From Myxococcota bacterium (GTDB lineage: Bacteria; Myxococcota_A; Polyangia; JAAYKL01), in contig JASJCT010000005.1 of assembly GCA_030065855.1 (NCBI GenBank), positions 62,001 through 126,000 of the forward strand: DNA of 64,000 nucleotides, written 5' to 3'. Below the pieces are notes generated by a model. It had not been told where the DNA came from. It ran no database searches and saw only the letters and a program-made list of their open reading frames with translations. Every line of letters starts with the position of its first letter. Position 1 is the stretch's first letter. This document shows positions 1-64,000 of this stretch, in pieces. The translations under genes were made by a program, and so were the position numbers.

Positions 1-197
1 ATGAGCACTCCGGGCATGATCGGCTCCCCTGGAAAGTGCCCGTTGAAATGGGGCTCTGCTGCGTCTAGGTAGCGGGTTGCCAGGATCTCGTTTTCCTCGT
101 CGATCTCGATGACTTCGTCCACAAATAAAAAGGGTTCCCTGTGGGGCAGTATCTGCTCGATGTCAGCCCGTCCAAACGACACCTTGTGCATTGACAT
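1..197 (-). CDS. fabZ: 3-hydroxyacyl-ACP dehydratase FabZ (3' end outside window)
   Basis: The first 65 codons of a hot-dog fold dehydratase are visible; the rest lies beyond base 1. The family dehydrates 3-hydroxyacyl-ACP in cytoplasmic type II fatty acid synthesis. The translation contains [14 protein letters not shown] near residue 15 and the signature [16 protein letters not shown]-type active-site block, whose His is catalytic in FabZ. The ATG at 197 is preceded by AAAGGGA at a good distance; a second in-frame ATG at 191 is possible. It lies 24 bp downstream of the plsC-like acyltransferase on the same strand, so acyl-chain synthesis and transfer are probably co-transcribed. Confidence 0.88.
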
Positions 198-221
198 TTG
201 GTTTCCCTTTGATCCCAGTAT

Positions 222-1016
222 CTACTTCGCGTCCAGATGCTGGAGTACCGGGCGCATGCATTTTTGCACCCTTCTCGCTAAATCCACACCGCGCTCCCCG
301 TCAATGGGCACCACTGGCTCTAAAAATCGAATTCTTAAAGACGCCTTATGTGCGGTCAAGAAATTTTCCCGGCCAGGCCCTAAGAAGGGGTAATCCATAT
401 GAATGATGACTGGCACCACTGGCAGCTGCGCTTCAATCGCTATTTTAAAAAAGGCCGGTGAAAACGGCTTGAGCTCTCCTTTTTGAGCCCGCGTGCCCTC
501 GGGAAACACCAGCACTGGCAAATCTGCTTGGATTGCGCGTTTCAGCCCGGCTAAGCCGCTTAGAGTGGTCTCCCGGGATTTCCTATCAAGGGGGAGGCAC
601 CCCAGCAACCGCATCATTCGGCCTGCCAGGGGAATTCGGAGGTATGCGGCATCCGCAGGAATCCGCACCTCTGGTATGAGTGCCGTGAGTAACAGGCCAT
701 CAAGCCAAGAGCGATGGTTCGCCGCGAAAAGACATCCCTTGTATCTGGCGATTTGTTCGCGATTAGGCTGTTCCACCAGGCGGTAAACGCCGACCAGTTG
801 AAAAAAACCCAGGAAAAACCCCCTGAGGAAGCTCACCGCAAACCAACGTATAGCGCGCTTCCCCCATCTACCGCCCGCAGCATCGATCACAACGATGAGC
901 GGTATCAGCAACGCGAGCACCAGGTTGACAAAGATCCATCCGCCATAGCAGAAAACCCCCACGGTCAGCCATCTTAGCATACCGGCTCGTTCAGGCACTG
1001 GATTGCGATCACCCAT
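222..1016 (-). CDS. 1-acyl-sn-glycerol-3-phosphate acyltransferase family protein (PlsC-like)
   Basis: Membrane-bound acyltransferase of the PlsC/LPLAT family, which transfers acyl chains to lysophosphatidic acid or a related acceptor at the inner membrane. A hydrophobic segment lies near the N-terminus (about residues 15-45). The HX4D block is seen as NHRSWLD and the acceptor-binding block as FPEGTR. A start at 1064 would run into the tRNA-Leu gene, so the ATG at 1016 (MGDRNPVP) is preferred, although its Shine-Dalgarno is weak; an ATG at 980 is an alternative. It is followed after 24 bp by fabZ. The acceptor could also be lipid A or an ornithine lipid; the sequence alone does not decide. 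Confidence 0.82.
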   Translation of the reverse strand: MGDRNPVPERAGMLRWLTVGVFCYGGWIFVNLVLALLIPLIVVIDAAGGRWGKRAIRWFAVSFLRGFFLGFFQLVGVYRLVEQPNREQIARYKGCLFAANHRSWLDGLLLTALIPEVRIPADAAYLRIPLAGRMMRLLGCLPLDRKSRETTLSGLAGLKRAIQADLPVLVFPEGTRAQKGELKPFSPAFFKIAIEAQLPVVPVIIHMDYPFLGPGRENFLTAHKASLRIRFLEPVVPIDGERGVDLARRVQKCMRPVLQHLDAK

Positions 1017-1037
1017 TGGAAGAAAAGAAAAGCGCTG

Positions 1038-1122
1038 TGCGCGGAGGGGGACTCGAACCCCCATGAGGGAACCCTCACTAGGCCCTCAACCTAGCGCGTC
1101 TACCAAGTTCCGCCATCCGCGC
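1038..1122 (-). tRNA. tRNA-Leu (anticodon GAG)
   Basis: An 85-nt cloverleaf can be folded on the minus strand. The acceptor stem is GCGCGGA/TCCGCGC. The anticodon stem CTAGG/CCTAG encloses loop TTGAGGG, giving anticodon GAG. A long variable arm typical of class II tRNA-Leu and the T-loop GGTTCGAGTCC are present. The discriminator base is A, and the 3' CCA is not encoded. It lies just upstream of the plsC-like gene. Confidence 0.95.
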
Positions 1123-1178
1123 GTATCACTACGAAAGCGGCTTAGGTCGGGTTCATTGCCTGTCCCCGACCCACGGCC

Positions 1179-1209
1179 CTTATACCGTATCAATACCCCG
1201 AGGTGTCAA
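1179..1209 (-). promoter_or_regulatory. Putative sigma-70 promoter for tRNA-Leu(GAG)
   Basis: On the minus strand a perfect TTGACA (-35, 1204-1209) is followed 18-19 bp later by GTATAAG (-10 region, about 1179-1185). This would start a transcript about 50 nt upstream of the tRNA 5' end. The remaining 1123-1405 stretch between the two tRNA genes is AT-rich and shows only a small hairpin at 1285-1304 (AGAGGA/TCCTCT). Confidence 0.5.
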
Positions 1210-1405
1210 GTACTCTTCTACACCACGTCAATATTTAGTCCTATTTTTATATTTTTTTCATGATTAAATCATTAACCGTTAAAGAGAGGAAATATTTATC
1301 CTCTTCGCCGTATTTTTATTTTTTTTCAGGTACTTGGCGGATCTGTCGAGACAATCCAATGACATCGTGTTAATTCTTTGCTTGGAAGTTTGGATGAGGC
1401 GAAGT

Positions 1406-1489
1406 TGCCGGAGGGGGGACTCGAACCCCCACAGGCTAAAGCCTACCGGATTTTGAATCCGGCGCGTCTACCAATTTCACCACTCCGGC
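1406..1489 (-). tRNA. tRNA-Leu (anticodon CAA)
   Basis: An 84-nt class II cloverleaf lies on the minus strand. The acceptor stem is GCCGGAG/CTCCGGC. The anticodon stem CCGGA/TCCGG encloses loop TTCAAAA, giving anticodon CAA. A long variable arm and the T-loop GGTTCGAGTCC are seen. CCA is not encoded. It is transcribed divergently from the downstream GTPase gene and sits 283 bp upstream of the other tRNA-Leu gene. Confidence 0.95.
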
Positions 1490-1591
1490 GCGTTCACAAC
1501 GCCGGAGGCTTTTAGCATGGAGCGATTCGCATGTCCAGCAAGTGTTGGATCGAGCGACGATTCCAATGACAGCACAAGGAGGCCTCTCAAT

Positions 1592-2920
1592 ATGGAGAAG
1601 AAAAAGGTCATCATCATCGGTGCGGCAGGAAGAGACTTCCACAACTTCAACACGGTTTACCGGGACAACCCAAACTATGAAGTCGTCGCATTTACAGCAA
1701 CTCAAATTCCCAAGATCGAGGATCGCATCTATCCGGCCTCACTCGCCGGCGATCTCTACCCCAACGGCATCCCAATTTTGGCCGAGGAACAGCTGGAATC
1801 CATTATTGCCGATTACAACGTGGATATGTGCATCATGGCCTACAGCGATGTTCCCCACAGCTACGTGATGCATATGGGCGCCAGGGTCAATGCGGCCGGC
1901 CCGGATTTTGTCATGATGGGATCCAGGCGGACATTCGTAAAATCGACAAAACCCCTAGTGGCCATTACTGCCGTCCGCACGGGAAGTGGCAAGAGTCAGA
2001 CATCCCGATTCGTTGCCTCACAACTCCGTGCCGCTGGCAAGCGGGTCGTTTCGATTCGGCATCCCATGCCCTATGGGGATCTGGCTGCTCAGGCAGTACA
2101 GCGAATGGCGAGCATTGAAGATATCGATAACTACGATTGTACGATCGAGGAACGCGAGGAATACGAAAAACACGTCGAGGAAGGTGGCGTCATCTATGCA
2201 GGGGTAGATTACGAGGCGATCCTGCGCGAGGCTGAAAAAGAAGCCGACATTGTCCTCTGGGACGGCGGCAACAACGATTTACCGTTCTACAAGCCCGACC
2301 TTTGGATCACCGTGGCAGACCCACTGAGGCCTGGCCACGAAGAGAATTACTATCCAGGTGAGACCAATATCCGCGGATGCGATGTCATTTCCGTGGGTAA
2401 GACCAACGTGGCACCTGCGGAGGCGATCGCGCAAGTTGTGGCCACGTGCAAACGGCTCAATCCAAAAGCAAAAATCGTCAACTCCGCCTCTGTGCTCACC
2501 GTGGACAACCCCAGTGCCATTGCTGGCAAGCGGGTGCTCGTCGTCGAAGATGGCCCCACCTTGACCCACGGCGAAATGGCCTTTGGTGCCGGGACCCAAG
2601 CGGCAAAGGAAAACGGGGCAAAAGAGATCATCGACCCCAGACCCTGGGCCACAGGGGGCATCCTGGAGACATTCAAGAAATATCCAGACATCGGCCAGCT
2701 ACTGCCGGCCATGGGGTATTGGGATGAGCAGGTAAAGGACCTGGAAAAAACCATCAACGCGGTCGACTGCGATGCAGTGGTGATTGGGACGCCGTTTGAC
2801 ATCAAGCGCATCGTAAAAATCGACAAGCCGACCGCCATCGTGACCTATGCCCACGAAGATGTGGATCCGAACGACGGGCTTAAGAAAGTCGTCGACGATT
2901 TTCTGCTACGCTTGGGCTAG
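1592..2920 (+). CDS. Cyclic 2,3-diphosphoglycerate synthase-like P-loop protein
   Basis: A 442-residue cytoplasmic protein. The N-terminus (VIIIGAAGRDFHNFN) forms a Rossmann-like strand-loop, and a P-loop (TGSGKS) lies at about residues 130-135 in a GTPase/SIMIBI-like setting. This arrangement matches bacterial proteins annotated as cyclic 2,3-diphosphoglycerate synthetase, an ATP-dependent enzyme known from thermophilic methanogens. Whether the bacterial members make that compound is not established by sequence. The start at 1592 (MEKKKVI) is chosen because AGGAGG lies just upstream; the open frame extends back to 1517 without such a site. The gene stands alone, divergent from tRNA-Leu(CAA). 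Confidence 0.7.
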   Translation: MEKKKVIIIGAAGRDFHNFNTVYRDNPNYEVVAFTATQIPKIEDRIYPASLAGDLYPNGIPILAEEQLESIIADYNVDMCIMAYSDVPHSYVMHMGARVNAAGPDFVMMGSRRTFVKSTKPLVAITAVRTGSGKSQTSRFVASQLRAAGKRVVSIRHPMPYGDLAAQAVQRMASIEDIDNYDCTIEEREEYEKHVEEGGVIYAGVDYEAILREAEKEADIVLWDGGNNDLPFYKPDLWITVADPLRPGHEENYYPGETNIRGCDVISVGKTNVAPAEAIAQVVATCKRLNPKAKIVNSASVLTVDNPSAIAGKRVLVVEDGPTLTHGEMAFGAGTQAAKENGAKEIIDPRPWATGGILETFKKYPDIGQLLPAMGYWDEQVKDLEKTINAVDCDAVVIGTPFDIKRIVKIDKPTAIVTYAHEDVDPNDGLKKVVDDFLLRLG

Positions 2921-2970
2921 AGCTAGTGCCTGCCCCGGACTGGGGTAAATTTTCAAAATGAGTAAATCTG

Positions 2971-3172
2971 CGTCATTCCCGCGCAGGAGGGTGTCGCGAA
3001 ATTCTCAAAACTGTCATTCCCGCGCAGGCGGGAATCTATAAAATCTTGTAATTTCGTTTGATTCTGGACTCCTGCCTTCGCAGGAGTGACGTGCATTACC
3101 CCTTCCGCGACACCCTCGCAGGCGGGAATACATAATGAACTCAATGGGTTCCCGCCTGTGCGGGAACGACAG
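2971..3172. repeat. Cluster of REP-like palindromes
   Basis: This intergenic stretch holds at least four copies of a palindromic unit of the form gtcattcccgcgcaggcggg and its inverse: about 2971-2990, 3012-3034, 3061-3092 and 3147-3172. GGAGGGTGTCGCGAA near 2985 is inverted near 3106. A further single copy lies at 45029-45057. The pattern is that of REP/MITE-type intergenic repeats, which can also act as transcript-end hairpins between the two convergent genes here. No transposase is present. Confidence 0.8.
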
Positions 3173-3230
3173 AAATATTTAATTCCCCAAACAAAACAGA
3201 CTTCTGGGAAGGGTCCTAGCTAAGGGAAGA

Positions 3231-4322
3231 TCACTCACCTACGATGCTGACATTCAAGGACAAGAGCAGGCCGTTTTGAACCTGCCAGCCATCGAATATC
3301 ACGGGTAATTTGTAGGCCTTAAAGGTGTAATCCAGGGAGGCCCATTCAGCCAGCTTCACGCCGAGGAGAAATTCGAATTCAGTGTTGAGTTTGTCGATAC
3401 CGTCAAATTCGTTGTCCTCGCTCTGGTAAACCGGATACATGAACAGGGCCTTGGCTGCATAGGTCACAAATTCATTAATGTTTCCCTTGGCTCCGATGCG
3501 AAGCTCCGGACCCAATTCGACGACATCCTCCATGCGCCTCAGCACCAAGGGATTTGCGCCCGCGTCCTCAATCGCGTAACCGTTCCTCACAAACGTCTCC
3601 CAAAAGCCCCAGCCCACTCTAAAATCAAGGGTAATCAGTGGCTTTTCAACTGGTTTTGCAAAGATACCCAAGCTCTCTCTAAGGGTCGTGGGTGAAAACG
3701 CCTTGGTCAGTCTAATTTTGGTCTTGGCTTCGATTGTCGTGGGAATGGGGTTGTCATCGTTATCAAATCCATTCTCAGGTTGGCCGTTTGATAGGTATCT
3801 TACGACATCCTTGTCTTCGGCAAAAATGGCATCGCTCTTAAACACCACTGTCTTGAGCTGGAACGAGGCAAAGGGGCCCAGCCAGGGTACGGCTGGAATG
3901 TGGTAGAGATAGGTGGTCTCAAAGTCAAGGCCATCCAGGTTCTTAACCACCTTGTCGATGAGGGGGGTCCTGGTAAAACCCAGCTGCCAGTTGAGGCTGT
4001 TGGTCCACTCGTGCTGCTTGTCCAGGCTCAGATAATCCAGGGCCCCGTTGATGAGAAAGCCAAAGTTGAGGTTGGTCCCGTCAGGGGTACCGACCACATT
4101 GTCGTTGTGGCTAAGGGACAGATTGGCCGATCCCTTTAAGAAGGGATGCCATCCAGGGGCTTTGCCCTCTTCAACGCCTGAGACATCCTGGGGAATAAAT
4201 TTCCCTTCCTGGGATGCGGGGCCGTCTTGAGCAAAGACAGGGGACGAGACCAGAAGGGCCAGCATACTCGCCAACCCGGCGATAACAGCGCCGTACTGTA
4301 ATGTGGAAAGAGTTTTTCGCAT
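3231..4322 (-). CDS. Predicted outer-membrane beta-barrel protein, function unknown
   Basis: A 363-residue protein with a signal peptide (MRKTLSTLQYG... ending near SSPVFA|Q). The rest is an alternation of amphipathic strands, with an SLSHNDNVVG-type first strand, and ends in hydrophobic and aromatic residues, as in outer-membrane barrels. It loosely resembles barrel proteins of the DUF3078 type, but I cannot assign a family with confidence. The start at 4322 is preferred over 4397 because AAGGAGAAACAAC lies immediately upstream. It is transcribed alone, convergent with the GTPase gene. Confidence 0.6.
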   Translation of the reverse strand: MRKTLSTLQYGAVIAGLASMLALLVSSPVFAQDGPASQEGKFIPQDVSGVEEGKAPGWHPFLKGSANLSLSHNDNVVGTPDGTNLNFGFLINGALDYLSLDKQHEWTNSLNWQLGFTRTPLIDKVVKNLDGLDFETTYLYHIPAVPWLGPFASFQLKTVVFKSDAIFAEDKDVVRYLSNGQPENGFDNDDNPIPTTIEAKTKIRLTKAFSPTTLRESLGIFAKPVEKPLITLDFRVGWGFWETFVRNGYAIEDAGANPLVLRRMEDVVELGPELRIGAKGNINEFVTYAAKALFMYPVYQSEDNEFDGIDKLNTEFEFLLGVKLAEWASLDYTFKAYKLPVIFDGWQVQNGLLLSLNVSIVGE

Positions 4323-4576
4323 GTTGTTTCTCCTTGTTGCATGTCGTTCAATGCGTCCCGGTTGCACATCTACCGCGACCGGTTTGCCATTGGGCATCGA
4401 ACATTCCGAATGCGGTTTTTTACCAGGCAGTGGGCACTCTTAGCAAGGGGAATGCCAATAGCGCTTTTACAGCCCAAAAACCTAGCGAAATCAACTGTTT
4501 TCAGGGGAATGCCTCCTAGTTCGCTTGGGGATTGGGCCAAGGGAGACACCTAATGAGACATTTGGACGGGTCAAAT

Positions 4577-4591
4577 GCAGTGTCTCACTGC
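4577..4591. promoter_or_regulatory. Short inverted repeat upstream of the GT-GH130 gene
   Basis: GCAGTG TCT CACTGC is a perfect 6-bp inverted repeat with a 3-nt centre, in the 423-bp gap between two divergent genes. GAGACAC-type words recur around it (about 4543, 4600). It could be an operator; nothing else is recognisable in this gap except the promoter at 4649-4676. Confidence 0.25.
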
Positions 4592-4648
4592 CATTGGAGC
4601 GAGACACCTGGGGTGTACGTTTGGACAAGGGGCCTCACCTGCTTCTAT

Positions 4649-4676
4649 TTGACATGCATTCATATCCCCCCATTAT
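4649..4676 (+). promoter_or_regulatory. Putative sigma-70 promoter for the GT-GH130 fusion gene
   Basis: A perfect TTGACA (4649-4654) is followed after 16 bp by CATTAT (4671-4676), about 70 bp upstream of the TTG start at 4746. Confidence 0.45.
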
Positions 4677-4745
4677 CTTTTTATAGACATTTAAACAGGC
4701 GATTCTGCTTCACTATCGGCGTGCTTGAATCATTCGGAGGGGCTA

Positions 4746-7700
4746 TTGGAGCGCTCAACACGAAAAGATGAAGCCAACCAAACGCTCCTGGAGCAGCTCA
4801 GTCGAGATGTCAACAGGGGGTTTGAGGTGCTGGCCGGGCTTAGGGGCATCGATGTTATTGTCGGTATTGCCTTTATCAACGAGGACGACACCCTGCCGGA
4901 TGTCGTGACTGTCGCAAGGACCGGACTGCAACGCGCGGGCCTATCTGGCCGGTCTGCGATTGTTTGCGTGGGACCGGAAGCAGGGAAGTCTGCGCTGGAT
5001 CACGCCCTTACCCGAGATGGATCAGATACGCGCATTCCGGTTTATGGGTTTTTATTGCATCAGCGCCTGGAGGGTCGTGGGTGGGGGATTCACGCGATAA
5101 TGAATTCAGTGGCGCGGTCGAACAGCGCGCTGATTTTACTACCACCCGATGTCATTCCCCAGAATGGCAACGGCAATGGAGAGGATGAGGGATTTTGTCC
5201 GGGTTGGATACCCCGGTTAATTGAACCAATCACTGCCCAGGGGCAAGATTTGGCCCTGGCTCGCTTTGCAGAGCACCCATTTGCAAATCCAGTGGCCTCC
5301 TTGTTGGTTTATCCAGTGATGGCCGGTGTGTTTGGCTGCCGCATCCCCCAGGCAACCCCTGGGGTCATGGCCATGTCTCAACGGCTGGTGCGGACCTGCC
5401 TGTCAGAAAAACAAACGTGGCCGAATGACGCGGGCATCTTTGGATTTGATCCATGGGTGGGGATCCATGCCCTGACATCGGACCTGGCCATGTGCGAAGT
5501 GCCCTTGGGGAAGGCGTCCTTTAGACACGCCGCTTACAATCTGAAACCCGTTTTCAAGCAGGTCGCCCATGTGCTGCTCGACCAAGTGGTGCGCCACGCT
5601 GGATGGTGGATGGCGCGACCAGATCTCGTGTCATCCCTGCCTGCAATGGGTGGGAATGTCCACGTGCCCCCACCTCCTGTCGATGTCGACGCGGACGAGC
5701 TTAGGCAGCGTTTTAAGTCAGAGTTTAATCATTTCGACCACACCCTTTTCAGCGAGATTATCTCCAACGACCTCAGGCTAACCCTGGAGCGATGTGCAGA
5801 TGATACCTCGGCTGACTATGCATTCTCGGCACACCAGTGGATAGGGCAGCTTCAGGAGTTCCTATTGGCGTATCAGTTCGAGGAAAAATTCTACAGAGAC
5901 GACATCGTGGACGGACTCTTCCCATTTTTCCTAGCCAGGTTCGCAAGTTTTATCGAAGAGGTCCGCGCGGTTGATACTTCCCTGCGCAGGGCAGATATGA
6001 AACCGGCAACAATGCGGGAAGACCTGACGCTGCTCAAAGCCCGCACCCTGCTCGATAGCCAGGCCGGGGCGTTTGTCTCTGCCTGGCCTGGATTTCGCCG
6101 GGCCTGGCAGGTCAAGCAAACAGAAACAGAACCCTACCTGCCGCGCCTGGGCGCGTGGGAGTTCGTTCCCCAAGTGGGGGTTATTGTGCCGCAGGAGCTG
6201 GATCGACCCAATGGTGACCGGATCTCAGCAAACCAAATTTATAAGGAGCAAATCAATACCTATCGGGAAACGTTTACTGACTTTTTAACGGAACACCTCA
6301 ACCTCGTCGAAGTGACCGATTCTGCTGAGATACTAAGCCGCGTGCATCGGTTTATGCGCAAGTTGGACTGGGTCATCGATGTGGACCTGTTTCCATACAA
6401 TATCCACACTGTTGAGGGCGCGCAGCAGATGACGGACCACATCTGTCGTGCTTTTTCAAACGATGACTGTTTTCAGCTCACCGAGGACGCGGCACGCCAC
6501 ATCTTAAAAAGATCCCCTCCCAAGAATCTCATCATGGCCCTGGGTTGCGGCAATGTGGGCGCGCTCCTCGGTCTACAAACACCCAACGACGCGCTCGGGC
6601 TCGCAGCGTGGACCGACCGCCGGCATTATCTCGACAACGTGCTCGACATCATTAACACGGACGGGCATCCGGATTGGTTCCACATGGCCCCGCTCAAGCC
6701 GGTCGTGGTGGATCTCACCTACCTTAAGAATGCCACAGAAGTGCGCGGCACTGCAGCCCTTGCCCGGCTCGCCGGGCGGGTGATGGTCGGCAATTACCAC
6801 AAGGGGTGGGGCGGCGACTTTCGGAAGCTTTGGTTTTTTCTTAAAGCCGTAAAGAGCATTGTTGGCGTCGAGCTCTTTTCAGGGGTATGGCAGGAATTTG
6901 CTGCGTCAGGGATTGATTTTAAAGATCGCCTGGTGGCCTCGATTCGTGGACATTGGGGCAGATCCGTGTTGAGTGCCCACAATGCATTTGAGAATCGCCA
7001 CCAACGCATCCTGGTGGAACGGGTTCGCCGCTTTGCCGAGCAGGTCTCAAAAACCGCGCCGGACAAAAAAGATGCCGCCGCCGTGTTGAACGCGGCGATG
7101 GGAGTGTACCACCTCTCGATTACCCTGCCAGACGAAACATTTGTGTCACTTTGTGCCTGGACCTGGGCCAGCTACAGCCACCGGGGTGGCGTGGGTGCCC
7201 CCACACCCCTCTCCTCACTCGTGGAAAGGGACTGGGCCACGCGGGATTTTGTTACCGCATACCTCAGCCGCGCTGAGCGCGGGGATGCAGCGACAATTGA
7301 TAAAAAAATTGCCGCGCTCATGGGTGAAGGCCGGGAGTCAGATGATCTTGGCGATCACCTGTTCGGCGTTGTCGCGGATCCCGACAGTTTGATGGTCCGT
7401 CAGAGCATGGCACCAAGATCCCCCATGGCCAAGAAGCTTCGCCGCTTATCAGACGGCCCTATTCTCGAGCCCATTGTCGATAACAAATGGGAGTCGCGCT
7501 ATGTGCTCAACGCAGCCGTGGTTCGGCTTGAATCGACTATCTACATCCTCTACCGCGCTTTTGGCGAGGACGAAATTTCCAGGATCGGCCTGGCCTGGAC
7601 CACAGACGGCAGACACATCGATGGCCGGCTCAGTTATCCCATTTACGCACCAGGACCTCCATCCGAGTCTTCTGGATGCGAGGATCCGCGCGTGACGGTC

Positions 7701-8378
7701 ATTGGAGACGACCTTTACATGCTCTATACCGCATGGGATGGCGAGCTCCCCCAGATCGCCATGGCATCCATTCCAGTGCAGGCGTTTATCGAAGGTCGAT
7801 TCGACGCATGGCAATACCGGGGACTCGGCTTTCCAGATCTGCCGAATAAAGACGCCGTCATTTACCCTGAAATGTTCGACGGAAAATACGTCATCTATCA
7901 CCGCATTGATCCGAACATGTGGATTTCGTACCTGGATACCCTGGCATGTCCTTGGCCGAGGACCGGCCATCAGATCGTCGTGGGCCCGCGGCCCGGGATG
8001 ATGTGGGACGGCGTCAAGATCGGGGCTGGGGCGCCACCCATCAAGACGACCCGGGGATGGCTCAATATCTACCACGGCGTGGACTATGAAACATCCTACC
8101 GGCTGGGCGTCCTATTTACTGACCTCGACAACCCGGCGCGGGTCATTTACCAATCCCCCAATCCCATTCTGGAGCCGGAGACCCCGTTCGAAATCGGCAA
8201 GAGCAGCGACCGCACCTACTGGGTGCCTCACGTGGTGTTCACCTGCGGCGCCGTGCCTGCCAGAGACATCGACGTGCTCGACCTGGACGACGAGGTGCTC
8301 GTGTATTACGGCGGGGCAGACACGGCCATTGGCGTGGCAAAGGCCACGGTACGGGACCTGGTGCCCATTTTGGAATAA
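4746..8378 (+). CDS. Fusion of a GT-A-like glycosyltransferase with a GH130-type mannoside phosphorylase domain
   Basis: A 1210-residue cytoplasmic-looking protein. Residues ~30-330 resemble a GT-A glycosyltransferase of the glucosyl/mannosylglycerate synthase type (DVIVGIAFINEDD start; WPNDAGIFGFDPWVGIH late block). Residues ~330-870 are not recognised. Residues ~870-1210 carry GH130 hallmarks in order: CEDPRV, YTAWDG, IYPEMFDGKYVIYHRID, KIGAGAPPIKT, GWLNIYHG, HVVFTCGA and YYGGADTAIGVA. GH130 enzymes reversibly phosphorolyse beta-mannosides, so this chain may both build and break a mannoside. TTG at 4746 is chosen because GGAGGGG lies 5-6 bases upstream; a TTG at 4725 lacks such a site. No signal peptide is seen. 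The gene stands alone. Confidence 0.75.
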   Translation: MERSTRKDEANQTLLEQLSRDVNRGFEVLAGLRGIDVIVGIAFINEDDTLPDVVTVARTGLQRAGLSGRSAIVCVGPEAGKSALDHALTRDGSDTRIPVYGFLLHQRLEGRGWGIHAIMNSVARSNSALILLPPDVIPQNGNGNGEDEGFCPGWIPRLIEPITAQGQDLALARFAEHPFANPVASLLVYPVMAGVFGCRIPQATPGVMAMSQRLVRTCLSEKQTWPNDAGIFGFDPWVGIHALTSDLAMCEVPLGKASFRHAAYNLKPVFKQVAHVLLDQVVRHAGWWMARPDLVSSLPAMGGNVHVPPPPVDVDADELRQRFKSEFNHFDHTLFSEIISNDLRLTLERCADDTSADYAFSAHQWIGQLQEFLLAYQFEEKFYRDDIVDGLFPFFLARFASFIEEVRAVDTSLRRADMKPATMREDLTLLKARTLLDSQAGAFVSAWPGFRRAWQVKQTETEPYLPRLGAWEFVPQVGVIVPQELDRPNGDRISANQIYKEQINTYRETFTDFLTEHLNLVEVTDSAEILSRVHRFMRKLDWVIDVDLFPYNIHTVEGAQQMTDHICRAFSNDDCFQLTEDAARHILKRSPPKNLIMALGCGNVGALLGLQTPNDALGLAAWTDRRHYLDNVLDIINTDGHPDWFHMAPLKPVVVDLTYLKNATEVRGTAALARLAGRVMVGNYHKGWGGDFRKLWFFLKAVKSIVGVELFSGVWQEFAASGIDFKDRLVASIRGHWGRSVLSAHNAFENRHQRILVERVRRFAEQVSKTAPDKKDAAAVLNAAMGVYHLSITLPDETFVSLCAWTWASYSHRGGVGAPTPLSSLVERDWATRDFVTAYLSRAERGDAATIDKKIAALMGEGRESDDLGDHLFGVVADPDSLMVRQSMAPRSPMAKKLRRLSDGPILEPIVDNKWESRYVLNAAVVRLESTIYILYRAFGEDEISRIGLAWTTDGRHIDGRLSYPIYAPGPPSESSGCEDPRVTVIGDDLYMLYTAWDGELPQIAMASIPVQAFIEGRFDAWQYRGLGFPDLPNKDAVIYPEMFDGKYVIYHRIDPNMWISYLDTLACPWPRTGHQIVVGPRPGMMWDGVKIGAGAPPIKTTRGWLNIYHGVDYETSYRLGVLFTDLDNPARVIYQSPNPILEPETPFEIGKSSDRTYWVPHVVFTCGAVPARDIDVLDLDDEVLVYYGGADTAIGVAKATVRDLVPILE

Positions 8379-8412
8379 CTTCGGGAGCCTCACACGAACG
8401 TTTCGGATGTTC

Positions 8413-9732
8413 TCATAGTTGTCGATACCCACTGTTCTGAATCCGCATTAGCGTGAGCATGCGATCAAAAAACTGTTTTTTATCCGTGTAGGCGTATTGC
8501 TCCAGAGAAAAGGAGGGCAAGGCAGTTCCATTTGCACGGGGCACTATCCTTTCCCCTTGCAGTGTAACGGGCCTGAATGCTTTGAAGCCACCGGTACGGG
8601 TTCCTGCAACGTACTTGAAATACTTTGGTGAAAACCGCCTCCTGGTAACGGTCTTATCTGGATGACCGTCTACCCCGAAGAGACCATTGCGGTCCCACTG
8701 GCTGACCATCAGCGCGTGGCCGCCCACATCGACGAAAACAGTACCGGGCCGAATCGCGCTGCGATGTAAAGCGATTGGATAAAAATCTGACCCTTCATCT
8801 TCTGGCAGCGTTCTCATGGTTCCGGAATGAACGCGCCAGGCAATGCTCTCCTCGATGAACGCGTTGAAACGCGCCACTGGGTTGGCTATTTTGTCATAGC
8901 GATCTTCGAGGTTATCAAATGAGATTCTACATGTTGGCCCATGGCGTGAATCGCCGCGATTGCAGTTGCGAAATCGAAAGGGCAACCCGAACTTCCATGC
9001 AAAATAGGCTCTCAATTGGTAGGGCAGATCGCCACAGTCCGCCCTTGCACGGATGTGAACTTCAGATTTGGGATTGTCCTCTTTGTGGCCTAAGCGATTA
9101 TAGAGAAAATTTCGAGTCTTGTTTTGAAGGACCTGATGCAGTGGTTTCCAGCCCTTGTTTTGTTGATTTGCAAGGGGTCTAAAAAGGCGTGAAATCCAAA
9201 ACGAGAATACCCGCTCCCATGCTGCATCCCATTCCCGCTCGACTTTCCAAATGCCGGTGCTCGAAGCAGGTCGGCCTGGAACTGGAGCGGTTGCTACGCT
9301 GACCTCTTTGCGGGCAAGCACCCGGTTATCATGGTCTGTCAGTTCGATATGCCAATCACCGGCTTTGATAGGGGCTATAGACCGGAACATGCGCGCATAT
9401 GGTGGTCCTTGGTTATGGGAAAGATCTATCTCATCAACGGTTGAACCACCACATTGCAGTGTTAAAGCGTCCAAAGGGCGTTCAGACGTGGCAACCAAGT
9501 GAACCGCGGATCCCGGCGATACAGTTCGATTGACTACCAGAAGACAAGGATCAAGCGCCTCAGCAAAAGACAGTTCAACCCCCGAATGGTGTTGTGTGAA
9601 TCGAACGGCCTTCTCTTTCGACGCTGACCCACGTTCCGATTTGACCGCAGATACGTCACGCAAATCAGCAAGCACGAAAGCAGCACAAATCAACAGGACT
9701 ACGTGGAGTCCGCCCCTTGGCAAGCGCTTCAT
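8413..9732 (-). CDS. Secreted transglutaminase/papain-like cysteine protease-type protein
   Basis: A 439-residue protein with an N-terminal signal segment (LHVVLLICAAFVLAD). Residues ~60-150 look like an immunoglobulin-like sandwich. The C-terminal half contains a candidate catalytic triad: Cys233 in ADCGDLPYQLRAYFAWKFG, His339 in GGHALMVSQW and Asp355 in FGVDGHPD. This order and spacing fit transglutaminase-like cysteine proteases; the substrate is unknown. No Shine-Dalgarno is obvious before the ATG at 9732, so the start is tentative. A degenerate glycine-rich small frame lies directly upstream on the same strand. Confidence 0.62.
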   Translation of the reverse strand: MKRLPRGGLHVVLLICAAFVLADLRDVSAVKSERGSASKEKAVRFTQHHSGVELSFAEALDPCLLVVNRTVSPGSAVHLVATSERPLDALTLQCGGSTVDEIDLSHNQGPPYARMFRSIAPIKAGDWHIELTDHDNRVLARKEVSVATAPVPGRPASSTGIWKVEREWDAAWERVFSFWISRLFRPLANQQNKGWKPLHQVLQNKTRNFLYNRLGHKEDNPKSEVHIRARADCGDLPYQLRAYFAWKFGLPFRFRNCNRGDSRHGPTCRISFDNLEDRYDKIANPVARFNAFIEESIAWRVHSGTMRTLPEDEGSDFYPIALHRSAIRPGTVFVDVGGHALMVSQWDRNGLFGVDGHPDKTVTRRRFSPKYFKYVAGTRTGGFKAFRPVTLQGERIVPRANGTALPSFSLEQYAYTDKKQFFDRMLTLMRIQNSGYRQL

Positions 9733-9774
9733 GGCGTCTGTCTATATCACAAGTTGGGAGATCTATCCTACCCC

Positions 9775-9972
9775 TCAGGATCCCTTAATCCTTGCAGCGA
9801 CCAGCGAACGTATAGACAAAGAAGCGCTAAGTGCACCAGCTGCGCCGCTTTCGACAGCTGATCCAATTGCCATCCCTGGATATGCACCGACACCACCTGC
9901 TGGTCAGGCACTGATAATTCCACCTATCACGCCATCTTTTACCGCATCAGTGACATCCCACAATGCCAGTTT
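9775..9972 (-). pseudogene. Degenerate small glycine-rich frame upstream of the cysteine-protease-like gene
   Basis: In one minus-strand frame, a stretch reading LALWDVTDAVKDGVIGGIIS is followed by an in-frame TGA (9904-9906). It then continues as VGAYPGMAIGSAVESGAAGA and ends at 9775. The Gly/Ala spacing resembles glycine-zipper membrane peptides or class II bacteriocin-like peptides. No start codon with a ribosome site precedes the first part. An internal ATG at 9873 would give only 32 residues. It is most likely a decayed gene; a functional role is speculative. Confidence 0.3.
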
Positions 9973-9983
9973 CTAATTTTCGG

Positions 9984-10151
9984 GCTTAGAGCCTATCTCA
10001 GTAGGCCGGACCGAGCATTGTGTTTGAGACACGAGCAGTGCAAGGCACGACGACAAGTCTTGCTGGTGGCAAGGCGCAGAGGAGTAATGTAGCAATGCGA
10101 AGTGGATCGGATGCCATGCGACGGGAGTGCCAACTGAGATAGGCTCTAAGC
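9984..10151. mobile_element. 168-bp MITE with perfect 19-bp terminal inverted repeats
   Basis: GCTTAGAGCCTATCTCAGT at 9984-10002 is exactly inverted at 10133-10151. The interior carries no plausible gene; the frame running through it is a by-product. It lies at the boundary between GC-rich chromosome and the AT-rich stretch that follows, as expected of a small non-autonomous transposable element. No mobilising transposase is in the window. Confidence 0.75.
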
Positions 10152-10345
10152 TTGACCAAAAGCTGATGGTCAACACAGTTACGCGTTTCAGTATAGATAA
10201 CGCTTGGTTTTCACACTCTTGGACGATTGACCCAGGGGCGCCTCCTTTTTCGTCCCTCTTTTCGGCCGGTGTAGAAGATATTTTTCAACAAAAAGCACAT
10301 CAATAACAATAAATATTATTGTCCATTATTTTATTTATTTTTTAA

Positions 10346-10375
10346 TTGACATTTAGCATCATCAGAACGTATTAT
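10346..10375 (+). promoter_or_regulatory. Strong sigma-70-type promoter upstream of the M14 peptidase gene
   Basis: TTGACA (10346-10351), an 18-bp spacer and TATTAT (10370-10375), in very AT-rich DNA. Transcription would start near 10382, leaving a leader of about 235 nt before the ATG at 10617. The flanking 10152-10616 stretch shows no coding signal; its start is AT-rich with a small AATAAATATTATT hairpin. Confidence 0.6.
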
Positions 10376-10616
10376 GTGATCGAAAGGCGGGTACGTGTAT
10401 TTTACGGTAGTGATGAACTGGTGCTACTGGAAGATATTGACGTTCAACATTCTCGGAAAAAATCGAAGCAAGCAAAGGCGGTGTTACTGAGATAGAAACT
10501 GAACTCATACGCCAAATTGTCGGAGTATTTCTATTTTAGATTCTGCCCGCATAGAAATTGCGTCGACAGGTGCGTCAGTCAACATGTAACCATCATAAGA
10601 GAGGGAGGTTGTTAGA

Positions 10617-13091
10617 ATGTATTCATTTATGCGAAATATCATAATAGTCACGAATCATTGTAGAAGTATCAGAAAAAGACAATTTCTTTTTACCGGTGTA
10701 ATAATCGGATATTTGTTTTTTTCTCAGGTTGCGTCAGCTATACCGGTAGAGAGTTTTCAAACTTCTACTACTAGTGTTCTCGCTAATCCAAATACCCGGA
10801 GCGATTTTTATAATCGCGTATCGGATGAGTTGCGAAGCGATAGCTATTGTATCCGGGAGTATGCGGGTGATCAATACGGTTGGAATATGTTTTATCCAAA
10901 ATGTATCAACAACTTTATGGATCGTTTAGCCAGGCAGCACCCTGACATTTTAAAATCAGTCGATATTGGAAAAGCTGTTTCTGATTTAGATTCTGATTGT
11001 ATAGATGTGCTTTCAAATGGTGAAGGATCTTGTGGTCATATCATAAAAGCCATGTATCTTACATCCTCTATCTTGCCAGACGATCAAAAACCAGCGGTGG
11101 TTTTTGTTGGTACTATCCATGGTTTGGAATTCCCTGCATCAAGGGTTCTTCTGGACTGGATTGATTATCTGGTGTCCAATTACGATAATGAAGATGCGAG
11201 AGCTTATGCCATTTCAACTACAAACCCGTTAGACGATGGCGTTGCTGTAACAAATCTGTCGATAGCTGACCTAATTGACAACTATCGCATTTGGGTCGTG
11301 CCAAACGTATCTCCTCACGGCATGTATACTGGATCAAAACCCAGCGCAAGGGGTGTGAACATTGGTAGAGAGTTTGAATACCAATGGGCATCCGGCTCAG
11401 CTTTCTATCCCGACGGAACAGCCGCCAGTCCCGGGGATCCAAGAGCACACAACGCCAACCTAACCGGCCTCGTGGGGTGGACACCTCTTTCCCAGCCCAA
11501 TTCTCGAGCCATCGATGGTCTCCTTCAATTCATAGGTCCGAGTATCTACGTTACCATTCATGGACATGTTAAAGGTATTGATGGGGAATACTCTGGGGCC
11601 ACCTTACCTGCAAATGGTCCAGTGACCACATGTCAATATGAGAATTCTACAGCTAATGGACCATCTGGAGTCAACGTCAACGGTAACTGGGCTAAACCAA
11701 GTAGCGGTCTAAAGTATCACTGGATTGTTGCGACTCCAGGTGGTCAGAACAACAACGATATTCTCAGATATGTCTATCGTGGTCTCGATGACTACAGAAC
11801 TAGTTTATCCGTATACACAGATGATTTTCTTTTCGACAGCCTTCCTTTCCTCTCAGAACAAAACGCGAGGCTCTTTCCCTGTTCTACAGAAGACCTGCAG
11901 AATTGCCCTCCTCCACTTTTCTACTCTCCCTATTCAGAGCACCGAGTTTGTTACCATGACAGAACTGGTGGTGTTTCTGTAGACTTCAATTTAACGACAC
12001 GCGGTCACGGTAGTGGCCCAGATGGTCAGAGTCAGGGTTGGGCCTGGGCCAAATACGGTGCTGTTTCTTTTTTGTACGAGATGCCTGCGTACTACTGGGC
12101 CAGAGACTCGTCTGATAATTGGGATCTCAACGCTGAAACATACTATTTTCAACAAAACGAGCTGCCAGGTGCTATTGGAGATTATAGTAGACCAAAAGGT
12201 CACGAAGAAAATGAAGTGCGTCTTAGAAGATATTTAGCGAATAACTTTTATGCCTTTAATAGATTGGTTGTTTTATCGGCAAATCCTCTACCAGCAGAAC
12301 ATCCGCACCCTGGTGTTGGTACGGGAACAACAAGACATAATCTCGCAGTAACTGGTCTATTCAGCTACGACGCCAATGATTGTGATATCACACAGACTTT
12401 TTGGCCTCAGAATGGTCACGTGTGCTGCGATCTTGGTTATGACGTACACAACCAAACACTGATCGCTGGCGCGACAAAAGAAAGTCCCTATGGCAACGAA
12501 GATACCATAAGAAATGGATACTTTGGTAAGAGAGAGATATCCTGCCAGGTTACAAACTGGGGTAACGAAGCACACGCAGACGACTTCTTCATTAAGTTAT
12601 CCGTAGATAAGGTTGAAGTGAACATGACGACAATACAGAACGTTCTAACCAAAGAATGTTTTGTCCCGGCTGGTAGCATGGGTGCTCCGGCAGACACGTT
12701 AAACCCAGTGATTAAAACATGTGATGAATTTGATGTTCTGCTTACGAAAGACAATATCTATCGTATCAGCTGTGAGATAGGTACTCACGACGTATCCGGC
12801 AACTTCATAGCTTCAGGCAATTTTAATACAAATGTACTCAACGAAACAGATGATGCAGCTTTCTCAATTACCCCCTCCGCGGAATGCCTACATTCAGACG
12901 GCCTAATACGAAACTGTACCTTATCTGGTGGCACCTATACAAAGACCTGGACCACCAACAACTACCGTGAAACAGTTTTCAAAGCAGTTCTTGATCAAAC
13001 CGCTATTTGTGATGATGAGGTAAGAAGGGATCAGACTATGAGTGGGCAACTGGTTGATACATCCGCGAATGTAATTCCGGTTTCATTATAG
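10617..13091 (+). CDS. Secreted zinc carboxypeptidase-like protein (M14 family)
   Basis: An 824-residue exported protein. A long n-region is followed by a hydrophobic core and a cleavage-like site at VASA|IP (about residue 41). The M14 zinc and substrate sites can be followed: H168-x-x-E171 in TIHGLEFP, the PNVSPHG block near 230, GVNIGREFEYQW near 247, a third ligand His in YVTIHGHVKG and the general-base Glu in FLYEMPAYYW near 490. The C-terminal third is Cys-containing and beta-rich, perhaps an Ig-like or adhesion module. GAGGGAGG lies 8 nt upstream of the ATG. Codon choice is AT-rich, unlike the rest of the window, which suggests transfer. It probably degrades extracellular peptides or wall stem peptides. 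Confidence 0.72.
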   Translation: MYSFMRNIIIVTNHCRSIRKRQFLFTGVIIGYLFFSQVASAIPVESFQTSTTSVLANPNTRSDFYNRVSDELRSDSYCIREYAGDQYGWNMFYPKCINNFMDRLARQHPDILKSVDIGKAVSDLDSDCIDVLSNGEGSCGHIIKAMYLTSSILPDDQKPAVVFVGTIHGLEFPASRVLLDWIDYLVSNYDNEDARAYAISTTNPLDDGVAVTNLSIADLIDNYRIWVVPNVSPHGMYTGSKPSARGVNIGREFEYQWASGSAFYPDGTAASPGDPRAHNANLTGLVGWTPLSQPNSRAIDGLLQFIGPSIYVTIHGHVKGIDGEYSGATLPANGPVTTCQYENSTANGPSGVNVNGNWAKPSSGLKYHWIVATPGGQNNNDILRYVYRGLDDYRTSLSVYTDDFLFDSLPFLSEQNARLFPCSTEDLQNCPPPLFYSPYSEHRVCYHDRTGGVSVDFNLTTRGHGSGPDGQSQGWAWAKYGAVSFLYEMPAYYWARDSSDNWDLNAETYYFQQNELPGAIGDYSRPKGHEENEVRLRRYLANNFYAFNRLVVLSANPLPAEHPHPGVGTGTTRHNLAVTGLFSYDANDCDITQTFWPQNGHVCCDLGYDVHNQTLIAGATKESPYGNEDTIRNGYFGKREISCQVTNWGNEAHADDFFIKLSVDKVEVNMTTIQNVLTKECFVPAGSMGAPADTLNPVIKTCDEFDVLLTKDNIYRISCEIGTHDVSGNFIASGNFNTNVLNETDDAAFSITPSAECLHSDGLIRNCTLSGGTYTKTWTTNNYRETVFKAVLDQTAICDDEVRRDQTMSGQLVDTSANVIPVSL

Positions 13092-13191
13092 TCATGGACT
13101 ATTCCACCGCGAAAGGAGGCCGATTAGAGAAGAGAATAGCATCTATTAAACATGGAAAGACACAACAATATAATACGGAAAGGACGCAAAG

Positions 13192-13530
13192 ATGAAGAAG
13201 TTAGCAGCAGTATTATTAACCACAACAATAGCGCTTACAATTGCAGGCGAATCAAGCGCAGCCGGAACAGGATATACCACAATTAATAAAATTGCGGTTA
13301 AAGTAACTGATGCCGGAACTTACAGAATAAGAGTTTGGTTGGAGGGAAAATCCGGTGAATTTCGTTTTTCTAACATGTCAAGCGGTGACTCCGAAATCTC
13401 AAAAAAAGTAGCTATTTATGAGACGATTCTACTGACGGCCTATACACAGAACAAATCTGTCTACATTTACTACTACCCAGACTACTATGGCTCTAACTTT
13501 CACAAAATAGATGAGGTATTTATAAAATGA
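13192..13530 (+). CDS. Small secreted protein, unknown function
   Basis: A 112-residue protein with a clear signal peptide (MKKLAAVLLTTTIALTIAGE, cleavage near SSA|A). The mature part is a short beta-rich chain with YIYYYPDYYG near the end and no cysteines. AAAGGA precedes the ATG. It lies 100 bp downstream of the M14 peptidase gene with the same AT-rich composition, so the two probably travelled together. I do not recognise a family. A possible 33-codon frame in the gap (13094-13194) has no supporting features. Confidence 0.65.
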   Translation: MKKLAAVLLTTTIALTIAGESSAAGTGYTTINKIAVKVTDAGTYRIRVWLEGKSGEFRFSNMSSGDSEISKKVAIYETILLTAYTQNKSVYIYYYPDYYGSNFHKIDEVFIK

Positions 13531-13617
13531 CGCAGAAGGCGCACTTGTGCCTTGCCTTCATTTGCGTGCTAAGTCCCAAGCTGTTTGAGGCATCAATGGA
13601 GAGGAAGGCGGTCCGGA

Positions 13618-14553
13618 TTACTGGGCTGCGGATATCTTTTCGTCGACAATCCCACACAATGCATCAAAGGCGGCTTCGTACTCGTCTTTTAGCGCTTTGA
13701 TGTCGTCCCCCTGCTTCTTGAGAAGCTCCCGGGCCGCTTCAGTGGCCGGCTTGACCGCGTCTCGAGCAGCCTTGAGCTCGGTGAGGCGCTCCTCGGCAGT
13801 CTTTTTCGCCTTTTTGTCGGTCTCTGAATGGGCGACAAATGCTTCCTCTGCCTCGATAGCATTTTCAAGGGTGCGCAACACTTTGCGCTCTTCTGAAACC
13901 CGCCGATCCATTTCCAGCCATAGGGTTGGCAGGTGGATCGCGACCGTATGGGAAGTCTGAGCGATCTCGAGCGCCTGCTTTTCCAAAACCTCGGTGTTCT
14001 TTTTGCCAAGGGGTGCGGCATACCGCTCGATGAGGAGGTGGGCTTCGCTGGATGCGAACACGCGTTTGTCCAATTGTCGATTTACCGAATCCTTGAGGGC
14101 GTAGCTCAGCTTTCCATAGGCTTCTATTTCGCAAGTGCACTCGGATTTTTCCATGGCCGATTTGACCGTACCGGTCAGCCGACGGTTGATATCCTCTTTT
14201 TCTTCCTCGAAAAATACGCGCACCCGGTCCGAGTCATCCACGGCAGCGGCATAGGCATGGCCGCGGCCGGTCTCGTCGGCCCGTTCGTATATCGCGAGCA
14301 CCTGAGTCCAATCCGGGTCAGCAAGTGCATTGGGATAGGTAGAAAACGCACTTGATAGATTTCGCGCTTCTTCGGATTCGGTGCTGTAGCGCTCGGCGAT
14401 CAGTTTGAGTTCAGCTGGATAAGCCACGGCATATCCGGCTGCGTGGGCAGAAGAGGCAACCTCTGGCGCTGGTTTGGGGTTACCACACCCCACAGCGGCA
14501 TAGGCGATCATGCACCCAACAACCAACATATATGTCGAATGATTGTACTTCAT
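13618..14553 (-). CDS. Lipoprotein with coiled-coil body, unknown function
   Basis: A 311-residue exported protein. The signal segment ends in a lipobox (AAVGC, Cys23). The mature part is Glu/Lys/Ala-rich, and the last ~100 residues (ETDKKAKKTAEERLTELKAA) are strongly coiled-coil. The central CTCEIEAYG segment holds a Cys pair. It is transcribed toward the AT-rich island, convergent with it. No Shine-Dalgarno stands out before the ATG at 14553. No family recognised. Confidence 0.6.
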   Translation of the reverse strand: MKYNHSTYMLVVGCMIAYAAVGCGNPKPAPEVASSAHAAGYAVAYPAELKLIAERYSTESEEARNLSSAFSTYPNALADPDWTQVLAIYERADETGRGHAYAAAVDDSDRVRVFFEEEKEDINRRLTGTVKSAMEKSECTCEIEAYGKLSYALKDSVNRQLDKRVFASSEAHLLIERYAAPLGKKNTEVLEKQALEIAQTSHTVAIHLPTLWLEMDRRVSEERKVLRTLENAIEAEEAFVAHSETDKKAKKTAEERLTELKAARDAVKPATEAARELLKKQGDDIKALKDEYEAAFDALCGIVDEKISAAQ

Positions 14554-14629
14554 TTAGCGATAAAAACGCATAATCATCCGGCCGTCAAGCCGATTACCCC
14601 CCCGAGGGATCCGAACTGCCTGTCATTCA

Positions 14630-16159
14630 TTATTGCACGTCTGGCATGCGGCGCCTCTGTCTGGGCGGTAATACCATGGGTCGATGGGGAGTGCCATTGG
14701 ACCGAGGCTTTATTGTATAAGCCCCAATATCCTGGGGCAGGGATTTGCGGCCGAGCCGCTCAAAATCTCCCTTTATGAGATCAGCAGCAGTTTCCCCCTG
14801 CAGGCCTTTTATTTCAGAAAGGTACTTGAAAAGAAGACCTGCCAAGCGGGGCAATGCAATGCGGCTGGTTTGGTTAGTCGCTCGAAACAGCCAATCGGAA
14901 AAGCCCATGAACGACCAAAACGCCGAGCCGTCCTGCCATATGGCAGGCGCTGAGGAGATAAAATTGCCGCTATTGTAAATGAGGTCGAAATAGCGAGCAA
15001 ACCGCTTGAGCCGTTGCATCTCGGCAAAGCTGATCTCTGAATTTTGAAGAATCTCATATGGAGGGGACTCGCTGTAGCGCATTTGCCACGGTACGTCGTG
15101 CCGGGCAATGGGTGCGCCCCTGAGGCGTTTGAGTATGCCCACCTGGATTTCATGGGGATGTATTATGGCTATCAGCCTGTCAAAGCCGTCTGCAAATGAT
15201 GCCATGGTTTCGCCGGGCAGACCTGCGACCAAGTCCGTGTGCAAGTGGGCAGATGTCTCGTTCCGCAGCCGGCTGAGCGTTCGGATAACAGTGTCGACAG
15301 GATAGTTGCGACCGATGCGGTGGGCCACGTCTGGGTTCAATGTTTGAACGCCCACTTCCAGCTGCAGCACCCCGGGTTGGAAGTCCTTTAGCAGGGCGAG
15401 GTGTTGCTCTGGAAGGGGGCCCGGGACGAGCTCGAAGTGGACAAACAACCCAGAGGCCTGTCGTTCGAGAAAGAAGCGCAAGAGCGCGGGCGTGACCCCC
15501 AACTGAAGGGTGCGATCGATGAACTTGAAGCGCCGCGCGCCCCGTTGCCACAGGTCATCTAGGGCTGCTAAAATTTGGTCCTCTGGAAACCGCCGCACCT
15601 TGGCATCCCTGCTGGACAGGCAAAACTCACACCTGTTCGGGCATCCGCGGGAGGCTGCTGCGTAGATCACCCGGTGGGCAATGTCTGCATCGGTGTAAAG
15701 GCTGTACGGCAGTCTCACGGCATCGAGGTCCGGGACAGGGGCGTGGATTATTTTCTTTGCGGGGGGCCTGCCAGCAAGAAAATTCTTACACAATTGGGCA
15801 AAGGCAAGATCACCCTCACCCGCGATGATATAATCTGCGGTCGCGGTAATTTCGGGAAAATCCTCTGGATAGCTCACCTCTGGGCCGCCCAAGACAATAC
15901 AAACGTCCGAGCGTACCTGCTTGATGGTGTGAACCACCTGACCCAAAAGTCCGACATTCCACAGATAAACGCTCAGGCCCACAATGACCGGCTGATGATC
16001 GAGTATCTTTTCGGCAATATCAGCGGGTCTATCCTCCAGGGTGAACTCGAGGATGGTCGCGCGCTGTTCCAGATCATCGAGATTTGCCTTTAAAAAGCGA
16101 AGCGCGAGGGAAGTGTGGGCAAACCGGGCGTTGGCAGTGGCGAGAACGATGGGCGTCAT
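14630..16159 (-). CDS. B12-binding-domain radical SAM protein (DUF4080-type)
   Basis: A 509-residue cytoplasmic enzyme. The N-terminal ~130 residues form a cobalamin-binding-like Rossmann domain (IVLATANARFAHTSLALRFL; GLSVYLWNVG; LGGPEVSYPED). The radical SAM cluster motif is C173-x3-C177-x2-C180 (CPNRCEFC), followed by a TIM-barrel core with QLEVGVQTLNP. The C-terminal part fits DUF4080. The reaction is unknown; relatives include B12-dependent methyltransferases. Its ATG overlaps the TatD stop codon by 4 bp (ATGA), so translation is coupled. Confidence 0.82.
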   Translation of the reverse strand: MTPIVLATANARFAHTSLALRFLKANLDDLEQRATILEFTLEDRPADIAEKILDHQPVIVGLSVYLWNVGLLGQVVHTIKQVRSDVCIVLGGPEVSYPEDFPEITATADYIIAGEGDLAFAQLCKNFLAGRPPAKKIIHAPVPDLDAVRLPYSLYTDADIAHRVIYAAASRGCPNRCEFCLSSRDAKVRRFPEDQILAALDDLWQRGARRFKFIDRTLQLGVTPALLRFFLERQASGLFVHFELVPGPLPEQHLALLKDFQPGVLQLEVGVQTLNPDVAHRIGRNYPVDTVIRTLSRLRNETSAHLHTDLVAGLPGETMASFADGFDRLIAIIHPHEIQVGILKRLRGAPIARHDVPWQMRYSESPPYEILQNSEISFAEMQRLKRFARYFDLIYNSGNFISSAPAIWQDGSAFWSFMGFSDWLFRATNQTSRIALPRLAGLLFKYLSEIKGLQGETAADLIKGDFERLGRKSLPQDIGAYTIKPRSNGTPHRPMVLPPRQRRRMPDVQ

Positions 16160-16929
16160 TGAACAATACCCCCATCTAGGTTAAACAGCGCTTCAGCGTT
16201 GGCGGTGGTGATCCGGGCAATCGTTTCCACTGGTTTATCCCTTAGGGCAGCGAGCGCAGTTGCAATGTCAGCCACGTGGTGGGGTTCCGTGTCAATGGGC
16301 GCCACACCGTCAAGGCCGATGGACGGCGCATCGGTCTCCAACAACAGGCGGTTTGACGACACGGTGGCTGCTGCACGCCTCGCCCGGTGCGCCTTTGGCC
16401 GGGTAATAGCCCCGCCAAACCCGATGTGCATGCCTGCCTGGACAAATTGGGCGGCAAGGGTCGGCCCCCTAGAATAGGCGTGGACAACGCCGGTTAGCGC
16501 CGGCGTAGCGCCGTTCAGAATCTCTAGCAACTCGGCAAATGCCCCGCGACAGTGGAGCAGGACCGGCAGGCCGAGCTCCTGGGCCACGTCCAATTGTCGA
16601 ACAAATACATCGAGTTGCCGGTCTCGCCCCGGGGATTCGACCTTAAAATCGAGACCGATTTCCCCAACGGCAACGGCATGGCGCTCGACAAGCCGATTTT
16701 TGAGCGCGGCCATATCCAAGGATTCATTTGCCGCCCACGGATGCAGGCCAAAAGCAGGAAAGACCCCCTCGTATTGAGCCGCATCAGCCACAGCCCGCCA
16801 GGATGCAATGTCATAAGACGGCGCGATGATGCGCGTCACACCCTTTGCCCGAGCCTGATCGAGCACGCCGGGAATGTCAGTATGGAGTGGGTGAAAGGTC
16901 AAGTGGCAATGGGTATCGACAAGGATCAT
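16156..16929 (-). CDS. tatD: TatD-family metal-dependent hydrolase/DNase
   Basis: A 257-residue TIM-barrel hydrolase of the TatD/YcfH/YjjV group, with reported 3'-5' DNase activity using divalent metals. Metal ligands are visible as DTHCHL (HxH), GEIGLDF (Glu), LLHCRG, VVHAYSRG and LETDAP. ATG at 16929 (MILVDTHCHL) is preferred because AGGGGTG lies upstream; 16947 would add six residues. It overlaps the radical SAM gene by 4 bp, forming a two-gene operon. Which of the paralogous subtypes it belongs to is uncertain. Confidence 0.85.
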   Translation of the reverse strand: MILVDTHCHLTFHPLHTDIPGVLDQARAKGVTRIIAPSYDIASWRAVADAAQYEGVFPAFGLHPWAANESLDMAALKNRLVERHAVAVGEIGLDFKVESPGRDRQLDVFVRQLDVAQELGLPVLLHCRGAFAELLEILNGATPALTGVVHAYSRGPTLAAQFVQAGMHIGFGGAITRPKAHRARRAAATVSSNRLLLETDAPSIGLDGVAPIDTEPHHVADIATALAALRDKPVETIARITTANAEALFNLDGGIVQ

Positions 16930-16990
16930 GACGTTCACCCCTACCATAAAACACGAGGTCTGTGTCAGTGGGGCTGAGGCCGATAAACCG

Positions 16991-17533
16991 TTAGTCTCTT
17001 TCTAAGAGACCCTTTAGGTTTTCCAGGCCTTGGGCCAATTGGTCTCCCAACATGGTGTCCATGTCCATTGCCAGGAGCATCAGGTTCATCGGGTAGGGCA
17101 TGGCACCGTTGAAGCCCCAGGTTACCTTGGTCTGATTGGCGCCCAGGCTGTCCGTGGCCATGTAGGCCTGGTCCGTGGCCTCAAAGGGTTCTAAAAAGCG
17201 CAGCTCAAAATCCACACGCTGATTTTCAGTGATCTTTTTTATTTCTTGCTCGCCCTTGCCCACTTCTTGGTGTTGGCTATCCCATGCTGAAACAAACCCG
17301 ACTTGGCCATCTTGTCCCTTGAACGTCTTTTTCATATTCGGATCCATCTTGGCCCAAACACTGAAATTGTCCTGATTTTTGAGATACTTGACGTAATTAA
17401 ACACCACTGCTTGCGGTTTATCGATGGTGATCTCCCGGGCTACGGCGTATTCCTGGGGTACGATCAGCCCAGCTATCAGCACCAGAACCACCACAGCAAG
17501 AATAACGACCAGAATGCGTTTTAGCCATTTCAT
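16991..17533 (-). CDS. SRPBCC (START-like) domain protein, membrane-anchored
   Basis: A 180-residue protein. An N-terminal membrane anchor (RILVVILAVVVLVLIAGL) is followed by a helix-grip fold typical of polyketide cyclase/SRPBCC proteins (REITIDKPQAVVFNYVKYLKN; WDSQHQEVGKGEQEI; GAMPYPMNLM). Such domains bind hydrophobic ligands; the ligand here is unknown. AAAGGAGATCAG directly precedes the ATG. It lies 62 bp upstream of tatD on the same strand and may be the first gene of that operon. Confidence 0.75.
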   Translation of the reverse strand: MKWLKRILVVILAVVVLVLIAGLIVPQEYAVAREITIDKPQAVVFNYVKYLKNQDNFSVWAKMDPNMKKTFKGQDGQVGFVSAWDSQHQEVGKGEQEIKKITENQRVDFELRFLEPFEATDQAYMATDSLGANQTKVTWGFNGAMPYPMNLMLLAMDMDTMLGDQLAQGLENLKGLLERD

Positions 17534-17650
17534 CTGATCTCCTTTCTTTGGATATCAACCAAACCATCACCTGGTATTGTCTTATAAGCAGGATAAAGGC
17601 AACCGACAACAATACTTGGTCTGACGCCGATGCCTTCCCAGCTTCAATTT

Positions 17651-17827
17651 AATTGGTGCCCATCCAGAAATGGCCCTCTTGACGAAAACCCATCCCCCCG
17701 GCCCTCTTCCCTGCGAGGGAAGAGGGAGGCAAAACCACCATGAATCATTGGATTACCTAATTCCGGTTCGCCCTTTCCGCATCGGATAGGGGGCTAGGGG
17801 GAGAGGTTTCCGGAGCGGGCACTAATT
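17651..17827. mobile_element. Possible 177-bp MITE
   Basis: AATTGGTGCCC at 17651-17661 is inverted, with one mismatch, as GGGCACTAATT at 17817-17827. The interior is made of hairpins such as CCCTCTTCCCTGCGAGGGAAGAGGG. No coding signal. It fills the gap between the SRPBCC gene and the Hcp-like gene. Confidence 0.45.
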
Positions 17828-17969
17828 AGGAGAACATGGCCGGCTACTTCAGTACGCACCGTGGTTTGTCGCTGATTCACCGAGATGATGCGCAACAGGT
17901 GTGGTCCAAAATTTGCTTAGATATTTATGAGCGAAGAGATGTGACGACAAAGTACGGAGAAAAAAGAGA

Positions 17970-18692
17970 ATGGGAGAAATGGTTCGAATGGAACAAACAG
18001 CACTGCAACACCGGGCCAACGAAGACATCACCCAGCCACTGGGTGTGTATATGCGATCCGATATCAAGGCACTCCAAGAGCTTTTGCTCTACGTCCTCAA
18101 GGGCATCTCAATGTATGCCCATCTCACCCGGCAAATGGCAGTTACAGACCGCCAAATCGATGAATTTTTGGCCCGGGCACTGCACTTTGCCACCGAGGAC
18201 AGGGAGGACTTAAACGTGGAATCCCTGTGCGATCTCCTCCGACAAGCCAGCGGGCTTCGAGACCGTGCGCGGACGTTATACGAATGGACGTGCGGGCCAA
18301 TGTTGAAGCAACCCCAACAGCTTGCGGGCCCTGCTGCTTGGCAACACAGCGGCACCAACGACGCGTTGATCTCCTATGGCAGACGCATTGCCCCACAGCA
18401 AAACCGCCGAGAAAAAGGAGATTTGTTCTGGCGTCTCGAGCAGTTATGCATTTTGGGAGTACAGCATGCTGCCAAGCAGCTGCGCCAGCTTCACGTCCAA
18501 GGGAAAACCGATGAAAAGAAATGCGATTTGGTGCACGAAGTTCTGTCTACTTTGGCTTCCGACCCGGATGTCGATGCACTAAACGCGTTGGTACTGCGCC
18601 TCAGCTACAGCGATGATGTCGAGGCGCTAGATGCAACATCTTCTTACCAAATGGCCCTGTATCCCCCTGAAGAGCATATCGTCTCTAGTTAA
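17970..18692 (+). CDS. Cysteine-less relative of the hybrid-cluster protein (Hcp) N-terminal helical region
   Basis: A 240-residue soluble protein. MVRMEQTA at the N-terminus aligns with Hcp's MFCVQCEQT, and ALQELLLYVLKGISMYAHL with the first helical bundle. A second bundle (~150-225) matches Hcp's second three-helix segment. The cysteines that bind the N-terminal Fe-S cluster in Hcp are replaced: the first two positions read Met, and the later pair is not Cys. The Rossmann domains that hold the hybrid cluster are absent. GGAGAAAAAAGAG precedes the ATG; the upstream frame is open to 17931 but has no other start. Probably not a reductase; a structural or regulatory role is a guess. Confidence 0.6.
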   Translation: MGEMVRMEQTALQHRANEDITQPLGVYMRSDIKALQELLLYVLKGISMYAHLTRQMAVTDRQIDEFLARALHFATEDREDLNVESLCDLLRQASGLRDRARTLYEWTCGPMLKQPQQLAGPAAWQHSGTNDALISYGRRIAPQQNRREKGDLFWRLEQLCILGVQHAAKQLRQLHVQGKTDEKKCDLVHEVLSTLASDPDVDALNALVLRLSYSDDVEALDATSSYQMALYPPEEHIVSS

Positions 18693-18895
18693 ATTCGAAC
18701 GTCAGATCCCCATCGTGTCCGATTGACCGCTGGACAGACCTGGGTCACTATTGACTGGGTTTGGTGGGTCAACCAAGACTGGGCCCACTTCATCTTCAGG
18801 CCTAGCGCTGGGCAAGCGAGCAAAAACCGGGAAAGACATACAGCATGACAATCATATGGGAAATGGGGTATTAAGGGAGGTAGGTGGAAGGGCAA

Positions 18896-19489
18896 ATGAA
18901 ATTAACATTCTGTCTCGTTATCTTTTCCTGTTTTCTACTGGCCATCCCAGCCGAGGTAACAGCGGTCACGGCCCAGGGGGAAAACGCGTTGAACGGTGGG
19001 TTTGGTTTCCAAGCCGGACTCTCAGATTGGACACCTGGTGGTTTCAAATGGTTCAACGGATACAGCCGCCAGCTGACCCAACGCGGTTGGCTGAATTTTC
19101 AGGTCAACGTTGTGGCTGGAGACATGGACGACCGCCACTGTTGGAATGATGTTGACGGGGATATCCATTGCGACAATGGCGGTTGGGATGGCAACACGGT
19201 CGAATTTGTCGCTGGGGTAAAGCTACGCTGGGACATGGGCCGGCTACCGATAATCATCGATGCCAAGCTCGGCGGTGCATTTGAGCTGTTGTTCCTCGGC
19301 AACGACTACGTGGGTTTTGGGGTTGGGTTCCGGGCCGGCATCGGCGTGCACTACTTCTTCTTTCCAGATTTCGGCATCGGTGCCGAGCTCGTCTCCACTA
19401 TCGGTCCGTCGTTCATTCCAGATGGGCCTGGTGCTGAACTCTACGCGGCAATAGACTTCCAAGCCATCGGCGTCGAATACCGGTTTTAG
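18896..19489 (+). CDS. Predicted outer-membrane beta-barrel protein
   Basis: A 197-residue protein with a signal peptide (MKLTFCLVIFSCFLLAIPAEVTA) and glycine/aromatic alternating strands (GGFGFQAGLSDW; VGFGVGFRAGIGVHYFF). It ends in VEYRF, the terminal-Phe signature recognised by the outer-membrane assembly machinery. A DMDDRHCWNDVDGDIHCDNG loop carries two Cys in an Asp-rich context. ATG at 18896 is chosen because GGAAGGG lies upstream; GTG at 18884 is less likely. It is followed 18 bp later by a small lipoprotein gene. Confidence 0.65.
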   Translation: MKLTFCLVIFSCFLLAIPAEVTAVTAQGENALNGGFGFQAGLSDWTPGGFKWFNGYSRQLTQRGWLNFQVNVVAGDMDDRHCWNDVDGDIHCDNGGWDGNTVEFVAGVKLRWDMGRLPIIIDAKLGGAFELLFLGNDYVGFGVGFRAGIGVHYFFFPDFGIGAELVSTIGPSFIPDGPGAELYAAIDFQAIGVEYRF

Positions 19490-19507
19490 CTAAGAGGAGA
19501 TTTACAA

Positions 19508-19765
19508 ATGAAGGTCCGTGCTGTTGCCATTATCTCACTGGTTATTTTGATTTATGCCTGCACCGACGACGCGTCTGACCCACAGTCATGTGACCCTGTG
19601 GATGATTTCGACGAGAGCGATGTCATATGCTGCGAGACCTATGGCATCGGCTCTGGTGGGGAGCCCTGCTGTCACGAATACGAGAGGGTTGTAGCTACGG
19701 AGTGCCCGAATTCACAAACCCCAGGCGGTGGAAAGCGGGTCGTAGAAGATAGTTGCTGTGATTAA
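19508..19765 (+). CDS. Small Cys-rich lipoprotein
   Basis: An 85-residue exported protein with a lipobox (LIYAC, Cys18). The mature part is acidic with nine further cysteines, several adjacent (CC pairs near residues 42, 54 and 83), implying disulfides or metal binding. AAGAGGAGATTTACAA precedes the ATG. Its 18-bp distance from the barrel gene suggests an operon. No family recognised. Confidence 0.6.
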   Translation: MKVRAVAIISLVILIYACTDDASDPQSCDPVDDFDESDVICCETYGIGSGGEPCCHEYERVVATECPNSQTPGGGKRVVEDSCCD

Positions 19766-19797
19766 AAGGCACGACCCCTAAGCATTACTATCTGCAG

Positions 19798-19920
19798 ATG
19801 TGGATGCTGCAGATGTCGGTTCTCACCTGCCTCCTGTTCTTCGTCTTATCGGATATAGCCCCCCAAAAAGACGCTCCTGCTGAGCAGGGACACGTCGGGA
19901 AGGGCTTTGTCGTCCCCTAA
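19798..19920 (+). CDS. Possible 40-residue small membrane/secreted peptide
   Basis: A short frame with a hydrophobic segment (MSVLTCLLFFVLSDIA) near its N-terminus and a polar tail. It has no clear ribosome site and no homolog that I recognise. It sits in the 185-bp gap before the von Willebrand protein gene. Listed only because the hydrophobic pattern resembles a signal peptide; it may be chance. Confidence 0.2.
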   Translation: MWMLQMSVLTCLLFFVLSDIAPQKDAPAEQGHVGKGFVVP

Positions 19921-19950
19921 CGCCGAGTTCGGCACACAATGGAGGCAGCT

Positions 19951-22056
19951 ATGAACCCATCATCCCTTATTAAGACCCTTTTAAAAACATCTGCGCTCAC
20001 AATTCGGGCAGTTCTTTTCAGCACGGGGTTGTTTTGCTCGACCAGTGTCATGACTGCCTGTGAAGCGCCGCAGAGTGACGTCACGTTCGAGCAGCTGGGT
20101 CTCACCCAAGACTTTCCCACAAAGCCGCGATCCTGCGACAGCGATGCAGACTGTCCCCCAGACCAGGTCTGCCAGCTCTCGACCCAGGAATGCCGGCCTG
20201 CTTCTTTTTACGGCGCTACGCCGGAATGGGGCATGTCTCTGGCATCAGGGGAGCCAGATTTTCCAGAAATCGACCAGGTTGACGAAGATGAAGAAGGGGA
20301 GGAGGAGGGCAATGGCGTGCCCAGCCCACGGGACACGCCCCCCCACGTGCCCCCAGTCATCGAAGAAGCCGGCGAGGTCTGCATTGATGAACACACCCAG
20401 GTCGTGCTGTACATGTCTGCGGATGACAGTAACTCCAAGGCCTCTCCTGTCATCGCCCGCAAGCTGATCAATAAGGGATATGCGGTGCTCGATAAACTGA
20501 TCAGAACCTATGAATTTTTAAATTACTACCCCGTGGTGTATGCCCCGGCTGACCTGGGAAACATCGAAATCATTCCCCAGATGGTGGCGAATAAGACCAT
20601 GCCAGGTACGTATATTTTGCAAATCGGCGTCCAAGGTCCCCATGTTAAAAACGCGGAACGCCGCCCCCTCAACCTGACCTTTACCCTTGATCTGTCCGGT
20701 TCGATGAGCGGTGAGCCCATGGAGAACCTGGTTGCAGTGCTCCGCGCCATTGCCCAAAACTTCAAAGAAGGAGATGTGGTCTCCATGGTCTCCTGGGACA
20801 CGGAGCAAAACGTCTTGCTCAACTCCCATCGCGTGGCCGGACCCAATGACCAAATGTTCTTAAACGCGGTCGATAACCTCGAACCTGGCGGCGGTACGAA
20901 CCTCCACGCTGGGTTGAGAAAGGGGTATGAGCTGGCCTATAAAAACTACAGCCAGGAACATCTGAATCGGGTCGTGATGATAAGCGATGGCCAGGCCAAT
21001 GTGGGTGTAACAGATGTGGATTTTATTGCAGATGCGGCAGAGGATAGTGAAGATGAGGGTATTTACCTGGTCGGCGTGGGCACTGGCAATGGGTACGACG
21101 ACACCATGATGGATGCCATTACTGATGCGGGCAAGGGCGCCTACCTGTTCATCGATGCCCCTGACGAGGCCCGCAAGCAATTTTCTGGGGACCTCTTTGT
21201 AGCAAACTTGGATATCGCGGCCATGGACGTCCGAATGCGACTCAAGCTGCCATCTACCTTCCGCGTGATTGAATTCCACGGAGAACAGATGGACGGAGAT
21301 CCAGCTGAGGTAACGCCGCAACACCTGGCCCCGAACACGGCAATGGTCTACCACCAAGCCATCGGGTCCTGTTCTCGAGAGCCGTTCGGAGATGATGACG
21401 TCGTCGAAATTCAAGTCGAATTTACCGATCCTTTCTCACGGGAGCAGAAATACAAGGAGATGCAGGCCACTGGTTATGAGCTACTCGGGGATGGTGAAGA
21501 CGGATCAGCTCGGACCCAATTGGCCAAGGGCAATGCTGTGGTAACCTATGCTGAGGCGCTCAAAAAACTCTACCGCGCTGATCAAGGAGAAGCCGCATCG
21601 ATCTGTGATCTGTCCCAGACCATTATCGGTCAGGCAGCGTTGATCCTGCCCCAAGATGGAGATCTGAGCGAGGTCAGCGAGCTGCTGGACGTTTACTGCG
21701 ATCGATGCGTGATGGAGGACTGCGGCATTGATCCATGGGGTTCAGGGCAGAGCGATGTGGACGCGGATTCAGACGGGGACGCGGATTCAGACGGGGACGC
21801 GGATTCAGACGGGGACGCGGATTCAGACGGGGACGCGGATTCAGACGGGGACGCGGATTCGGACGGAGACGCAGATTCAGACGGAGATGGAGATGGGGAA
21901 AATGGCGACGCTGACAATGACGACGCAGCTGATGCTGACAGTGATGGAACGTCTATGGAGAATGACGCCAATGGTTGCGGGTGCAGCGCGCCGGGGCGCC
22001 ACCTCTTGAAAAGCTCGGTGCTCGTTCGATTATTAGCGCGTATTGCGCTCCCCTAA
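19951..22056 (+). CDS. Von Willebrand factor A domain lipoprotein with Asp/Ser repeat and Cys-containing C-terminal tail
   Basis: A 701-residue surface protein. The signal ends in lipobox VMTAC (Cys37). [15 protein letters not shown] knot-like motif lies near 62-80, followed by an acidic spacer. The VWA domain spans ~240-420 with [14 protein letters not shown] at 247. The last ~90 residues contain seven DADSDGD repeats and then CGCSAPG plus a hydrophobic/basic end ([11 protein letters not shown]). That tail resembles the MYXO-CTERM sorting signal of myxobacteria. VWA domains bind metal and proteins, so a surface adhesion role is inferred. ATG 19951 is preferred because GGAGG lies 5 nt upstream. 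It overlaps the convergent gene by 4 bp. Confidence 0.8.
21763..21888 (+). repeat. Seven tandem 18-bp coding repeats (Asp/Ser linker)
   Basis: The unit GCGGATTCAGACGGGGAC occurs five times without change, followed by two slightly diverged copies. It encodes DADSDGD-type repeats within the VWA lipoprotein. Acidic repeats of this kind can bind calcium or serve as an extended stalk. The near-identity of copies predicts copy-number variation between strains. Confidence 0.9.
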
Positions 22057-23873
22057 TCGCTCAGATCAAACGGTATCCAAAACAGACGGAATTCCTTGGT
22101 GCGACCCTGTCGCCGCCAGCCCACTAACCCACCGAGGACGGACCAGTACGCACCCTCTGGTGAGGGGGGATGGCCAAACCCGAAAAACGGCGCAAACCGG
22201 AAGGTCCAAAACGGGTTTCCCTTTACCTCGCCCTCGTGCCAGACGACGTTTAAAACGCCCGTCATGGTGCTTCGCTTATCCCGGTCACGCCAAAACAGGG
22301 GCATGATGACGGTGGTTCGCTCGCCGTCCCGTTGGTTGTTGAGGTCCCAATATATCGGAAATGCAATGCGGTTATATTTCTCTTTTCTCTTGCTATCAAA
22401 TTGCCACCAAAAGGGAAACACGACCCGCGAGAGGTTGTCGTATTCAAGGGCCTTGAACCGCCAGTAGAACGGGAATAGCACAATATCGTCATCTTCTTCG
22501 TCTTTGAACTTCCACAAGAGCGGGGCCAATACCAAATGCTTGCTCTTACCCTCCCTACCTAAGTAGAAAAATGGGTGCATCCTCGCATGATAGCCGTTGG
22601 GCTGCTTGCCAAAATCAAACGTAGGCAGAATCCAGGTGCGCCAGTGGGATTCGTAAAGGTTCCAGTTATGAACAAACAAGGGTGCCACTGCGACGGTTCG
22701 CTCGCGATGGTGCTCGTGAAAATCCCAGTATATCAATCCCAGCATCCTATCTCGTCGGAGTGGGGATTCTCGGTGATAGTAAAACGGCGGGATCAGGAGG
22801 CGATTATCGTCAGTCCTATCGTTGCCAAAGGTCCACACAAACGGCGAATACATCTTGAGGTAATCGCCCCTGTACCAATACCAATGGTAGAAAAATGCGA
22901 TCCCCCCCTGGTTAAGCTCGGGTCCATGCCGGTAATAGGACAATAGCAGGGGGAAGTAATAACTTCGCCCCTCGCCCAGTGGTTCGCCCTGCTTATCTTT
23001 CTGTTGCCACCTGCTGAAATAGAGAAACGGCGCAATGAGCGTGCGGTCCCAGTTCTTATCCCGCGCAACGTACAAGAGCGGAAAGAGCCCAAAGCTGTAC
23101 CCCTGTTCTCGAGTGTTGTAGAAAAACGGCGGTACAACCGTATTCGTCGTGTAGGCCAGATCGTCAGTGAAACGCCAAAACAGGGGCGGCAAGACAACCT
23201 GGTAGGTTTTATAGCGCTCGCGCCCGGCAAATAGGAGGGGCGGCAATCCCAGGTTAAAATTCTGACCTTTTCTTCGGTCGTAGTAAATGCCTGCCAACAG
23301 AAATGAACTGTTATCATTTACGAACCGCCAGACAAACGGGGGCACGACTTGGTAGGAAGATCCATCTCGGGTGTCTTTGCCCACAAAGACAAACGGACCA
23401 ACCCCCCAATTATATCCGTGATCACTGCGATTGTAATAGGTCTGAAGTACAATATCGGTCTTGAATGCAGGCCCCCTAAAGCGCCAATAAAACGGAAAGT
23501 AAACGTCTGCGCTCTCATCTTTTGATCGATGCCGCCAATAGAAAGGCAGCACACCAAAATCTGTCCGCGCACCTTCACCAACGCGCGATCGGTAGAAAAA
23601 CAGGGGGAAAAACAGGCGAAGGGTTAGCGGGCCTTTGGTCTCTTGGTAATAGGGCGGTAAAATGAACCGCCTTGGGGTGGGATCGAAATCGCTTTCCAAT
23701 TCCTCAAGCTCGACCCCAGCCAACCCCGCGGGCGAGCGGTCCTCAGGCTTTTCCCCAGAGCTGGTTGTCGGCTCCTTAGCTAACGCATCTACAGGAACGG
23801 AAAAGACAACCAAAAGGCATCCTACCATCAGAAAGAGGGGTATGCTGGCCCGGTCTAATAGAACTCGAATCAC
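22053..23873 (-). CDS. Exported protein of about twenty aromatic strand repeats, unknown function
   Basis: A 606-residue protein with an N-terminal hydrophobic segment (IPLFLMVGCLLVVFSVPVDA), perhaps a lipoprotein (VGC) or a cleaved signal. The body is about twenty copies of a ~20-28 residue unit whose core reads FPFYWRF: for example VLPFYWRHRS, YFPFYWRFRG, LPPLFWRFTDD, LFPLLYVARD, LAPLLWKFKDE, VFPFWWQFDS and IMPLFWRDRD. The regular strand-turn pattern suggests a beta solenoid or a closed barrel. No function can be assigned. Its ATG overlaps the hisS stop by 4 bp (ATGA), so the two are co-translated; this may be positional only. Confidence 0.65.
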   Translation of the reverse strand: MIRVLLDRASIPLFLMVGCLLVVFSVPVDALAKEPTTSSGEKPEDRSPAGLAGVELEELESDFDPTPRRFILPPYYQETKGPLTLRLFFPLFFYRSRVGEGARTDFGVLPFYWRHRSKDESADVYFPFYWRFRGPAFKTDIVLQTYYNRSDHGYNWGVGPFVFVGKDTRDGSSYQVVPPFVWRFVNDNSSFLLAGIYYDRRKGQNFNLGLPPLLFAGRERYKTYQVVLPPLFWRFTDDLAYTTNTVVPPFFYNTREQGYSFGLFPLLYVARDKNWDRTLIAPFLYFSRWQQKDKQGEPLGEGRSYYFPLLLSYYRHGPELNQGGIAFFYHWYWYRGDYLKMYSPFVWTFGNDRTDDNRLLIPPFYYHRESPLRRDRMLGLIYWDFHEHHRERTVAVAPLFVHNWNLYESHWRTWILPTFDFGKQPNGYHARMHPFFYLGREGKSKHLVLAPLLWKFKDEEDDDIVLFPFYWRFKALEYDNLSRVVFPFWWQFDSKRKEKYNRIAFPIYWDLNNQRDGERTTVIMPLFWRDRDKRSTMTGVLNVVWHEGEVKGNPFWTFRFAPFFGFGHPPSPEGAYWSVLGGLVGWRRQGRTKEFRLFWIPFDLSD

Positions 23874-25129
23874 TGGTTCGCCTCAACGCGTGCCATCAAA
23901 TCACCGAGAAGGATTTCCTCTTGCATGCCGTCTTCCATATTTCTCCAGGCCACAGCACCCCGGTCAAACTCCTCTTCTCCGGCGATGATCGTCACCTGAG
24001 CGCCCAAGCGATGGGCCCTTTTGAGCTGGGACCGCAAACTGCCACCTGCAAAAGAGATCTCCGCGCGAGTGCCCTGTTCTCGCAATTGACGCGCAATATC
24101 CAAGGCCCGTGTGAGGCCGCCATCGCCCACGCCAGCTACAAAAAAAAGCGGCGCTGCGTCAATGGCAGTCCCTTGGGGCAACATCATCAGCAGCCGCTCG
24201 ATGCCAAATGAAAAACCGATCGCCGGGGTATCCCGGCCACCGAGCTGTTTCACCAAGCCATCGTATCTGCCGCCCCCTAATACCGCAGACTGGGCACCGA
24301 GTGAATGACTATTTACATGAATTTCAAAAATAGTCCGCGAGTAATAATCGAGCCCGCGCACCATTTGGGGTGCCACATCGTACGGAGTCTTACAGTGGTC
24401 CAGCAATGCGCACAGGTCTTCAAAATGAGCCCTCGCATCCCGGCTTAAAAAATCATGCACACTCGGGGCCTTTGCGGCGATCTCGCCGCAAGCCGGGATT
24501 TTGCAATCAAGGACGCGAAGGGGATTGGTCTCAAGTCGCCGAAGACAATCCGTGCACAGATCCTCTTTGTACGCCTCGAGATAGGCCTTTAGCGCCGATC
24601 GATAGGCAGGTCGGGTCTCACTGTCTCCAAGGGTGTTCAGCTTCACGACCACGTCCTCGATACCCAAGCTGACGATGAACGCGACGGCCATGTCGATGAT
24701 CTCCGCGTCCACAGCTGGCTCGCCTACGCCGATGACCTCTGCGCCGGCCTGAAAAAACTGCCGATATCGCCCTTTTGCAGGGCGTTCCCTTCGAAACATG
24801 GGCCCCAGGTAGTACCACTTTGTCCGGGGCTCAGTTGCGCCCACGTTGTGCTGAATAAAAGCACGAATCGCCGATGCAGTCCCTTCGGGTCTCAGCCCCA
24901 GGTGCTCACCTCCCTTGTCCGTGAACGCATACATCTCTTTTTCGACGATGTCGGTGGTCTCTCCAATACCTCGAACGAAGAGATCCAATGGTTCAAGGAT
25001 CGGCGTTCGAATCTCGCTAAATCCAAATCGCTCGACCAGGTTCCGATACGTGGCTTCGACAAAATGCCACCTTGGCATATCGACCGGGAGGATGTCGTGC
25101 ATCCCCTTTACACTGCGCAGTGTCTTCAT
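23870..25129 (-). CDS. hisS: Histidyl-tRNA synthetase
   Basis: A 419-residue class II synthetase that charges tRNA-His in the cytoplasm. Motif 1 region GMHDILPVDMPRW, LRPEGTASAIRAFI, motif 2 FRRERPAKGRYRQF, GGGRYDGLVKQLGG and the motif 3 region GFSFGIERLLM are all present. The C-terminal anticodon-binding domain follows from ~330. Length matches the family. Its stop overlaps the start of the aromatic-repeat protein gene by 4 bp. Confidence 0.95.
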   Translation of the reverse strand: MKTLRSVKGMHDILPVDMPRWHFVEATYRNLVERFGFSEIRTPILEPLDLFVRGIGETTDIVEKEMYAFTDKGGEHLGLRPEGTASAIRAFIQHNVGATEPRTKWYYLGPMFRRERPAKGRYRQFFQAGAEVIGVGEPAVDAEIIDMAVAFIVSLGIEDVVVKLNTLGDSETRPAYRSALKAYLEAYKEDLCTDCLRRLETNPLRVLDCKIPACGEIAAKAPSVHDFLSRDARAHFEDLCALLDHCKTPYDVAPQMVRGLDYYSRTIFEIHVNSHSLGAQSAVLGGGRYDGLVKQLGGRDTPAIGFSFGIERLLMMLPQGTAIDAAPLFFVAGVGDGGLTRALDIARQLREQGTRAEISFAGGSLRSQLKRAHRLGAQVTIIAGEEEFDRGAVAWRNMEDGMQEEILLGDLMARVEANQ

Positions 25130-25225
25130 AGCCCGGTCACTCTAGCAAGGCGCGAAGGGGTGTCAAGATACCTGTGTAAGGTTTGAGGCAAAAGCGGGAA
25201 TTTCAACGGTTTTTTTGCAGAAAGG

Positions 25226-27241
25226 CTAGCCGTCTGCAGAGGTAAGCATGAACGGATAATTCACAATCACGATACCGCCACCTTCGGGTTGGGGAAAGGT
25301 CCACCGACGCACTGCTTGAACGATACAGTTTTCCACGGATGGATCCCCCACTGTCGAATTGGCCAATGCCGCCATCTGAACAGCCCCAGTACCCGAGATG
25401 ATGAATTTGACAGTCACACGGCCCGAGAGATCCGGTCGCTTGGCCAGTTGCCGTTCGTAACAGAATTTTACCTCGTTCATGTGTCGATGGACGATACGAC
25501 GTATCACCTCTTTTGAAAGGGACCCTTTTACCATTGCCGCGCCAGACCGAATGCGAGGCGCGCGACCGCGACGACCGCCCAGACCGCCGGCACCGCGGCC
25601 ATAGCCAGAACCAGATCCACCGCCGCCACCGTGGCCGATAGTGTTCAGATTGCCAAGCCCGATGGTACCCTCACCTGTACCACCACCACCGCGACCAGTA
25701 CCGCGCAGTCCCAAGCCGCCATAGCCGAAGTTCTCTCCAACTTGGTTTCCCATCAAGGCGCCCAGGGCGTTTTCTGGATCCACACCCAGAGCAGTATCGC
25801 GACCAAAGGGAGACGTTGGGGCATTTGCTGCAGAGAGATAGCTCAAAATACCGGCGTTCTTGGCCATCTCCTTGGCCATGGATCTCGCCATGTGCGGGTC
25901 TGGATTGTCTTTGGGACCCTTAATGCCGTAATGGTTATCGGTCTTTTTCGCGTCCCGTTTACCCATTTGGCCTTCTTCGCCTTTGTGGCGTTTTCCCTTA
26001 CCGCCCTGCTGCTCGTCTTCCTGGTCTTTCTTGAGCCACTCGGGCACCTCGTCTTGCTGCACTTCGGGCGGATTCAGCATGTATTGAATAAAGCGATTGT
26101 TTTCATCCAACAAATCGAGGGACAGGCCTTCTGGATCTGGTGGAATAAAATAGATGAGAAAGAGAAAGACCGCGTGAAGAATTAGTGAAATACCCGTGTA
26201 TATCTGAGACGCCCAGTCCAATTCGAGGGGAGCAACAAACCTCTTGGGATTTGGTACGGAGTTAATGAGAAACGTCCAGTGCTCAAAGTCCATCTTGACG
26301 CGTGCCCTGCCCGGAAGATTAAAGCTATATCCGCCGGGAAAATCAGAGCTCCCAGATGCCTGACCACTGGTTACGATTTCAGATAGGGCCACCCGGTTGC
26401 CATCCTCATAGGTCACATCGCCCTGGGCACCCGGAAGAATCGTCGTCGTAGCGCCCCCGCCGAGCTGATTGACAACAAGGGGTACTTTGGTCTGACCCTT
26501 TAATGAGTCCACCGGAATTGGAAAATCACACGTGGGATCTTCGCCGATATAAAAATTCTCCGGCTTCTTGGCATCTGCTGCATAGTGGTTCACTTGAATC
26601 ACTGAGCCATTCCACATCACCACCACTTCAGTCGCCTGCTTGGTGACATCTTCGACACTGTGTAAATCAACCTGTGCTGGCGCGGCTGGTGCCTGGGATA
26701 TCGCCGGCGCAGGCGCTGCCATTGCAGGTGCAGGCGCAGGTGATGGCGCTGCTGAAACAGGCTGGGCAACCTGGGCCGGAGGCATGACTGGCTGGGGCGC
26801 TGGCGCAGCAACGGGCATCGGCGCAGCAACGGGCGCTGCAGGGGCTGCTACAGGCGCTTGGACTTCTGCTACAGGTGCTTGGGGGGCTGGTGCTGCCGCA
26901 GCAATAGGTGCTGCTGCTGGTTGTTCAGCCGCTGCTTGTGCGACAAAAGAAATCCGGATGTCAATCCCACCCAAGCGCACGAGGTCGCCGTCGTTAATAG
27001 GGGCCTTGTTTACCTTGTTTCCATTCACCAAGGTACCCTCGGCGCTTCCAAGGTCGATGATATTAACTTCGCCGATATCACTCACTTCGACCACAGCGTG
27101 CATCCGCGAAACACCATCATCGTCAATCTGCAAATGACTGGACGCCATTCGCCCGATTTTTACGACGTTCTGAAAAAGTGTCTCCTCCTTGAGGAGGGCG
27201 CCGTCCTTGAAAACTTCAAATTTGATTCCCATTGTGCTCAT
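25226..27241 (-). CDS. gltG: FHA and AgmX/TonB-like C-terminal domain protein (GltG-like)
   Basis: A 671-residue trans-envelope protein. The cytoplasmic FHA domain (~1-95) has phosphothreonine-binding motifs GRMASSHLQI, SRMHAVVEV and GTLVNGNKV. A Pro/Ala linker (~105-190), a conserved middle and one membrane helix (YTGISLILHAVFLFLIYFI, ~365) follow. The periplasmic part is Gly-rich and ends in the AgmX/PglI-type C-terminal domain (VIRRIVHRHMNEVKFCYERQ; VQAVRRWTFPQPEG). This plan is that of GltG in Myxococcus motility complexes. ATG 27241 is chosen because AGGGAAG lies 5 nt upstream. It is the last gene of the operon. Confidence 0.7.
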   Translation of the reverse strand: MSTMGIKFEVFKDGALLKEETLFQNVVKIGRMASSHLQIDDDGVSRMHAVVEVSDIGEVNIIDLGSAEGTLVNGNKVNKAPINDGDLVRLGGIDIRISFVAQAAAEQPAAAPIAAAAPAPQAPVAEVQAPVAAPAAPVAAPMPVAAPAPQPVMPPAQVAQPVSAAPSPAPAPAMAAPAPAISQAPAAPAQVDLHSVEDVTKQATEVVVMWNGSVIQVNHYAADAKKPENFYIGEDPTCDFPIPVDSLKGQTKVPLVVNQLGGGATTTILPGAQGDVTYEDGNRVALSEIVTSGQASGSSDFPGGYSFNLPGRARVKMDFEHWTFLINSVPNPKRFVAPLELDWASQIYTGISLILHAVFLFLIYFIPPDPEGLSLDLLDENNRFIQYMLNPPEVQQDEVPEWLKKDQEDEQQGGKGKRHKGEEGQMGKRDAKKTDNHYGIKGPKDNPDPHMARSMAKEMAKNAGILSYLSAANAPTSPFGRDTALGVDPENALGALMGNQVGENFGYGGLGLRGTGRGGGGTGEGTIGLGNLNTIGHGGGGGSGSGYGRGAGGLGGRRGRAPRIRSGAAMVKGSLSKEVIRRIVHRHMNEVKFCYERQLAKRPDLSGRVTVKFIISGTGAVQMAALANSTVGDPSVENCIVQAVRRWTFPQPEGGGIVIVNYPFMLTSADG

Positions 27242-27305
27242 TGTCACTTCCCTATATTGCAATCCGACCTTACGGCCTTTATCTCCCGAGGATACCTAGC
27301 GGGGC

Positions 27306-27554
27306 TTAGAGATCCTCAACTGATTTCAGCATCTCAGGGATGAAATGCTGCCGCACGCGGATCAAGCTGCGCTCCCTACCCTTTTTGCGAACCGCTAGGA
27401 GTTCGCCGTCCGGACGAACGAGATCGCCGGTGACCACGTCGTCATCAAACGTGTACTCGGTCTTTTCAGCGTATTGAACCCCACCCTGTGCAAAGGCAGC
27501 CCCCGCACCGAGGAACAGGACAAAACCGATGACTAAACCTGCGATTCGTTTCAT
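27306..27554 (-). CDS. gltF: Small periplasmic protein resembling CglF/GltF
   Basis: An 82-residue protein with a signal peptide (MKRIAGLVIGFVLFLGAGAAFA|Q) and a mature part carrying DDDVVTGDLVRPDGELL and HFIPEMLKSVEDL. This motif pair is what I recall from the adventurous-gliding protein CglF. GGGAGGAAGAT precedes the ATG. It sits between the gltE- and gltG-like genes, the same relative place as gltF in Myxococcus, which supports the name. Function: part of the periplasmic stretch of the complex. Confidence 0.6.
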   Translation of the reverse strand: MKRIAGLVIGFVLFLGAGAAFAQGGVQYAEKTEYTFDDDVVTGDLVRPDGELLAVRKKGRERSLIRVRQHFIPEMLKSVEDL

Positions 27555-27760
27555 ATCTTCCTCCCATCCGGCACTCTTTTAAGTGATGCCGGCATTCTTC
27601 AATCCAGTCTTATATAAAACACTATTTTTGTCAGCTTGTGAAGTCGGGTTTTACCTTATTTACATTTTCAGCTATTTCGGTCTTCCCGGCTCACGTTATT
27701 CAGTCGGACACCACTGACAGAAGAAAGTTCCTAATGAATGCCTTTTTTACTGCAAAGAGC

Positions 27761-29380
27761 CTATTTTTTGTCTTTTTTCTTCTTTTTGTCTTTTGACTTT
27801 TTAGATGGTTCTTTTTTAGACGGCTCTTTCTTTTTGTCTTTTTCTCCTGAAGCAGCTGCTTTGTCCTTGGACGATGCTTTTGCGTCTTTTTTGTCTTTGC
27901 TTTCAGCTGTTGCTTTTTTGTCGGATTTCTCTTTTTTGTCGGGCTCGGCCTTTGTATCTGCTGGTGCTGCGGCGCCCTCTTCAGGTGCTTCTGCGCCGCC
28001 GGCCTCCTTTTGCTCTAGCTGCTTGGCCTTTTCCATCTGTCGCTTGAGCTCTGCTTCCCGCTTGGCCTGCTCCTTGGCCAGCCGCTCCAACTCAGCCATT
28101 TCGCGCTCTGCCTCGATGATCTGTTTTGCGTTTTTGTCGCATTGGGCAATGCGCTTTTCAGCCTTGGCGAGCCAGGAGAGGGCCGGTCCCTTGCCGTCCG
28201 GATCCACTTTGTGCGCTTCGTTTACAGAGGAGACAAACCGCTTAAACACCTTTTTGGCCTTTTTAAATCCGGCAACCGTGCCCTTGTTGAGGTAGTCCAT
28301 CTCGAGGACCCCTAGGTTGAAAATGTAGTCCGTCCGCCTTTGGTCGATTTCAGATGCTTTTTTGTATTCTGCCTTGGCGCCTTTGTAATCGCCGAGCCCC
28401 CTGAGGGCCACGCCCAAGCCGATGTGGGCGTCGTAGCTCTTTGGATTCAGCGCGATCGCCTTTTCAAACGCGGTTTTGGCCTCTTGGTAGCCGCGGAAGT
28501 TCAGATTGATGGCAGCGTAATTCAAATAGGACGCGAACAGGGTCGGATCCTTTTGAAACGCTGTCTGAAATGACTGTAGTGCCTGGACCAGCTCTCCCTG
28601 CTGAAGGTGGATTTGTCCGAGTGCGTGGTAAATGGGGCCGTACTCGGGATTCAGGCTAATGGCCTGGCTACACACGAGCTGGGCCAGGGTGAGGAAGGAC
28701 ACCTTCTTTTTCACCACTGCCGTGTCCAAGTAGAGCATGGCCAATTGGTAAAGCGCGGGCATGTACTTGGCCTCGATGGCCAGGGCGCGCCTTATATTCG
28801 TCTGGGCCTTGTTGAAGCTCTCTTCGTCGCCTTTTTCCATGCCCCGCTTGCGCAAAATCGTTGCAGCGTTGACATAGGCCGGTACGACCTCGAGCTTATT
28901 CTGCCCAGCGGCCACTGCTTTGCGCAGCAGGTCCTGTCCGCGCCCCTCATCCCCTTTTTCAAGGGCCATCACTGCCAGGTGGGATAAGACGAGCTGGTGT
29001 TTGGGGTGCGCTTTGAGCATTTTTTCAAACGCAGCCTTGGCTTCGTCCTTCATGCCGCATTCCCTGTACACCGCGCCGACGTTGTAGAACGCCTCTTGCA
29101 TATTGCCGTTGTCGTCTGCGACGTCTTGGAACTCATCTGCTACTGACTCGCAGGACCCCTTGGTCCAGCCCTCTTTTTTGGCTTTTTTATATTTTGCTAC
29201 GGCATCTTCGAAATCATCGCGGGCCTGCTCAGAAATGATGCGCTCGCCCCCTGGGCCAACTGCCACGCCTGATTTACCCGGATCTGTCCCAGCTTTGCCC
29301 ACGGCACCACCGCACCCGGCAAGAACCCCACAAAGTACGATGTAACCAAGCCATGCGAGAATGATTTGCTTTGTGCTCAT
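27761..29380 (-). CDS. gltE: TPR lipoprotein, GltE-like
   Basis: A 539-residue protein. The signal ends in lipobox GVLAGC (Cys about 22). TPR-like repeats run from ~70 to 400 (EAFYNVGAVYRECGMKDEAK; ALYQLAMLYLDTAV; SYDAHIGLGVALRGLGDYK). A charged Lys/Glu-rich tail contains KKEPSKKEPSKKSKDKKKKK. This matches GltE lipoproteins of Glt complexes, thought to sit at the outer membrane facing the periplasm. ATG 29380 is chosen because AGGAGG lies 8 nt upstream; ATG 29386 would leave a 2-nt gap. It is separated from gltF by about 200 bp. Confidence 0.72.
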   Translation of the reverse strand: MSTKQIILAWLGYIVLCGVLAGCGGAVGKAGTDPGKSGVAVGPGGERIISEQARDDFEDAVAKYKKAKKEGWTKGSCESVADEFQDVADDNGNMQEAFYNVGAVYRECGMKDEAKAAFEKMLKAHPKHQLVLSHLAVMALEKGDEGRGQDLLRKAVAAGQNKLEVVPAYVNAATILRKRGMEKGDEESFNKAQTNIRRALAIEAKYMPALYQLAMLYLDTAVVKKKVSFLTLAQLVCSQAISLNPEYGPIYHALGQIHLQQGELVQALQSFQTAFQKDPTLFASYLNYAAINLNFRGYQEAKTAFEKAIALNPKSYDAHIGLGVALRGLGDYKGAKAEYKKASEIDQRRTDYIFNLGVLEMDYLNKGTVAGFKKAKKVFKRFVSSVNEAHKVDPDGKGPALSWLAKAEKRIAQCDKNAKQIIEAEREMAELERLAKEQAKREAELKRQMEKAKQLEQKEAGGAEAPEEGAAAPADTKAEPDKKEKSDKKATAESKDKKDAKASSKDKAAASGEKDKKKEPSKKEPSKKSKDKKKKKDKK

Positions 29381-29392
29381 GTCCATATCCTC

Positions 29393-32300
29393 CTACTTCG
29401 CCGGTGTGCCTTGGCCGCTGATCGCGTCCGCCGATGTTGTGAGCTCCCTATCGCGCCGCTGCGCAGCTGTCTCCAGGGCGAGGATAGGCTCGGGCACTGC
29501 CCAGTAATCCAGCTCGTTCTTGGGGGTGGTACGAATTTCCTCTGAGAGTGGATAGGTCCTGGGATCCAACTTGTTGAGCTGTGCCTCGCACCGCAGGGAA
29601 TTCTCGTTGAACCAGCGAACCTTGGTCGACACATTGAGGCAGTGCTCAAACGCCTTCACTGCAGCACCCCGCATGGGCTCTGCTTTTTCGTCCATGGAGG
29701 ATCGATAAATATCCGTGAGCTCCTGGTCGTCCTTGATAAACGGTGGCAGGGGCGCGTTGTAAATGGCGTCCATGATTTCGATGTACATATCACCGGCGCG
29801 CGCTGCTGCTGCCATCTCCCACTCGGGTACGTGCATTTCAGCCACACCGGCAAACGCGGTTTCAGCCTCTATCCTCGACTTGGACTTTTCATCCATCCAG
29901 GGTTTGAATTCGGTCTCGGTCCAGTAGTCGAACTGGGGCGTGTTTCTGATCATCTTTATCTCTTTGTTTGCTTCGGTGCGCTTCATCTCGCCCCAGCGCA
30001 TGAGCAGCCGGTAGTACTTGACCGCTTCCTTCTCCTTGGCCACCTGCTCTGGCCCCACCTTGGCCTGCCACCATTTCTGGATCTTCTTTGGCACGTCCTT
30101 TTCAGGCTTGTATTCCGGGAACTTGATCTTTGCGAATTCCTGGAATTTGCGGTCCGCAACGTAGAACCTCGCCTTGGCCGCGGCGTTCAGCATGGCTGCT
30201 TTGCGCTTGTTTTCAGCCACCTTTTCCATGGCATTGGCATCGAAGATGGCGAGCGCCTTTTTGTAGGCCCGCTCAGCCTTGGTGTTATCCGGCTTTTTCT
30301 GTTTTCGGTAGGCGTCTCCGATAAACACGTTGGCCTGAACCTGCTCGTCCAGTGCCCGCACTTTACCGTAGCTCCTCAAGTATTTTTCATAATGCTTGCG
30401 CACCTGATCCCAGGCCTTGGCGTCGTTCGTCTCCTTGGCGTCGTTCACGTAAATATAGCCTGCGCCAAAAAACGTGGTTGCCGACAGATCCGGCTTGCGT
30501 GTGCGGTATTTCTTTTCAAATACGTTAACCGCTTCCCAGGCCTCGTCGTATTCCCCGAGGCCGATATAGAACATCACCGCGTTAGACAGGGCCTCTGGAG
30601 CCTCGGATTCGCCTGGATATTTCACCGCAAATGTCTTGTAATTCTCCGCAGCCGCGGGAAATACCTGAAGGGCATGGTAATTGGCGCCGATATAGTAGGC
30701 CGCTTTTTTGGAGTGCTCGCAGTCCGGGTAGAGCTCGATCATCTTCTCTCGAACTTTAATCGCTGGATATACCAGTCTCGCCGCCTCCATGTTAATGGCC
30801 GTGTTAAACAGCACCTCGCACATGCCCCGGTCATCGTAGACCCCTTTGTAATTGCGGTAGATATCGAGATACACTTCGGCTGATTCCTTGAACCGGCTGC
30901 GCTCGTTCAGGGCCTCTGCCTTTTTCCTCATCACGCCGACTTTCAGGGATTTCATCTGGCCGGCGAACTCCTCGTCCTTCATCAAGTTCTGCCCGGGCTT
31001 TTTGCCGCTATCGATGAACACGTCCACCACATCGGCCAAATCATCGTAACACGCCGGGTTACTCCGATCACCGACATATGAGCCAAGGGCGTTGAGGCAG
31101 TCGAGGTACAGGTTGGCCGCGTAGATGCCGAGCTCGTCCTCTGAGTGGTCCATGGCGATTTCCTTGAACAACACGGCTGCCTCGGCAAACATATTGGCTT
31201 CGTAGTAGATGCGCGCCCGCCTGTACTTAATGTTAATGAGTTCATCGTCTTTTTTGACCACGCAGACATAGCGGTTGTAGGACTCGAGGGTACCCTGTTC
31301 GACCTCTGTCAGTTCCCTGGGGTCCAGCACTCTTTGACTGCCAGCCTCGCATTGGTCGATGCAGGCCTGCTTGTCCTTGCCCTTGCATTTCCTCTTGCAG
31401 GCCCGGCACTTCTTATCGCAACTGGTGGAGCCAGAGGCATCAGCTACCAGTTTGTGTTTTCGGCTTTTGTCCTTATCGCCTCGGTCCTTCACATACACCT
31501 TGTTGTAGCAGAGCACGGCTGCATATGCGGCTTCGGATGTGTACTCTCCCTTGGGATCCATGTCGACGAGCGCGTCGTACGCCGGGCCGCATCGATCCCA
31601 ATCCTCCATGTTCCACAGCAGCTCTGCCTTGTAGAACGCGACGCGATAGTTGGTGGGCTTGGTTTTGGCGTCGAATCCTTCAATTTTAACATTGTCGATG
31701 TTTGGAAATGTTTCCAACACCGCATTATAAAGGTCGATGGTGTTCTCCATCGTATCTCGGTCTTTGGTACCGGGCGCGGATTCATTGCCCACCGCTTCGA
31801 CGTGCCATTTGACCGCGTGATCCCACGTGATCTCCAGGGTATCCTGCGTGCACTTTTTCACTTTTTGCTTGTCGTGTCGCTCGTCAGCAGCAAATTTTTT
31901 GTACAGGGCCAACTGGCGCTTCATCTCAACGAGCTGCTCTGCTTTGGGACGGGAGCTGATCACCGCGTTGGTGACCTGGTGCTGGTAATTGCACAATTCA
32001 TCCCCGTTATTGCCGGCGTAGTTCTGAATCTCGAGGGCCTCGAGCTTGTGGTAGACGATAATCGCATCTGCCCAATGTCCCTCGTCGTAGTAAAGCCCGG
32101 CGAGCCGTACCATCATTTTGTAGGCCATATCCCCACCGACCCGGGTGAAGAAGTCCCACGCTTTTGAGGGATTGCCGATCTTTGAAAACGCCTGCACCAA
32201 TTCCATGCGGGACCGCCGCGCGACCGACTTGGCCTCCCGGTTCTCCGGGTTGTTCGCGGCATATTCAATCACCTTGTTGAACTGATTGATGGTCTTCTGA

Positions 32301-33253
32301 AATTCCTGCATGTTGAACAGACACCAGGCTTGGTAGTACATGGCGATGATGTAATTGGGGTTGTCCTTCTCTCCCCATTCGGTCACCTTTTCGTAGGCCC
32401 GCATGGCCCGCTCGACATCTTTGGCCTCATCGAAATAGTACTGGCCAAACGCCATCCAAGCGTGGGGAATAAACTTGGACCGGGGATAGTTGCGGATGAG
32501 CTCCTGATAGAAGATGCGCGCCCGCTCCTTGTAGCTCGCCTTTTTGCTTTTGCTCTCAATCTCCAGGGCGAGCTGATCGATTTCGTAGGCAATCGCAAAC
32601 AAGATTTCGTCGTAATCCGGATAATCCTGGAAGTTGTTCCGAATTTCCACATAGGCCTTGATGGATTTCTCCCGGTACTCCCGGGCCATCTTTTCGAGCT
32701 TTTTCTGTTGTGCCCGGTACTTGGCGGCCTTTTTCTTATCCCGCTTTTTCTCCTTAAAGATTCTTTCGTCCAGGTCGCGGGCCATGAAATTGAGCTGGCC
32801 GTAGAAGTCTTTGTAGTTATCGGCGATCCGCTTGAGCACCTCGGCCTTGTCCGGATTGTCATTTGGGGTCTGCTTGGCGAGGTTTTTAAGGAGCTCTATT
32901 TCCCGCTTGAGGATGTCGATTTTCTTTTTCTCGCGCTTTCGCTTGAACGCGGATTCGGTGATCTTTTGCACAAAATCCCGCCCAATGCCCGGGCCGATGG
33001 GGCCTTTTTTCTTCTTTCGCGCCACTTTTTTGGTACTCGTCCCGATGCGCGTGGTCTTTTTGGACTTGCCCATTTTGATACCCTTGGGGCAAGCTTTCAC
33101 CTTCTTTATGATGGACGGGGCGATACAGACATCAGCCGAATCGACGGCCTCTGCCCGCTTCTTCTTTGCCGCCTTGGCCCCTGTGGAGACCAACGTGACA
33201 GCGCCTATGATGAGAAAAACAGCGCCGACTATCCTAAGGGGATTGCGAATCAT
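29393..33253 (-). CDS. gltD: Large periplasmic TPR protein, GltD/AgmU-like
   Basis: A 1286-residue exported protein with a signal-like segment (IVGAVFLIIGAVTLVSTGAKA) and a long Lys-rich region. Many TPR/HEAT-like helix pairs span most of the length (AMYYQAWCLFNMQEFQKTIN; LGIYAANLYLDCLNALGSYV; AAYYIGANYHALQVFPAAAE). A Cys-rich insert (CDKKCRACKRKC and following) lies near residues 605-635. Length and repeats fit AgmU/GltD. GGGAGGTAAAGAGTA precedes the ATG. Gene gaps in the operon are only 6-12 bp on both sides, implying coupled expression. Role: scaffold of the trans-envelope complex (inferred). Confidence 0.7.
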   Translation of the reverse strand: MIRNPLRIVGAVFLIIGAVTLVSTGAKAAKKKRAEAVDSADVCIAPSIIKKVKACPKGIKMGKSKKTTRIGTSTKKVARKKKKGPIGPGIGRDFVQKITESAFKRKREKKKIDILKREIELLKNLAKQTPNDNPDKAEVLKRIADNYKDFYGQLNFMARDLDERIFKEKKRDKKKAAKYRAQQKKLEKMAREYREKSIKAYVEIRNNFQDYPDYDEILFAIAYEIDQLALEIESKSKKASYKERARIFYQELIRNYPRSKFIPHAWMAFGQYYFDEAKDVERAMRAYEKVTEWGEKDNPNYIIAMYYQAWCLFNMQEFQKTINQFNKVIEYAANNPENREAKSVARRSRMELVQAFSKIGNPSKAWDFFTRVGGDMAYKMMVRLAGLYYDEGHWADAIIVYHKLEALEIQNYAGNNGDELCNYQHQVTNAVISSRPKAEQLVEMKRQLALYKKFAADERHDKQKVKKCTQDTLEITWDHAVKWHVEAVGNESAPGTKDRDTMENTIDLYNAVLETFPNIDNVKIEGFDAKTKPTNYRVAFYKAELLWNMEDWDRCGPAYDALVDMDPKGEYTSEAAYAAVLCYNKVYVKDRGDKDKSRKHKLVADASGSTSCDKKCRACKRKCKGKDKQACIDQCEAGSQRVLDPRELTEVEQGTLESYNRYVCVVKKDDELINIKYRRARIYYEANMFAEAAVLFKEIAMDHSEDELGIYAANLYLDCLNALGSYVGDRSNPACYDDLADVVDVFIDSGKKPGQNLMKDEEFAGQMKSLKVGVMRKKAEALNERSRFKESAEVYLDIYRNYKGVYDDRGMCEVLFNTAINMEAARLVYPAIKVREKMIELYPDCEHSKKAAYYIGANYHALQVFPAAAENYKTFAVKYPGESEAPEALSNAVMFYIGLGEYDEAWEAVNVFEKKYRTRKPDLSATTFFGAGYIYVNDAKETNDAKAWDQVRKHYEKYLRSYGKVRALDEQVQANVFIGDAYRKQKKPDNTKAERAYKKALAIFDANAMEKVAENKRKAAMLNAAAKARFYVADRKFQEFAKIKFPEYKPEKDVPKKIQKWWQAKVGPEQVAKEKEAVKYYRLLMRWGEMKRTEANKEIKMIRNTPQFDYWTETEFKPWMDEKSKSRIEAETAFAGVAEMHVPEWEMAAAARAGDMYIEIMDAIYNAPLPPFIKDDQELTDIYRSSMDEKAEPMRGAAVKAFEHCLNVSTKVRWFNENSLRCEAQLNKLDPRTYPLSEEIRTTPKNELDYWAVPEPILALETAAQRRDRELTTSADAISGQGTPAK

Positions 33254-33259
33254 TACTCT

Positions 33260-34924
33260 TTACCTCCCGCATTGGTTGACGATGGGTTGCTGATAAGTGC
33301 CCAGCTCATCCCGCCAAAATTCGCCTTCAAACGGCCAGAGCACGTGCTCCTTATCGCTCTTTATCTCTTCTTCTACGGCGTCAGGCCCGGCGATTTCGCC
33401 TTCCTGAAGTATCTCCATGTCGAGCTCGCCGCGAAGTGCCTTGAGAATTTCGATTTCAACGCGTGTGGCGTCGTTGTTGAGACTTTTGATTTCCTCGAGC
33501 AGCCGCTCATATCGACCGCGGGCCAGGTTGCCGGTCTCGTCCACGGCAACGGTCTTGGCAGTATTGATATCCTGTTGAATCCGAACCCCGGCCGAGGAGT
33601 TGATAAACATGGGCGGCATCTCGGCCAGCTTTTTCTCCTCGCTCTGCAGGAGCTCCACATACTCCACATTGCGCAGCAAGGTGCGATCGCTCAGGGCGCC
33701 CTTAATAACGTTGAGCACGGGCACGGAGAAGGTTACGGCCTTGTCCCCTTCACCCAAGGTCATCTCACTGGTAATCTCATCTGTTGCCCGCAGCTTAAGT
33801 AGGAACTCAAAAAACGCTTGGTTGTCTTGAAATTTGGTGATCGCCACTTCGAGTGCGGCCTGGATGGGCTCGTATTTCGCTCGGAATTCCTTTATCGCAT
33901 CTTGCGCATCCTCATATGAACACTGTCCAAAATAGATCACTGCCCGTAAAATCAACGACTCTGGATAGAACATCTCGTCGAAATAGGGCGAATTGATGGT
34001 GTGAATATTGCCGAGGGCTTTCTCCAACTGATCTACTTGAAAATACGCCCAGGACTCCTCGAACAGCGCGTCCAGGTAATATTCCGACTCCTGGGGAATG
34101 CGGCTCCAGGCTTCCATGGCACTCTCAAAGTGCTGGGTCGAATAATAAATCCGAGCCAGGGAAATCCAGGCGAGGTTCAGAAACCTCTCCTCCTCATCTG
34201 AAAGGAATAGCAAGTCTTCATATTTCTTGATGACAGAGAGAAATGCCTTGGCAGCGGGCATGGCCTTTCGCTCTCGCACATGGGTAATGCCCGTATAAAT
34301 AACGCCCTGGGTGAAGAAATCGTGGCCGCGATCGATCTCCAAAAAGAAATCCCGAGACTTGGAAAACTCTCCTTGATTGTACCAGTGCCGTCCCATTAAG
34401 TATAACAATTCATTATACAAATCCGATGTCTCAGCTTTGTTGAACTCCTGCAAAACCGAAATGGAATCCCCATATCGGCCCACCAGACCGATAATGCCGG
34501 CTGGCTCGGGAAGCTCACGGGAAAGCTGGGCCAACCACTGGAGTGTGGTCTGAAAATAAAGATGCCCCGTGGACATCATGGCGATCTCCTCGAACACCCC
34601 GAGCGCTGCCTGATAAAAGCGCAGATGGTAAAAACACTTGCCCAAGAAGAAAAGCGCCTTTTGTACATTTGCCGGCTCGTCGCCTGTCTCTCCCTGAACA
34701 ATGCGCTGGAACTGAACAGCTGCCTGCGCATAACTCTCCTGCTGGTAGAGCCGCAATGCATTGGCCAGGGCTTCGCTCGGTGGTCCCGAAGGTGGGGGCG
34801 GCGGCGCTGCCACCTGCCCCACGTCAGATGTGGTGAACACCATATCCTGGGCCTGTCCGACCGCTCCGAAACAGACAGCAAGGACAACCACTAATAAACT
34901 GGCGAGTACGTTTTTTCGTGCCAT
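33260..34924 (-). CDS. gltC: Periplasmic TPR protein, GltC-like
   Basis: A 554-residue protein with a signal peptide (VLASLLVVVLAVCFGAVGQAQ) and a PPPPPSGPPSEA linker. TPR-like repeats run from ~50 to 330 (KALFFLGKCFYHLRFYQAAL; ALFEESWAYFQVDQLEKALG), and the C-terminal tail reads HVLWPFEGEFWRDELGTY. The tail and repeats resemble GltC of Myxococcus, and the position at the head of the gltD-E-F-G series supports it. ATG 34924 is preferred because AAGAGGAAA lies upstream; a TTG at 34945 would place that site inside the gene. First gene of the operon. Confidence 0.65.
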   Translation of the reverse strand: MARKNVLASLLVVVLAVCFGAVGQAQDMVFTTSDVGQVAAPPPPPSGPPSEALANALRLYQQESYAQAAVQFQRIVQGETGDEPANVQKALFFLGKCFYHLRFYQAALGVFEEIAMMSTGHLYFQTTLQWLAQLSRELPEPAGIIGLVGRYGDSISVLQEFNKAETSDLYNELLYLMGRHWYNQGEFSKSRDFFLEIDRGHDFFTQGVIYTGITHVRERKAMPAAKAFLSVIKKYEDLLFLSDEEERFLNLAWISLARIYYSTQHFESAMEAWSRIPQESEYYLDALFEESWAYFQVDQLEKALGNIHTINSPYFDEMFYPESLILRAVIYFGQCSYEDAQDAIKEFRAKYEPIQAALEVAITKFQDNQAFFEFLLKLRATDEITSEMTLGEGDKAVTFSVPVLNVIKGALSDRTLLRNVEYVELLQSEEKKLAEMPPMFINSSAGVRIQQDINTAKTVAVDETGNLARGRYERLLEEIKSLNNDATRVEIEILKALRGELDMEILQEGEIAGPDAVEEEIKSDKEHVLWPFEGEFWRDELGTYQQPIVNQCGR

Positions 34925-35173
34925 AGCCGCTTTCCTCTTGTTCAATCAAAAAACCGGGATTTCCGGCGCGTTACTATTCTTTAGAGATCAGTACCCGATA
35001 CTCTTTAAATTGGGTAGTAATTTCGCAAAGTTAGACGACATATTGGGAGCATATGTTATTGGGAACCCGCATAAAAGTCAAGCCCCTTATATTGTTGTAT
35101 AAAGTAAAGATGGAATTTTCTTTTGATATTGAAGTCAATAGAGGGTTCTGGAACTGGGTAGGTGCGTTTTGGG

Positions 35174-35346
35174 AGTGGACGGGTGGACGGTGGACGAGGT
35201 GGACGAAGTGGACGAAGTAGACAGTGGACGGAGTGGACAGTAGCCAAAGTGATCCGAGCCACAGAAAAAGAACCACTTTGTCCACCCGTCCACTCCGTCC
35301 ACCCGTCCACTCCGTCCACCTCGTCCACTCTGTCCACCCGTCCACC
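35174..35346. repeat. Large imperfect inverted repeat built of GTGGACG words
   Basis: A left arm (35174-35240) of repeated GTGGACGG/GTGGACGA words is mirrored by a right arm (35280-35346) of GTCCACCCGTCCACTCC words, with a ~38-nt loop. It lies in the 520-bp gap between gltC and the HU gene. No coding signal is visible; the frames there are shadows of the repeat. It could form a long hairpin or cruciform. Confidence 0.8.
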
Positions 35347-35371
35347 TTTTGTCTTGCTATTGCGGTAAACC

Positions 35372-35424
35372 CCAATTAAATTGGTGCGTTGTCCCTTGAC
35401 CGAATGCTAAGTGGCTGTTAGAAA
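35372..35424 (+). promoter_or_regulatory. Possible promoter/operator for the HU gene
   Basis: CCAATT A AATTGG (35372-35384) is a perfect 13-bp palindrome. Downstream lies TTGACC (35396-35401) and, 17 bp on, TAGAAA (35419-35424), a weak -35/-10 pair just before the HU ribosome site. HU-family genes are often autoregulated, so this palindrome is a candidate site. Confidence 0.3.
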
Positions 35425-35446
35425 AAAACCTTTCAAGGAGTAACTC

Positions 35447-35743
35447 ATGACAAAATCGGAACTGATTGACGCGGTTGCGACTCGGACCAACATAACGAAA
35501 AGCCGAGCAGAGCTCGTCGTGAATTGTATTTTCGATGCCATGACCGATGCTCTGAGGCGGGGAGAGGGCATTGAGATACGCGGCCTGGGTAGCTTCACGG
35601 TGCGGCAGTACAAGCCGTATAACGGCCGAAATCCGAGAACTGGCGAACCCGTGCACGTCGCTTCAAAGCGACTTCCGTTTTTTAAGGTGGGTAAGGAACT
35701 CAAGGAGATGGTCAACGATTCGCCTTCCCAGGACAAATCTTAG
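35447..35743 (+). CDS. HU/IHF-family DNA-binding protein
   Basis: A 98-residue nucleoid protein. The N-terminal helices (MTKSELIDAVATRTNITKSR), GLGSFTVR and the DNA-binding arm GRNPRTGEPVHVASKRLPFF are canonical. The arm, with NPRTGE and no bulky insert, looks more like an IHF-beta/HU hybrid; the exact subclass is not decided. CAAGGAGTAACTC precedes the ATG. It probably bends DNA at promoters and repeats. It stands alone 54 bp before uvrC. Confidence 0.92.
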   Translation: MTKSELIDAVATRTNITKSRAELVVNCIFDAMTDALRRGEGIEIRGLGSFTVRQYKPYNGRNPRTGEPVHVASKRLPFFKVGKELKEMVNDSPSQDKS

Positions 35744-35796
35744 CATTCTTTTTTTCTTCTCAACTCCCATCCCCTCGGTTCAGGAACCACCGTTCT

Positions 35797-37632
35797 ATGG
35801 ACGCGGATAAATTAAAAGAGTTACTCGATACCCTGCCGGGATCTCCGGGGGTGTATCTCATGAAGGACGGGCGCGGGACCATTGTCTACGTGGGCAAGGC
35901 CAAAAACCTGGCCAAGCGGGTGCGCTCCTACTTCACACCGAGCACATCAGATACCCGATTCTTCCGCGTCCATATTCGGCGCCTCGTATCTGATGTAGAA
36001 ATCGTCCTAACCGCCTCGGAAAAAGAAGCGCTGCTCCTCGAAAACAGCCTCATCAAGCTCCATTCACCCCGATTCAATATTAAACTGCGTGACGATAAAG
36101 ACTTCCTGTGTCTGCGGCTCGACCTCAAGCACCCGTGGCCTAAATTAGAGGTCATCCGCCGCCCCAAAAAAGACGGCGCCATTTATTTTGGCCCCTATCA
36201 CTCAGCGTCAGCAGCCAGAGAGACCCTGAAACTCGCCCAACGTCACTTCAAAATACGATCCTGCACCGACAGGTTCATGGCCAATCGGGTTCGGCCCTGT
36301 CTTCAGCACCAGATGCACCGCTGCCCAGGTCCCTGCGTGCTCGATGTAGACCGGGAAGAATACCTGCGCCAAGTAGGTTATATACGCCTATTTTTACTAG
36401 GCCGGCGAGAAGAACTCGAAAGCGAGTTAAAGGACCGCATGCAACAAGCGGCTGACGCCCTCGAGTATGAACGCGCCGCCAGTCTGCGGGATCAAATACG
36501 GGCTGTTCGCGAGACACTCGCCCCGCAGAAGGTCGTCACACCCGGCGGCGGCGATCGGGATGTGATCGGATTCAATCGTCAAGGCGATCAGGTTCAAGTG
36601 GCCATTTTGCAGGTGCGGACGGGTCGTCTCAGCGGACGGATCGGGTTCCACTTCACCGATCAGGAATTTCCAGATGAGGAGATCCTGTCGTCGTTTCTCA
36701 TTCAGTACTATACGGTCCCGGATCGCATCCCAAATGAAATCCTCGTCTCGCGACCGATTGACAGTGGGACTGCGGCCGCGGCGATCCTCTCGGAAGTAAG
36801 GGGCAAGCGGACAATGGTTGCGCATCCCAAGCGTGGGGAAAAGGCATCCTTAGCAACCATGGCTGATCTGAACGCTGCCCAACTCCTCGCCGCTCAGATG
36901 AGAGAGGCAGATTCGATTACCGATCGCCTTACTGCGGTTCAGCGCCGCCTTCATCTGCCAACCCTGCCGCGACGCATCGAGTGCGTGGACATATCGCACC
37001 TGGCCGGCGGAGCAGCGGTGGGTGCCATCGCAGCCGTCATTGACGGCCACGTGGATCGTGCCGCAGGTCGAACGTACCGCATTCGAACTGACGCGAAAGG
37101 CGATGACTACGCCGCCATACGGGAAGTTTTGGATCGGCGATTTGTGCGGGCAAAGAACAACGAACAGAACTGGTCGGCTCCTGACCTTCTGGTCATCGAC
37201 GGGGGGCGCGGCCAGCTCGGGGTCGCACTCGCTGTGCTTGCTGACCTAGAAATCAAAAACCAAGCCGTCATTGCGCTGGCCAAAGAACGAGAGCGGGGAA
37301 AAAAAGTCGAGACCGATCGCATTTTCCTTCCCGGGCGCAAGAACCCCATCCATCTCAAAGCGAGGTTCTCTCCGCTTTACATTGTGGCTGCGGCCAGGGA
37401 TGAGGCCCATCGACTCGCCAATACCTTCCAGCGAAAACAGCGGCGTAAAAAAGCGATCATATCAGAGCTAGACGCCATTCCCGGGGTGGGCCCCAAAACA
37501 AAAAAAGCACTGCTCACCCAACTACACAGTGTGAAGGGAATACGCGAGGCACCCATTGAGACGCTAATAAAGATACCCGGTGTCGGCCCCAACCTCGCCG
37601 AAAAGATAAAACAGGCCTTGGCGAAGGCATAG
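35797..37632 (+). CDS. uvrC: Excinuclease ABC subunit UvrC
   Basis: A 611-residue nucleotide-excision repair nuclease that makes the dual incisions with UvrB. The GIY-YIG domain (GVYLMKD...YVGKAKNL, ~18-40), UVR motif (DALEYERAASLRDQI, ~215) and RNase H-like domain (IECVDISHLAG; LLVIDGGRGQLG) are present. The two C-terminal helix-hairpin-helix motifs (AIPGVGPKTKKALL; IPGVGPNLAEKI) also match the family. Length is usual. Ribosome site is weak at this ATG, but the start matches the family. It is in tandem with HU. Confidence 0.95.
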   Translation: MDADKLKELLDTLPGSPGVYLMKDGRGTIVYVGKAKNLAKRVRSYFTPSTSDTRFFRVHIRRLVSDVEIVLTASEKEALLLENSLIKLHSPRFNIKLRDDKDFLCLRLDLKHPWPKLEVIRRPKKDGAIYFGPYHSASAARETLKLAQRHFKIRSCTDRFMANRVRPCLQHQMHRCPGPCVLDVDREEYLRQVGYIRLFLLGRREELESELKDRMQQAADALEYERAASLRDQIRAVRETLAPQKVVTPGGGDRDVIGFNRQGDQVQVAILQVRTGRLSGRIGFHFTDQEFPDEEILSSFLIQYYTVPDRIPNEILVSRPIDSGTAAAAILSEVRGKRTMVAHPKRGEKASLATMADLNAAQLLAAQMREADSITDRLTAVQRRLHLPTLPRRIECVDISHLAGGAAVGAIAAVIDGHVDRAAGRTYRIRTDAKGDDYAAIREVLDRRFVRAKNNEQNWSAPDLLVIDGGRGQLGVALAVLADLEIKNQAVIALAKERERGKKVETDRIFLPGRKNPIHLKARFSPLYIVAAARDEAHRLANTFQRKQRRKKAIISELDAIPGVGPKTKKALLTQLHSVKGIREAPIETLIKIPGVGPNLAEKIKQALAKA

Positions 37633-37651
37633 TTTGTATGAATGACGTGGC

Positions 37652-37748
37652 CCGCCTTCGCAAGGCCTACGGCGGGGTTATCGAGTTTCGAAGTAAATTC
37701 GAGAATCCAAGATCCCGCCGTAGGCCCGGCGGAGGCGGACATGTCAAA
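37652..37748. repeat. Dispersed palindromic repeat (GCCGTAGGCC type)
   Basis: The stretch carries CCGCCTTCGCAAGGCC and then GATCCCGCCGTAGGCCCGGC followed by GGAGGCGGACATGTCAA. The last half is repeated nearly exactly at 53910-53957. It fills the gap after uvrC and probably ends its transcript; it has no coding signal. Confidence 0.7.
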
Positions 37749-37771
37749 ATGACATCCGCTAGATTAAATAC

Positions 37772-38296
37772 CTACTTCTTCTGACCAGACTTTGCCTGTT
37801 GAATTTGGTCGATGAGGGCCTTTATCGCGCCACTACTGGGTTCGTGGCGCATCGCTACTTTGAGATGAAGATCTGCTTTCAGGATATTGCCCTTTTTGAG
37901 CTCTTCTGCTGCCTGACGATAGAACTGCCTGGCCTGGGGAGATCGGATGGTATCCTCCGGTGTTTTGGGTATGGCAGTTTTGCGCAGGTCTTGCTCAAGG
38001 CGCGTCTTTCCGCTTTCAAGTCCCTTGTTATAAAACGCGCGGCGATCTGGATCGGTAAGGACGCGATAGGCTTCGTTGAGTCGCTTGAAGATGTCGTAAA
38101 GCGCCCTTTTTATGTCAGGGGATGCGCTGCGGTTGCGATCGGGATGAAACTTTGCGGCAATGGTGTGAAATGCGCTCTTAATGCTGGTAAGGTCGGCATT
38201 CACATCCACGCCGAGCAAGCGGTAGTAGTCCAATCGATCGAGGACATGGTGAATTTTTAATACATATGCGTCGAATTGCGGGTTTCTATCAGTCAT
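37772..38296 (-). CDS. J-domain protein
   Basis: A 174-residue cytoplasmic co-chaperone. The J-domain (~20-90) contains [20 protein letters not shown] and the HPD motif ([10 protein letters not shown]) that stimulates Hsp70 ATPase. The C-terminal ~60 residues form helical, TPR-like pairs ([20 protein letters not shown]) rather than the Gly/Phe and zinc domains of DnaJ. It overlaps the stop of the adjacent Hsp70 gene by 4 bp, so it is almost certainly the dedicated partner of that Hsp70. Confidence 0.88.
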
Positions 38297-40662
38297 TTGT
38301 CTGCGTATTGTTGGACCAGGGCCTCAATCCTATCGTCATCCAGGCTCCCGGTTAGTGAAATGCGGATGTGTTGCGCTTCGTTCGTCTCCTCGTTTCGCGC
38401 GGAGACGCTCAATATACCGTCAATGTCAATTTCGAACGTTACTCGGATCTTGATCTCACCGCGCGGCGCCGGGCGAATATTTGACAACAGGATTTGTCCG
38501 AGAGCGGTGTTCTCGCTGATGCGCCTGGATTCTCCTTGATAGATGTCGATAGATACATCTGTCTGATTGTCGCTAGACGTAGTAAAAACCCGCGATTGTT
38601 CGATGGGAATGGCAGCGTTTCGCTCGATAATCGTATCGCAAAAGCCACCCGCAGTTGCAACGCCCAGGGCGCGCGGCGTCACGTCGAGAAGCAGGGCGGG
38701 TTGCTTGGGCACTGGATAGGACTTAACTGGTGCCGCAGGGAAAGAGGGGGATGCGCTCATTGTCTCCGAGATGGCATCGGCAATGGCACCGGGTTGAGAC
38801 CCAGCGGGTTGGGACCCACCCGTATCAGGAGATGCCTCTCTGTCGCGACTCGCCGGCATGGAACCAGGGGCTTGAAGCACCGTCCGCGATAGCGGCGATG
38901 CCTTGGCCACCGGCAACTCTTGGGAAACCGCGGTAGGGATGGCCGGGGGCTTTGAACTCGGAATAGGCGATATCCGCCTGGGGTCGAATGCAGCGGGTAC
39001 CTTGCCGGTTTTTGGCTTTTCCTTGGGCGGTACCGGCATAACACCCTTGGGAGGTTCCGGAGGGGACGCCTTGGGCTCAGCAATCGGCGCCGGACCTTCC
39101 GCGACCGCGTCACTCTCAGCCTCGGGAAGCGGCACCTCGCCCAGGACGCCAAACCAAGAGTCGATATTATCGTCAGAGGGCGCGCGATCCTCCCCAGACG
39201 TGTCCAATTCCTGCGGAGATCCCAGCACTGCGGGAAGCTCGTCAGAGACTTCTTCATGAAGGAGCGCTGCCCGATCTCCATCGCCACTCACCGGGTCAGA
39301 GGGTGCCGGACGGGGGGTAAGCGAATCCAGCTCTAATGGGTCAGATAAGGGTGGGGGGGCAAGCTCGTCCGGGCTCGCATCCATATCTGCAATGGTATGG
39401 CCGGGCTGCTGCAAGGGCGTTTCCAAGGAGGGCGATGCAAGCGGGGGATGTTGAGACGGATCAGCTGCCGGAACTATCGACGGCGGTGGCAAGGAGATCG
39501 GCACTGACTCGGGGAGCTGTGTGCCGGTCAGAGAAAAAGCCTGAATCGCAGCGCCGATCGCGACGACTTCATCCGGGTTGATTTCTGTCATCGGACGCTT
39601 TCCGAAAAATTCGGCCACCCGTTTTCTCACCAGGGGAATTCGTGTGGTTCCCCCTACGAGGATTAGGGTATCCAAGGACGAACGATCCAGCCCGGCGAGT
39701 TTGAGCGCTTCTTGGCAGACCGAAAGGCTCTTGGCAATGAGCGGCTCCACCAGCTTTTCAAACCTGAACTTCTCTAATTTAAAGTGAAAGTCCAACCCGC
39801 TGCCGGCCGAATCGATGGTCAACTCCCGCAAGGTGGCTTGAACCTCGTCGATGGAAGACAGCTGGCACTTGATGCGCTCGGCCACGGACCGTGCCCGTTG
39901 AAGTGCTATCGGGTCCGTTTGGAAATCGCAATCGTGCTTTCGAGCAAAGTCCGATCGCATCTCCTCCAAAATGGCTTTATCAAAATCATCGCCACCCAGA
40001 AAGGTATCCCCTGCTGTGGATAGCACTTCGAAAATGTCATCGGCCACCTCGACAATGGTGATATCGAACGTACCACCCCCAAAGTCGTATATGGCAATGC
40101 GTTCGCTGATCTGTCCCCCGACGCCATAGGCCAATGCCGCAGCTGTGGGTTCATTGAGAATGCGCAGTACGTTGAATCCCGCAATGCGACCGGCGACCTT
40201 TGTCGTCGATCTTTGGACGTCGTTAAAATTGGCCGGTACTGTGATCACCGCTTCTGAAATTTCGGTGCCGAGGATCTCGCTGCACATGGTGCGCAAGTGC
40301 TTCAGCATCATCGCAGATACTTCTGGTAGTGAAACCTCCCGACCCTGGACTTTGATGGCGGGGATATCTCCCGGTCCAAGGTGCACCTCGTAGGGCAGTT
40401 GCCTCAGCACCCGCTGCATTTCTTGGGAGGTGCAATCCCTGCCGAGAAGCCTTTTAAAAGAGAATATCGTGTTTTCGGTATCGATGATCAGGCGCTCCTT
40501 GGCATTGTGCCCGGAGACAACCGATCCATCTGATAGATAAGAAACAATGGAGGGATGAACCCGACGCCCTCCTTCATCCGCTATCACCCGTGCCCTATCC
40601 GCTTGCACCACAGCCACACATGAATTCGTCGTTCCCAGATCGATGCCGACTGCAACACCCAT
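38293..40662 (-). CDS. Hsp70-family protein with ~270-residue linker insertion and no lid
   Basis: A 789-residue Hsp70. The nucleotide-binding domain ([38 protein letters not shown]) ends near 380. A Pro/Ser/Glu-rich region of ~270 residues follows, where canonical DnaK has a short linker. The beta-sandwich substrate domain begins at [12 protein letters not shown] (~655) and the chain ends right after it, without the helical lid. ATG 40662 has GGAGGAAAC upstream. Translation is coupled to the J-domain gene through a 4-bp overlap. Probably a specialised chaperone held at a particular site; it is not the housekeeping DnaK by this architecture. Confidence 0.85.
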
Positions 40663-40735
40663 GTTTCCTCCACCTAGAAACACCTACAGCTGTATATCGT
40701 AGCTATCTTAATGATGTTTGTGAAGCAATCTAACC

Positions 40736-43285
40736 CTATTTATCATCATCGCCGTCTGTTTTGGGTTGCACATCCAGTGGCGGCGGCGGCACAGACGGTT
40801 TCGGCGGCTCCTCCAACTCTGCAGTTGCTGATTCTTTATCGGCGAGTCGCTCCACACCGACGACTTTTTCACCTTCGGCCAAGCGGATCAACCGAACACC
40901 CATTGTGTTACGGCCGAGCATCGATATGGAACCCACAGAGATGCGAATGAGTTTGCCCCGATTGGTAATGAGCATCAGGTGATCTTCCTCGGCAACAGGC
41001 CTTACGTTTACGACCCTGCCGTTGCGTTCGGTTGTCTTAATGGTAATGATGCCCACGCCGCCGCGGCGTTGCACCCGATACTCATCGAGGGAGGTGCGTT
41101 TGCCATACCCGTACTCGCACACGGTAAGCAGGGTTTCATTGGGATTCGGCGGCACCACGGCCATGCTCACAACGTTATCGTTTTCGCCTTCGTCCCGCCG
41201 GGTCTCAATACCCCGCACGCCCCTGCTCTGGCGCCCCATGGCGCGCGCTTGTCCGCTCTCGAAGTGAATGGCCATACCGCCCTTGGTGCTCAGCAGAATG
41301 CGGTCTTCCTCGCCTACATTTTCAGCGCCGATGAGCTCGTCCCCCTCGTCTATAACGACCCCGATAATGCCTGTGGCGCGAATCTGGGCATAGGCCATGA
41401 GGTCGGTTTTTTTAACATACCCCCTGCGGGTCGCAGTGAGCACGTAGCGATCCTGGGTAAACTCGGTCACCGGGAGGACTGCCGCCACTTTTTCGCCATT
41501 CTCCATGCCCACAAAATTCACGATAGCCCGCCCTTTGGACGTACGTCCGGCCAGTGGGACCTGGTAGACCTTTTTTAGGTAGGCCTTGCCGCGATCCGAG
41601 AAAAAGAGCACATGGGCGTGGGTGGACGCCACGAAGATCTTTGTGACAAAGTCCTCATCCCGTGTATCCATACCGGTCAGGCCCTTGCCGCCCCGGTGCT
41701 GGGCCCGGTATTCAGCAGCTGGCGTGCGCTTGATATAGCCCAGACGGGACACGGTAACCACCATGTCTTCTTCCGCGATCAGATCCTCTATCTCAAAATC
41801 AGACGCGTCGTCTGTAATTTCTGTGCGGCGGGGGGAGGCATAGGTTTCCTTGAGGGTCCGTAGATCTTCGACGATGTGATCGAGCAGCAAGGCGCGGTCG
41901 CCGAGCAGGGCCTTCAGGTGGGCGATCTCCTTATTGAGATCGGCTATCTCCGCATCGATCTTCTCCCGCTCCAACCCGGTGAGGCGCTGCAATCGCATGG
42001 CCAAGATCTCACGGGCCTGCAGTTCTGTCAGGGCAAAGCGATCCATCAACCCGTTCCGCGCTGCCTCTGGATCCTTTGATGCGCGGATAAGGGCCACGAC
42101 ATCGTCGATATTATCGATGGCTATCTTGAGCCCTTCTAAGATGTGCAGTCGGTGCTCGGCTTTTTCTAAATCGAATTGGCAGCGCCGCCGCACCACGTCC
42201 TCGCGAAAGTCGACGAACGCCTGAAGGGCGCTCTTGAGGTTTAGGAGGCGCGGCCGGCCGTCGGCAATGGCGAGAAAAATAATGCCAAAGGATGACTGGA
42301 GCGCGGTCATCTTGAACAACTGGTTCAGCACCACCTGTGAGACAGCGTCTCGTTTGAGCTCGATCACCATGCGCATGCCGCGGCGATCAGACTCGTCCCT
42401 GAGCGCTGAGATGCCCCCGATACGCTTCTCCTTTACGAGCTCTGCAATTTTTTCGAGAAGGCGCGCTTTGTTCACCTGAAACGGCAGCTCAGAGACGATG
42501 ATGCGCTCCCGCTTGTCGTCTGTTTCCACCTCGGTTTTGGCCCGCACGCTGATGACGCCGCGCCCGGTCGAGTAGGCCTGGTAGATGCCGCCGCGACCCT
42601 GTATCGAAGCGCCGGTTGGAAAATCCGGGCCCGGCAGGATGCCCATCAGCGCGTCGAGCCCAGCCTCGGGATGCTGAATCAGGTGGACCGTGGCATCGAT
42701 CACCTCCCCGATATTGTGGGGCGGAATATTCGTGGCCATGCCCACGGCAATGCCGTTCGAACCATTAACGAGCAGGTTGGGAAACCCAGCAGGCAGCACC
42801 AGGGGTTCTGAGAGAGAGTCATCGTAATTGAGGCCCGTATCGACCGTGTTTTTCTCCAGGTCCTTGAGGAGCTCCGACGCGAGCCTGGCCATGCGTACTT
42901 CCGTGTACCTCATGGCCGCTGGCGGATCCCCGTCCACTGAACCGAAATTCCCCTGGCCATCCACCAGCACATCTCTCATGGAGAACGCTTGGGCCATTCG
43001 GACCAACGCATCGTACACGGCCTGGTCGCCGTGGGGGTGGTACTTACCGATGACGTCACCCACGATTCTGGCTGACTTTTTGTAAGCCTGGTTGTAGGTG
43101 TTCTTGAGCTCATACATCGCGTAGAGGATGCGTCGGTGAACCGGCTTCAGCCCATCTCGGACATCGGGTAACGCGCGACCGACGATGACGCTCATTGCAT
43201 AGTCGAGGTAGGAGTGGCGCATCTCAGTTTCGATGCTGATCGGAACCTCGCTCACCTCTGGTTGACTGCGGTCACTGTCCGTCAT
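40736..43285 (-). CDS. gyrA: DNA gyrase subunit A
   Basis: An 849-residue type IIA topoisomerase subunit that cuts and rejoins DNA to introduce negative supercoils with GyrB. Catalytic Tyr127 lies in AAMRYTEVR. The quinolone region reads [17 protein letters not shown], with Gln88 where E. coli has Ser83 and Asp92 at the E. coli Asp87 position. The GyrA-box reads QHRGGKG instead of the common QRRGGKG. The C-terminal beta-pinwheel is complete and ends in a Pro/Glu tail. A parE/parC partner is not in the window. Confidence 0.94.
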
Positions 43286-43336
43286 TTAAAACGATTCCTT
43301 TACCATTATAAATTACACACCAACACCCCCGCCCCG

Positions 43337-43364
43337 AAGATAGCTGTAACGCGATGTTAGTCAA
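43337..43364 (-). promoter_or_regulatory. Putative promoter for gyrA
   Basis: On the minus strand TTGACT (43359-43364) and TATCTT (43337-43342) are spaced by 16 bp, about 50 bp upstream of the gyrA ATG. No other match of this quality lies in the divergent gap to the methyltransferase gene. Confidence 0.4.
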
Positions 43365-43511
43365 CCGTTAACTTACCGAAATCGAGTGGTTTTTAAGCTT
43401 TTTTCCAAATCAAAACGCTCGGGCGGTTTCCATGCCCTTGACAATTCCGGCCGATCCTTGCTTTTTCTAGATTTCCCCGCACATTAACGCAATGATTGGG
43501 AGACCTTAAAA

Positions 43512-44489
43512 ATGACTAAAAAGCTGGAAACACTGGACGACATTCAAAAGCTGCTCTGGAGATTTGCCGAGCACCGGGTCGTGACCGTGGCCGGCCGTAC
43601 AGGCATTTTGCGCGCGCTTGCCCAGGGGTATGCCACACCGGAAAGCATTGCAGCGGCGCTCGATCTAGACCCCTTGGCGACCGGGAAGATCGTCCGCGCA
43701 CTCACCGCTCTTGGCCTTGCCGTGGCCGAGGGGGATACATACAGCATCCACCAGCCCCTTGCCGCGTACTTCACCCCAGGTCCAACTGACCTGACACCGT
43801 TCATGGCCCATTCCCACGACCTCTACGAAAAATGGGGCGAACATCTCGAAGCTTGGGTGCGGGGCACACCCTGGACAACCCAAACCCGAGACCCTGCTGG
43901 GGTGGAAAAATTCGGCAAGGCAATGCGGGCAATGGGATCTGGTGTTGCCGAACAGGTCGCAGCTGCCCTCGATCTATCTCGGGACCGCCGCATGTTGGAT
44001 GTGGGTGGCGGCTTTGGCCACTATTCAGAGGTTTTGCTCAATGCCTATCCCAATCTCACAGCTGAGGTCCTCGATACCGAGGCCGTCACTGCCCTGGGCA
44101 GGAAGCGTATCGCCCAAACACCCCTGGCCGAGCGACTGGGGTTTAAAGCGGGCGATTACAACGACGAGGATTGGGGAAAAGACCACGACCTGGTCCTGCT
44201 CGCCAATGTCATCCATCAAGAACCCGCACCCCTGGCCGCGGCAATGATACGCCGCGCTGCAGCCGCTGCCCGCGGTGGCGGCAGGGTCGCCGTCGTCGAT
44301 TTTTCAATTGACGATGAACAACGCGCTCACGTTATCGGAGCCTTGTTTGCCATCAACATGCGGTCCTTTGGGGATACATACACCGAATCCGTTATTCGCG
44401 ATTGGATGCACCAGGCCGGTCTTACTGACGTTCAAAAAACCGACATCAGCGATTTTCGCTGGCTCATCGTCGGTCACAAGCCCGCCTGA
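43512..44489 (+). CDS. SAM-dependent O-methyltransferase family protein
   Basis: A 325-residue enzyme. An N-terminal winged-helix dimerisation domain (KLLWRFAEHRVVTVAGRTGI; PESIAAALDLDPL) is followed by a Rossmann methyltransferase with SAM-binding LDVGGGFGHYSEVLL, the adenine-binding acidic loop VLDTE and the catalytic region VIHQEPAP. The plan is that of plant and bacterial small-molecule O-methyltransferases (Methyltransf_2 type). The substrate is unknown. GGGAGACC precedes the ATG. A weak TTGACA at 43438 may serve as its -35. Confidence 0.85.
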   Translation: MTKKLETLDDIQKLLWRFAEHRVVTVAGRTGILRALAQGYATPESIAAALDLDPLATGKIVRALTALGLAVAEGDTYSIHQPLAAYFTPGPTDLTPFMAHSHDLYEKWGEHLEAWVRGTPWTTQTRDPAGVEKFGKAMRAMGSGVAEQVAAALDLSRDRRMLDVGGGFGHYSEVLLNAYPNLTAEVLDTEAVTALGRKRIAQTPLAERLGFKAGDYNDEDWGKDHDLVLLANVIHQEPAPLAAAMIRRAAAAARGGGRVAVVDFSIDDEQRAHVIGALFAINMRSFGDTYTESVIRDWMHQAGLTDVQKTDISDFRWLIVGHKPA

Positions 44490-44495
44490 TCGACC

Positions 44496-45056
44496 GTGGG
44501 CGCAGACGCAGAGCTCTTCCTTTTCATCAACCAGGCGCTGAGTGGCCCCTATGCGACCCACTTTTTTTCGCTGATAACCGAGTTCGGCAACGGCCTCGTA
44601 CTGGCTGTCGTTGTCCTGCCGCCCATGTTTTTCCTGAGCCGGCGCCAATTTCGCAGGCACGCGCTGTCCATGGTGATTTGGGTCGCCGTGTCCGGGGCCT
44701 TGGTAAACATTACAAAAATTGTCGTTGATCGCCCGCGCCCGCCCGAGTTTTTCGCAGCGCAGGACATCGATGTGCATGCGCCATTGGGTTCCCCAAGCGA
44801 TCGATCCTTTCCATCAGGTCATACCCAGACCGCATTTGGCACAGCCACCTATCTGTCCTGCCTCTACCCCGCGCTCAGCCCGATATTCATGGCAATCGCA
44901 GCCCTGGTAGGGGTATCTCGCATTGCACTGGGGGTACATTTCCCAGTAGATGTCATCGTTGGCGGCACAGTCGGTGCTGTTGCTTCTTTCATCGGGTTTC
45001 GGCTGCGAAATCGTCGGTATTCGCCTAGTTCTGGATGCCCGCCTGCGCGGGAATGA
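44496..45056 (+). CDS. PAP2-family membrane phosphatase
   Basis: A 186-residue inner-membrane enzyme that hydrolyses lipid phosphates or undecaprenyl pyrophosphate. The three PAP2 motifs are complete: KIVVDRPRP (KX6RP), PSGHT, and SRIALGVHFPVDVI (SRX5HX3D). Several membrane helices surround them. The start is GTG at 44496, 7 bp after the methyltransferase stop, so they may be co-transcribed. The last ~9 codons (SSGCPPARE) and the stop lie in a REP-like repeat, so the natural C-terminus may have been altered by that insertion. Confidence 0.82.
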   Translation: MGADAELFLFINQALSGPYATHFFSLITEFGNGLVLAVVVLPPMFFLSRRQFRRHALSMVIWVAVSGALVNITKIVVDRPRPPEFFAAQDIDVHAPLGSPSDRSFPSGHTQTAFGTATYLSCLYPALSPIFMAIAALVGVSRIALGVHFPVDVIVGGTVGAVASFIGFRLRNRRYSPSSGCPPARE

Positions 45057-45057
45057 C
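45029..45057. repeat. REP-like palindrome overlapping the PAP2 gene end
   Basis: TTCTGGATGCCCGCCTGCGC followed by GGGAATGAC, the same family as the cluster at 2971-3172, here supplying the 3' codons and stop of the PAP2 gene. Confidence 0.7.
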
Positions 45058-45062
45058 AATTA

Positions 45063-45635
45063 CTACAGGGGATGGTAGCAAATCTTTTCGCCGTTTAAAT
45101 CGACGCCCGTGCATGTCAATCCCTCTGGGCATTGGTCGTCTGATTCGCAATAGATCATGCAGAAATACCTCGGCGCAAGGTTTGTTGAATCGGTCAAGAG
45201 GCCGCAAAACTCGATACCACCGGAAATATCCGGACAGTACGTTGGATCTACAGTGTCGTAGTGGCAACATTCAACTGAGCAAAATCCCTTATTACGGTCC
45301 ATGTGGTTTAGCTGGTGACACCAAGCATGGAGGTGGCATTCGTTGATGCGCACATCACATGGCTGGGACCAATCGGTCAGACCAGGTATGGCATCGCACT
45401 CGGTGTCAACACTTGAATCAGGTCCTGCGTCTATCCCCGTATCCGTATCAATACTATCCGTGTCCGTATCAGTGCTATCCGTATCAATGCTGGTCCCGGT
45501 TTCTGTTTCGCTTTCTGATTCGGTATCGGTCATTGTATCAGTATCCGAATCAGCATCGCTACCACCACACATCGACAAAAAGACGATGTATGGGGTGAGA
45601 CCGATCCATTGTAGCCTTTTTATTTGTATTGCCAT
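45063..45635 (-). CDS. Cys-rich lipoprotein with Asp/Ser/Thr linker
   Basis: A 190-residue exported protein. The signal ends in lipobox LSMC (Cys23). A low-complexity acidic stalk (SDTDTMTDTESESETETGT) of about 55 residues follows. The C-terminal ~115 residues hold more than ten cysteines (CHLHAWCHQL; CSVECCHYD; CMIYCESDDQCPEGLTC), typical of a disulfide-knotted surface domain. GGGAGAGTGACCC precedes the ATG. The linker style recalls the VWA protein at 19951-22056 and the end-of-window lipoprotein. Confidence 0.65.
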   Translation of the reverse strand: MAIQIKRLQWIGLTPYIVFLSMCGGSDADSDTDTMTDTESESETETGTSIDTDSTDTDTDSIDTDTGIDAGPDSSVDTECDAIPGLTDWSQPCDVRINECHLHAWCHQLNHMDRNKGFCSVECCHYDTVDPTYCPDISGGIEFCGLLTDSTNLAPRYFCMIYCESDDQCPEGLTCTGVDLNGEKICYHPL

Positions 45636-45653
45636 GGGTCACTCTCCCAAAGG

Positions 45654-45737
45654 TTATCCAGTTAAGTCCAGCTTCTTTGCCATCGCCATGGTGAAGCGTA
45701 TGTCGTGTGCTGAATCATCGTTTTCATCTTGTCCATA
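45654..45737 (-). pseudogene. Fragment of a DUF4332 gene 3' end
   Basis: In the minus-strand frame this stretch reads DDSAHDIRFTMAMAKKLDLT and then stops. It corresponds to the C-terminal SAHDIRFTMAMAKALE of the intact gene at 46525-47202. No start or upstream domain is present; a stop lies at 45738. It is a broken duplicate of that gene's end, on the other side of vapBC. Confidence 0.65.
45679..45714. repeat. 36-bp direct repeat flanking vapBC (left copy)
   Basis: GCCATCGCCATGGTGAAGCG and the 16 bases after it are identical to 46565-46600. Both copies encode the same conserved end of a DUF4332 protein. Confidence 0.9.
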
Positions 45738-45803
45738 TTAATCCAATTCCAGGCGCGTACGCCACAAATCAAATGCCCAACAGCGCGGATCGCTCGGAAG
45801 CAC

Positions 45804-45832
45804 TTGACACGAAGTTCGTGAAACCCTAAGTT
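45804..45832 (+). promoter_or_regulatory. vapBC promoter with palindromic operator
   Basis: TTGACA (45804-45809), 17-bp spacer and TAAGTT (45827-45832). A perfect palindrome CACGAA G TTCGTG (45808-45820) lies in the spacer, an expected position for autorepression by a VapB/VapC complex. A transcript would begin at or near the ATG at 45840, so the mRNA is probably leaderless. Confidence 0.6.
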
Positions 45833-45839
45833 AGTGAAT

Positions 45840-46082
45840 ATGAGAAATGTTACCATCTCGCTTCCCGAAGACATTGTTCGATGGGTCAAAATACGGGCCG
45901 CTCAAAACGACACCAGTATGTCAAAAATGCTGGCCCAACTCATCGTAGAACACAAAAATAATGAAGAAAAATACGACATCGCGATGTGCGACTTTTTAAG
46001 AGAACGCCCACTTGCGCTCAATGCCTCAAAGTCGCCGTATCCATCGAGAGACGAACGCCATGACCGCAACCTGCTTCGTTGA
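45840..46082 (+). CDS. vapB: Ribbon-helix-helix antitoxin (VapB-like)
   Basis: An 80-residue protein whose N-terminus (RNVTISLPEDIVRWVKIRAA) is a ribbon-helix-helix DNA-binding fold; the polar C-terminus would bind toxin. No Shine-Dalgarno precedes ATG 45840, and the promoter position suggests leaderless translation; GTG 45834 is an alternative start. It overlaps the PIN toxin by 23 bp. Operon promoter and operator are at 45804-45832. Confidence 0.75.
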   Translation: MRNVTISLPEDIVRWVKIRAAQNDTSMSKMLAQLIVEHKNNEEKYDIAMCDFLRERPLALNASKSPYPSRDERHDRNLLR

Positions 46083-46521
46083 TACGAACATTCTAGTTTA
46101 TTATCGAGACGCCGGTGAAACAATAAAACGCCCCATAGCTGCGCAGTGGTTGGACCACTTGTGGTCCCATCGGGCAGGTAGGCTGAGCGTGCAGGTACTT
46201 AATGAATACTACGTTACTGTCACTCGTAAGCTCAAGCCTGGTATGCCACTGGCAACGGCGCGCCAGGATGTGATGCGATTGATGACCTGGCAGCCCCTGC
46301 CGGTGGACGAAAATGTGATCCGTCACGCCTGGCGCGTACAGGACAAATTCGGTTTTTCCTGGTGGGATTCGCTCATTGTCGCGGCTGCGTCGATCTTACG
46401 TTGTGATGTGCTGTTGTCGGAAGACCTGCAGGATGAGCGAGCATTGGAAGGCTTCCGTATCATAAATCCCTTTTTGCACCCCCATGACATAAAAACCTAC
46501 CTGCCCACCAAAAACTCCTAA
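46060..46521 (+). CDS. vapC: PIN-domain ribonuclease toxin (VapC-like)
   Basis: A 153-residue PIN nuclease that would cleave RNA when freed from the antitoxin. Acidic active-site residues are visible: Asp8 in CFVDTNILVYY, Glu in VQVLNEYY, Asp in FSWWDSLIVAAA and Asp in LLSEDLQDE. ATG 46060 is inside the antitoxin frame, giving the overlap usual in TA pairs. The start at 46012 would be too far upstream. It ends 3 bp before the stop codon of the convergent DUF4332 gene. Confidence 0.82.
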   Translation: MTATCFVDTNILVYYRDAGETIKRPIAAQWLDHLWSHRAGRLSVQVLNEYYVTVTRKLKPGMPLATARQDVMRLMTWQPLPVDENVIRHAWRVQDKFGFSWWDSLIVAAASILRCDVLLSEDLQDERALEGFRIINPFLHPHDIKTYLPTKNS

Positions 46522-46524
46522 TCC

Positions 46525-47202
46525 CTAATCCGCTCCTGGGGTGCACCCTGCTTCCAACGCCTTGGCCATCGCCATGGTGAAGCGTATGTCGTGTGCTGAA
46601 AAATCCGCCTTCTTTTTTGTCTTTTCTTCGTAAATTTTGACGATTTGTTCAGGCGTCTTTTCGACAAAAGATCTGACCGAGCATATACCCATGTCGTGCA
46701 AAAGCCGGGCAAATACCGGTCCCACCCCGTACAGCCTGCTCAAATCTGATAACTGTACGGCTTCGTTGAGTTTTTCCAGCGAGATGCTCGTCTCCTGGCA
46801 GCGCTTTTTTAATTGATCGTCAGCGTTGGCGCGTTCAAAGAGCTGTTTGGTATTGTTGATGCCCAGGCCACTGAGTTTTTCAACCAGTTCTGGATCCAGG
46901 TCTGGAACGCTGCTCAATCGAACCGGATTTGGAAAATAGCTGTTTGCCTCCCGTCTCAACAGGGTCAGATACTCGATAGATAGGGATGCCTGCTTAGCAA
47001 AGGCAGCCAGCTTTTGTTTATTTTTCAACCTATCCAATAGCTCCTTGAGCGTGCCGATGCCAGCAGCTTGAATTCGCTCAAAATTTCTAGCCAAATCTTT
47101 TTTTAAGGGCATGCGACTGGGAATGAGGGGTCTGTTGCCCAAGCTCTGTTCAAACTGCTTCAGGCCAATCTTATTGGCGTCGAGATGGTAGTTCTGCGTC
47201 AT
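46525..47202 (-). CDS. DUF4332-type helix-hairpin-helix protein
   Basis: A 225-residue protein with two helix-hairpin-helix-like units (LVEKLSGLGINNTKQLFERA; SRLYGVGPVFARLLHDMGI), a plan seen in DUF4332 proteins that resemble DNA-binding or structural HhH modules. Its end is duplicated at 45654-45737. ATG 47202 (MTQNYHLD) is the likely start; the frame is open to 47256 with ATG there, and neither has a strong ribosome site. Function unknown. Confidence 0.6.
   Translation of the reverse strand: MTQNYHLDANKIGLKQFEQSLGNRPLIPSRMPLKKDLARNFERIQAAGIGTLKELLDRLKNKQKLAAFAKQASLSIEYLTLLRREANSYFPNPVRLSSVPDLDPELVEKLSGLGINNTKQLFERANADDQLKKRCQETSISLEKLNEAVQLSDLSRLYGVGPVFARLLHDMGICSVRSFVEKTPEQIVKIYEEKTKKKADFSAHDIRFTMAMAKALEAGCTPGAD
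46565..46600. repeat. 36-bp direct repeat flanking vapBC (right copy)
   Basis: Identical, 36 of 36 bases, to 45679-45714; here it is the normal end of the intact DUF4332 gene. Confidence 0.9.
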
Positions 47203-47332
47203 CTTTAGGCCTTTGCTTTCAATTTGTCCATCATAGCCCAAAACTCTAGAAATCAAACGCCCGACAGTGCGAATGCCTCGATTTTAAGCGAGGATTTTGA
47301 GTTATAGTGATCAGCAGCACATAATGGGTAGC

Positions 47333-49477
47333 ATGAAAAAAACCGGTCTGCTCCTCGGCTTTTGGATGGGGGTCTTGTTTTGCTGCGCATCGCCGGCCTC
47401 GAACGGTCCAGCTCACCCGATATACAAGTACGAAGGTCCTGTCCTCCATCTCGCAGTAGCATCACCGCACCGGCAACTCGCATCTATAACTTGGATACCA
47501 ATTAGCGACAGGGGACGCCCCCAAGGCCACTATCGAAAAAAAGAGGTCTTTCTCGAAGCAGGGCAAAACACTATCGCGTTGCAGGTTGGGGACGCAACCG
47601 CTCACAGGCTGCGCTTCGAACTCGGGGGCGTGAATCGCGACATCTGGGCCAACAGGGGGACCTGGTTCTCCCTACCCAAAACCACATCAGTGGGGGAAAC
47701 CCGCACCCCTACTTATACCAACCCGCTCATCCGGCCATCTGATGTCGGGCTTGCCCGAGGATTTGCCGCTCGGGTGAAACGGTCACCTTTAGAGAGGTCG
47801 TTCATGACCCTGGGCAGGACACTCGGCTATGCCAGCAGCTTTGGCGTGGCTGTGGATAAAAAAAAATACGCCCTCGTGCTGATCGCCAGCGGTAGCGTGG
47901 GACCGATAAAGATAACCCTGGGGCAGCGCATATCGAAACAGGCAATTGCGTATTGGGACTATTCCTTGGTCCTCGATCCCCATTCCCGAAGGTATGTCAT
48001 TCCCTTTGATAGCTTTACCGGTCGAGGCCAGACCATTCATCCGTTTAAAACCCTGCATTCGATCACCCTGCGATCCCTACATCCCATCGCGCGAAACGAT
48101 ACGATGTCGATCGGCTTTATCGGATTGACGTCCCCAGGTCCTGTGGTGTCGAAGATTCGCCGCACCAAGGATAACATCTGGGCTGAGGTGACCGGTGCTG
48201 TGGATCGGCAGGCAATGATCCATTTCAGCGATGAAACGGGTCGCACCGAGGGTGTACTGGTTCAGGGTCGGGCGGTCGCGCTGCCCCGAGGTGCTACAAA
48301 AGTTTGGCTGTGCTACGAAGAAGCCGGCGAATCCAAGGCCGGTGCGGCTACGAATGAGGCCCTGGTGGTGCGCATCTGCGATCCAGCTGACGCGCCCCAT
48401 TCCACGTTTCAGGTACCGCCTCCTGAAGGCGCGCGCTTTGTTATCGATACCTTTGACACCCTGGCCCACGTGAATGCGTACCGAATGCCTGTCAGTGTAT
48501 TTGGATCCAGCGAAGCAGTGGAACGGCGCATGGTGTTTAGGCGACGGCCAGGTGCGCTGTATTTGAAGTATTTCCCACAGGCCACCGGCGACTACGGCGG
48601 ATATTTCACCCGGATGCCGCTGCACATCCCAACGGGCATGAAAAGCCTCGCGTTTGAGCTAAAGGGAAGCATGCCCCCTGAGGCAGTCCGAATCGGCCTC
48701 AAGGATAGCAACTATCGGGAGGGCAGGGTGTCCCTGAGAAGCTACCTATACAACAGCGAGACAGCAGCATCCTGTGACGATTTTACCAGCTTCGCAGGAA
48801 ACCACCCCTCTGCCCTGGGGGAACAATTTAGGGCGGTCTCCATCCCTATCGAGGCCTTTCGCGCAGTGGTCGCCGCGGGATTCGAAGGCCAGCCCCAATT
48901 CGGCGAGATGCGGAGCGTCTCGGTCACCATGACCAACAGCGGCAAGGACGTCAGCCATGAAATCGAACTCGGTGACGTCAGCTTATCACCGGTCATCTCC
49001 TCCCTCGCAATCGCGCGATTCGACGGCGAGCAACCCGGCATGAACGCGTTGGGCGGTACTGTCTTTGCAGAGTCCAATAGGGGAGCGATGCTCACCGCCA
49101 ACTGGAACGCGCCGGGTCATTGCGGAAACGGACTCGAGGTGCGCATCAGCGCGGCGCGCCCCGAAGCGTACGGATTGGTGGCCCTGTGCATGGGGCGCGT
49201 AGACAGCTCTGATTACGTCAATCTCAGCTTTTGGGTTCGGGGCAACAGGGGTGGAGAAGATGCAGCCATTTATCTCAATGATGGCAAGCGTCGATATTAT
49301 GTCTCTCTTAGTGAATTTGCAACGGTTACAAAGGAATGGCAGCAGGTCTGGATACCCCTGTCGAGGTTTCACAAACGGGGTGTCGATCTCACCCACCTGA
49401 CCCAGGTTATCATCGCCTGGGAAGGGCGGAAAATGGACGAGGAGATCCTCTACTTTGATGATTTCGTTCTCGAATAA
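47333..49477 (+). CDS. Lipoprotein with two carbohydrate-binding-like (galactose-binding fold) modules
   Basis: A 714-residue exported protein. Signal MKKTGLLLGFWMGVLFCC has a lipobox-like LFCC. Two C-terminal modules (~385-560 and ~565-714) read like CBM11/galactose-binding sandwiches: FVIDTFDTLAHVNAYRMPVS ... FELKGSMPPEAVRIGLKD, then ARFDGEQPGMNALGG ... YVNLSFWVRGNRGGEDAAIY ... LYFDDFVLE. The N-terminal ~350 residues are not recognised. It may bind polysaccharide at the surface. ATG 47333 is preferred as it begins the KK signal; upstream ATG 47324 is possible. It overlaps the YaiO-like gene. Confidence 0.6.
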   Translation: MKKTGLLLGFWMGVLFCCASPASNGPAHPIYKYEGPVLHLAVASPHRQLASITWIPISDRGRPQGHYRKKEVFLEAGQNTIALQVGDATAHRLRFELGGVNRDIWANRGTWFSLPKTTSVGETRTPTYTNPLIRPSDVGLARGFAARVKRSPLERSFMTLGRTLGYASSFGVAVDKKKYALVLIASGSVGPIKITLGQRISKQAIAYWDYSLVLDPHSRRYVIPFDSFTGRGQTIHPFKTLHSITLRSLHPIARNDTMSIGFIGLTSPGPVVSKIRRTKDNIWAEVTGAVDRQAMIHFSDETGRTEGVLVQGRAVALPRGATKVWLCYEEAGESKAGAATNEALVVRICDPADAPHSTFQVPPPEGARFVIDTFDTLAHVNAYRMPVSVFGSSEAVERRMVFRRRPGALYLKYFPQATGDYGGYFTRMPLHIPTGMKSLAFELKGSMPPEAVRIGLKDSNYREGRVSLRSYLYNSETAASCDDFTSFAGNHPSALGEQFRAVSIPIEAFRAVVAAGFEGQPQFGEMRSVSVTMTNSGKDVSHEIELGDVSLSPVISSLAIARFDGEQPGMNALGGTVFAESNRGAMLTANWNAPGHCGNGLEVRISAARPEAYGLVALCMGRVDSSDYVNLSFWVRGNRGGEDAAIYLNDGKRRYYVSLSEFATVTKEWQQVWIPLSRFHKRGVDLTHLTQVIIAWEGRKMDEEILYFDDFVLE

Positions 49478-51005
49478 AACCGGGCTGTCCGTCTGCCTCA
49501 TCCCCATGCTAGCCATGGCGTTATATCCCTTGGCAGCTGAGGCCCATTCCTCCCCGGATGACGTGGATGGACGAAAAGATCAGATTCCCCCTTTGAAAAA
49601 GGGGGTTAGGGGGATTTTGTCGGCGCCCGTCTCAAGTGGAAAAGACGAAATCCCCCCTCCCCCCTTTGGAAAAGGGGGAGCATCACTCGCCATTCCTCGG
49701 CGAACGTCAATGACCGACCCCCCCCTCATCGATGTCGACGCCCGACTGAAACTGGCCCATCAGCTGGCCCATGAGGGGGCCTTTGGCCCTGCTGAGACGC
49801 ACGCCCTGGCAGTGATCCAGCAGGCACCGACGTATTGGGATGCCTATCTTTTGTTGGCTCGCCTCAATGGGTGGCAAAAAAAATACGACAAAGCCCTCGA
49901 ATATATCGACGTTGTCACAGAAAAAGCGCCGGAATATCGCGGCGCGCGCCTACTCAAACTGGACATCCTCATTTGGAGCGGGAATATTCCGGCTGCCGAG
50001 GCACTTGCCAACTCCCTGATTGCGTCTGGAAATGAAAGCGCTGATATCTATTACCGCCGCGCCCAGTTGGCCAGGGCTCGGTTGCGGTACTTGAGTGCAT
50101 ATCGCCTCGCCCGCACGGCCCTGAAAATCGATCCCTTTCACCAACCTGCCAAGCAGCTCGTCCGGGATACGCGGATAGTCACCGTGTACCTGAGCAATGA
50201 ATTCGAAGTGTTCAGCTTTCCGCAAGATGAGAGCACTGGAACACCGACGGATACAGAGCGACAGTACGGCTACGGGCTCTCGATAACAGGTCAAGCGTGG
50301 TCCCGGGCCCGTTTCAGTGTGTTGGTGCTCAATACATTTCGTTCCAGATACGAAACATTAAACAACCAACTGGGCCTGGGGCTCATCTTTAGACCCACGC
50401 TCACCACAGACCTGGTGTTGCGCGGCACAATCGGGGTGCCAGCCCGGGTGGTTCCGAAAAAGACGCTTCATTTCAGTGCGCGACAGATGGTTGCAAAACG
50501 CCTCGACTTCGAGCTGTCATACACGCTGGACCAACTGCCCTGGCCCCAGCAGGACACTGCGGTGCTGCAACGGCCAAAGGTGGGCGCCGGGGTACAGCTT
50601 ATCGATCAGATCCGACTGGGCGCTGCGTACCACATGGGGCTCCTCAGCTATTGCGATAAACCGGTCCATGTATCCCATAGCGGCATGGTCCACGGTCAAT
50701 GGATGGGTCAAAAAATCAGCGTCAAGGCCTATTATGGCTACGGCGAGGAGCACGACAAAAGCGATACAGGGGTCGTGGCCCCTAGCACTTGCGCGGAGCT
50801 GGCCGCCTTTGAGGCGCAATACCAAAACACCCGGTTCGGCATTATTGGCATTGACATTCACAGCATGGGGATGCAGGTGTCCTGGCAGATGGCGAGACAA
50901 TACGGGTTGACCGGGGGATATCTCCTGCAACTTCGCCGCGCGTCGAGCAATACCCTCACCCTACCAGCCCATGTCTTTAACCTGGGGGGGTCTTTCTGGT
51001 ACTGA
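49458..51005 (+). CDS. YaiO-like TPR plus outer-membrane beta-barrel protein
   Basis: A 515-residue protein. Signal peptide (SVCLIPMLAMALYPLAAEAH), then TPR-type helices (~95-230; ARLLKLDILIWSGNIPAAEA) and a C-terminal barrel with alternating strands, ending in GGSFWY with a terminal aromatic. The plan resembles YaiO outer-membrane proteins linked to polysaccharide export. Residues ~42-75 (QIPPLKKGVRGI...) are encoded by an in-frame 97-bp repeat element. The gene starts inside the end of the preceding lipoprotein gene (ATG 49458), with GAGGAGATCC upstream; TTG 49455 is an alternative. The two probably work as a pair. Confidence 0.7.
   Translation: MISFSNKTGLSVCLIPMLAMALYPLAAEAHSSPDDVDGRKDQIPPLKKGVRGILSAPVSSGKDEIPPPPFGKGGASLAIPRRTSMTDPPLIDVDARLKLAHQLAHEGAFGPAETHALAVIQQAPTYWDAYLLLARLNGWQKKYDKALEYIDVVTEKAPEYRGARLLKLDILIWSGNIPAAEALANSLIASGNESADIYYRRAQLARARLRYLSAYRLARTALKIDPFHQPAKQLVRDTRIVTVYLSNEFEVFSFPQDESTGTPTDTERQYGYGLSITGQAWSRARFSVLVLNTFRSRYETLNNQLGLGLIFRPTLTTDLVLRGTIGVPARVVPKKTLHFSARQMVAKRLDFELSYTLDQLPWPQQDTAVLQRPKVGAGVQLIDQIRLGAAYHMGLLSYCDKPVHVSHSGMVHGQWMGQKISVKAYYGYGEEHDKSDTGVVAPSTCAELAAFEAQYQNTRFGIIGIDIHSMGMQVSWQMARQYGLTGGYLLQLRRASSNTLTLPAHVFNLGGSFWY
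49584..49680. mobile_element. 97-bp MITE-like element inside the YaiO-like gene
   Basis: ATTCCCCCTTTGAAAAAGGG at its left end is inverted at its right (GAAATCCCCCCTCCCCCCTT and on), each arm being itself a hairpin. A second copy of the same length lies at 58327-58423. It is read through without a stop, adding about 33 residues. Confidence 0.75.
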
Positions 51006-51033
51006 CCCCACGCCAGTGCTATGTCAAAGGGCA

Positions 51034-51053
51034 GTCCCCCTTGAAAAAGGGAG
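51034..51053. repeat. Partial copy of the CCCCCTT-GAAA-AAGGG repeat
   Basis: GTCCCCCTTGAAAAAGGGAG: a lone hairpin arm of the element seen at 49584-49680, between the YaiO-like and kinase genes. Confidence 0.55.
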
Positions 51054-51105
51054 GCGTTTGTTTCATCGCAGACCTGAACGCGCTATATTGCATTAAGGTT
51101 TTTTA

Positions 51106-52923
51106 ATGACGCAGCATCGAGTAATGCCTGGCCGCCGGATCGGTCGATACGAGATATTAGAAGAGATCGGCCAGGGCGGTATGGCCGTGGTCTACCGGGC
51201 GATGGACACGATACTGGAGCGGGAGGTGGCCCTTAAGTTGCTGCATCCGCATCTCGCATCCCACATCGAGTCGCGGCAGCGCTTTCTGCGGGAAGCCAAA
51301 GCTGTGGCGCGGCTAAAACACCCGGCTGTCCTAGAAATATACGACTATTCCGATGCCGAGGGGGATGACATTTATATTGCGATGGAGTTGGTACAGGGCA
51401 CGTCCTTGCGCCGATTCCTGGACCAGCGCACTGGCGAGCCACTGTGCGCAGAAGCCTCTGCCCTGCTCATGCGGGAAGTATGCCTGGCCTTGGCCCACGC
51501 CCATAAGAACGGGGTGGTGCACCGGGATGTCAAGCCCGAAAATATCCTCATCGGCCCCAAGGGGGAGGTCAAGTTATCTGATTTTGGCATCGCCCATCTG
51601 GCGGGCCTGGCTCAGATGACGGTCACCGGACAAATCCTGGGTTCTCCGGCCTACATGTCCCCGGAGCACATCGAGCACAGTGAACTGGATGCGCGAGCAG
51701 ATATTTTTTCAGTAGGTACGGTGCTTTACGAGCTGGCGGTCGGCAGAAAGCCATTTGGCGGGAAAAATCCCCATGCCATTATCAAACGCATCGTAGAAGG
51801 CGATTACGACGATCCCCTCAGCATCAATGCGGCCATCGGGCCAGAGCTGGCCCGCGTCCTCAAGAAGTGCCTCGCGCCACAGCCAGAGAAGCGGTATGCC
51901 TCGGCCGACGAATTGGTGGCCGAGCTCGACAGCATGCTGACCACCATGGGTGTGACACCGAGCAGCGAGACCCTGCAGCAGTTTTTTCAAGACCCGGAAA
52001 GTTGGATGCATGGGCGCAGGCCCCATATCATCGACCGCTCCCTGGCACTGGGACTGGCTGCCAAACGGGATCGCCGTCTTCCCAATGCCGTCGATTACTT
52101 TAATCGGGTATTGGCCCTCGAGCCGGGAAACGGCCGCGCTCTAGCTGCGGTCGCAGGCATGTCGCGGCAGCGCCGGGCCCGACGGATTCTGGAATATATC
52201 GCAGTCATCGTTCCTATCTTGATCGCCATTGGGGCCGTGCTGGTGGTGCTCATTCGCGACGAGCCGAGCCCCAACAAGCCTCCTGCGATGGGTAGAAATT
52301 CAAACGCCGCACGCTCGCCGGCAAAGCAACTGCCCCAACGTCCCCCAAAAATCGCACCAACCGACGCTGGCCCAAGCGATGGGGCACCCCAGGAAACTAA
52401 GGGGCGGGTCATGGCCAGGATACGGCCGGCTCGGGCCAAAGCGCAGGAAAACCGGGTCATTGTTTTTACACCGTCCCCCATGGCAGTAAAAATTAGCATC
52501 GATGGGGGCAGTCCCTTTGCGTTCGGTCCGGCCAGTCGAAAACAGATAATCCCGGTGGGCCCGCATGCGATAGCCTTTATGCCCATCGATGAGAAGCGAT
52601 TTGTCCCTGAGACCTGGCAGGTGGACATTCCACCAGGGGACACGCCGTATTACTTCCGCGAACGGCTTCAATGGCGGCCGGCCAAGCTAGTGGTGGACTG
52701 CAATGTGCCCGAGGCTGCGGTAACGGTTCCCGGCCGTGCAGCCGGCAAGGTGGCCGCGCCCGTTGATGTGGCCATTCAAAAGGGCCCGGAAGAGCAAATT
52801 GCCGTGCTCGTGACTGCCAAGGGGTACATTCCAGAGACAAAACAGGTTACAGTTGGTGCCGGCGAGTTGGTCCGTGTCCGGGTAACGCTGGAAAAAGCAG
52901 AGGAAACGGTCACTTCGCCGTGA
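51106..52923 (+). CDS. Membrane-anchored Ser/Thr protein kinase with C-terminal periplasmic region
   Basis: A 605-residue Hanks-type kinase. Gly-loop GQGGMAVVY, invariant Lys in VALKLL, catalytic loop HRDVKPEN, DFG and the activation segment GSPAYMSPEH are intact. A ~90-residue helical spacer with a TPR-like LPNAVDYFNRVLALEPGNGR follows, then one membrane helix (~370-390, IAVIVPILIAIGAVLVVLI) and a Pro-rich stretch. The last ~150 residues are PEGA-like (VKISIDGGSPFAFGP; PGRAAGKVAAPVDVAIQ). It may phosphorylate targets recognised by the FHA proteins in this window. The ribosome site is weak. Confidence 0.9.
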   Translation: MTQHRVMPGRRIGRYEILEEIGQGGMAVVYRAMDTILEREVALKLLHPHLASHIESRQRFLREAKAVARLKHPAVLEIYDYSDAEGDDIYIAMELVQGTSLRRFLDQRTGEPLCAEASALLMREVCLALAHAHKNGVVHRDVKPENILIGPKGEVKLSDFGIAHLAGLAQMTVTGQILGSPAYMSPEHIEHSELDARADIFSVGTVLYELAVGRKPFGGKNPHAIIKRIVEGDYDDPLSINAAIGPELARVLKKCLAPQPEKRYASADELVAELDSMLTTMGVTPSSETLQQFFQDPESWMHGRRPHIIDRSLALGLAAKRDRRLPNAVDYFNRVLALEPGNGRALAAVAGMSRQRRARRILEYIAVIVPILIAIGAVLVVLIRDEPSPNKPPAMGRNSNAARSPAKQLPQRPPKIAPTDAGPSDGAPQETKGRVMARIRPARAKAQENRVIVFTPSPMAVKISIDGGSPFAFGPASRKQIIPVGPHAIAFMPIDEKRFVPETWQVDIPPGDTPYYFRERLQWRPAKLVVDCNVPEAAVTVPGRAAGKVAAPVDVAIQKGPEEQIAVLVTAKGYIPETKQVTVGAGELVRVRVTLEKAEETVTSP

Positions 52924-52930
52924 GGCGATC

Positions 52931-53908
52931 ATGTGGCAAGGTCATCCAATGACACTTCTGTCGAGACAACAGTGGGTACTCCCGCGGTGGATCCCATTGG
53001 CTGTGCTACTCGTCTCTATCCTATCGCCCCATGTGACCTCAGCCCAGGAATACGAATACAGCCAGTTCGAGCGCGCTAAAAACGCCTACGAGCGGGGCGA
53101 ATATGAAGCAGCCGTATCTCGATTCGAGTCGCTGCTCAAAAGCGATCTCAAAAATCCAGCCCTGGCGTTGGAATGCCGCAAACTCGCCGCTGTCAGCTAT
53201 CTGTTTATTGGAGACCGAAACGCTGCGGAAAAGCACTTTACCGAGCTTCTAATCCTGGCTCCCACCTATGAATTGGACCCCATGTTGTTTCCCATCGAGG
53301 TCGTTGATTTCTTTGTCGAAGTGAAGCAAAAGGCCAAGGCCCGCCTCGAGGCGTTGCAGCAGGCCCGGATGAGAAAGATCGAAGAACAAAAGGCCGAGGC
53401 AGCGGCGAAGCGGGCTGCCGAGCTCGAAAAACTCAGGCGGAATATCTACGTAGAGCGGACAACGCAGCAACGTTCCCTCCTCGTGGCGTTCATGCCGTTT
53501 GGCGCCGGGCAATTTCAGAACGGCCACACGGTAAAGGGGGCCCTGTTTCTAAGCGGCGAGCTTCTTTTGGCAGCAGCCACCGTGTCCACGTATTTTCTTC
53601 ACGAAGGACTGCGGGACAGGGCCAAGCGACCCGTTGCCACACCTGCTGAGCTAGAAAAATTCGAGCGGCTAGAAACGACCTACCGCATCGTCAACCAGGC
53701 CTCCCTGGTTGCCCTGGGCGCACTGACCATCACCGGTATTATCGACGCTTTGATCAATTACCAAGCCAAGACCGTTACCTGGCGCAGCGTGGACGAGAAA
53801 GAAGTGCCAGAATCCCTGCGGCCTGGAAAAACCAAAGGACCGGACCTATCTCTTGCCCCGAGCCTAGGCGAACATATGCTGGGTTTTGAAATAACCGGCA
53901 GGTTTTGA
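52931..53908 (+). CDS. Exported TPR protein with membrane segments
   Basis: A 325-residue protein with signal segment WIPLAVLLVSILSPHVTSAQ and TPR-like helices (~45-120: FERAKNAYERGEYEAAVSRF). A Lys/Ala coiled coil (~135-170) is followed by two hydrophobic segments (GALFLSGELLLAAATVSTYF; ASLVALGALTITGIIDALI). It begins 7 bp after the kinase gene, so is likely in the same operon and may be its partner. ATG 52931 has GAGG upstream; 52949 is an alternative. Function unknown. Confidence 0.6.
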   Translation: MWQGHPMTLLSRQQWVLPRWIPLAVLLVSILSPHVTSAQEYEYSQFERAKNAYERGEYEAAVSRFESLLKSDLKNPALALECRKLAAVSYLFIGDRNAAEKHFTELLILAPTYELDPMLFPIEVVDFFVEVKQKAKARLEALQQARMRKIEEQKAEAAAKRAAELEKLRRNIYVERTTQQRSLLVAFMPFGAGQFQNGHTVKGALFLSGELLLAAATVSTYFLHEGLRDRAKRPVATPAELEKFERLETTYRIVNQASLVALGALTITGIIDALINYQAKTVTWRSVDEKEVPESLRPGKTKGPDLSLAPSLGEHMLGFEITGRF

Positions 53909-53909
53909 T

Positions 53910-53957
53910 GTCGAGAATCGAAGATCCCGCCGGAGGCCCGGCGGAGGCGGACACGTC
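53910..53957. repeat. Dispersed palindromic repeat (second copy)
   Basis: TCGAGAATCGAAGATCCCGC then CGGAGGCCCGGCGGAGGCGG, nearly identical to the end of 37652-37748. Confidence 0.7.
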
Positions 53958-53980
53958 AACAATCTGTTCTTTTCAGATGT

Positions 53981-54835
53981 CTAGTCAAGGGCCAACTCGG
54001 CCAGCAAAGCCCTGGGAAATCGCTCGCCCGTGCCTGTTCTACGCGATACCCACGGCCACACGGGCGGTGTATCCACGCAGTAGCCATGGGATGGGTTATC
54101 TGGGCAGTAAATGCGCACATGAAAGTGATCATCGTGGGGCAATGCATCCCTGGGCTCGTGAAGAACAGACGCTGCCCGCTCGATCAGGGAGATATCCCGA
54201 TCGTGCTGCAGGGCCCATGACAGAAGCATGGCCTTTAGGCCGTCACTTACAAAAATCCATTGGACGCGCGCCTCTGGATCGGTGAGCAGTGCTTCTACGA
54301 GGTGCCAATTGCGCTGGGTATCAAACCGAAATGCACGACCGTTGCGGATACCGATGCCAAACCGATCAAACTGCAACAGCGGCGCCCCTACTGCCTCCTG
54401 TCCAGCCATGGTTTTCGTATAAAACGCAAAATCCACATCCCGACCACTGCGATGGGATCTGTGACCGCTGATGAATCCACCCCTTGCTGCGCTCATATCC
54501 CCGACCAAGAGCACAGAACCCTCAAATGTCCCTGCGACCCGGACCGATGCCCGCTCGATCATCCGTGTGAGCACAGGGAGACCGCAGCGCCTAGTGTTTT
54601 TATGGTACTTATGGTAAAAGCGAAATGCGTTGCCAGCCTGTGGTAAACACCTTCCCTGGGACAGGGTTCCCTTTGTCGGCCTGCCCAGGGAGCCGCTTGC
54701 ATCCCGTTGCACGTTCAACCACGGGAGACATCCGCAAGCCCAGAGGGTGCCTGCAATGACAAATACGCGTGCATACAGGTGACAGGGTCGAGAGGCAGAC
54801 AGGGCTGATTGCGGCTTTTTTATGGAAGATTTCAT
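53981..54835 (-). CDS. mepA: Penicillin-insensitive murein endopeptidase (MepA/M74-like)
   Basis: A 284-residue exported hydrolase that would cut D-Ala-mDAP cross-links in the periplasm. Zinc-binding motifs of the LAS type are clear: GGFISGHRSHRSGRDVDF (His...Asp) and HDDHFHVRIYC. GDMSAARGG and WIFVSDGLKAML also match. The N-terminal hydrophobic segment ends with TLWACGC, perhaps a lipobox. ATG 54835 lacks a clear ribosome site. Transcribed opposite to the FHA-GGDEF gene. Confidence 0.82.
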   Translation of the reverse strand: MKSSIKKPQSALSASRPCHLYARVFVIAGTLWACGCLPWLNVQRDASGSLGRPTKGTLSQGRCLPQAGNAFRFYHKYHKNTRRCGLPVLTRMIERASVRVAGTFEGSVLLVGDMSAARGGFISGHRSHRSGRDVDFAFYTKTMAGQEAVGAPLLQFDRFGIGIRNGRAFRFDTQRNWHLVEALLTDPEARVQWIFVSDGLKAMLLSWALQHDRDISLIERAASVLHEPRDALPHDDHFHVRIYCPDNPSHGYCVDTPPVWPWVSRRTGTGERFPRALLAELALD

Positions 54836-55018
54836 AATTATTTTCGTTATGTTAGCTCAAACCATCGATAAAAATAAATTTTCTATTCTTTCTGACCACT
54901 CTTTAAAGTGATACCAGAAATCATTAGAATGAACATGATATAGGCGCGGCTCAAACAAAGAGCCCTGTCCTGGAGCGAAAACTGCGTACTATTGTTCGTT
55001 GTGATGAATGAGGTCCAT

Positions 55019-56011
55019 ATGGTAAAGACGCGAACGACAGACCCCGGTGGGATTTTGCAAGATTTGATAGACGATTCTGGATTGGATCCGGAAGATGGGG
55101 TTGACACCGGACAAATCGACCTGACACCGCTGGCCAGAGAAATCCTTCGCGCAAACAGGGGGGGAAAGACAGCCTGCATGGTCGTGTTGCAGGGACCTGA
55201 CGTGGGCAGCATCATTCCCGTGAGCCGGGAAGGGGTCACTATCGGACGGGACCCGGACTGCACCTCCATCATGCGAGAAGAGGGCATCTCCCGAACCCAT
55301 GCCCTGGTAAAAATGAAGGACCGCAACAAGGTCATCATTCGCGATCTGGGCAGCACCAACGGGACGTTCGTCGAAGGGCGACGCATCAAAGAAACGGTAT
55401 TGAAGCCTGGCGACAAAGTCCTACTCGGTCGGAATACCGTGCTCAAATACATGCTTCAGGACCAGATAGACCTCGTGTACCAAAGGGAGTTGTACGATTC
55501 ATCGATTCGGGACGGCCTCACAGGTATCTATAACCGCAGGTACCTCAACCACAGGATCGCCGCAGATCTGTCCTATGCCCGTAGGCACGGCATCCCACTG
55601 ACCTTCGTGATGTTTGATGTGGACCGCTTCAAGGAGATCAACGATACCTACGGCCACCAGACCGGGGACCAGATCCTCATTGCGTTGACCCGCGCCATCT
55701 CCCAAATGATTCGGACTGAGGATGTGTTTGCCAGGTACGGCGGGGAGGAATTCGCCATTATCGCCAATAACATCGACTTTGCAGGGGGCAAAATCCTAGG
55801 GGAGCGCGTTCGTCTTCGCATCGCAGATCAAAAGACGCCGGCCCTTGACGATTCAGGCGTCGACGTTAGCGTCACCGTGAGTGTGGGTGTGACAACGGTG
55901 CGGTCAGAGACGGTGCTGGACGCCTCGGCAGTCATCTCGGCAGCAGATACCAACATGTTCAAAGCCAAGGAAGCCGGGCGGAATCAGGTCGTGGCATCGG
56001 AAATTGTATGA
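55019..56011 (+). CDS. FHA-GGDEF diguanylate cyclase
   Basis: A 330-residue soluble protein. FHA domain (~45-135) has GVTIGRDPDCT, ISRTHALVKM and DLGSTNGTFVEG, binding phosphothreonine. GGDEF domain (~160-325) has DGLTGIYNRRYLN, DVDRFKEIND and the catalytic YGGEEF; the inhibitory site RTED lies five residues before it. It would make c-di-GMP from GTP under control of a Ser/Thr kinase, such as that at 51106. ATG 55019 is chosen because GAGG lies 5 nt upstream. It overlaps lptE by 4 bp. Confidence 0.88.
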   Translation: MVKTRTTDPGGILQDLIDDSGLDPEDGVDTGQIDLTPLAREILRANRGGKTACMVVLQGPDVGSIIPVSREGVTIGRDPDCTSIMREEGISRTHALVKMKDRNKVIIRDLGSTNGTFVEGRRIKETVLKPGDKVLLGRNTVLKYMLQDQIDLVYQRELYDSSIRDGLTGIYNRRYLNHRIAADLSYARRHGIPLTFVMFDVDRFKEINDTYGHQTGDQILIALTRAISQMIRTEDVFARYGGEEFAIIANNIDFAGGKILGERVRLRIADQKTPALDDSGVDVSVTVSVGVTTVRSETVLDASAVISAADTNMFKAKEAGRNQVVASEIV

Positions 56012-56538
56012 GATTGCCTTGGGCCGCACTCATCTTGAACGCGGCCCTTATCCTCACCTCGTGCGGATACCGACCAGAGGTGGGCTCGATGTCTGGCATC
56101 GACCGCCGGGTGCGCGTACCTATCGCGCAAAATGAGACCCCATTTTCCAAATTGGCAGGACCGCTCACAGCAGCCCTGCGTCGACGCATCGCCCAAAGCG
56201 GCATCGAAGTGGCAGGCCTGGGTCAGCCCGGTCATACGCTAGAAGTGACGATTGTCGAGATAACCCAAACACCCGGCATGCTGTCCGTCGAGAGCGGCGA
56301 GCTCGTACCTGCAGACATCATCGTGCAAATCGTCGTGAGCGCCCGGCTCGCCGACGCAGACGGAGAGATCATCCAGGGGCCAAAGGACTTCGAAGCCAAT
56401 GGCCGCGCATATACCGGTGAAACCCCCCTCGCAGAGGAAGCCCTCGCCAGCCGACGCCTGACGGCACTCCTGGAAGATATCGCCGATGCCGTGGCCATGC
56501 ATTTTTTCCACTTAACTCCCCCTCACCCAACGTCCTAA
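56008..56538 (+). CDS. lptE: LPS assembly lipoprotein LptE
   Basis: A 176-residue lipoprotein (lipobox LTSC, Cys19) with the CGYRP start and ELVPADIIVQIVVSARLADA core of LptE-type proteins. These plug the LptD outer-membrane channel for lipopolysaccharide. Its ATG overlaps the FHA-GGDEF stop by 4 bp. The last residues (PPHPTS) and stop are encoded by the 87-bp tandem repeat that follows. lptD is not in the window. Confidence 0.75.
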   Translation: MRLPWAALILNAALILTSCGYRPEVGSMSGIDRRVRVPIAQNETPFSKLAGPLTAALRRRIAQSGIEVAGLGQPGHTLEVTIVEITQTPGMLSVESGELVPADIIVQIVVSARLADADGEIIQGPKDFEANGRAYTGETPLAEEALASRRLTALLEDIADAVAMHFFHLTPPHPTS

Positions 56539-56692
56539 CGTCCACCGGGGGAGGGTCGGGGAGGGGGCCCGGGTGCGGGCGGTTCGCGAACCGCCCCTAC
56601 GACTCCCACTCACCCAACGTCCTAACGTCCACCGGGGGAGGGTCGGGGAGAGGGCCTGGGTGCGGGCGGTTCGCGAACCGCCCCTACGACGA
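56522..56692. repeat. Two tandem ~87-bp repeats containing a 20-bp perfect palindrome
   Basis: CTCACCCAACGTCCTAACGT at 56522 recurs 87 bp later at 56609. Each unit contains the perfect palindrome GGGCGGTTCGCGAACCGCCC (56577-56596 and 56664-56683). The CCACCGGGGGAGGG part is shared with the MITE copies at 61491 and 63411. It lies between lptE and the pilR-like gene. Confidence 0.88.
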
Positions 56693-56733
56693 AAACATGC
56701 GTTTGGGCATCAATTGGTCTATGATTGCCACCA

Positions 56734-58134
56734 ATGGACAATCATACACCAGCCCGCATCCTCGTTGTCGATGACGAAGCCTCTATGCGCGAAATGGTGG
56801 CCATTTTGCTCCGCCGCAATGGGTTTGACGTGGAGACCACGGATTCGGGCCGTCAGGTCACAAAGCTGCTCGACGAGGGCAAACAATACGACTTGGTCAT
56901 CACCGATCTGCTGATGGACCACGGGGGTGGCATCGATGTGCTGACCCAGGTCAATGAGCGGCTGCCCGGGTGCGATGTAATCGTGATTACCGCCTTTGGT
57001 ACTGCAGAATCAGCAGTCGAAGCCATGAAAAAAGGCGCGTTCGACTACGTGACCAAGCCGTTTAACGTGGATGAATTCATGATCATCGTGCGCCAGGCCC
57101 TGGAGCGCCAAGCATTGATTCGCGAAAACATTCATCTGCGCGCCCAGGTCCGCGGCGAGTTCCGCTTCGTCGACATCGTTGGCAGATCCCGGCCCATGCG
57201 CGAGGTCATCGACCTCTGCCAAAAAGTAGCTGATTCACCGGCAACCGTCCTGATCTCAGGAGAATCCGGAACCGGCAAGGAAGTCGTGGCCCGGGCCATT
57301 CACTTTTCCGGATCTCGTTCGGACAAGCCGTTTGTGGCGGTCAACTGCGGGGCCCTGCCCGAGCAGCTGATGGAGTCCGAGCTGTTTGGCCACGTCAAGG
57401 GCGCGTTTACCGGTGCAGGGGAGGAAAAGGAGGGCCTGTTTCGCGCGGCCCACCAAGGCACGATCTTTTTAGACGAGATCGGAGAGCTACCACCGCCACT
57501 CCAAGTTAAAATGCTTCGGGTGCTTCAGGATCGAATGGTGAGACCCGTGGGATCGGCCACTGAAACATCGGTGGATATTCGGGTGATCGCTGCCACCAAC
57601 CAGGATTTGGCAAGCCAAGTAAAGCAGGGAACGTTTCGAAAAGACCTCTTTTTTAGGCTCAATGTGATGCACGTCCAACTCCCCCCCCTGCGGGATCGCA
57701 AGGAGGACATTCCCGTACTCATCGATCACCTGCTCCAACGCATTTCGTCAGAACATGGGTCACCATCCCTGCAGATCACCCCTGATGCGGTGCGCACCCT
57801 GCTCGCGTACGACTATCCTGGAAATGTCCGCGAGCTGGCCAATATCCTGGAGCGGTCTACGATCCTGGCGGTTGAAGGCACCATTGACGCGGCAGACCTG
57901 CCCGAGCCCCTGGGCCGATCGCTGATCTCAGACGCACCAGCTGGCCCGGTCCTGCCCGATGCGGGCATCGACCTGGACAAGGTCCTAGAAACCCACGAGC
58001 GCGCCCTGATAACCCAGGCCCTGGACCGATCCGACGGGGTGCGCACCCAGGCAGCCGCGCTCCTGGGCATTACGTTTCGGTCCCTGAGGTACCGACTGAC
58101 CAAGCTGGGCATCTCAGCAGATGAAGAGAGTTAA
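56734..58134 (+). CDS. pilR: NtrC-family sigma-54 response regulator (PilR-like)
   Basis: A 466-residue regulator. Receiver (~8-125) has RILVVDDEASM and phospho-acceptor Asp in VITDLLMD. The AAA+ domain has Walker A GESGTGKE, GAFTGAGE (sigma-54 contact), Walker B TIFLDEIGEL and the arginine-finger region DYPGNVRELANI. The C-terminal Fis-type HTH reads TQAAALLGITFRSLRYRL. Proximity to three pilin genes suggests PilR. No PilS sensor is in the window. The ATG at 56734 (MDNHTP) fits better than TTG 56725. Confidence 0.85.
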   Translation: MDNHTPARILVVDDEASMREMVAILLRRNGFDVETTDSGRQVTKLLDEGKQYDLVITDLLMDHGGGIDVLTQVNERLPGCDVIVITAFGTAESAVEAMKKGAFDYVTKPFNVDEFMIIVRQALERQALIRENIHLRAQVRGEFRFVDIVGRSRPMREVIDLCQKVADSPATVLISGESGTGKEVVARAIHFSGSRSDKPFVAVNCGALPEQLMESELFGHVKGAFTGAGEEKEGLFRAAHQGTIFLDEIGELPPPLQVKMLRVLQDRMVRPVGSATETSVDIRVIAATNQDLASQVKQGTFRKDLFFRLNVMHVQLPPLRDRKEDIPVLIDHLLQRISSEHGSPSLQITPDAVRTLLAYDYPGNVRELANILERSTILAVEGTIDAADLPEPLGRSLISDAPAGPVLPDAGIDLDKVLETHERALITQALDRSDGVRTQAAALLGITFRSLRYRLTKLGISADEES

Positions 58135-58326
58135 AACTGACAAATTTTGTCACCTGCTGTGACCAAGAACGTCATATGATTTCAGTCTCATTGAAATTAC
58201 GCGCTTAAGTTTTTTATCAACCGGCCGAACCCACAGCAAAGGACGGCCGTATTGCAGGCCTAAGTTGATCACCGGAAAAGGGATCAAGTGCAGCGACAAA
58301 TGTACCTTGCTGAACCTGGAACACGC

Positions 58327-58423
58327 ATTCCCCCTTTGAAAAAGGGTGTTAGGGGGATTTCCTCGACACATGATGCAAGCGGAAGAGACGAAATCCCCCC
58401 GCCCCCCTTTGCGAAAGGGGGAG
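58327..58423. mobile_element. 97-bp MITE-like element, intergenic copy
   Basis: Same structure and length as 49584-49680, with ATTCCCCCTTTGAAAAAGGG at the left and an inverted partner at the right. It lies in the gap between the pilR-like gene and the first pilin gene; the rest of this gap shows no coding signal and no sigma-54 site. Confidence 0.8.
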
Positions 58424-58490
58424 GCCTCTTCTGAGCAATGTACTAGGCAGTCGCGAACGGGCATGGGCCTTGCAGACGCAGGGGAAGAAC

Positions 58491-59030
58491 ATGGGAACGC
58501 ATCGAAAAAACAGCGGATTCACCCTGGTCGAGCTCATGATCGTCGTAGCGATCCTGGGCATCCTGGCCGCCGTGGCCGTCACCGCCTACAGCGTCTATGT
58601 GCGCAAGTCTCACAACTCCGAAGCCACGGCAGTCTTGGCAGACATTCGCATCAAGCAGGAGGCCTATCGGGCCACGTTCCACCAGTACGCGAATCTCAAT
58701 GATCAAGGCGCCAGCTGGCAGCCCACGAGCAATCCAGGGCCGAGCCCAAAAGCATGGCCAGATGATTCCCCGGTTGAATGGCGCCAGCTCGGGGTCACCC
58801 CCAAGGGAGACCTGATCTTCATGTACACCGGACATGCCGGCGCGCCAGGCGGCACCCCGGACGATGTGTACACGGAAAACGACATGACCAACAGCACAGC
58901 GTGGTACACGAGCGACTTTTGGTACGGGGCCCAAGCCCTGCAGGATATTGACGGCAACGGTACATGCGAAGGATTTGTCATCGTTTCCGGCCAAACCGGT
59001 ATGGCCGAGGTATCGATGGATTGTCCGTAA
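58491..59030 (+). CDS. Type IV pilin-like protein
   Basis: A 179-residue prepilin. Leader MGTHRKNSG is followed by the class III cleavage site G|FTLVELM and helix IVVAILGILAAVAVTAYSVY. Glu5 of the mature form is present. The globular part holds WYTSDFWYGAQALQDIDGNG and one distal Cys pair (CEG...MDCP), a likely D-region disulfide. ATG 58491 has GGGGAAGAAC upstream. First of three pilin genes. A minor-pilin role is possible as it differs from the next two. Confidence 0.85.
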   Translation: MGTHRKNSGFTLVELMIVVAILGILAAVAVTAYSVYVRKSHNSEATAVLADIRIKQEAYRATFHQYANLNDQGASWQPTSNPGPSPKAWPDDSPVEWRQLGVTPKGDLIFMYTGHAGAPGGTPDDVYTENDMTNSTAWYTSDFWYGAQALQDIDGNGTCEGFVIVSGQTGMAEVSMDCP

Positions 59031-59044
59031 TAAACAGCCAAAAC

Positions 59045-59072
59045 AAAGCCCGAGGCAAAAAATTCGGGCTTT
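59045..59072 (+). terminator. Hairpin between pilin genes
   Basis: AAAGCCCGA and TCGGGCTTT form a 9-bp stem with a ~10-nt loop followed by TAACAG. It may attenuate read-through from the first pilin gene or stabilise mRNA ends. Confidence 0.6.
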
Positions 59073-59093
59073 AACAGACCCAAGGAGGAAACA

Positions 59094-59645
59094 ATGGGCA
59101 AGAAAAAACTAATGCAAGGCTTCACCCTGATCGAGCTGATGATCGTGGTCGCGATTATCGGCATCCTGGCCGCCGTGGCCATCCCCGCCTTCATCAACTA
59201 CATGAAGCGGGCCAAGACATCCGAGGCCTCGGTCAACATCAAGACCATCGCCGACGGCGCAATATCCTACTTTGATGCGCTTCATTCAGCAGACGGGACT
59301 ACTCGGGTATCGCACTGTCTTCCAGGGGAAAAAACATGGACGCCTGCTGCTGATGTCACCGCAAACGGCTATGTTCCGAATGATGCTATTAAAGCTGAAT
59401 TTGTCAGTGCTGAAGACGGTATTTGGCAGGCCTTAGGCTGGGCAGGGCCGGACAAACCCTTTCTCTATCAATATCAATGGACTGAAGAGACGGCATGTCC
59501 TGCAGTAGACGATGAGACGGCACTAATAGAAGCACGATCGGACCTGGATGGCGATGGAACGTTTTCCAATTTCTCCCGTACACTTACGGTCGTTAGGGGA
59601 GAGCTTACGTCCGGTGGACTCGTTAAGGCCGACGAGCTCGAATAA
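59094..59645 (+). CDS. pilA: Major-type type IV pilin (PilA-like)
   Basis: A 183-residue prepilin. Leader MGKKKLMQG, then [20 protein letters not shown] with Glu5, and the polymerisation helix. A Cys pair lies at HCLPGEK and ETACPAV, defining a D-region. The end reads [12 protein letters not shown]. Strong ribosome site CAAGGAGGAAACA. Product likely assembles into pili for twitching or adhesion. Closely related to the next gene. Confidence 0.88.
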
Positions 59646-59797
59646 GCGCCCTTTTCGTTCTGAGATGCTGCCGCTTCATACCCGTAATTCCTGGTATTCT
59701 TAAAAATGGATCGAACCCACCGCCGCGCCCGGCTGAGCTCTCCTACCGCTTCGCCGCTTCTGAGAAATAGGGTTTTAGCAGCCCCACGGAGAAACCA

Positions 59798-60361
59798 ATG
59801 GGCAAAAAAAAAATGGCAATGAGAGGCTTTACCCTGATCGAACTCATGATCGTGGTCGCTATCATTGGCATCCTGGCCGCAGTAGCTATCCCAGCTTTCA
59901 TCAATTATATGAAGCGAGCCAAAACCTCAGAGGCCTCGGTCAACATTAAGACCATCGCCGACGGTGCTATAGTATACTTTGACGCTCTTCATTCACCAGA
60001 CGGGACTACTCGGGTATCGCACTGCATGCCAAAAGCAAAGGCTTGGACACCTGCGGGTGACCTGACCGCGGGCGGCTATGTTCCAAGCGTTGCCATTAAG
60101 AATGAATTTAGCACGGATACTACTTGGCAGGCACTGGGATGGTCAGGGCCGAGCAGACCCTTTCTCTACCGGTATCAATGGTCAAATGTTAACACAGATT
60201 GTCCAATTGCAGATGCCGCAGCGGCAGTGCAAGGCGGGACAGTAGAAGCACAGGGTGACCTGGATGGTGATTCGACACCATCAAATTTTTCGCGAACGCT
60301 CACGGTCATAATGGGGGAGGTCACTTCCGGGGCACTCATTAAATCGGACGAGCTCGAATAA
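59798..60361 (+). CDS. Type IV pilin paralog (PilA-like)
   Basis: A 187-residue prepilin very like the preceding one: the same MGKKK leader, FTLIELM helix and almost identical first ~80 residues. It diverges in the D-region ([16 protein letters not shown]). The end [12 protein letters not shown] parallels its neighbour. CACGGAGAAACC precedes the ATG. Tandem duplication with diversification of the exposed part is the simplest reading. Confidence 0.88.
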
Positions 60362-60377
60362 CCGAATTTTTTCGGTT
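60360..60377 (+). terminator. Hairpin after the pilin genes
   Basis: AACCGAA TTTT TTCGGTT overlaps the stop codon of the third pilin gene; a short stem with a following T-poor tail, so of moderate strength. Confidence 0.5.
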
Positions 60378-60427
60378 GGTCTGTCCTTGCATTTTTCCCT
60401 CTCCCAAATTCCTGCTATTTTTATCCC

Positions 60428-61384
60428 ATGCCCCGATGGATCAAACAGACCGGCGCGGCCGGCCTGACCCTTATTCTGGCCCTCACGGCCCTTCGCTTGG
60501 GCAGTCTGACCGCAGCTGTCCGAGAGCGAACCTTTTCCGAAGACGCCCGGTACTACCTGCCCCCGGCCATGTGGCTTCGGGTCTTTTCCCTGGGGTATAC
60601 CGAGGCCGCGGCTGATCTGGTCTGGATAAAAACCATCGTGGCATTCGGCGGCCAGTTTGATACAAAAAAGGAAGCTGACCAAGAACGCTTCGCCATGAAC
60701 TACCTGGCCACCTCGGTTGAGTTAGATCCCAGGTTTCGCCGGCTCTACACGGACGGCAGCGCGCTCACCCTGTTTCAAGACCGTGGCATCCCATCTGAAA
60801 AAACCGTGCAAATGGCCATCGACCTCCTCGAACGGGGCACCGAAATATATCCCAACGACGGGGAGATATTCTTTAATTTGGGGATGATGCACTATTTTGA
60901 GATGCGGCCGTTTTTATCCCTCGATCCAGACGATCCCGAACGGATCCACCACCAAGAAGTCGGCACCAGGCTCATCAGCCGGGCTGCCCTGATGCCAGGC
61001 GTGCCCCCTTATGCAGCACGCCTCTCCGCATCCCTACTGGCAAAAGACACTGCCATCGACGACTTTGTTATCGACCACCTAAAGGCCATGCTCCTTCGGG
61101 AGACCGATCCAGAGGTTCGCAGAATCCTGACGGACAAACTGCGCCAAGAGCTCGGTAAGGCCGTGGAACGGGATATCGCCACCACCGAAATCCTTCAAGC
61201 AGACTGGCAACAAGACCTGCCCTTTGTGCCGTTTGATTTTTACCTGATGCTGCGGTCCGACATCACCGCTGATGAACTTCGCGATCCCCTGGCCCACACC
61301 AACCAGATGCTCAGGATCAAAACACCCGAAGAACCGACCCCGGATGGCGATCAACTGCTAAAAATGGAAAAAGAACGCGAATAA
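60428..61384 (+). CDS. TPR-like exported protein next to pilin genes
   Basis: A 318-residue protein with a signal or anchor (GLTLILALTALRLGSLTAA). RYYLPPAMWLRVFSLGYTEA and ADLVWIKTIVAFGGQF are followed by tetratricopeptide-like helices (YLATSVELDPRFRRLYTDGS; PNDGEIFFNLGMMHYF). I recall related proteins encoded beside pilA in deltaproteobacteria, so a role in pilus biogenesis is inferred, not shown. Start ATG 60428. Confidence 0.6.
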   Translation: MPRWIKQTGAAGLTLILALTALRLGSLTAAVRERTFSEDARYYLPPAMWLRVFSLGYTEAAADLVWIKTIVAFGGQFDTKKEADQERFAMNYLATSVELDPRFRRLYTDGSALTLFQDRGIPSEKTVQMAIDLLERGTEIYPNDGEIFFNLGMMHYFEMRPFLSLDPDDPERIHHQEVGTRLISRAALMPGVPPYAARLSASLLAKDTAIDDFVIDHLKAMLLRETDPEVRRILTDKLRQELGKAVERDIATTEILQADWQQDLPFVPFDFYLMLRSDITADELRDPLAHTNQMLRIKTPEEPTPDGDQLLKMEKERE

Positions 61385-61490
61385 TTCGGACAATATTCAT
61401 CAATGTGAATATATTTCGGAAATATGGATAAGAATTCTCAACTTTAAAATTGACAAATTTAGCGCTGGACGAAAAACTGGCTGTGTGGGA

Positions 61491-61682
61491 GCCCCCACCC
61501 CTACCCTCCCCCGGTGGACATTTGGACATTGGGGGAGGGGGAAACGGAATAGTGCTTTGAGGGGCATCGGAGGCATGTGAACTATAATGGCTCAATAATG
61601 GCGGGAAAATCTTCAAGTAAAAATTTTCCCTCACCCTCCCCCAGCGTCCCAACGTCCACCGGGGGAGGGCCGGGGTGGGGGC
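61491..61682. mobile_element. 192-bp MITE, copy 1 (left of the glutamine synthetase gene)
   Basis: Terminal inverted repeats of about 50 bp: GCCCCCACCCCTACCCTCCC at the left, matched inverted by GGGGGAGGGCCGGGGTGGGG near the right end. The centre has ACTATAATGGCTCAATAATG and CTTCAAGTAAAAATT. It fills most of the 367-bp gap before the glutamine synthetase gene. Confidence 0.85.
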
Positions 61683-61751
61683 TAAAGATAATAATGGGGG
61701 CCAAAGATGAGGGTGGGGCGAACCCCACAGGTGCTAAGGAGCTCTAAATAA

Positions 61752-63290
61752 ATGGTCGATAATCTTTCCCTTTCCAATCCTTTGAGCCTTCTGCTCGATA
61801 AAAATCGCGAGGATTTTACCCGGGCAGACCTGTTGCGCGTGGTAAAAGAGCGCAATATCGAGCGGTTTTCGTTTCACTACACCGGCATTGACGCCCAGCT
61901 CAAAGAGCTGCGCTTGCCCTTTTCCGATCTAAACCAGGCCGAGCGCATCTTGGCAGCGGGCGAGCGGGTGGACGGGTCATCCCTGTTTAAAGGCCTCGTG
62001 GACCCCTCTCTGTCCGACCTGTATGTGGTACCGAGCTATCGCACGGCGTTTATCAGTCCCTTTGATAACCGGAGCCTGGATTTTATCTGCCGCTTCCTGG
62101 ACCGGGACGAAAACCCAGCACCGTTTCCACCGGACAACATCCTCGCCATTGCCCACGACCGGTTTCGCCAGAACACCGGACTGGAACTGCACGCCTTGGG
62201 CGAACTGGAGTTCTTCTTGCTGGGCGAAGGCGGCGCTGAGTTCTTTGCCCCCCAGCGGGGCGCGGGATACCACGCGTCTGCCCCGTTTTTTAAAGGGGGC
62301 GATGTGGTCAACGAAATGGTGCGATACATCGCCCAGATCACCGGGGCTGTTAAATACGCCCATGCAGAAGTCGGTTTTATCAAATCTGTGCGATCGGATT
62401 CGTCCCTCTTATCCGGTCGACGCGCCGAGCAGCACGAGATCGAATTCTTGACGCGACCCATTAACGAGATGGGTGACTTTCTAGCTCTTGCTAAGTGGAT
62501 CATCCGCAACGTGGCGTTTCGCCACGGCATGCTGGCCACGTTCGTGCCGAAACTCGAAGAAGGCGTGGCAGGCAACGGGTTCCACATTCACATGGCCCTC
62601 AAAAAACAGGGCCGCAATATCATGACCGATGACACCGGCGCGCTAACCCAGGAAGCCCTAAAGCTTATCGGCGGGCTGACCCACTACGCGTCCACCCTAT
62701 CTGCCTTTGGCAACACCGTGGCCTCTGCTTTTTTGAGATTGGTGCCCAACCAGGAAGCCCCCACCCGTATCTGCTGGAGCCACGCCAACCGCTCCGCGCT
62801 GATCCGCGTGCCCCTGGGGTGGTCAAAAAATCGCCATCTGGCCCGATTGATAAACCCGGCCGAGCCCGATGACTTCGAAGACGCCGGGGGACGGCAGACA
62901 GTGGAAATCAGATCTCCAGACGGATCGGCCATGTTCCACTTGCTCCTGGCCGGGTTGGCCACGGCCGCGGAATACGGATTGACCGCAGATGGCATGTTGG
63001 CACTGGCCAAAAAAACACAGGTCTTGGGCAATATCTTCGACGACCGAGAAAAGCTCAAACAGCTCGAGCCCTTGCCCGGTAGCTGTGTGGCCTGTTCAGA
63101 ACTCCTCAATGCGCGCCGGGACATGTACGAAAAATTCGGCGTCTTTCCCCCGAGTGTCATCGACTACATCGTCTCGCTGCTAAAAAAGGAAGCCGATGAA
63201 GACCTGAACCGCCGATTATCCCAAATGACCGCTGAAGAGCGACTGCACGCAACCCGGGAATTGATGCACCATGACATCCACCGGCATTAG
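61752..63290 (+). CDS. Glutamine synthetase family protein
   Basis: A 512-residue ATP-grasp-like ligase with glutamine synthetase hallmarks: ELEFFLLGEG (metal-binding Glu), NGFHIHMALKK (metal/ATP His), APTRICWSHANRSALIRVPL (substrate/ATP Arg) and QTVEIRSPDGSAMFHLLLAG near the end. Family members join ammonia or amines to glutamate, but this sequence departs from GlnA in the GSGMH-type motif (NGFHIH) and has an N-terminal ~110-residue domain. A gamma-glutamyl-amine ligase role is an alternative. AAGGAGCTC precedes the ATG. It is flanked by two copies of one MITE. Confidence 0.8.
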   Translation: MVDNLSLSNPLSLLLDKNREDFTRADLLRVVKERNIERFSFHYTGIDAQLKELRLPFSDLNQAERILAAGERVDGSSLFKGLVDPSLSDLYVVPSYRTAFISPFDNRSLDFICRFLDRDENPAPFPPDNILAIAHDRFRQNTGLELHALGELEFFLLGEGGAEFFAPQRGAGYHASAPFFKGGDVVNEMVRYIAQITGAVKYAHAEVGFIKSVRSDSSLLSGRRAEQHEIEFLTRPINEMGDFLALAKWIIRNVAFRHGMLATFVPKLEEGVAGNGFHIHMALKKQGRNIMTDDTGALTQEALKLIGGLTHYASTLSAFGNTVASAFLRLVPNQEAPTRICWSHANRSALIRVPLGWSKNRHLARLINPAEPDDFEDAGGRQTVEIRSPDGSAMFHLLLAGLATAAEYGLTADGMLALAKKTQVLGNIFDDREKLKQLEPLPGSCVACSELLNARRDMYEKFGVFPPSVIDYIVSLLKKEADEDLNRRLSQMTAEERLHATRELMHHDIHRH

Positions 63291-63330
63291 ACGAGTGGAT
63301 CTTTAGCCCCCACCACGGCCCTCCCCAGAT

Positions 63331-63435
63331 GAGTAACGGAGCCCCCACCCCGGCCCTCCCCCGGTGAGTAACGGAGCCCCCACCCCGGCCCTCCCCCGGT
63401 GAGTAACGGAGCCCCCACCCCGGCCCTCCCCCGGT
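63331..63435. repeat. Three tandem 35-bp repeats
   Basis: GAGTAACGGAGCCCCCACCC with a 15-bp tail (CGGCCCTCCCCCGGT) recurs at 63331, 63366 and 63401. The last copy runs into the left end of the MITE at 63411. It looks like local duplication of the MITE terminus. Confidence 0.9.
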
Positions 63436-63611
63436 GGACATTTGGACGTTGGGGGAGGGGGATACGGAATAGTGTTTTTGAGGGATATCTGGACTTTGGG
63501 GGCGGCTAAGCTATCATGGCCCAATAATGGCCGGTAAATCTTCAAGTAAAAATTGTCCCTCACCCTCCCCCAACGTCACAATGTCCACCGGGGGAGGGCC
63601 GGGGTGGGGGC
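63411..63611. mobile_element. 201-bp MITE, copy 2 (right of the glutamine synthetase gene)
   Basis: Same orientation and structure as 61491-61682, with GCCCCCACCCCGGCCCTCCC at the left and GGGGGAGGGCCGGGGTGGGG at the right. The central parts differ in several bases, so the copies are not recent duplicates. Confidence 0.85.
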
Positions 63612-63913
63612 TAAAGATAAGGTGGCTCATTATGACCGGGTGCCTCTTCCTGGGATGCACAGATGCATCCACTGACGATCCCGACGTCGACACTGCCCTG
63701 TGTAGCCCCATCTTCTGCCGTGCCGACTGCTTAGAAAGCTGCGTGGATGGGGGATTGCCCGCATGGGGTGGCTGCGAAGGGCTATGCGTGGTGGGCAAGG
63801 GATGCCGATGCAGCGAGTATCTGTGCTACCCCCAAAACTGCGAGACCTGGTGCATCGAGACCCAAGATGCAGGTACCGGCACTTGTAGTGTATTTGATTG
63901 TCTATGCGAGTGA
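63581..63913 (+). CDS. Small Cys-rich lipoprotein (start uncertain)
   Basis: The mature part is clear: after a lipobox (LFLGC) comes TDASTDDPDVDTALCSPIFC and a further ~60 residues with more than ten cysteines (CRADCLESCVDGG; CEGLCVVGKGCRCSEY; CSVFDCLCE). The start is not. ATG 63632 (MTGCLFLGC) gives too short a signal. ATG 63581 (MSTGGGPGWGLKIRWLIMTG) gives a plausible signal but lies inside the MITE; ATG 63527 is longer still. I use 63581. No function recognised; related in style to the other Cys-rich lipoproteins here. The last 87 bases show nothing. Confidence 0.5.
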   Translation: MSTGGGPGWGLKIRWLIMTGCLFLGCTDASTDDPDVDTALCSPIFCRADCLESCVDGGLPAWGGCEGLCVVGKGCRCSEYLCYPQNCETWCIETQDAGTGTCSVFDCLCE

Positions 63914-64000
63914 TTTCAACCGGGTCTACGCACTGACACCCGCTTGTAAATCCGCTTAGGGAGAGGAGGTCGGAGGGAAGTTATTCTTCGGCAACTGCTT

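Follow-up and report, generated by a model that had tools for sequence, protein, structure and literature searches.

Can a piece of a metal-cluster enzyme be kept by evolution after its cluster ligands have gone? The question is raised by a gene on a 64,000-nucleotide stretch of DNA (the window), which belongs to a 7.08 Mb draft genome of the Myxococcota in 228 contigs. Hybrid cluster protein (Hcp) and CO dehydrogenases have been studied as metal-cluster enzymes. The first-pass annotation of the window had seen in this gene the first domain of Hcp, devoid of the Fe-S cysteines and of the redox domains, and had suggested a new use of the fold.

The gene and its homology to Hcp

17956 to 17959, plus strand: GGAG, putative ribosome-binding site 10 nt 5' of the ATG (from sequence)
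17970 to 18692, plus strand: stand-alone Hcp domain-1-like gene (P0001), identified from the open reading frame, Pfam, NCBIfam and PDB matches, and a model with Z 21.6 to Hcp

The reading frame is open from its ATG over 240 aa and, as first annotated, has a candidate ribosome site. Its product is a homologue of Hcp domain 1. The Pfam Prismane profile (PF03063) matches the window protein with 34 bits and E 1.8e-8, above its gathering score of 27 bits. The NCBIfam models for Hcp and hydroxylamine reductase match at 1e-12 and 5e-10, below their full-length cut-offs because the first third alone is present. When the single sequence is compared with PDB Hcp chains by phmmer, the best match is to 1e2u at 2.3e-11. 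The proposed correspondence of the N-terminus and two helical bundles to the first domain of Hcp is thereby confirmed, and the refuting outcome that had been envisaged, a profile search finding no relation to Hcp, did not materialize, since profile and structure searches both find Hcp. The C-terminus, residue 240, lies close to the domain 1 boundary, and domains 2 and 3 with the hybrid-cluster ligands are absent, in agreement with the reported lack of redox domains. Automatic annotation would name such a gene hydroxylamine reductase or prismane, which would mislead.

Lost and retained segments

17979 to 18050, plus strand: N-terminal segment, residues 4-27, aligned to the Hcp [4Fe-4S] motif CxxC...C...C; MVRMEQT kept, four Cys replaced (alignment; model confidence low)
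18054 to 18341, plus strand: first three-helix bundle, residues 29-124, retaining KGISMYAH, R-x-RA..LYEW.C and GPA (22 of 29 conserved positions kept; pLDDT mostly >90)
18198 to 18215, plus strand: loop in place of the near-invariant Hcp TNVNFD, residues 77-82 (0 of 6 conserved positions kept)
18285 to 18293, plus strand: W106 and C108, both invariant in the stand-alone copies; W106 absent from full-length relatives (alignment)
18420 to 18608, plus strand: second (inner) helical bundle, residues 151-213; KGxAAYxxHA of Hcp lost (10 of 23 conserved positions kept; model)
18447 to 18449, plus strand: C160, a Cys unique to the stand-alone copies (0 of 115 full-length relatives)

The four columns that hold the [4Fe-4S] ligands are 100% Cys in 115 full-length domain-1 sequences, and none of them is Cys in any of the three stand-alone copies (described below). 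The window protein has MVRMEQT versus MFCYQCEQT in Hcp, and GVY in place of GVC. All four Fe-S cysteines are thus gone, as had been claimed; the further statement that the first two read Met is right once one alignment gap is moved.

Retention was counted at positions at least 80% conserved in class-I-like relatives, a position being scored as kept when no more than one of the three copies had lost it. The cluster segment keeps 2 of 17 such positions, the two parts of the first bundle 16 of 22 and 6 of 7, the TNVNF loop 0 of 6, the second bundle 10 of 23 and the region after it 0 of 9. It was concluded from this pattern that the first bundle survives and that the cluster-holding features do not. 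Outer helices are restricted to monomeric Hcp, and in class III Hcp the inner helices are found at the dimer interface (PMC10502027). By this comparison the best-kept part of the stand-alone would correspond to the outer bundle, and the lost inner-bundle motif would be one that faces domains 2 and 3 in Hcp.

Predicted structure

An AlphaFold model of the window protein has a mean pLDDT of 86.5, with values >90 across most of the helical part; its input alignment joined the window protein to 57 domain-1 sequences from full-length relatives, sister copies being left out. The two-bundle helical fold of Hcp domain 1 is present in the model, which VIA-align superimposes on D. vulgaris Hcp with Z 21.6 and rmsd 2.6 across 188 residues. 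Because Hcp relatives fed the alignment, the fold match depends on the sequence match; the homology to Hcp is secure regardless of the model, since single-sequence phmmer suffices. In a Foldseek search of the PDB the significant matches were to Hcp structures only. Weak matches to ferritins and acyl-CoA oxidases were set aside as common helical arrangements.

In sequence and fold, then, the stand-alone resembles domain 1 of class I Hcp (PF03063; D. vulgaris 1e1d/1e2u), and it carries the KGISMYAH and GPA motifs of the class-I-like relatives. Unlike class I Hcp, it lacks the [4Fe-4S] ligands, the TNVNF loop, domains 2 and 3 and the hybrid cluster, is 240 aa long rather than ~550 aa, and has four unique shared residues. 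A reduced N-terminal part is found also in class III Hcp (M. marburgensis, 7e0l), of which ~98 helical-bundle residues align (Z 12.7), but class III keeps both clusters and is without the outer bundle (PMC10502027), the part that would be best kept in the stand-alones.

Relatives and distribution

The search for other stand-alone members without Fe-S cysteines, which the first-pass annotation had proposed, yielded two: a 259 aa copy on another contig (C32) of the same genome, and a copy of 242 aa, counted from its Met, in G002, which belongs to the same family but to a different genus. PF03063 gives 21.2 bits, below the cut-off of 27, with one of these sister copies and no match with the other. 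A profile built from the three stand-alones scores its members at 400-418 bits, values that are high by construction, and all full-length Hcp at 132 bits or less. Applied to 318 genomes from the class and 379 from the phylum, two overlapping samples, this profile of three copies found no further stand-alone, and on viral contigs it found no relative. A scan of 84,980 species yielded 68 relatives, again without a further stand-alone; it required exact peptide matches, so that diverged members would escape, and a few short frames in it are interrupted by frameshifts or contig ends. Plasmids gave 18 weak matches at 23-46% identity, and the annotated ones are ordinary hcp.

The two genomes with stand-alones are drafts, ~96% and ~90% complete and probably metagenome-derived. 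The window genome has a single full-length hcp (555 aa), on contig C74 and not on the window contig, and so the relatives did not prove to be truncated pseudogenes beside hcp genes, the other outcome that would have told against the first reading. A second, divergent Hcp type (MFCFQCQEAAKNEGC) occurs in most genomes of the family, including L001 (G000:C74, in the window genome) and L029 (G002:C12); in a quick tree it forms a clade well apart from the class-I-like type, which G005, G007 and G009 carry. The window genome and G002 have stand-alones plus only this other Hcp type, and those three genomes lack a stand-alone, a sample too small for an argument.

Single origin and selection

The three stand-alones are 33-34% identical in pairs and form one clade, with support of 100/99 in a careful tree of 31 sequences and 99 in a quick tree of 118, both of which carry a long-branch warning. 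Four residues, A57, W106, C160 and L174, are shared by all three copies and occur in none of the 115 full-length relatives; four such columns were reached in 0 of 2000 shuffles. With the long-branch caveat, the sequence comparisons show that the copies share a single origin.

Codon positions 1, 2 and 3 are 47-48%, 55-59% and 31-34% identical among the stand-alones, and four-fold sites, at 29-32%, are saturated. Conservation of positions 1 and 2 in the face of a saturated position 3 indicates purifying selection. In a neutral simulation run to about the same protein identity each lineage acquired 5 stops, and intact pairs were obtained in 0 of 300 cases. The codon pattern and the simulation thus identify the stand-alones as maintained proteins and, together with the three intact copies, speak for maintenance by selection after loss of the catalytic residues, as in pseudoenzymes, whose enzyme fold is maintained after such loss (reviewed in PMC5106787, PMC10211241). 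The earlier judgement that the gene is not a pseudogene is upheld by these three copies, which are diverged yet intact and evolve under purifying selection, and they lend support to the suggestion that the Hcp fold may have found a new use without Hcp clusters.

Neighbourhood and regulation

The gene is flanked in the window by genes for an SRPBCC-like protein, TatD and a beta-barrel-like protein; the C32 copy neighbours an alcohol dehydrogenase and an MMPL exporter, and the G002 copy glutamine synthetase and PGA_cap. No neighbour gene is shared across the three loci; one weak match, pairing a frame internal to the radical SAM gene with an alternative frame of the G002 gene, was judged spurious. 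No consistent FNR, HcpR, DNR or NsrR-like site was found 5' of four genes, nor a motif shared with hcp or a link to an NO regulon, and no sigma-70 promoter or terminator was found.

Other features of the surrounding DNA were recorded. A G+C-rich palindromic intergenic stretch (ccctcttccctgcgagggaagaggg, window 17690-17735), of a type often repeated between genes, lies 5' of the gene. The radical SAM gene (14630-16159), which adjoins tatD, encodes a B12-binding protein with a DUF4080 domain. Directly after the beta-barrel-like gene, 19508-19765 encodes a small Cys-rich protein of 85 aa, possibly lipoprotein-like and without a Pfam match, and the product of 19939-22056, predicted to be a von Willebrand factor A protein, carries a long tandem repeat (13 protein letters) near its C-terminus.

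What the protein may do

That two relatives exist elsewhere means that the piece has been kept by evolution, and probably that it has a new, non-enzymatic role. The favoured reading, with a probability of roughly 0.55, is that the window gene encodes a small, lineage-restricted pseudo-Hcp that acts as a metal-free helical binding module. A class-I-like hcp would have been duplicated, whereupon one copy would have been trimmed to domain 1 with its two helical bundles and stripped of its [4Fe-4S] ligands and of the residues facing the catalytic domains. This pseudo-Hcp would then have been kept in one bacterial family, with two copies in the window genome, most likely as a soluble, non-catalytic, all-helical module whose conserved first bundle binds a protein partner. 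We infer both the absence of metal and the action by protein binding. Counting against a binding module, neither the neighbours nor regulatory motifs shared with hcp nor promoter-like sites point to a partner, and three known copies in two genomes give little power for mapping surface conservation.

The metal-free part of this proposal is challenged by C108 and C160, whose conservation in all three copies makes the proteins free of Fe-S ligands, not of cysteine as had been envisaged. Together with a nearby His these residues could form a new thiol, metal or haem site, the protein still being a redox protein or sensor though the Hcp clusters are gone. C160 is peculiar to the stand-alones; C108, however, is common (56%) in ordinary Hcp of this type, and no invariant His accompanies either cysteine among the three. 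A site of this kind appears unlikely. Less probable again is a regulator or decoy that mimics domain 1 and binds the co-resident intact Hcp or an Hcp partner. A full-length hcp is indeed present in both genomes with stand-alones, and the fold is that of domain 1, but the stand-alones are closer to the class-I-like Hcp type than to the Hcp of their own genomes, their inner-bundle motifs are degraded, and shared regulation with hcp was not seen.

Decay of hcp into remnants without function would fit the missing cluster ligands and catalytic domains, the very long branches and the narrow distribution. It is strongly disfavoured by three intact reading frames at ~33% identity with positions 1 and 2 conserved against a saturated position 3, a divergence at which neutral drift would leave ~5 stops per gene. 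Hardly to be credited is a split Hcp of which the stand-alone would be one subunit, with domains 2 and 3 encoded elsewhere: the protein does end close to the domain 1 boundary, but all four cluster ligands are lost, and a domain 2-3 query found only complete Hcp (555 aa and 552 aa) in the two draft genomes. To the extent that the drafts cover the genomes, a separate domain 2-3 gene is lacking and the protein is therefore not part of a split Hcp.

Implications

It may be, at slightly less than even odds, that a new family with a function of its own has arisen from Hcp domain 1, for example a regulator or a thiol sensor built on W106, C108 and C160, without Hcp-type Fe-S chemistry; this would be the first maintained pseudo-Hcp. 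No pseudo-Hcp was found in open-licence papers, and an earlier description elsewhere is possible. A stand-alone domain 1 that is under selection without its ligands means that the helical part of Hcp can be useful alone, and the stand-alone offers a natural control for roles of domain 1 beyond holding the cubane cluster.
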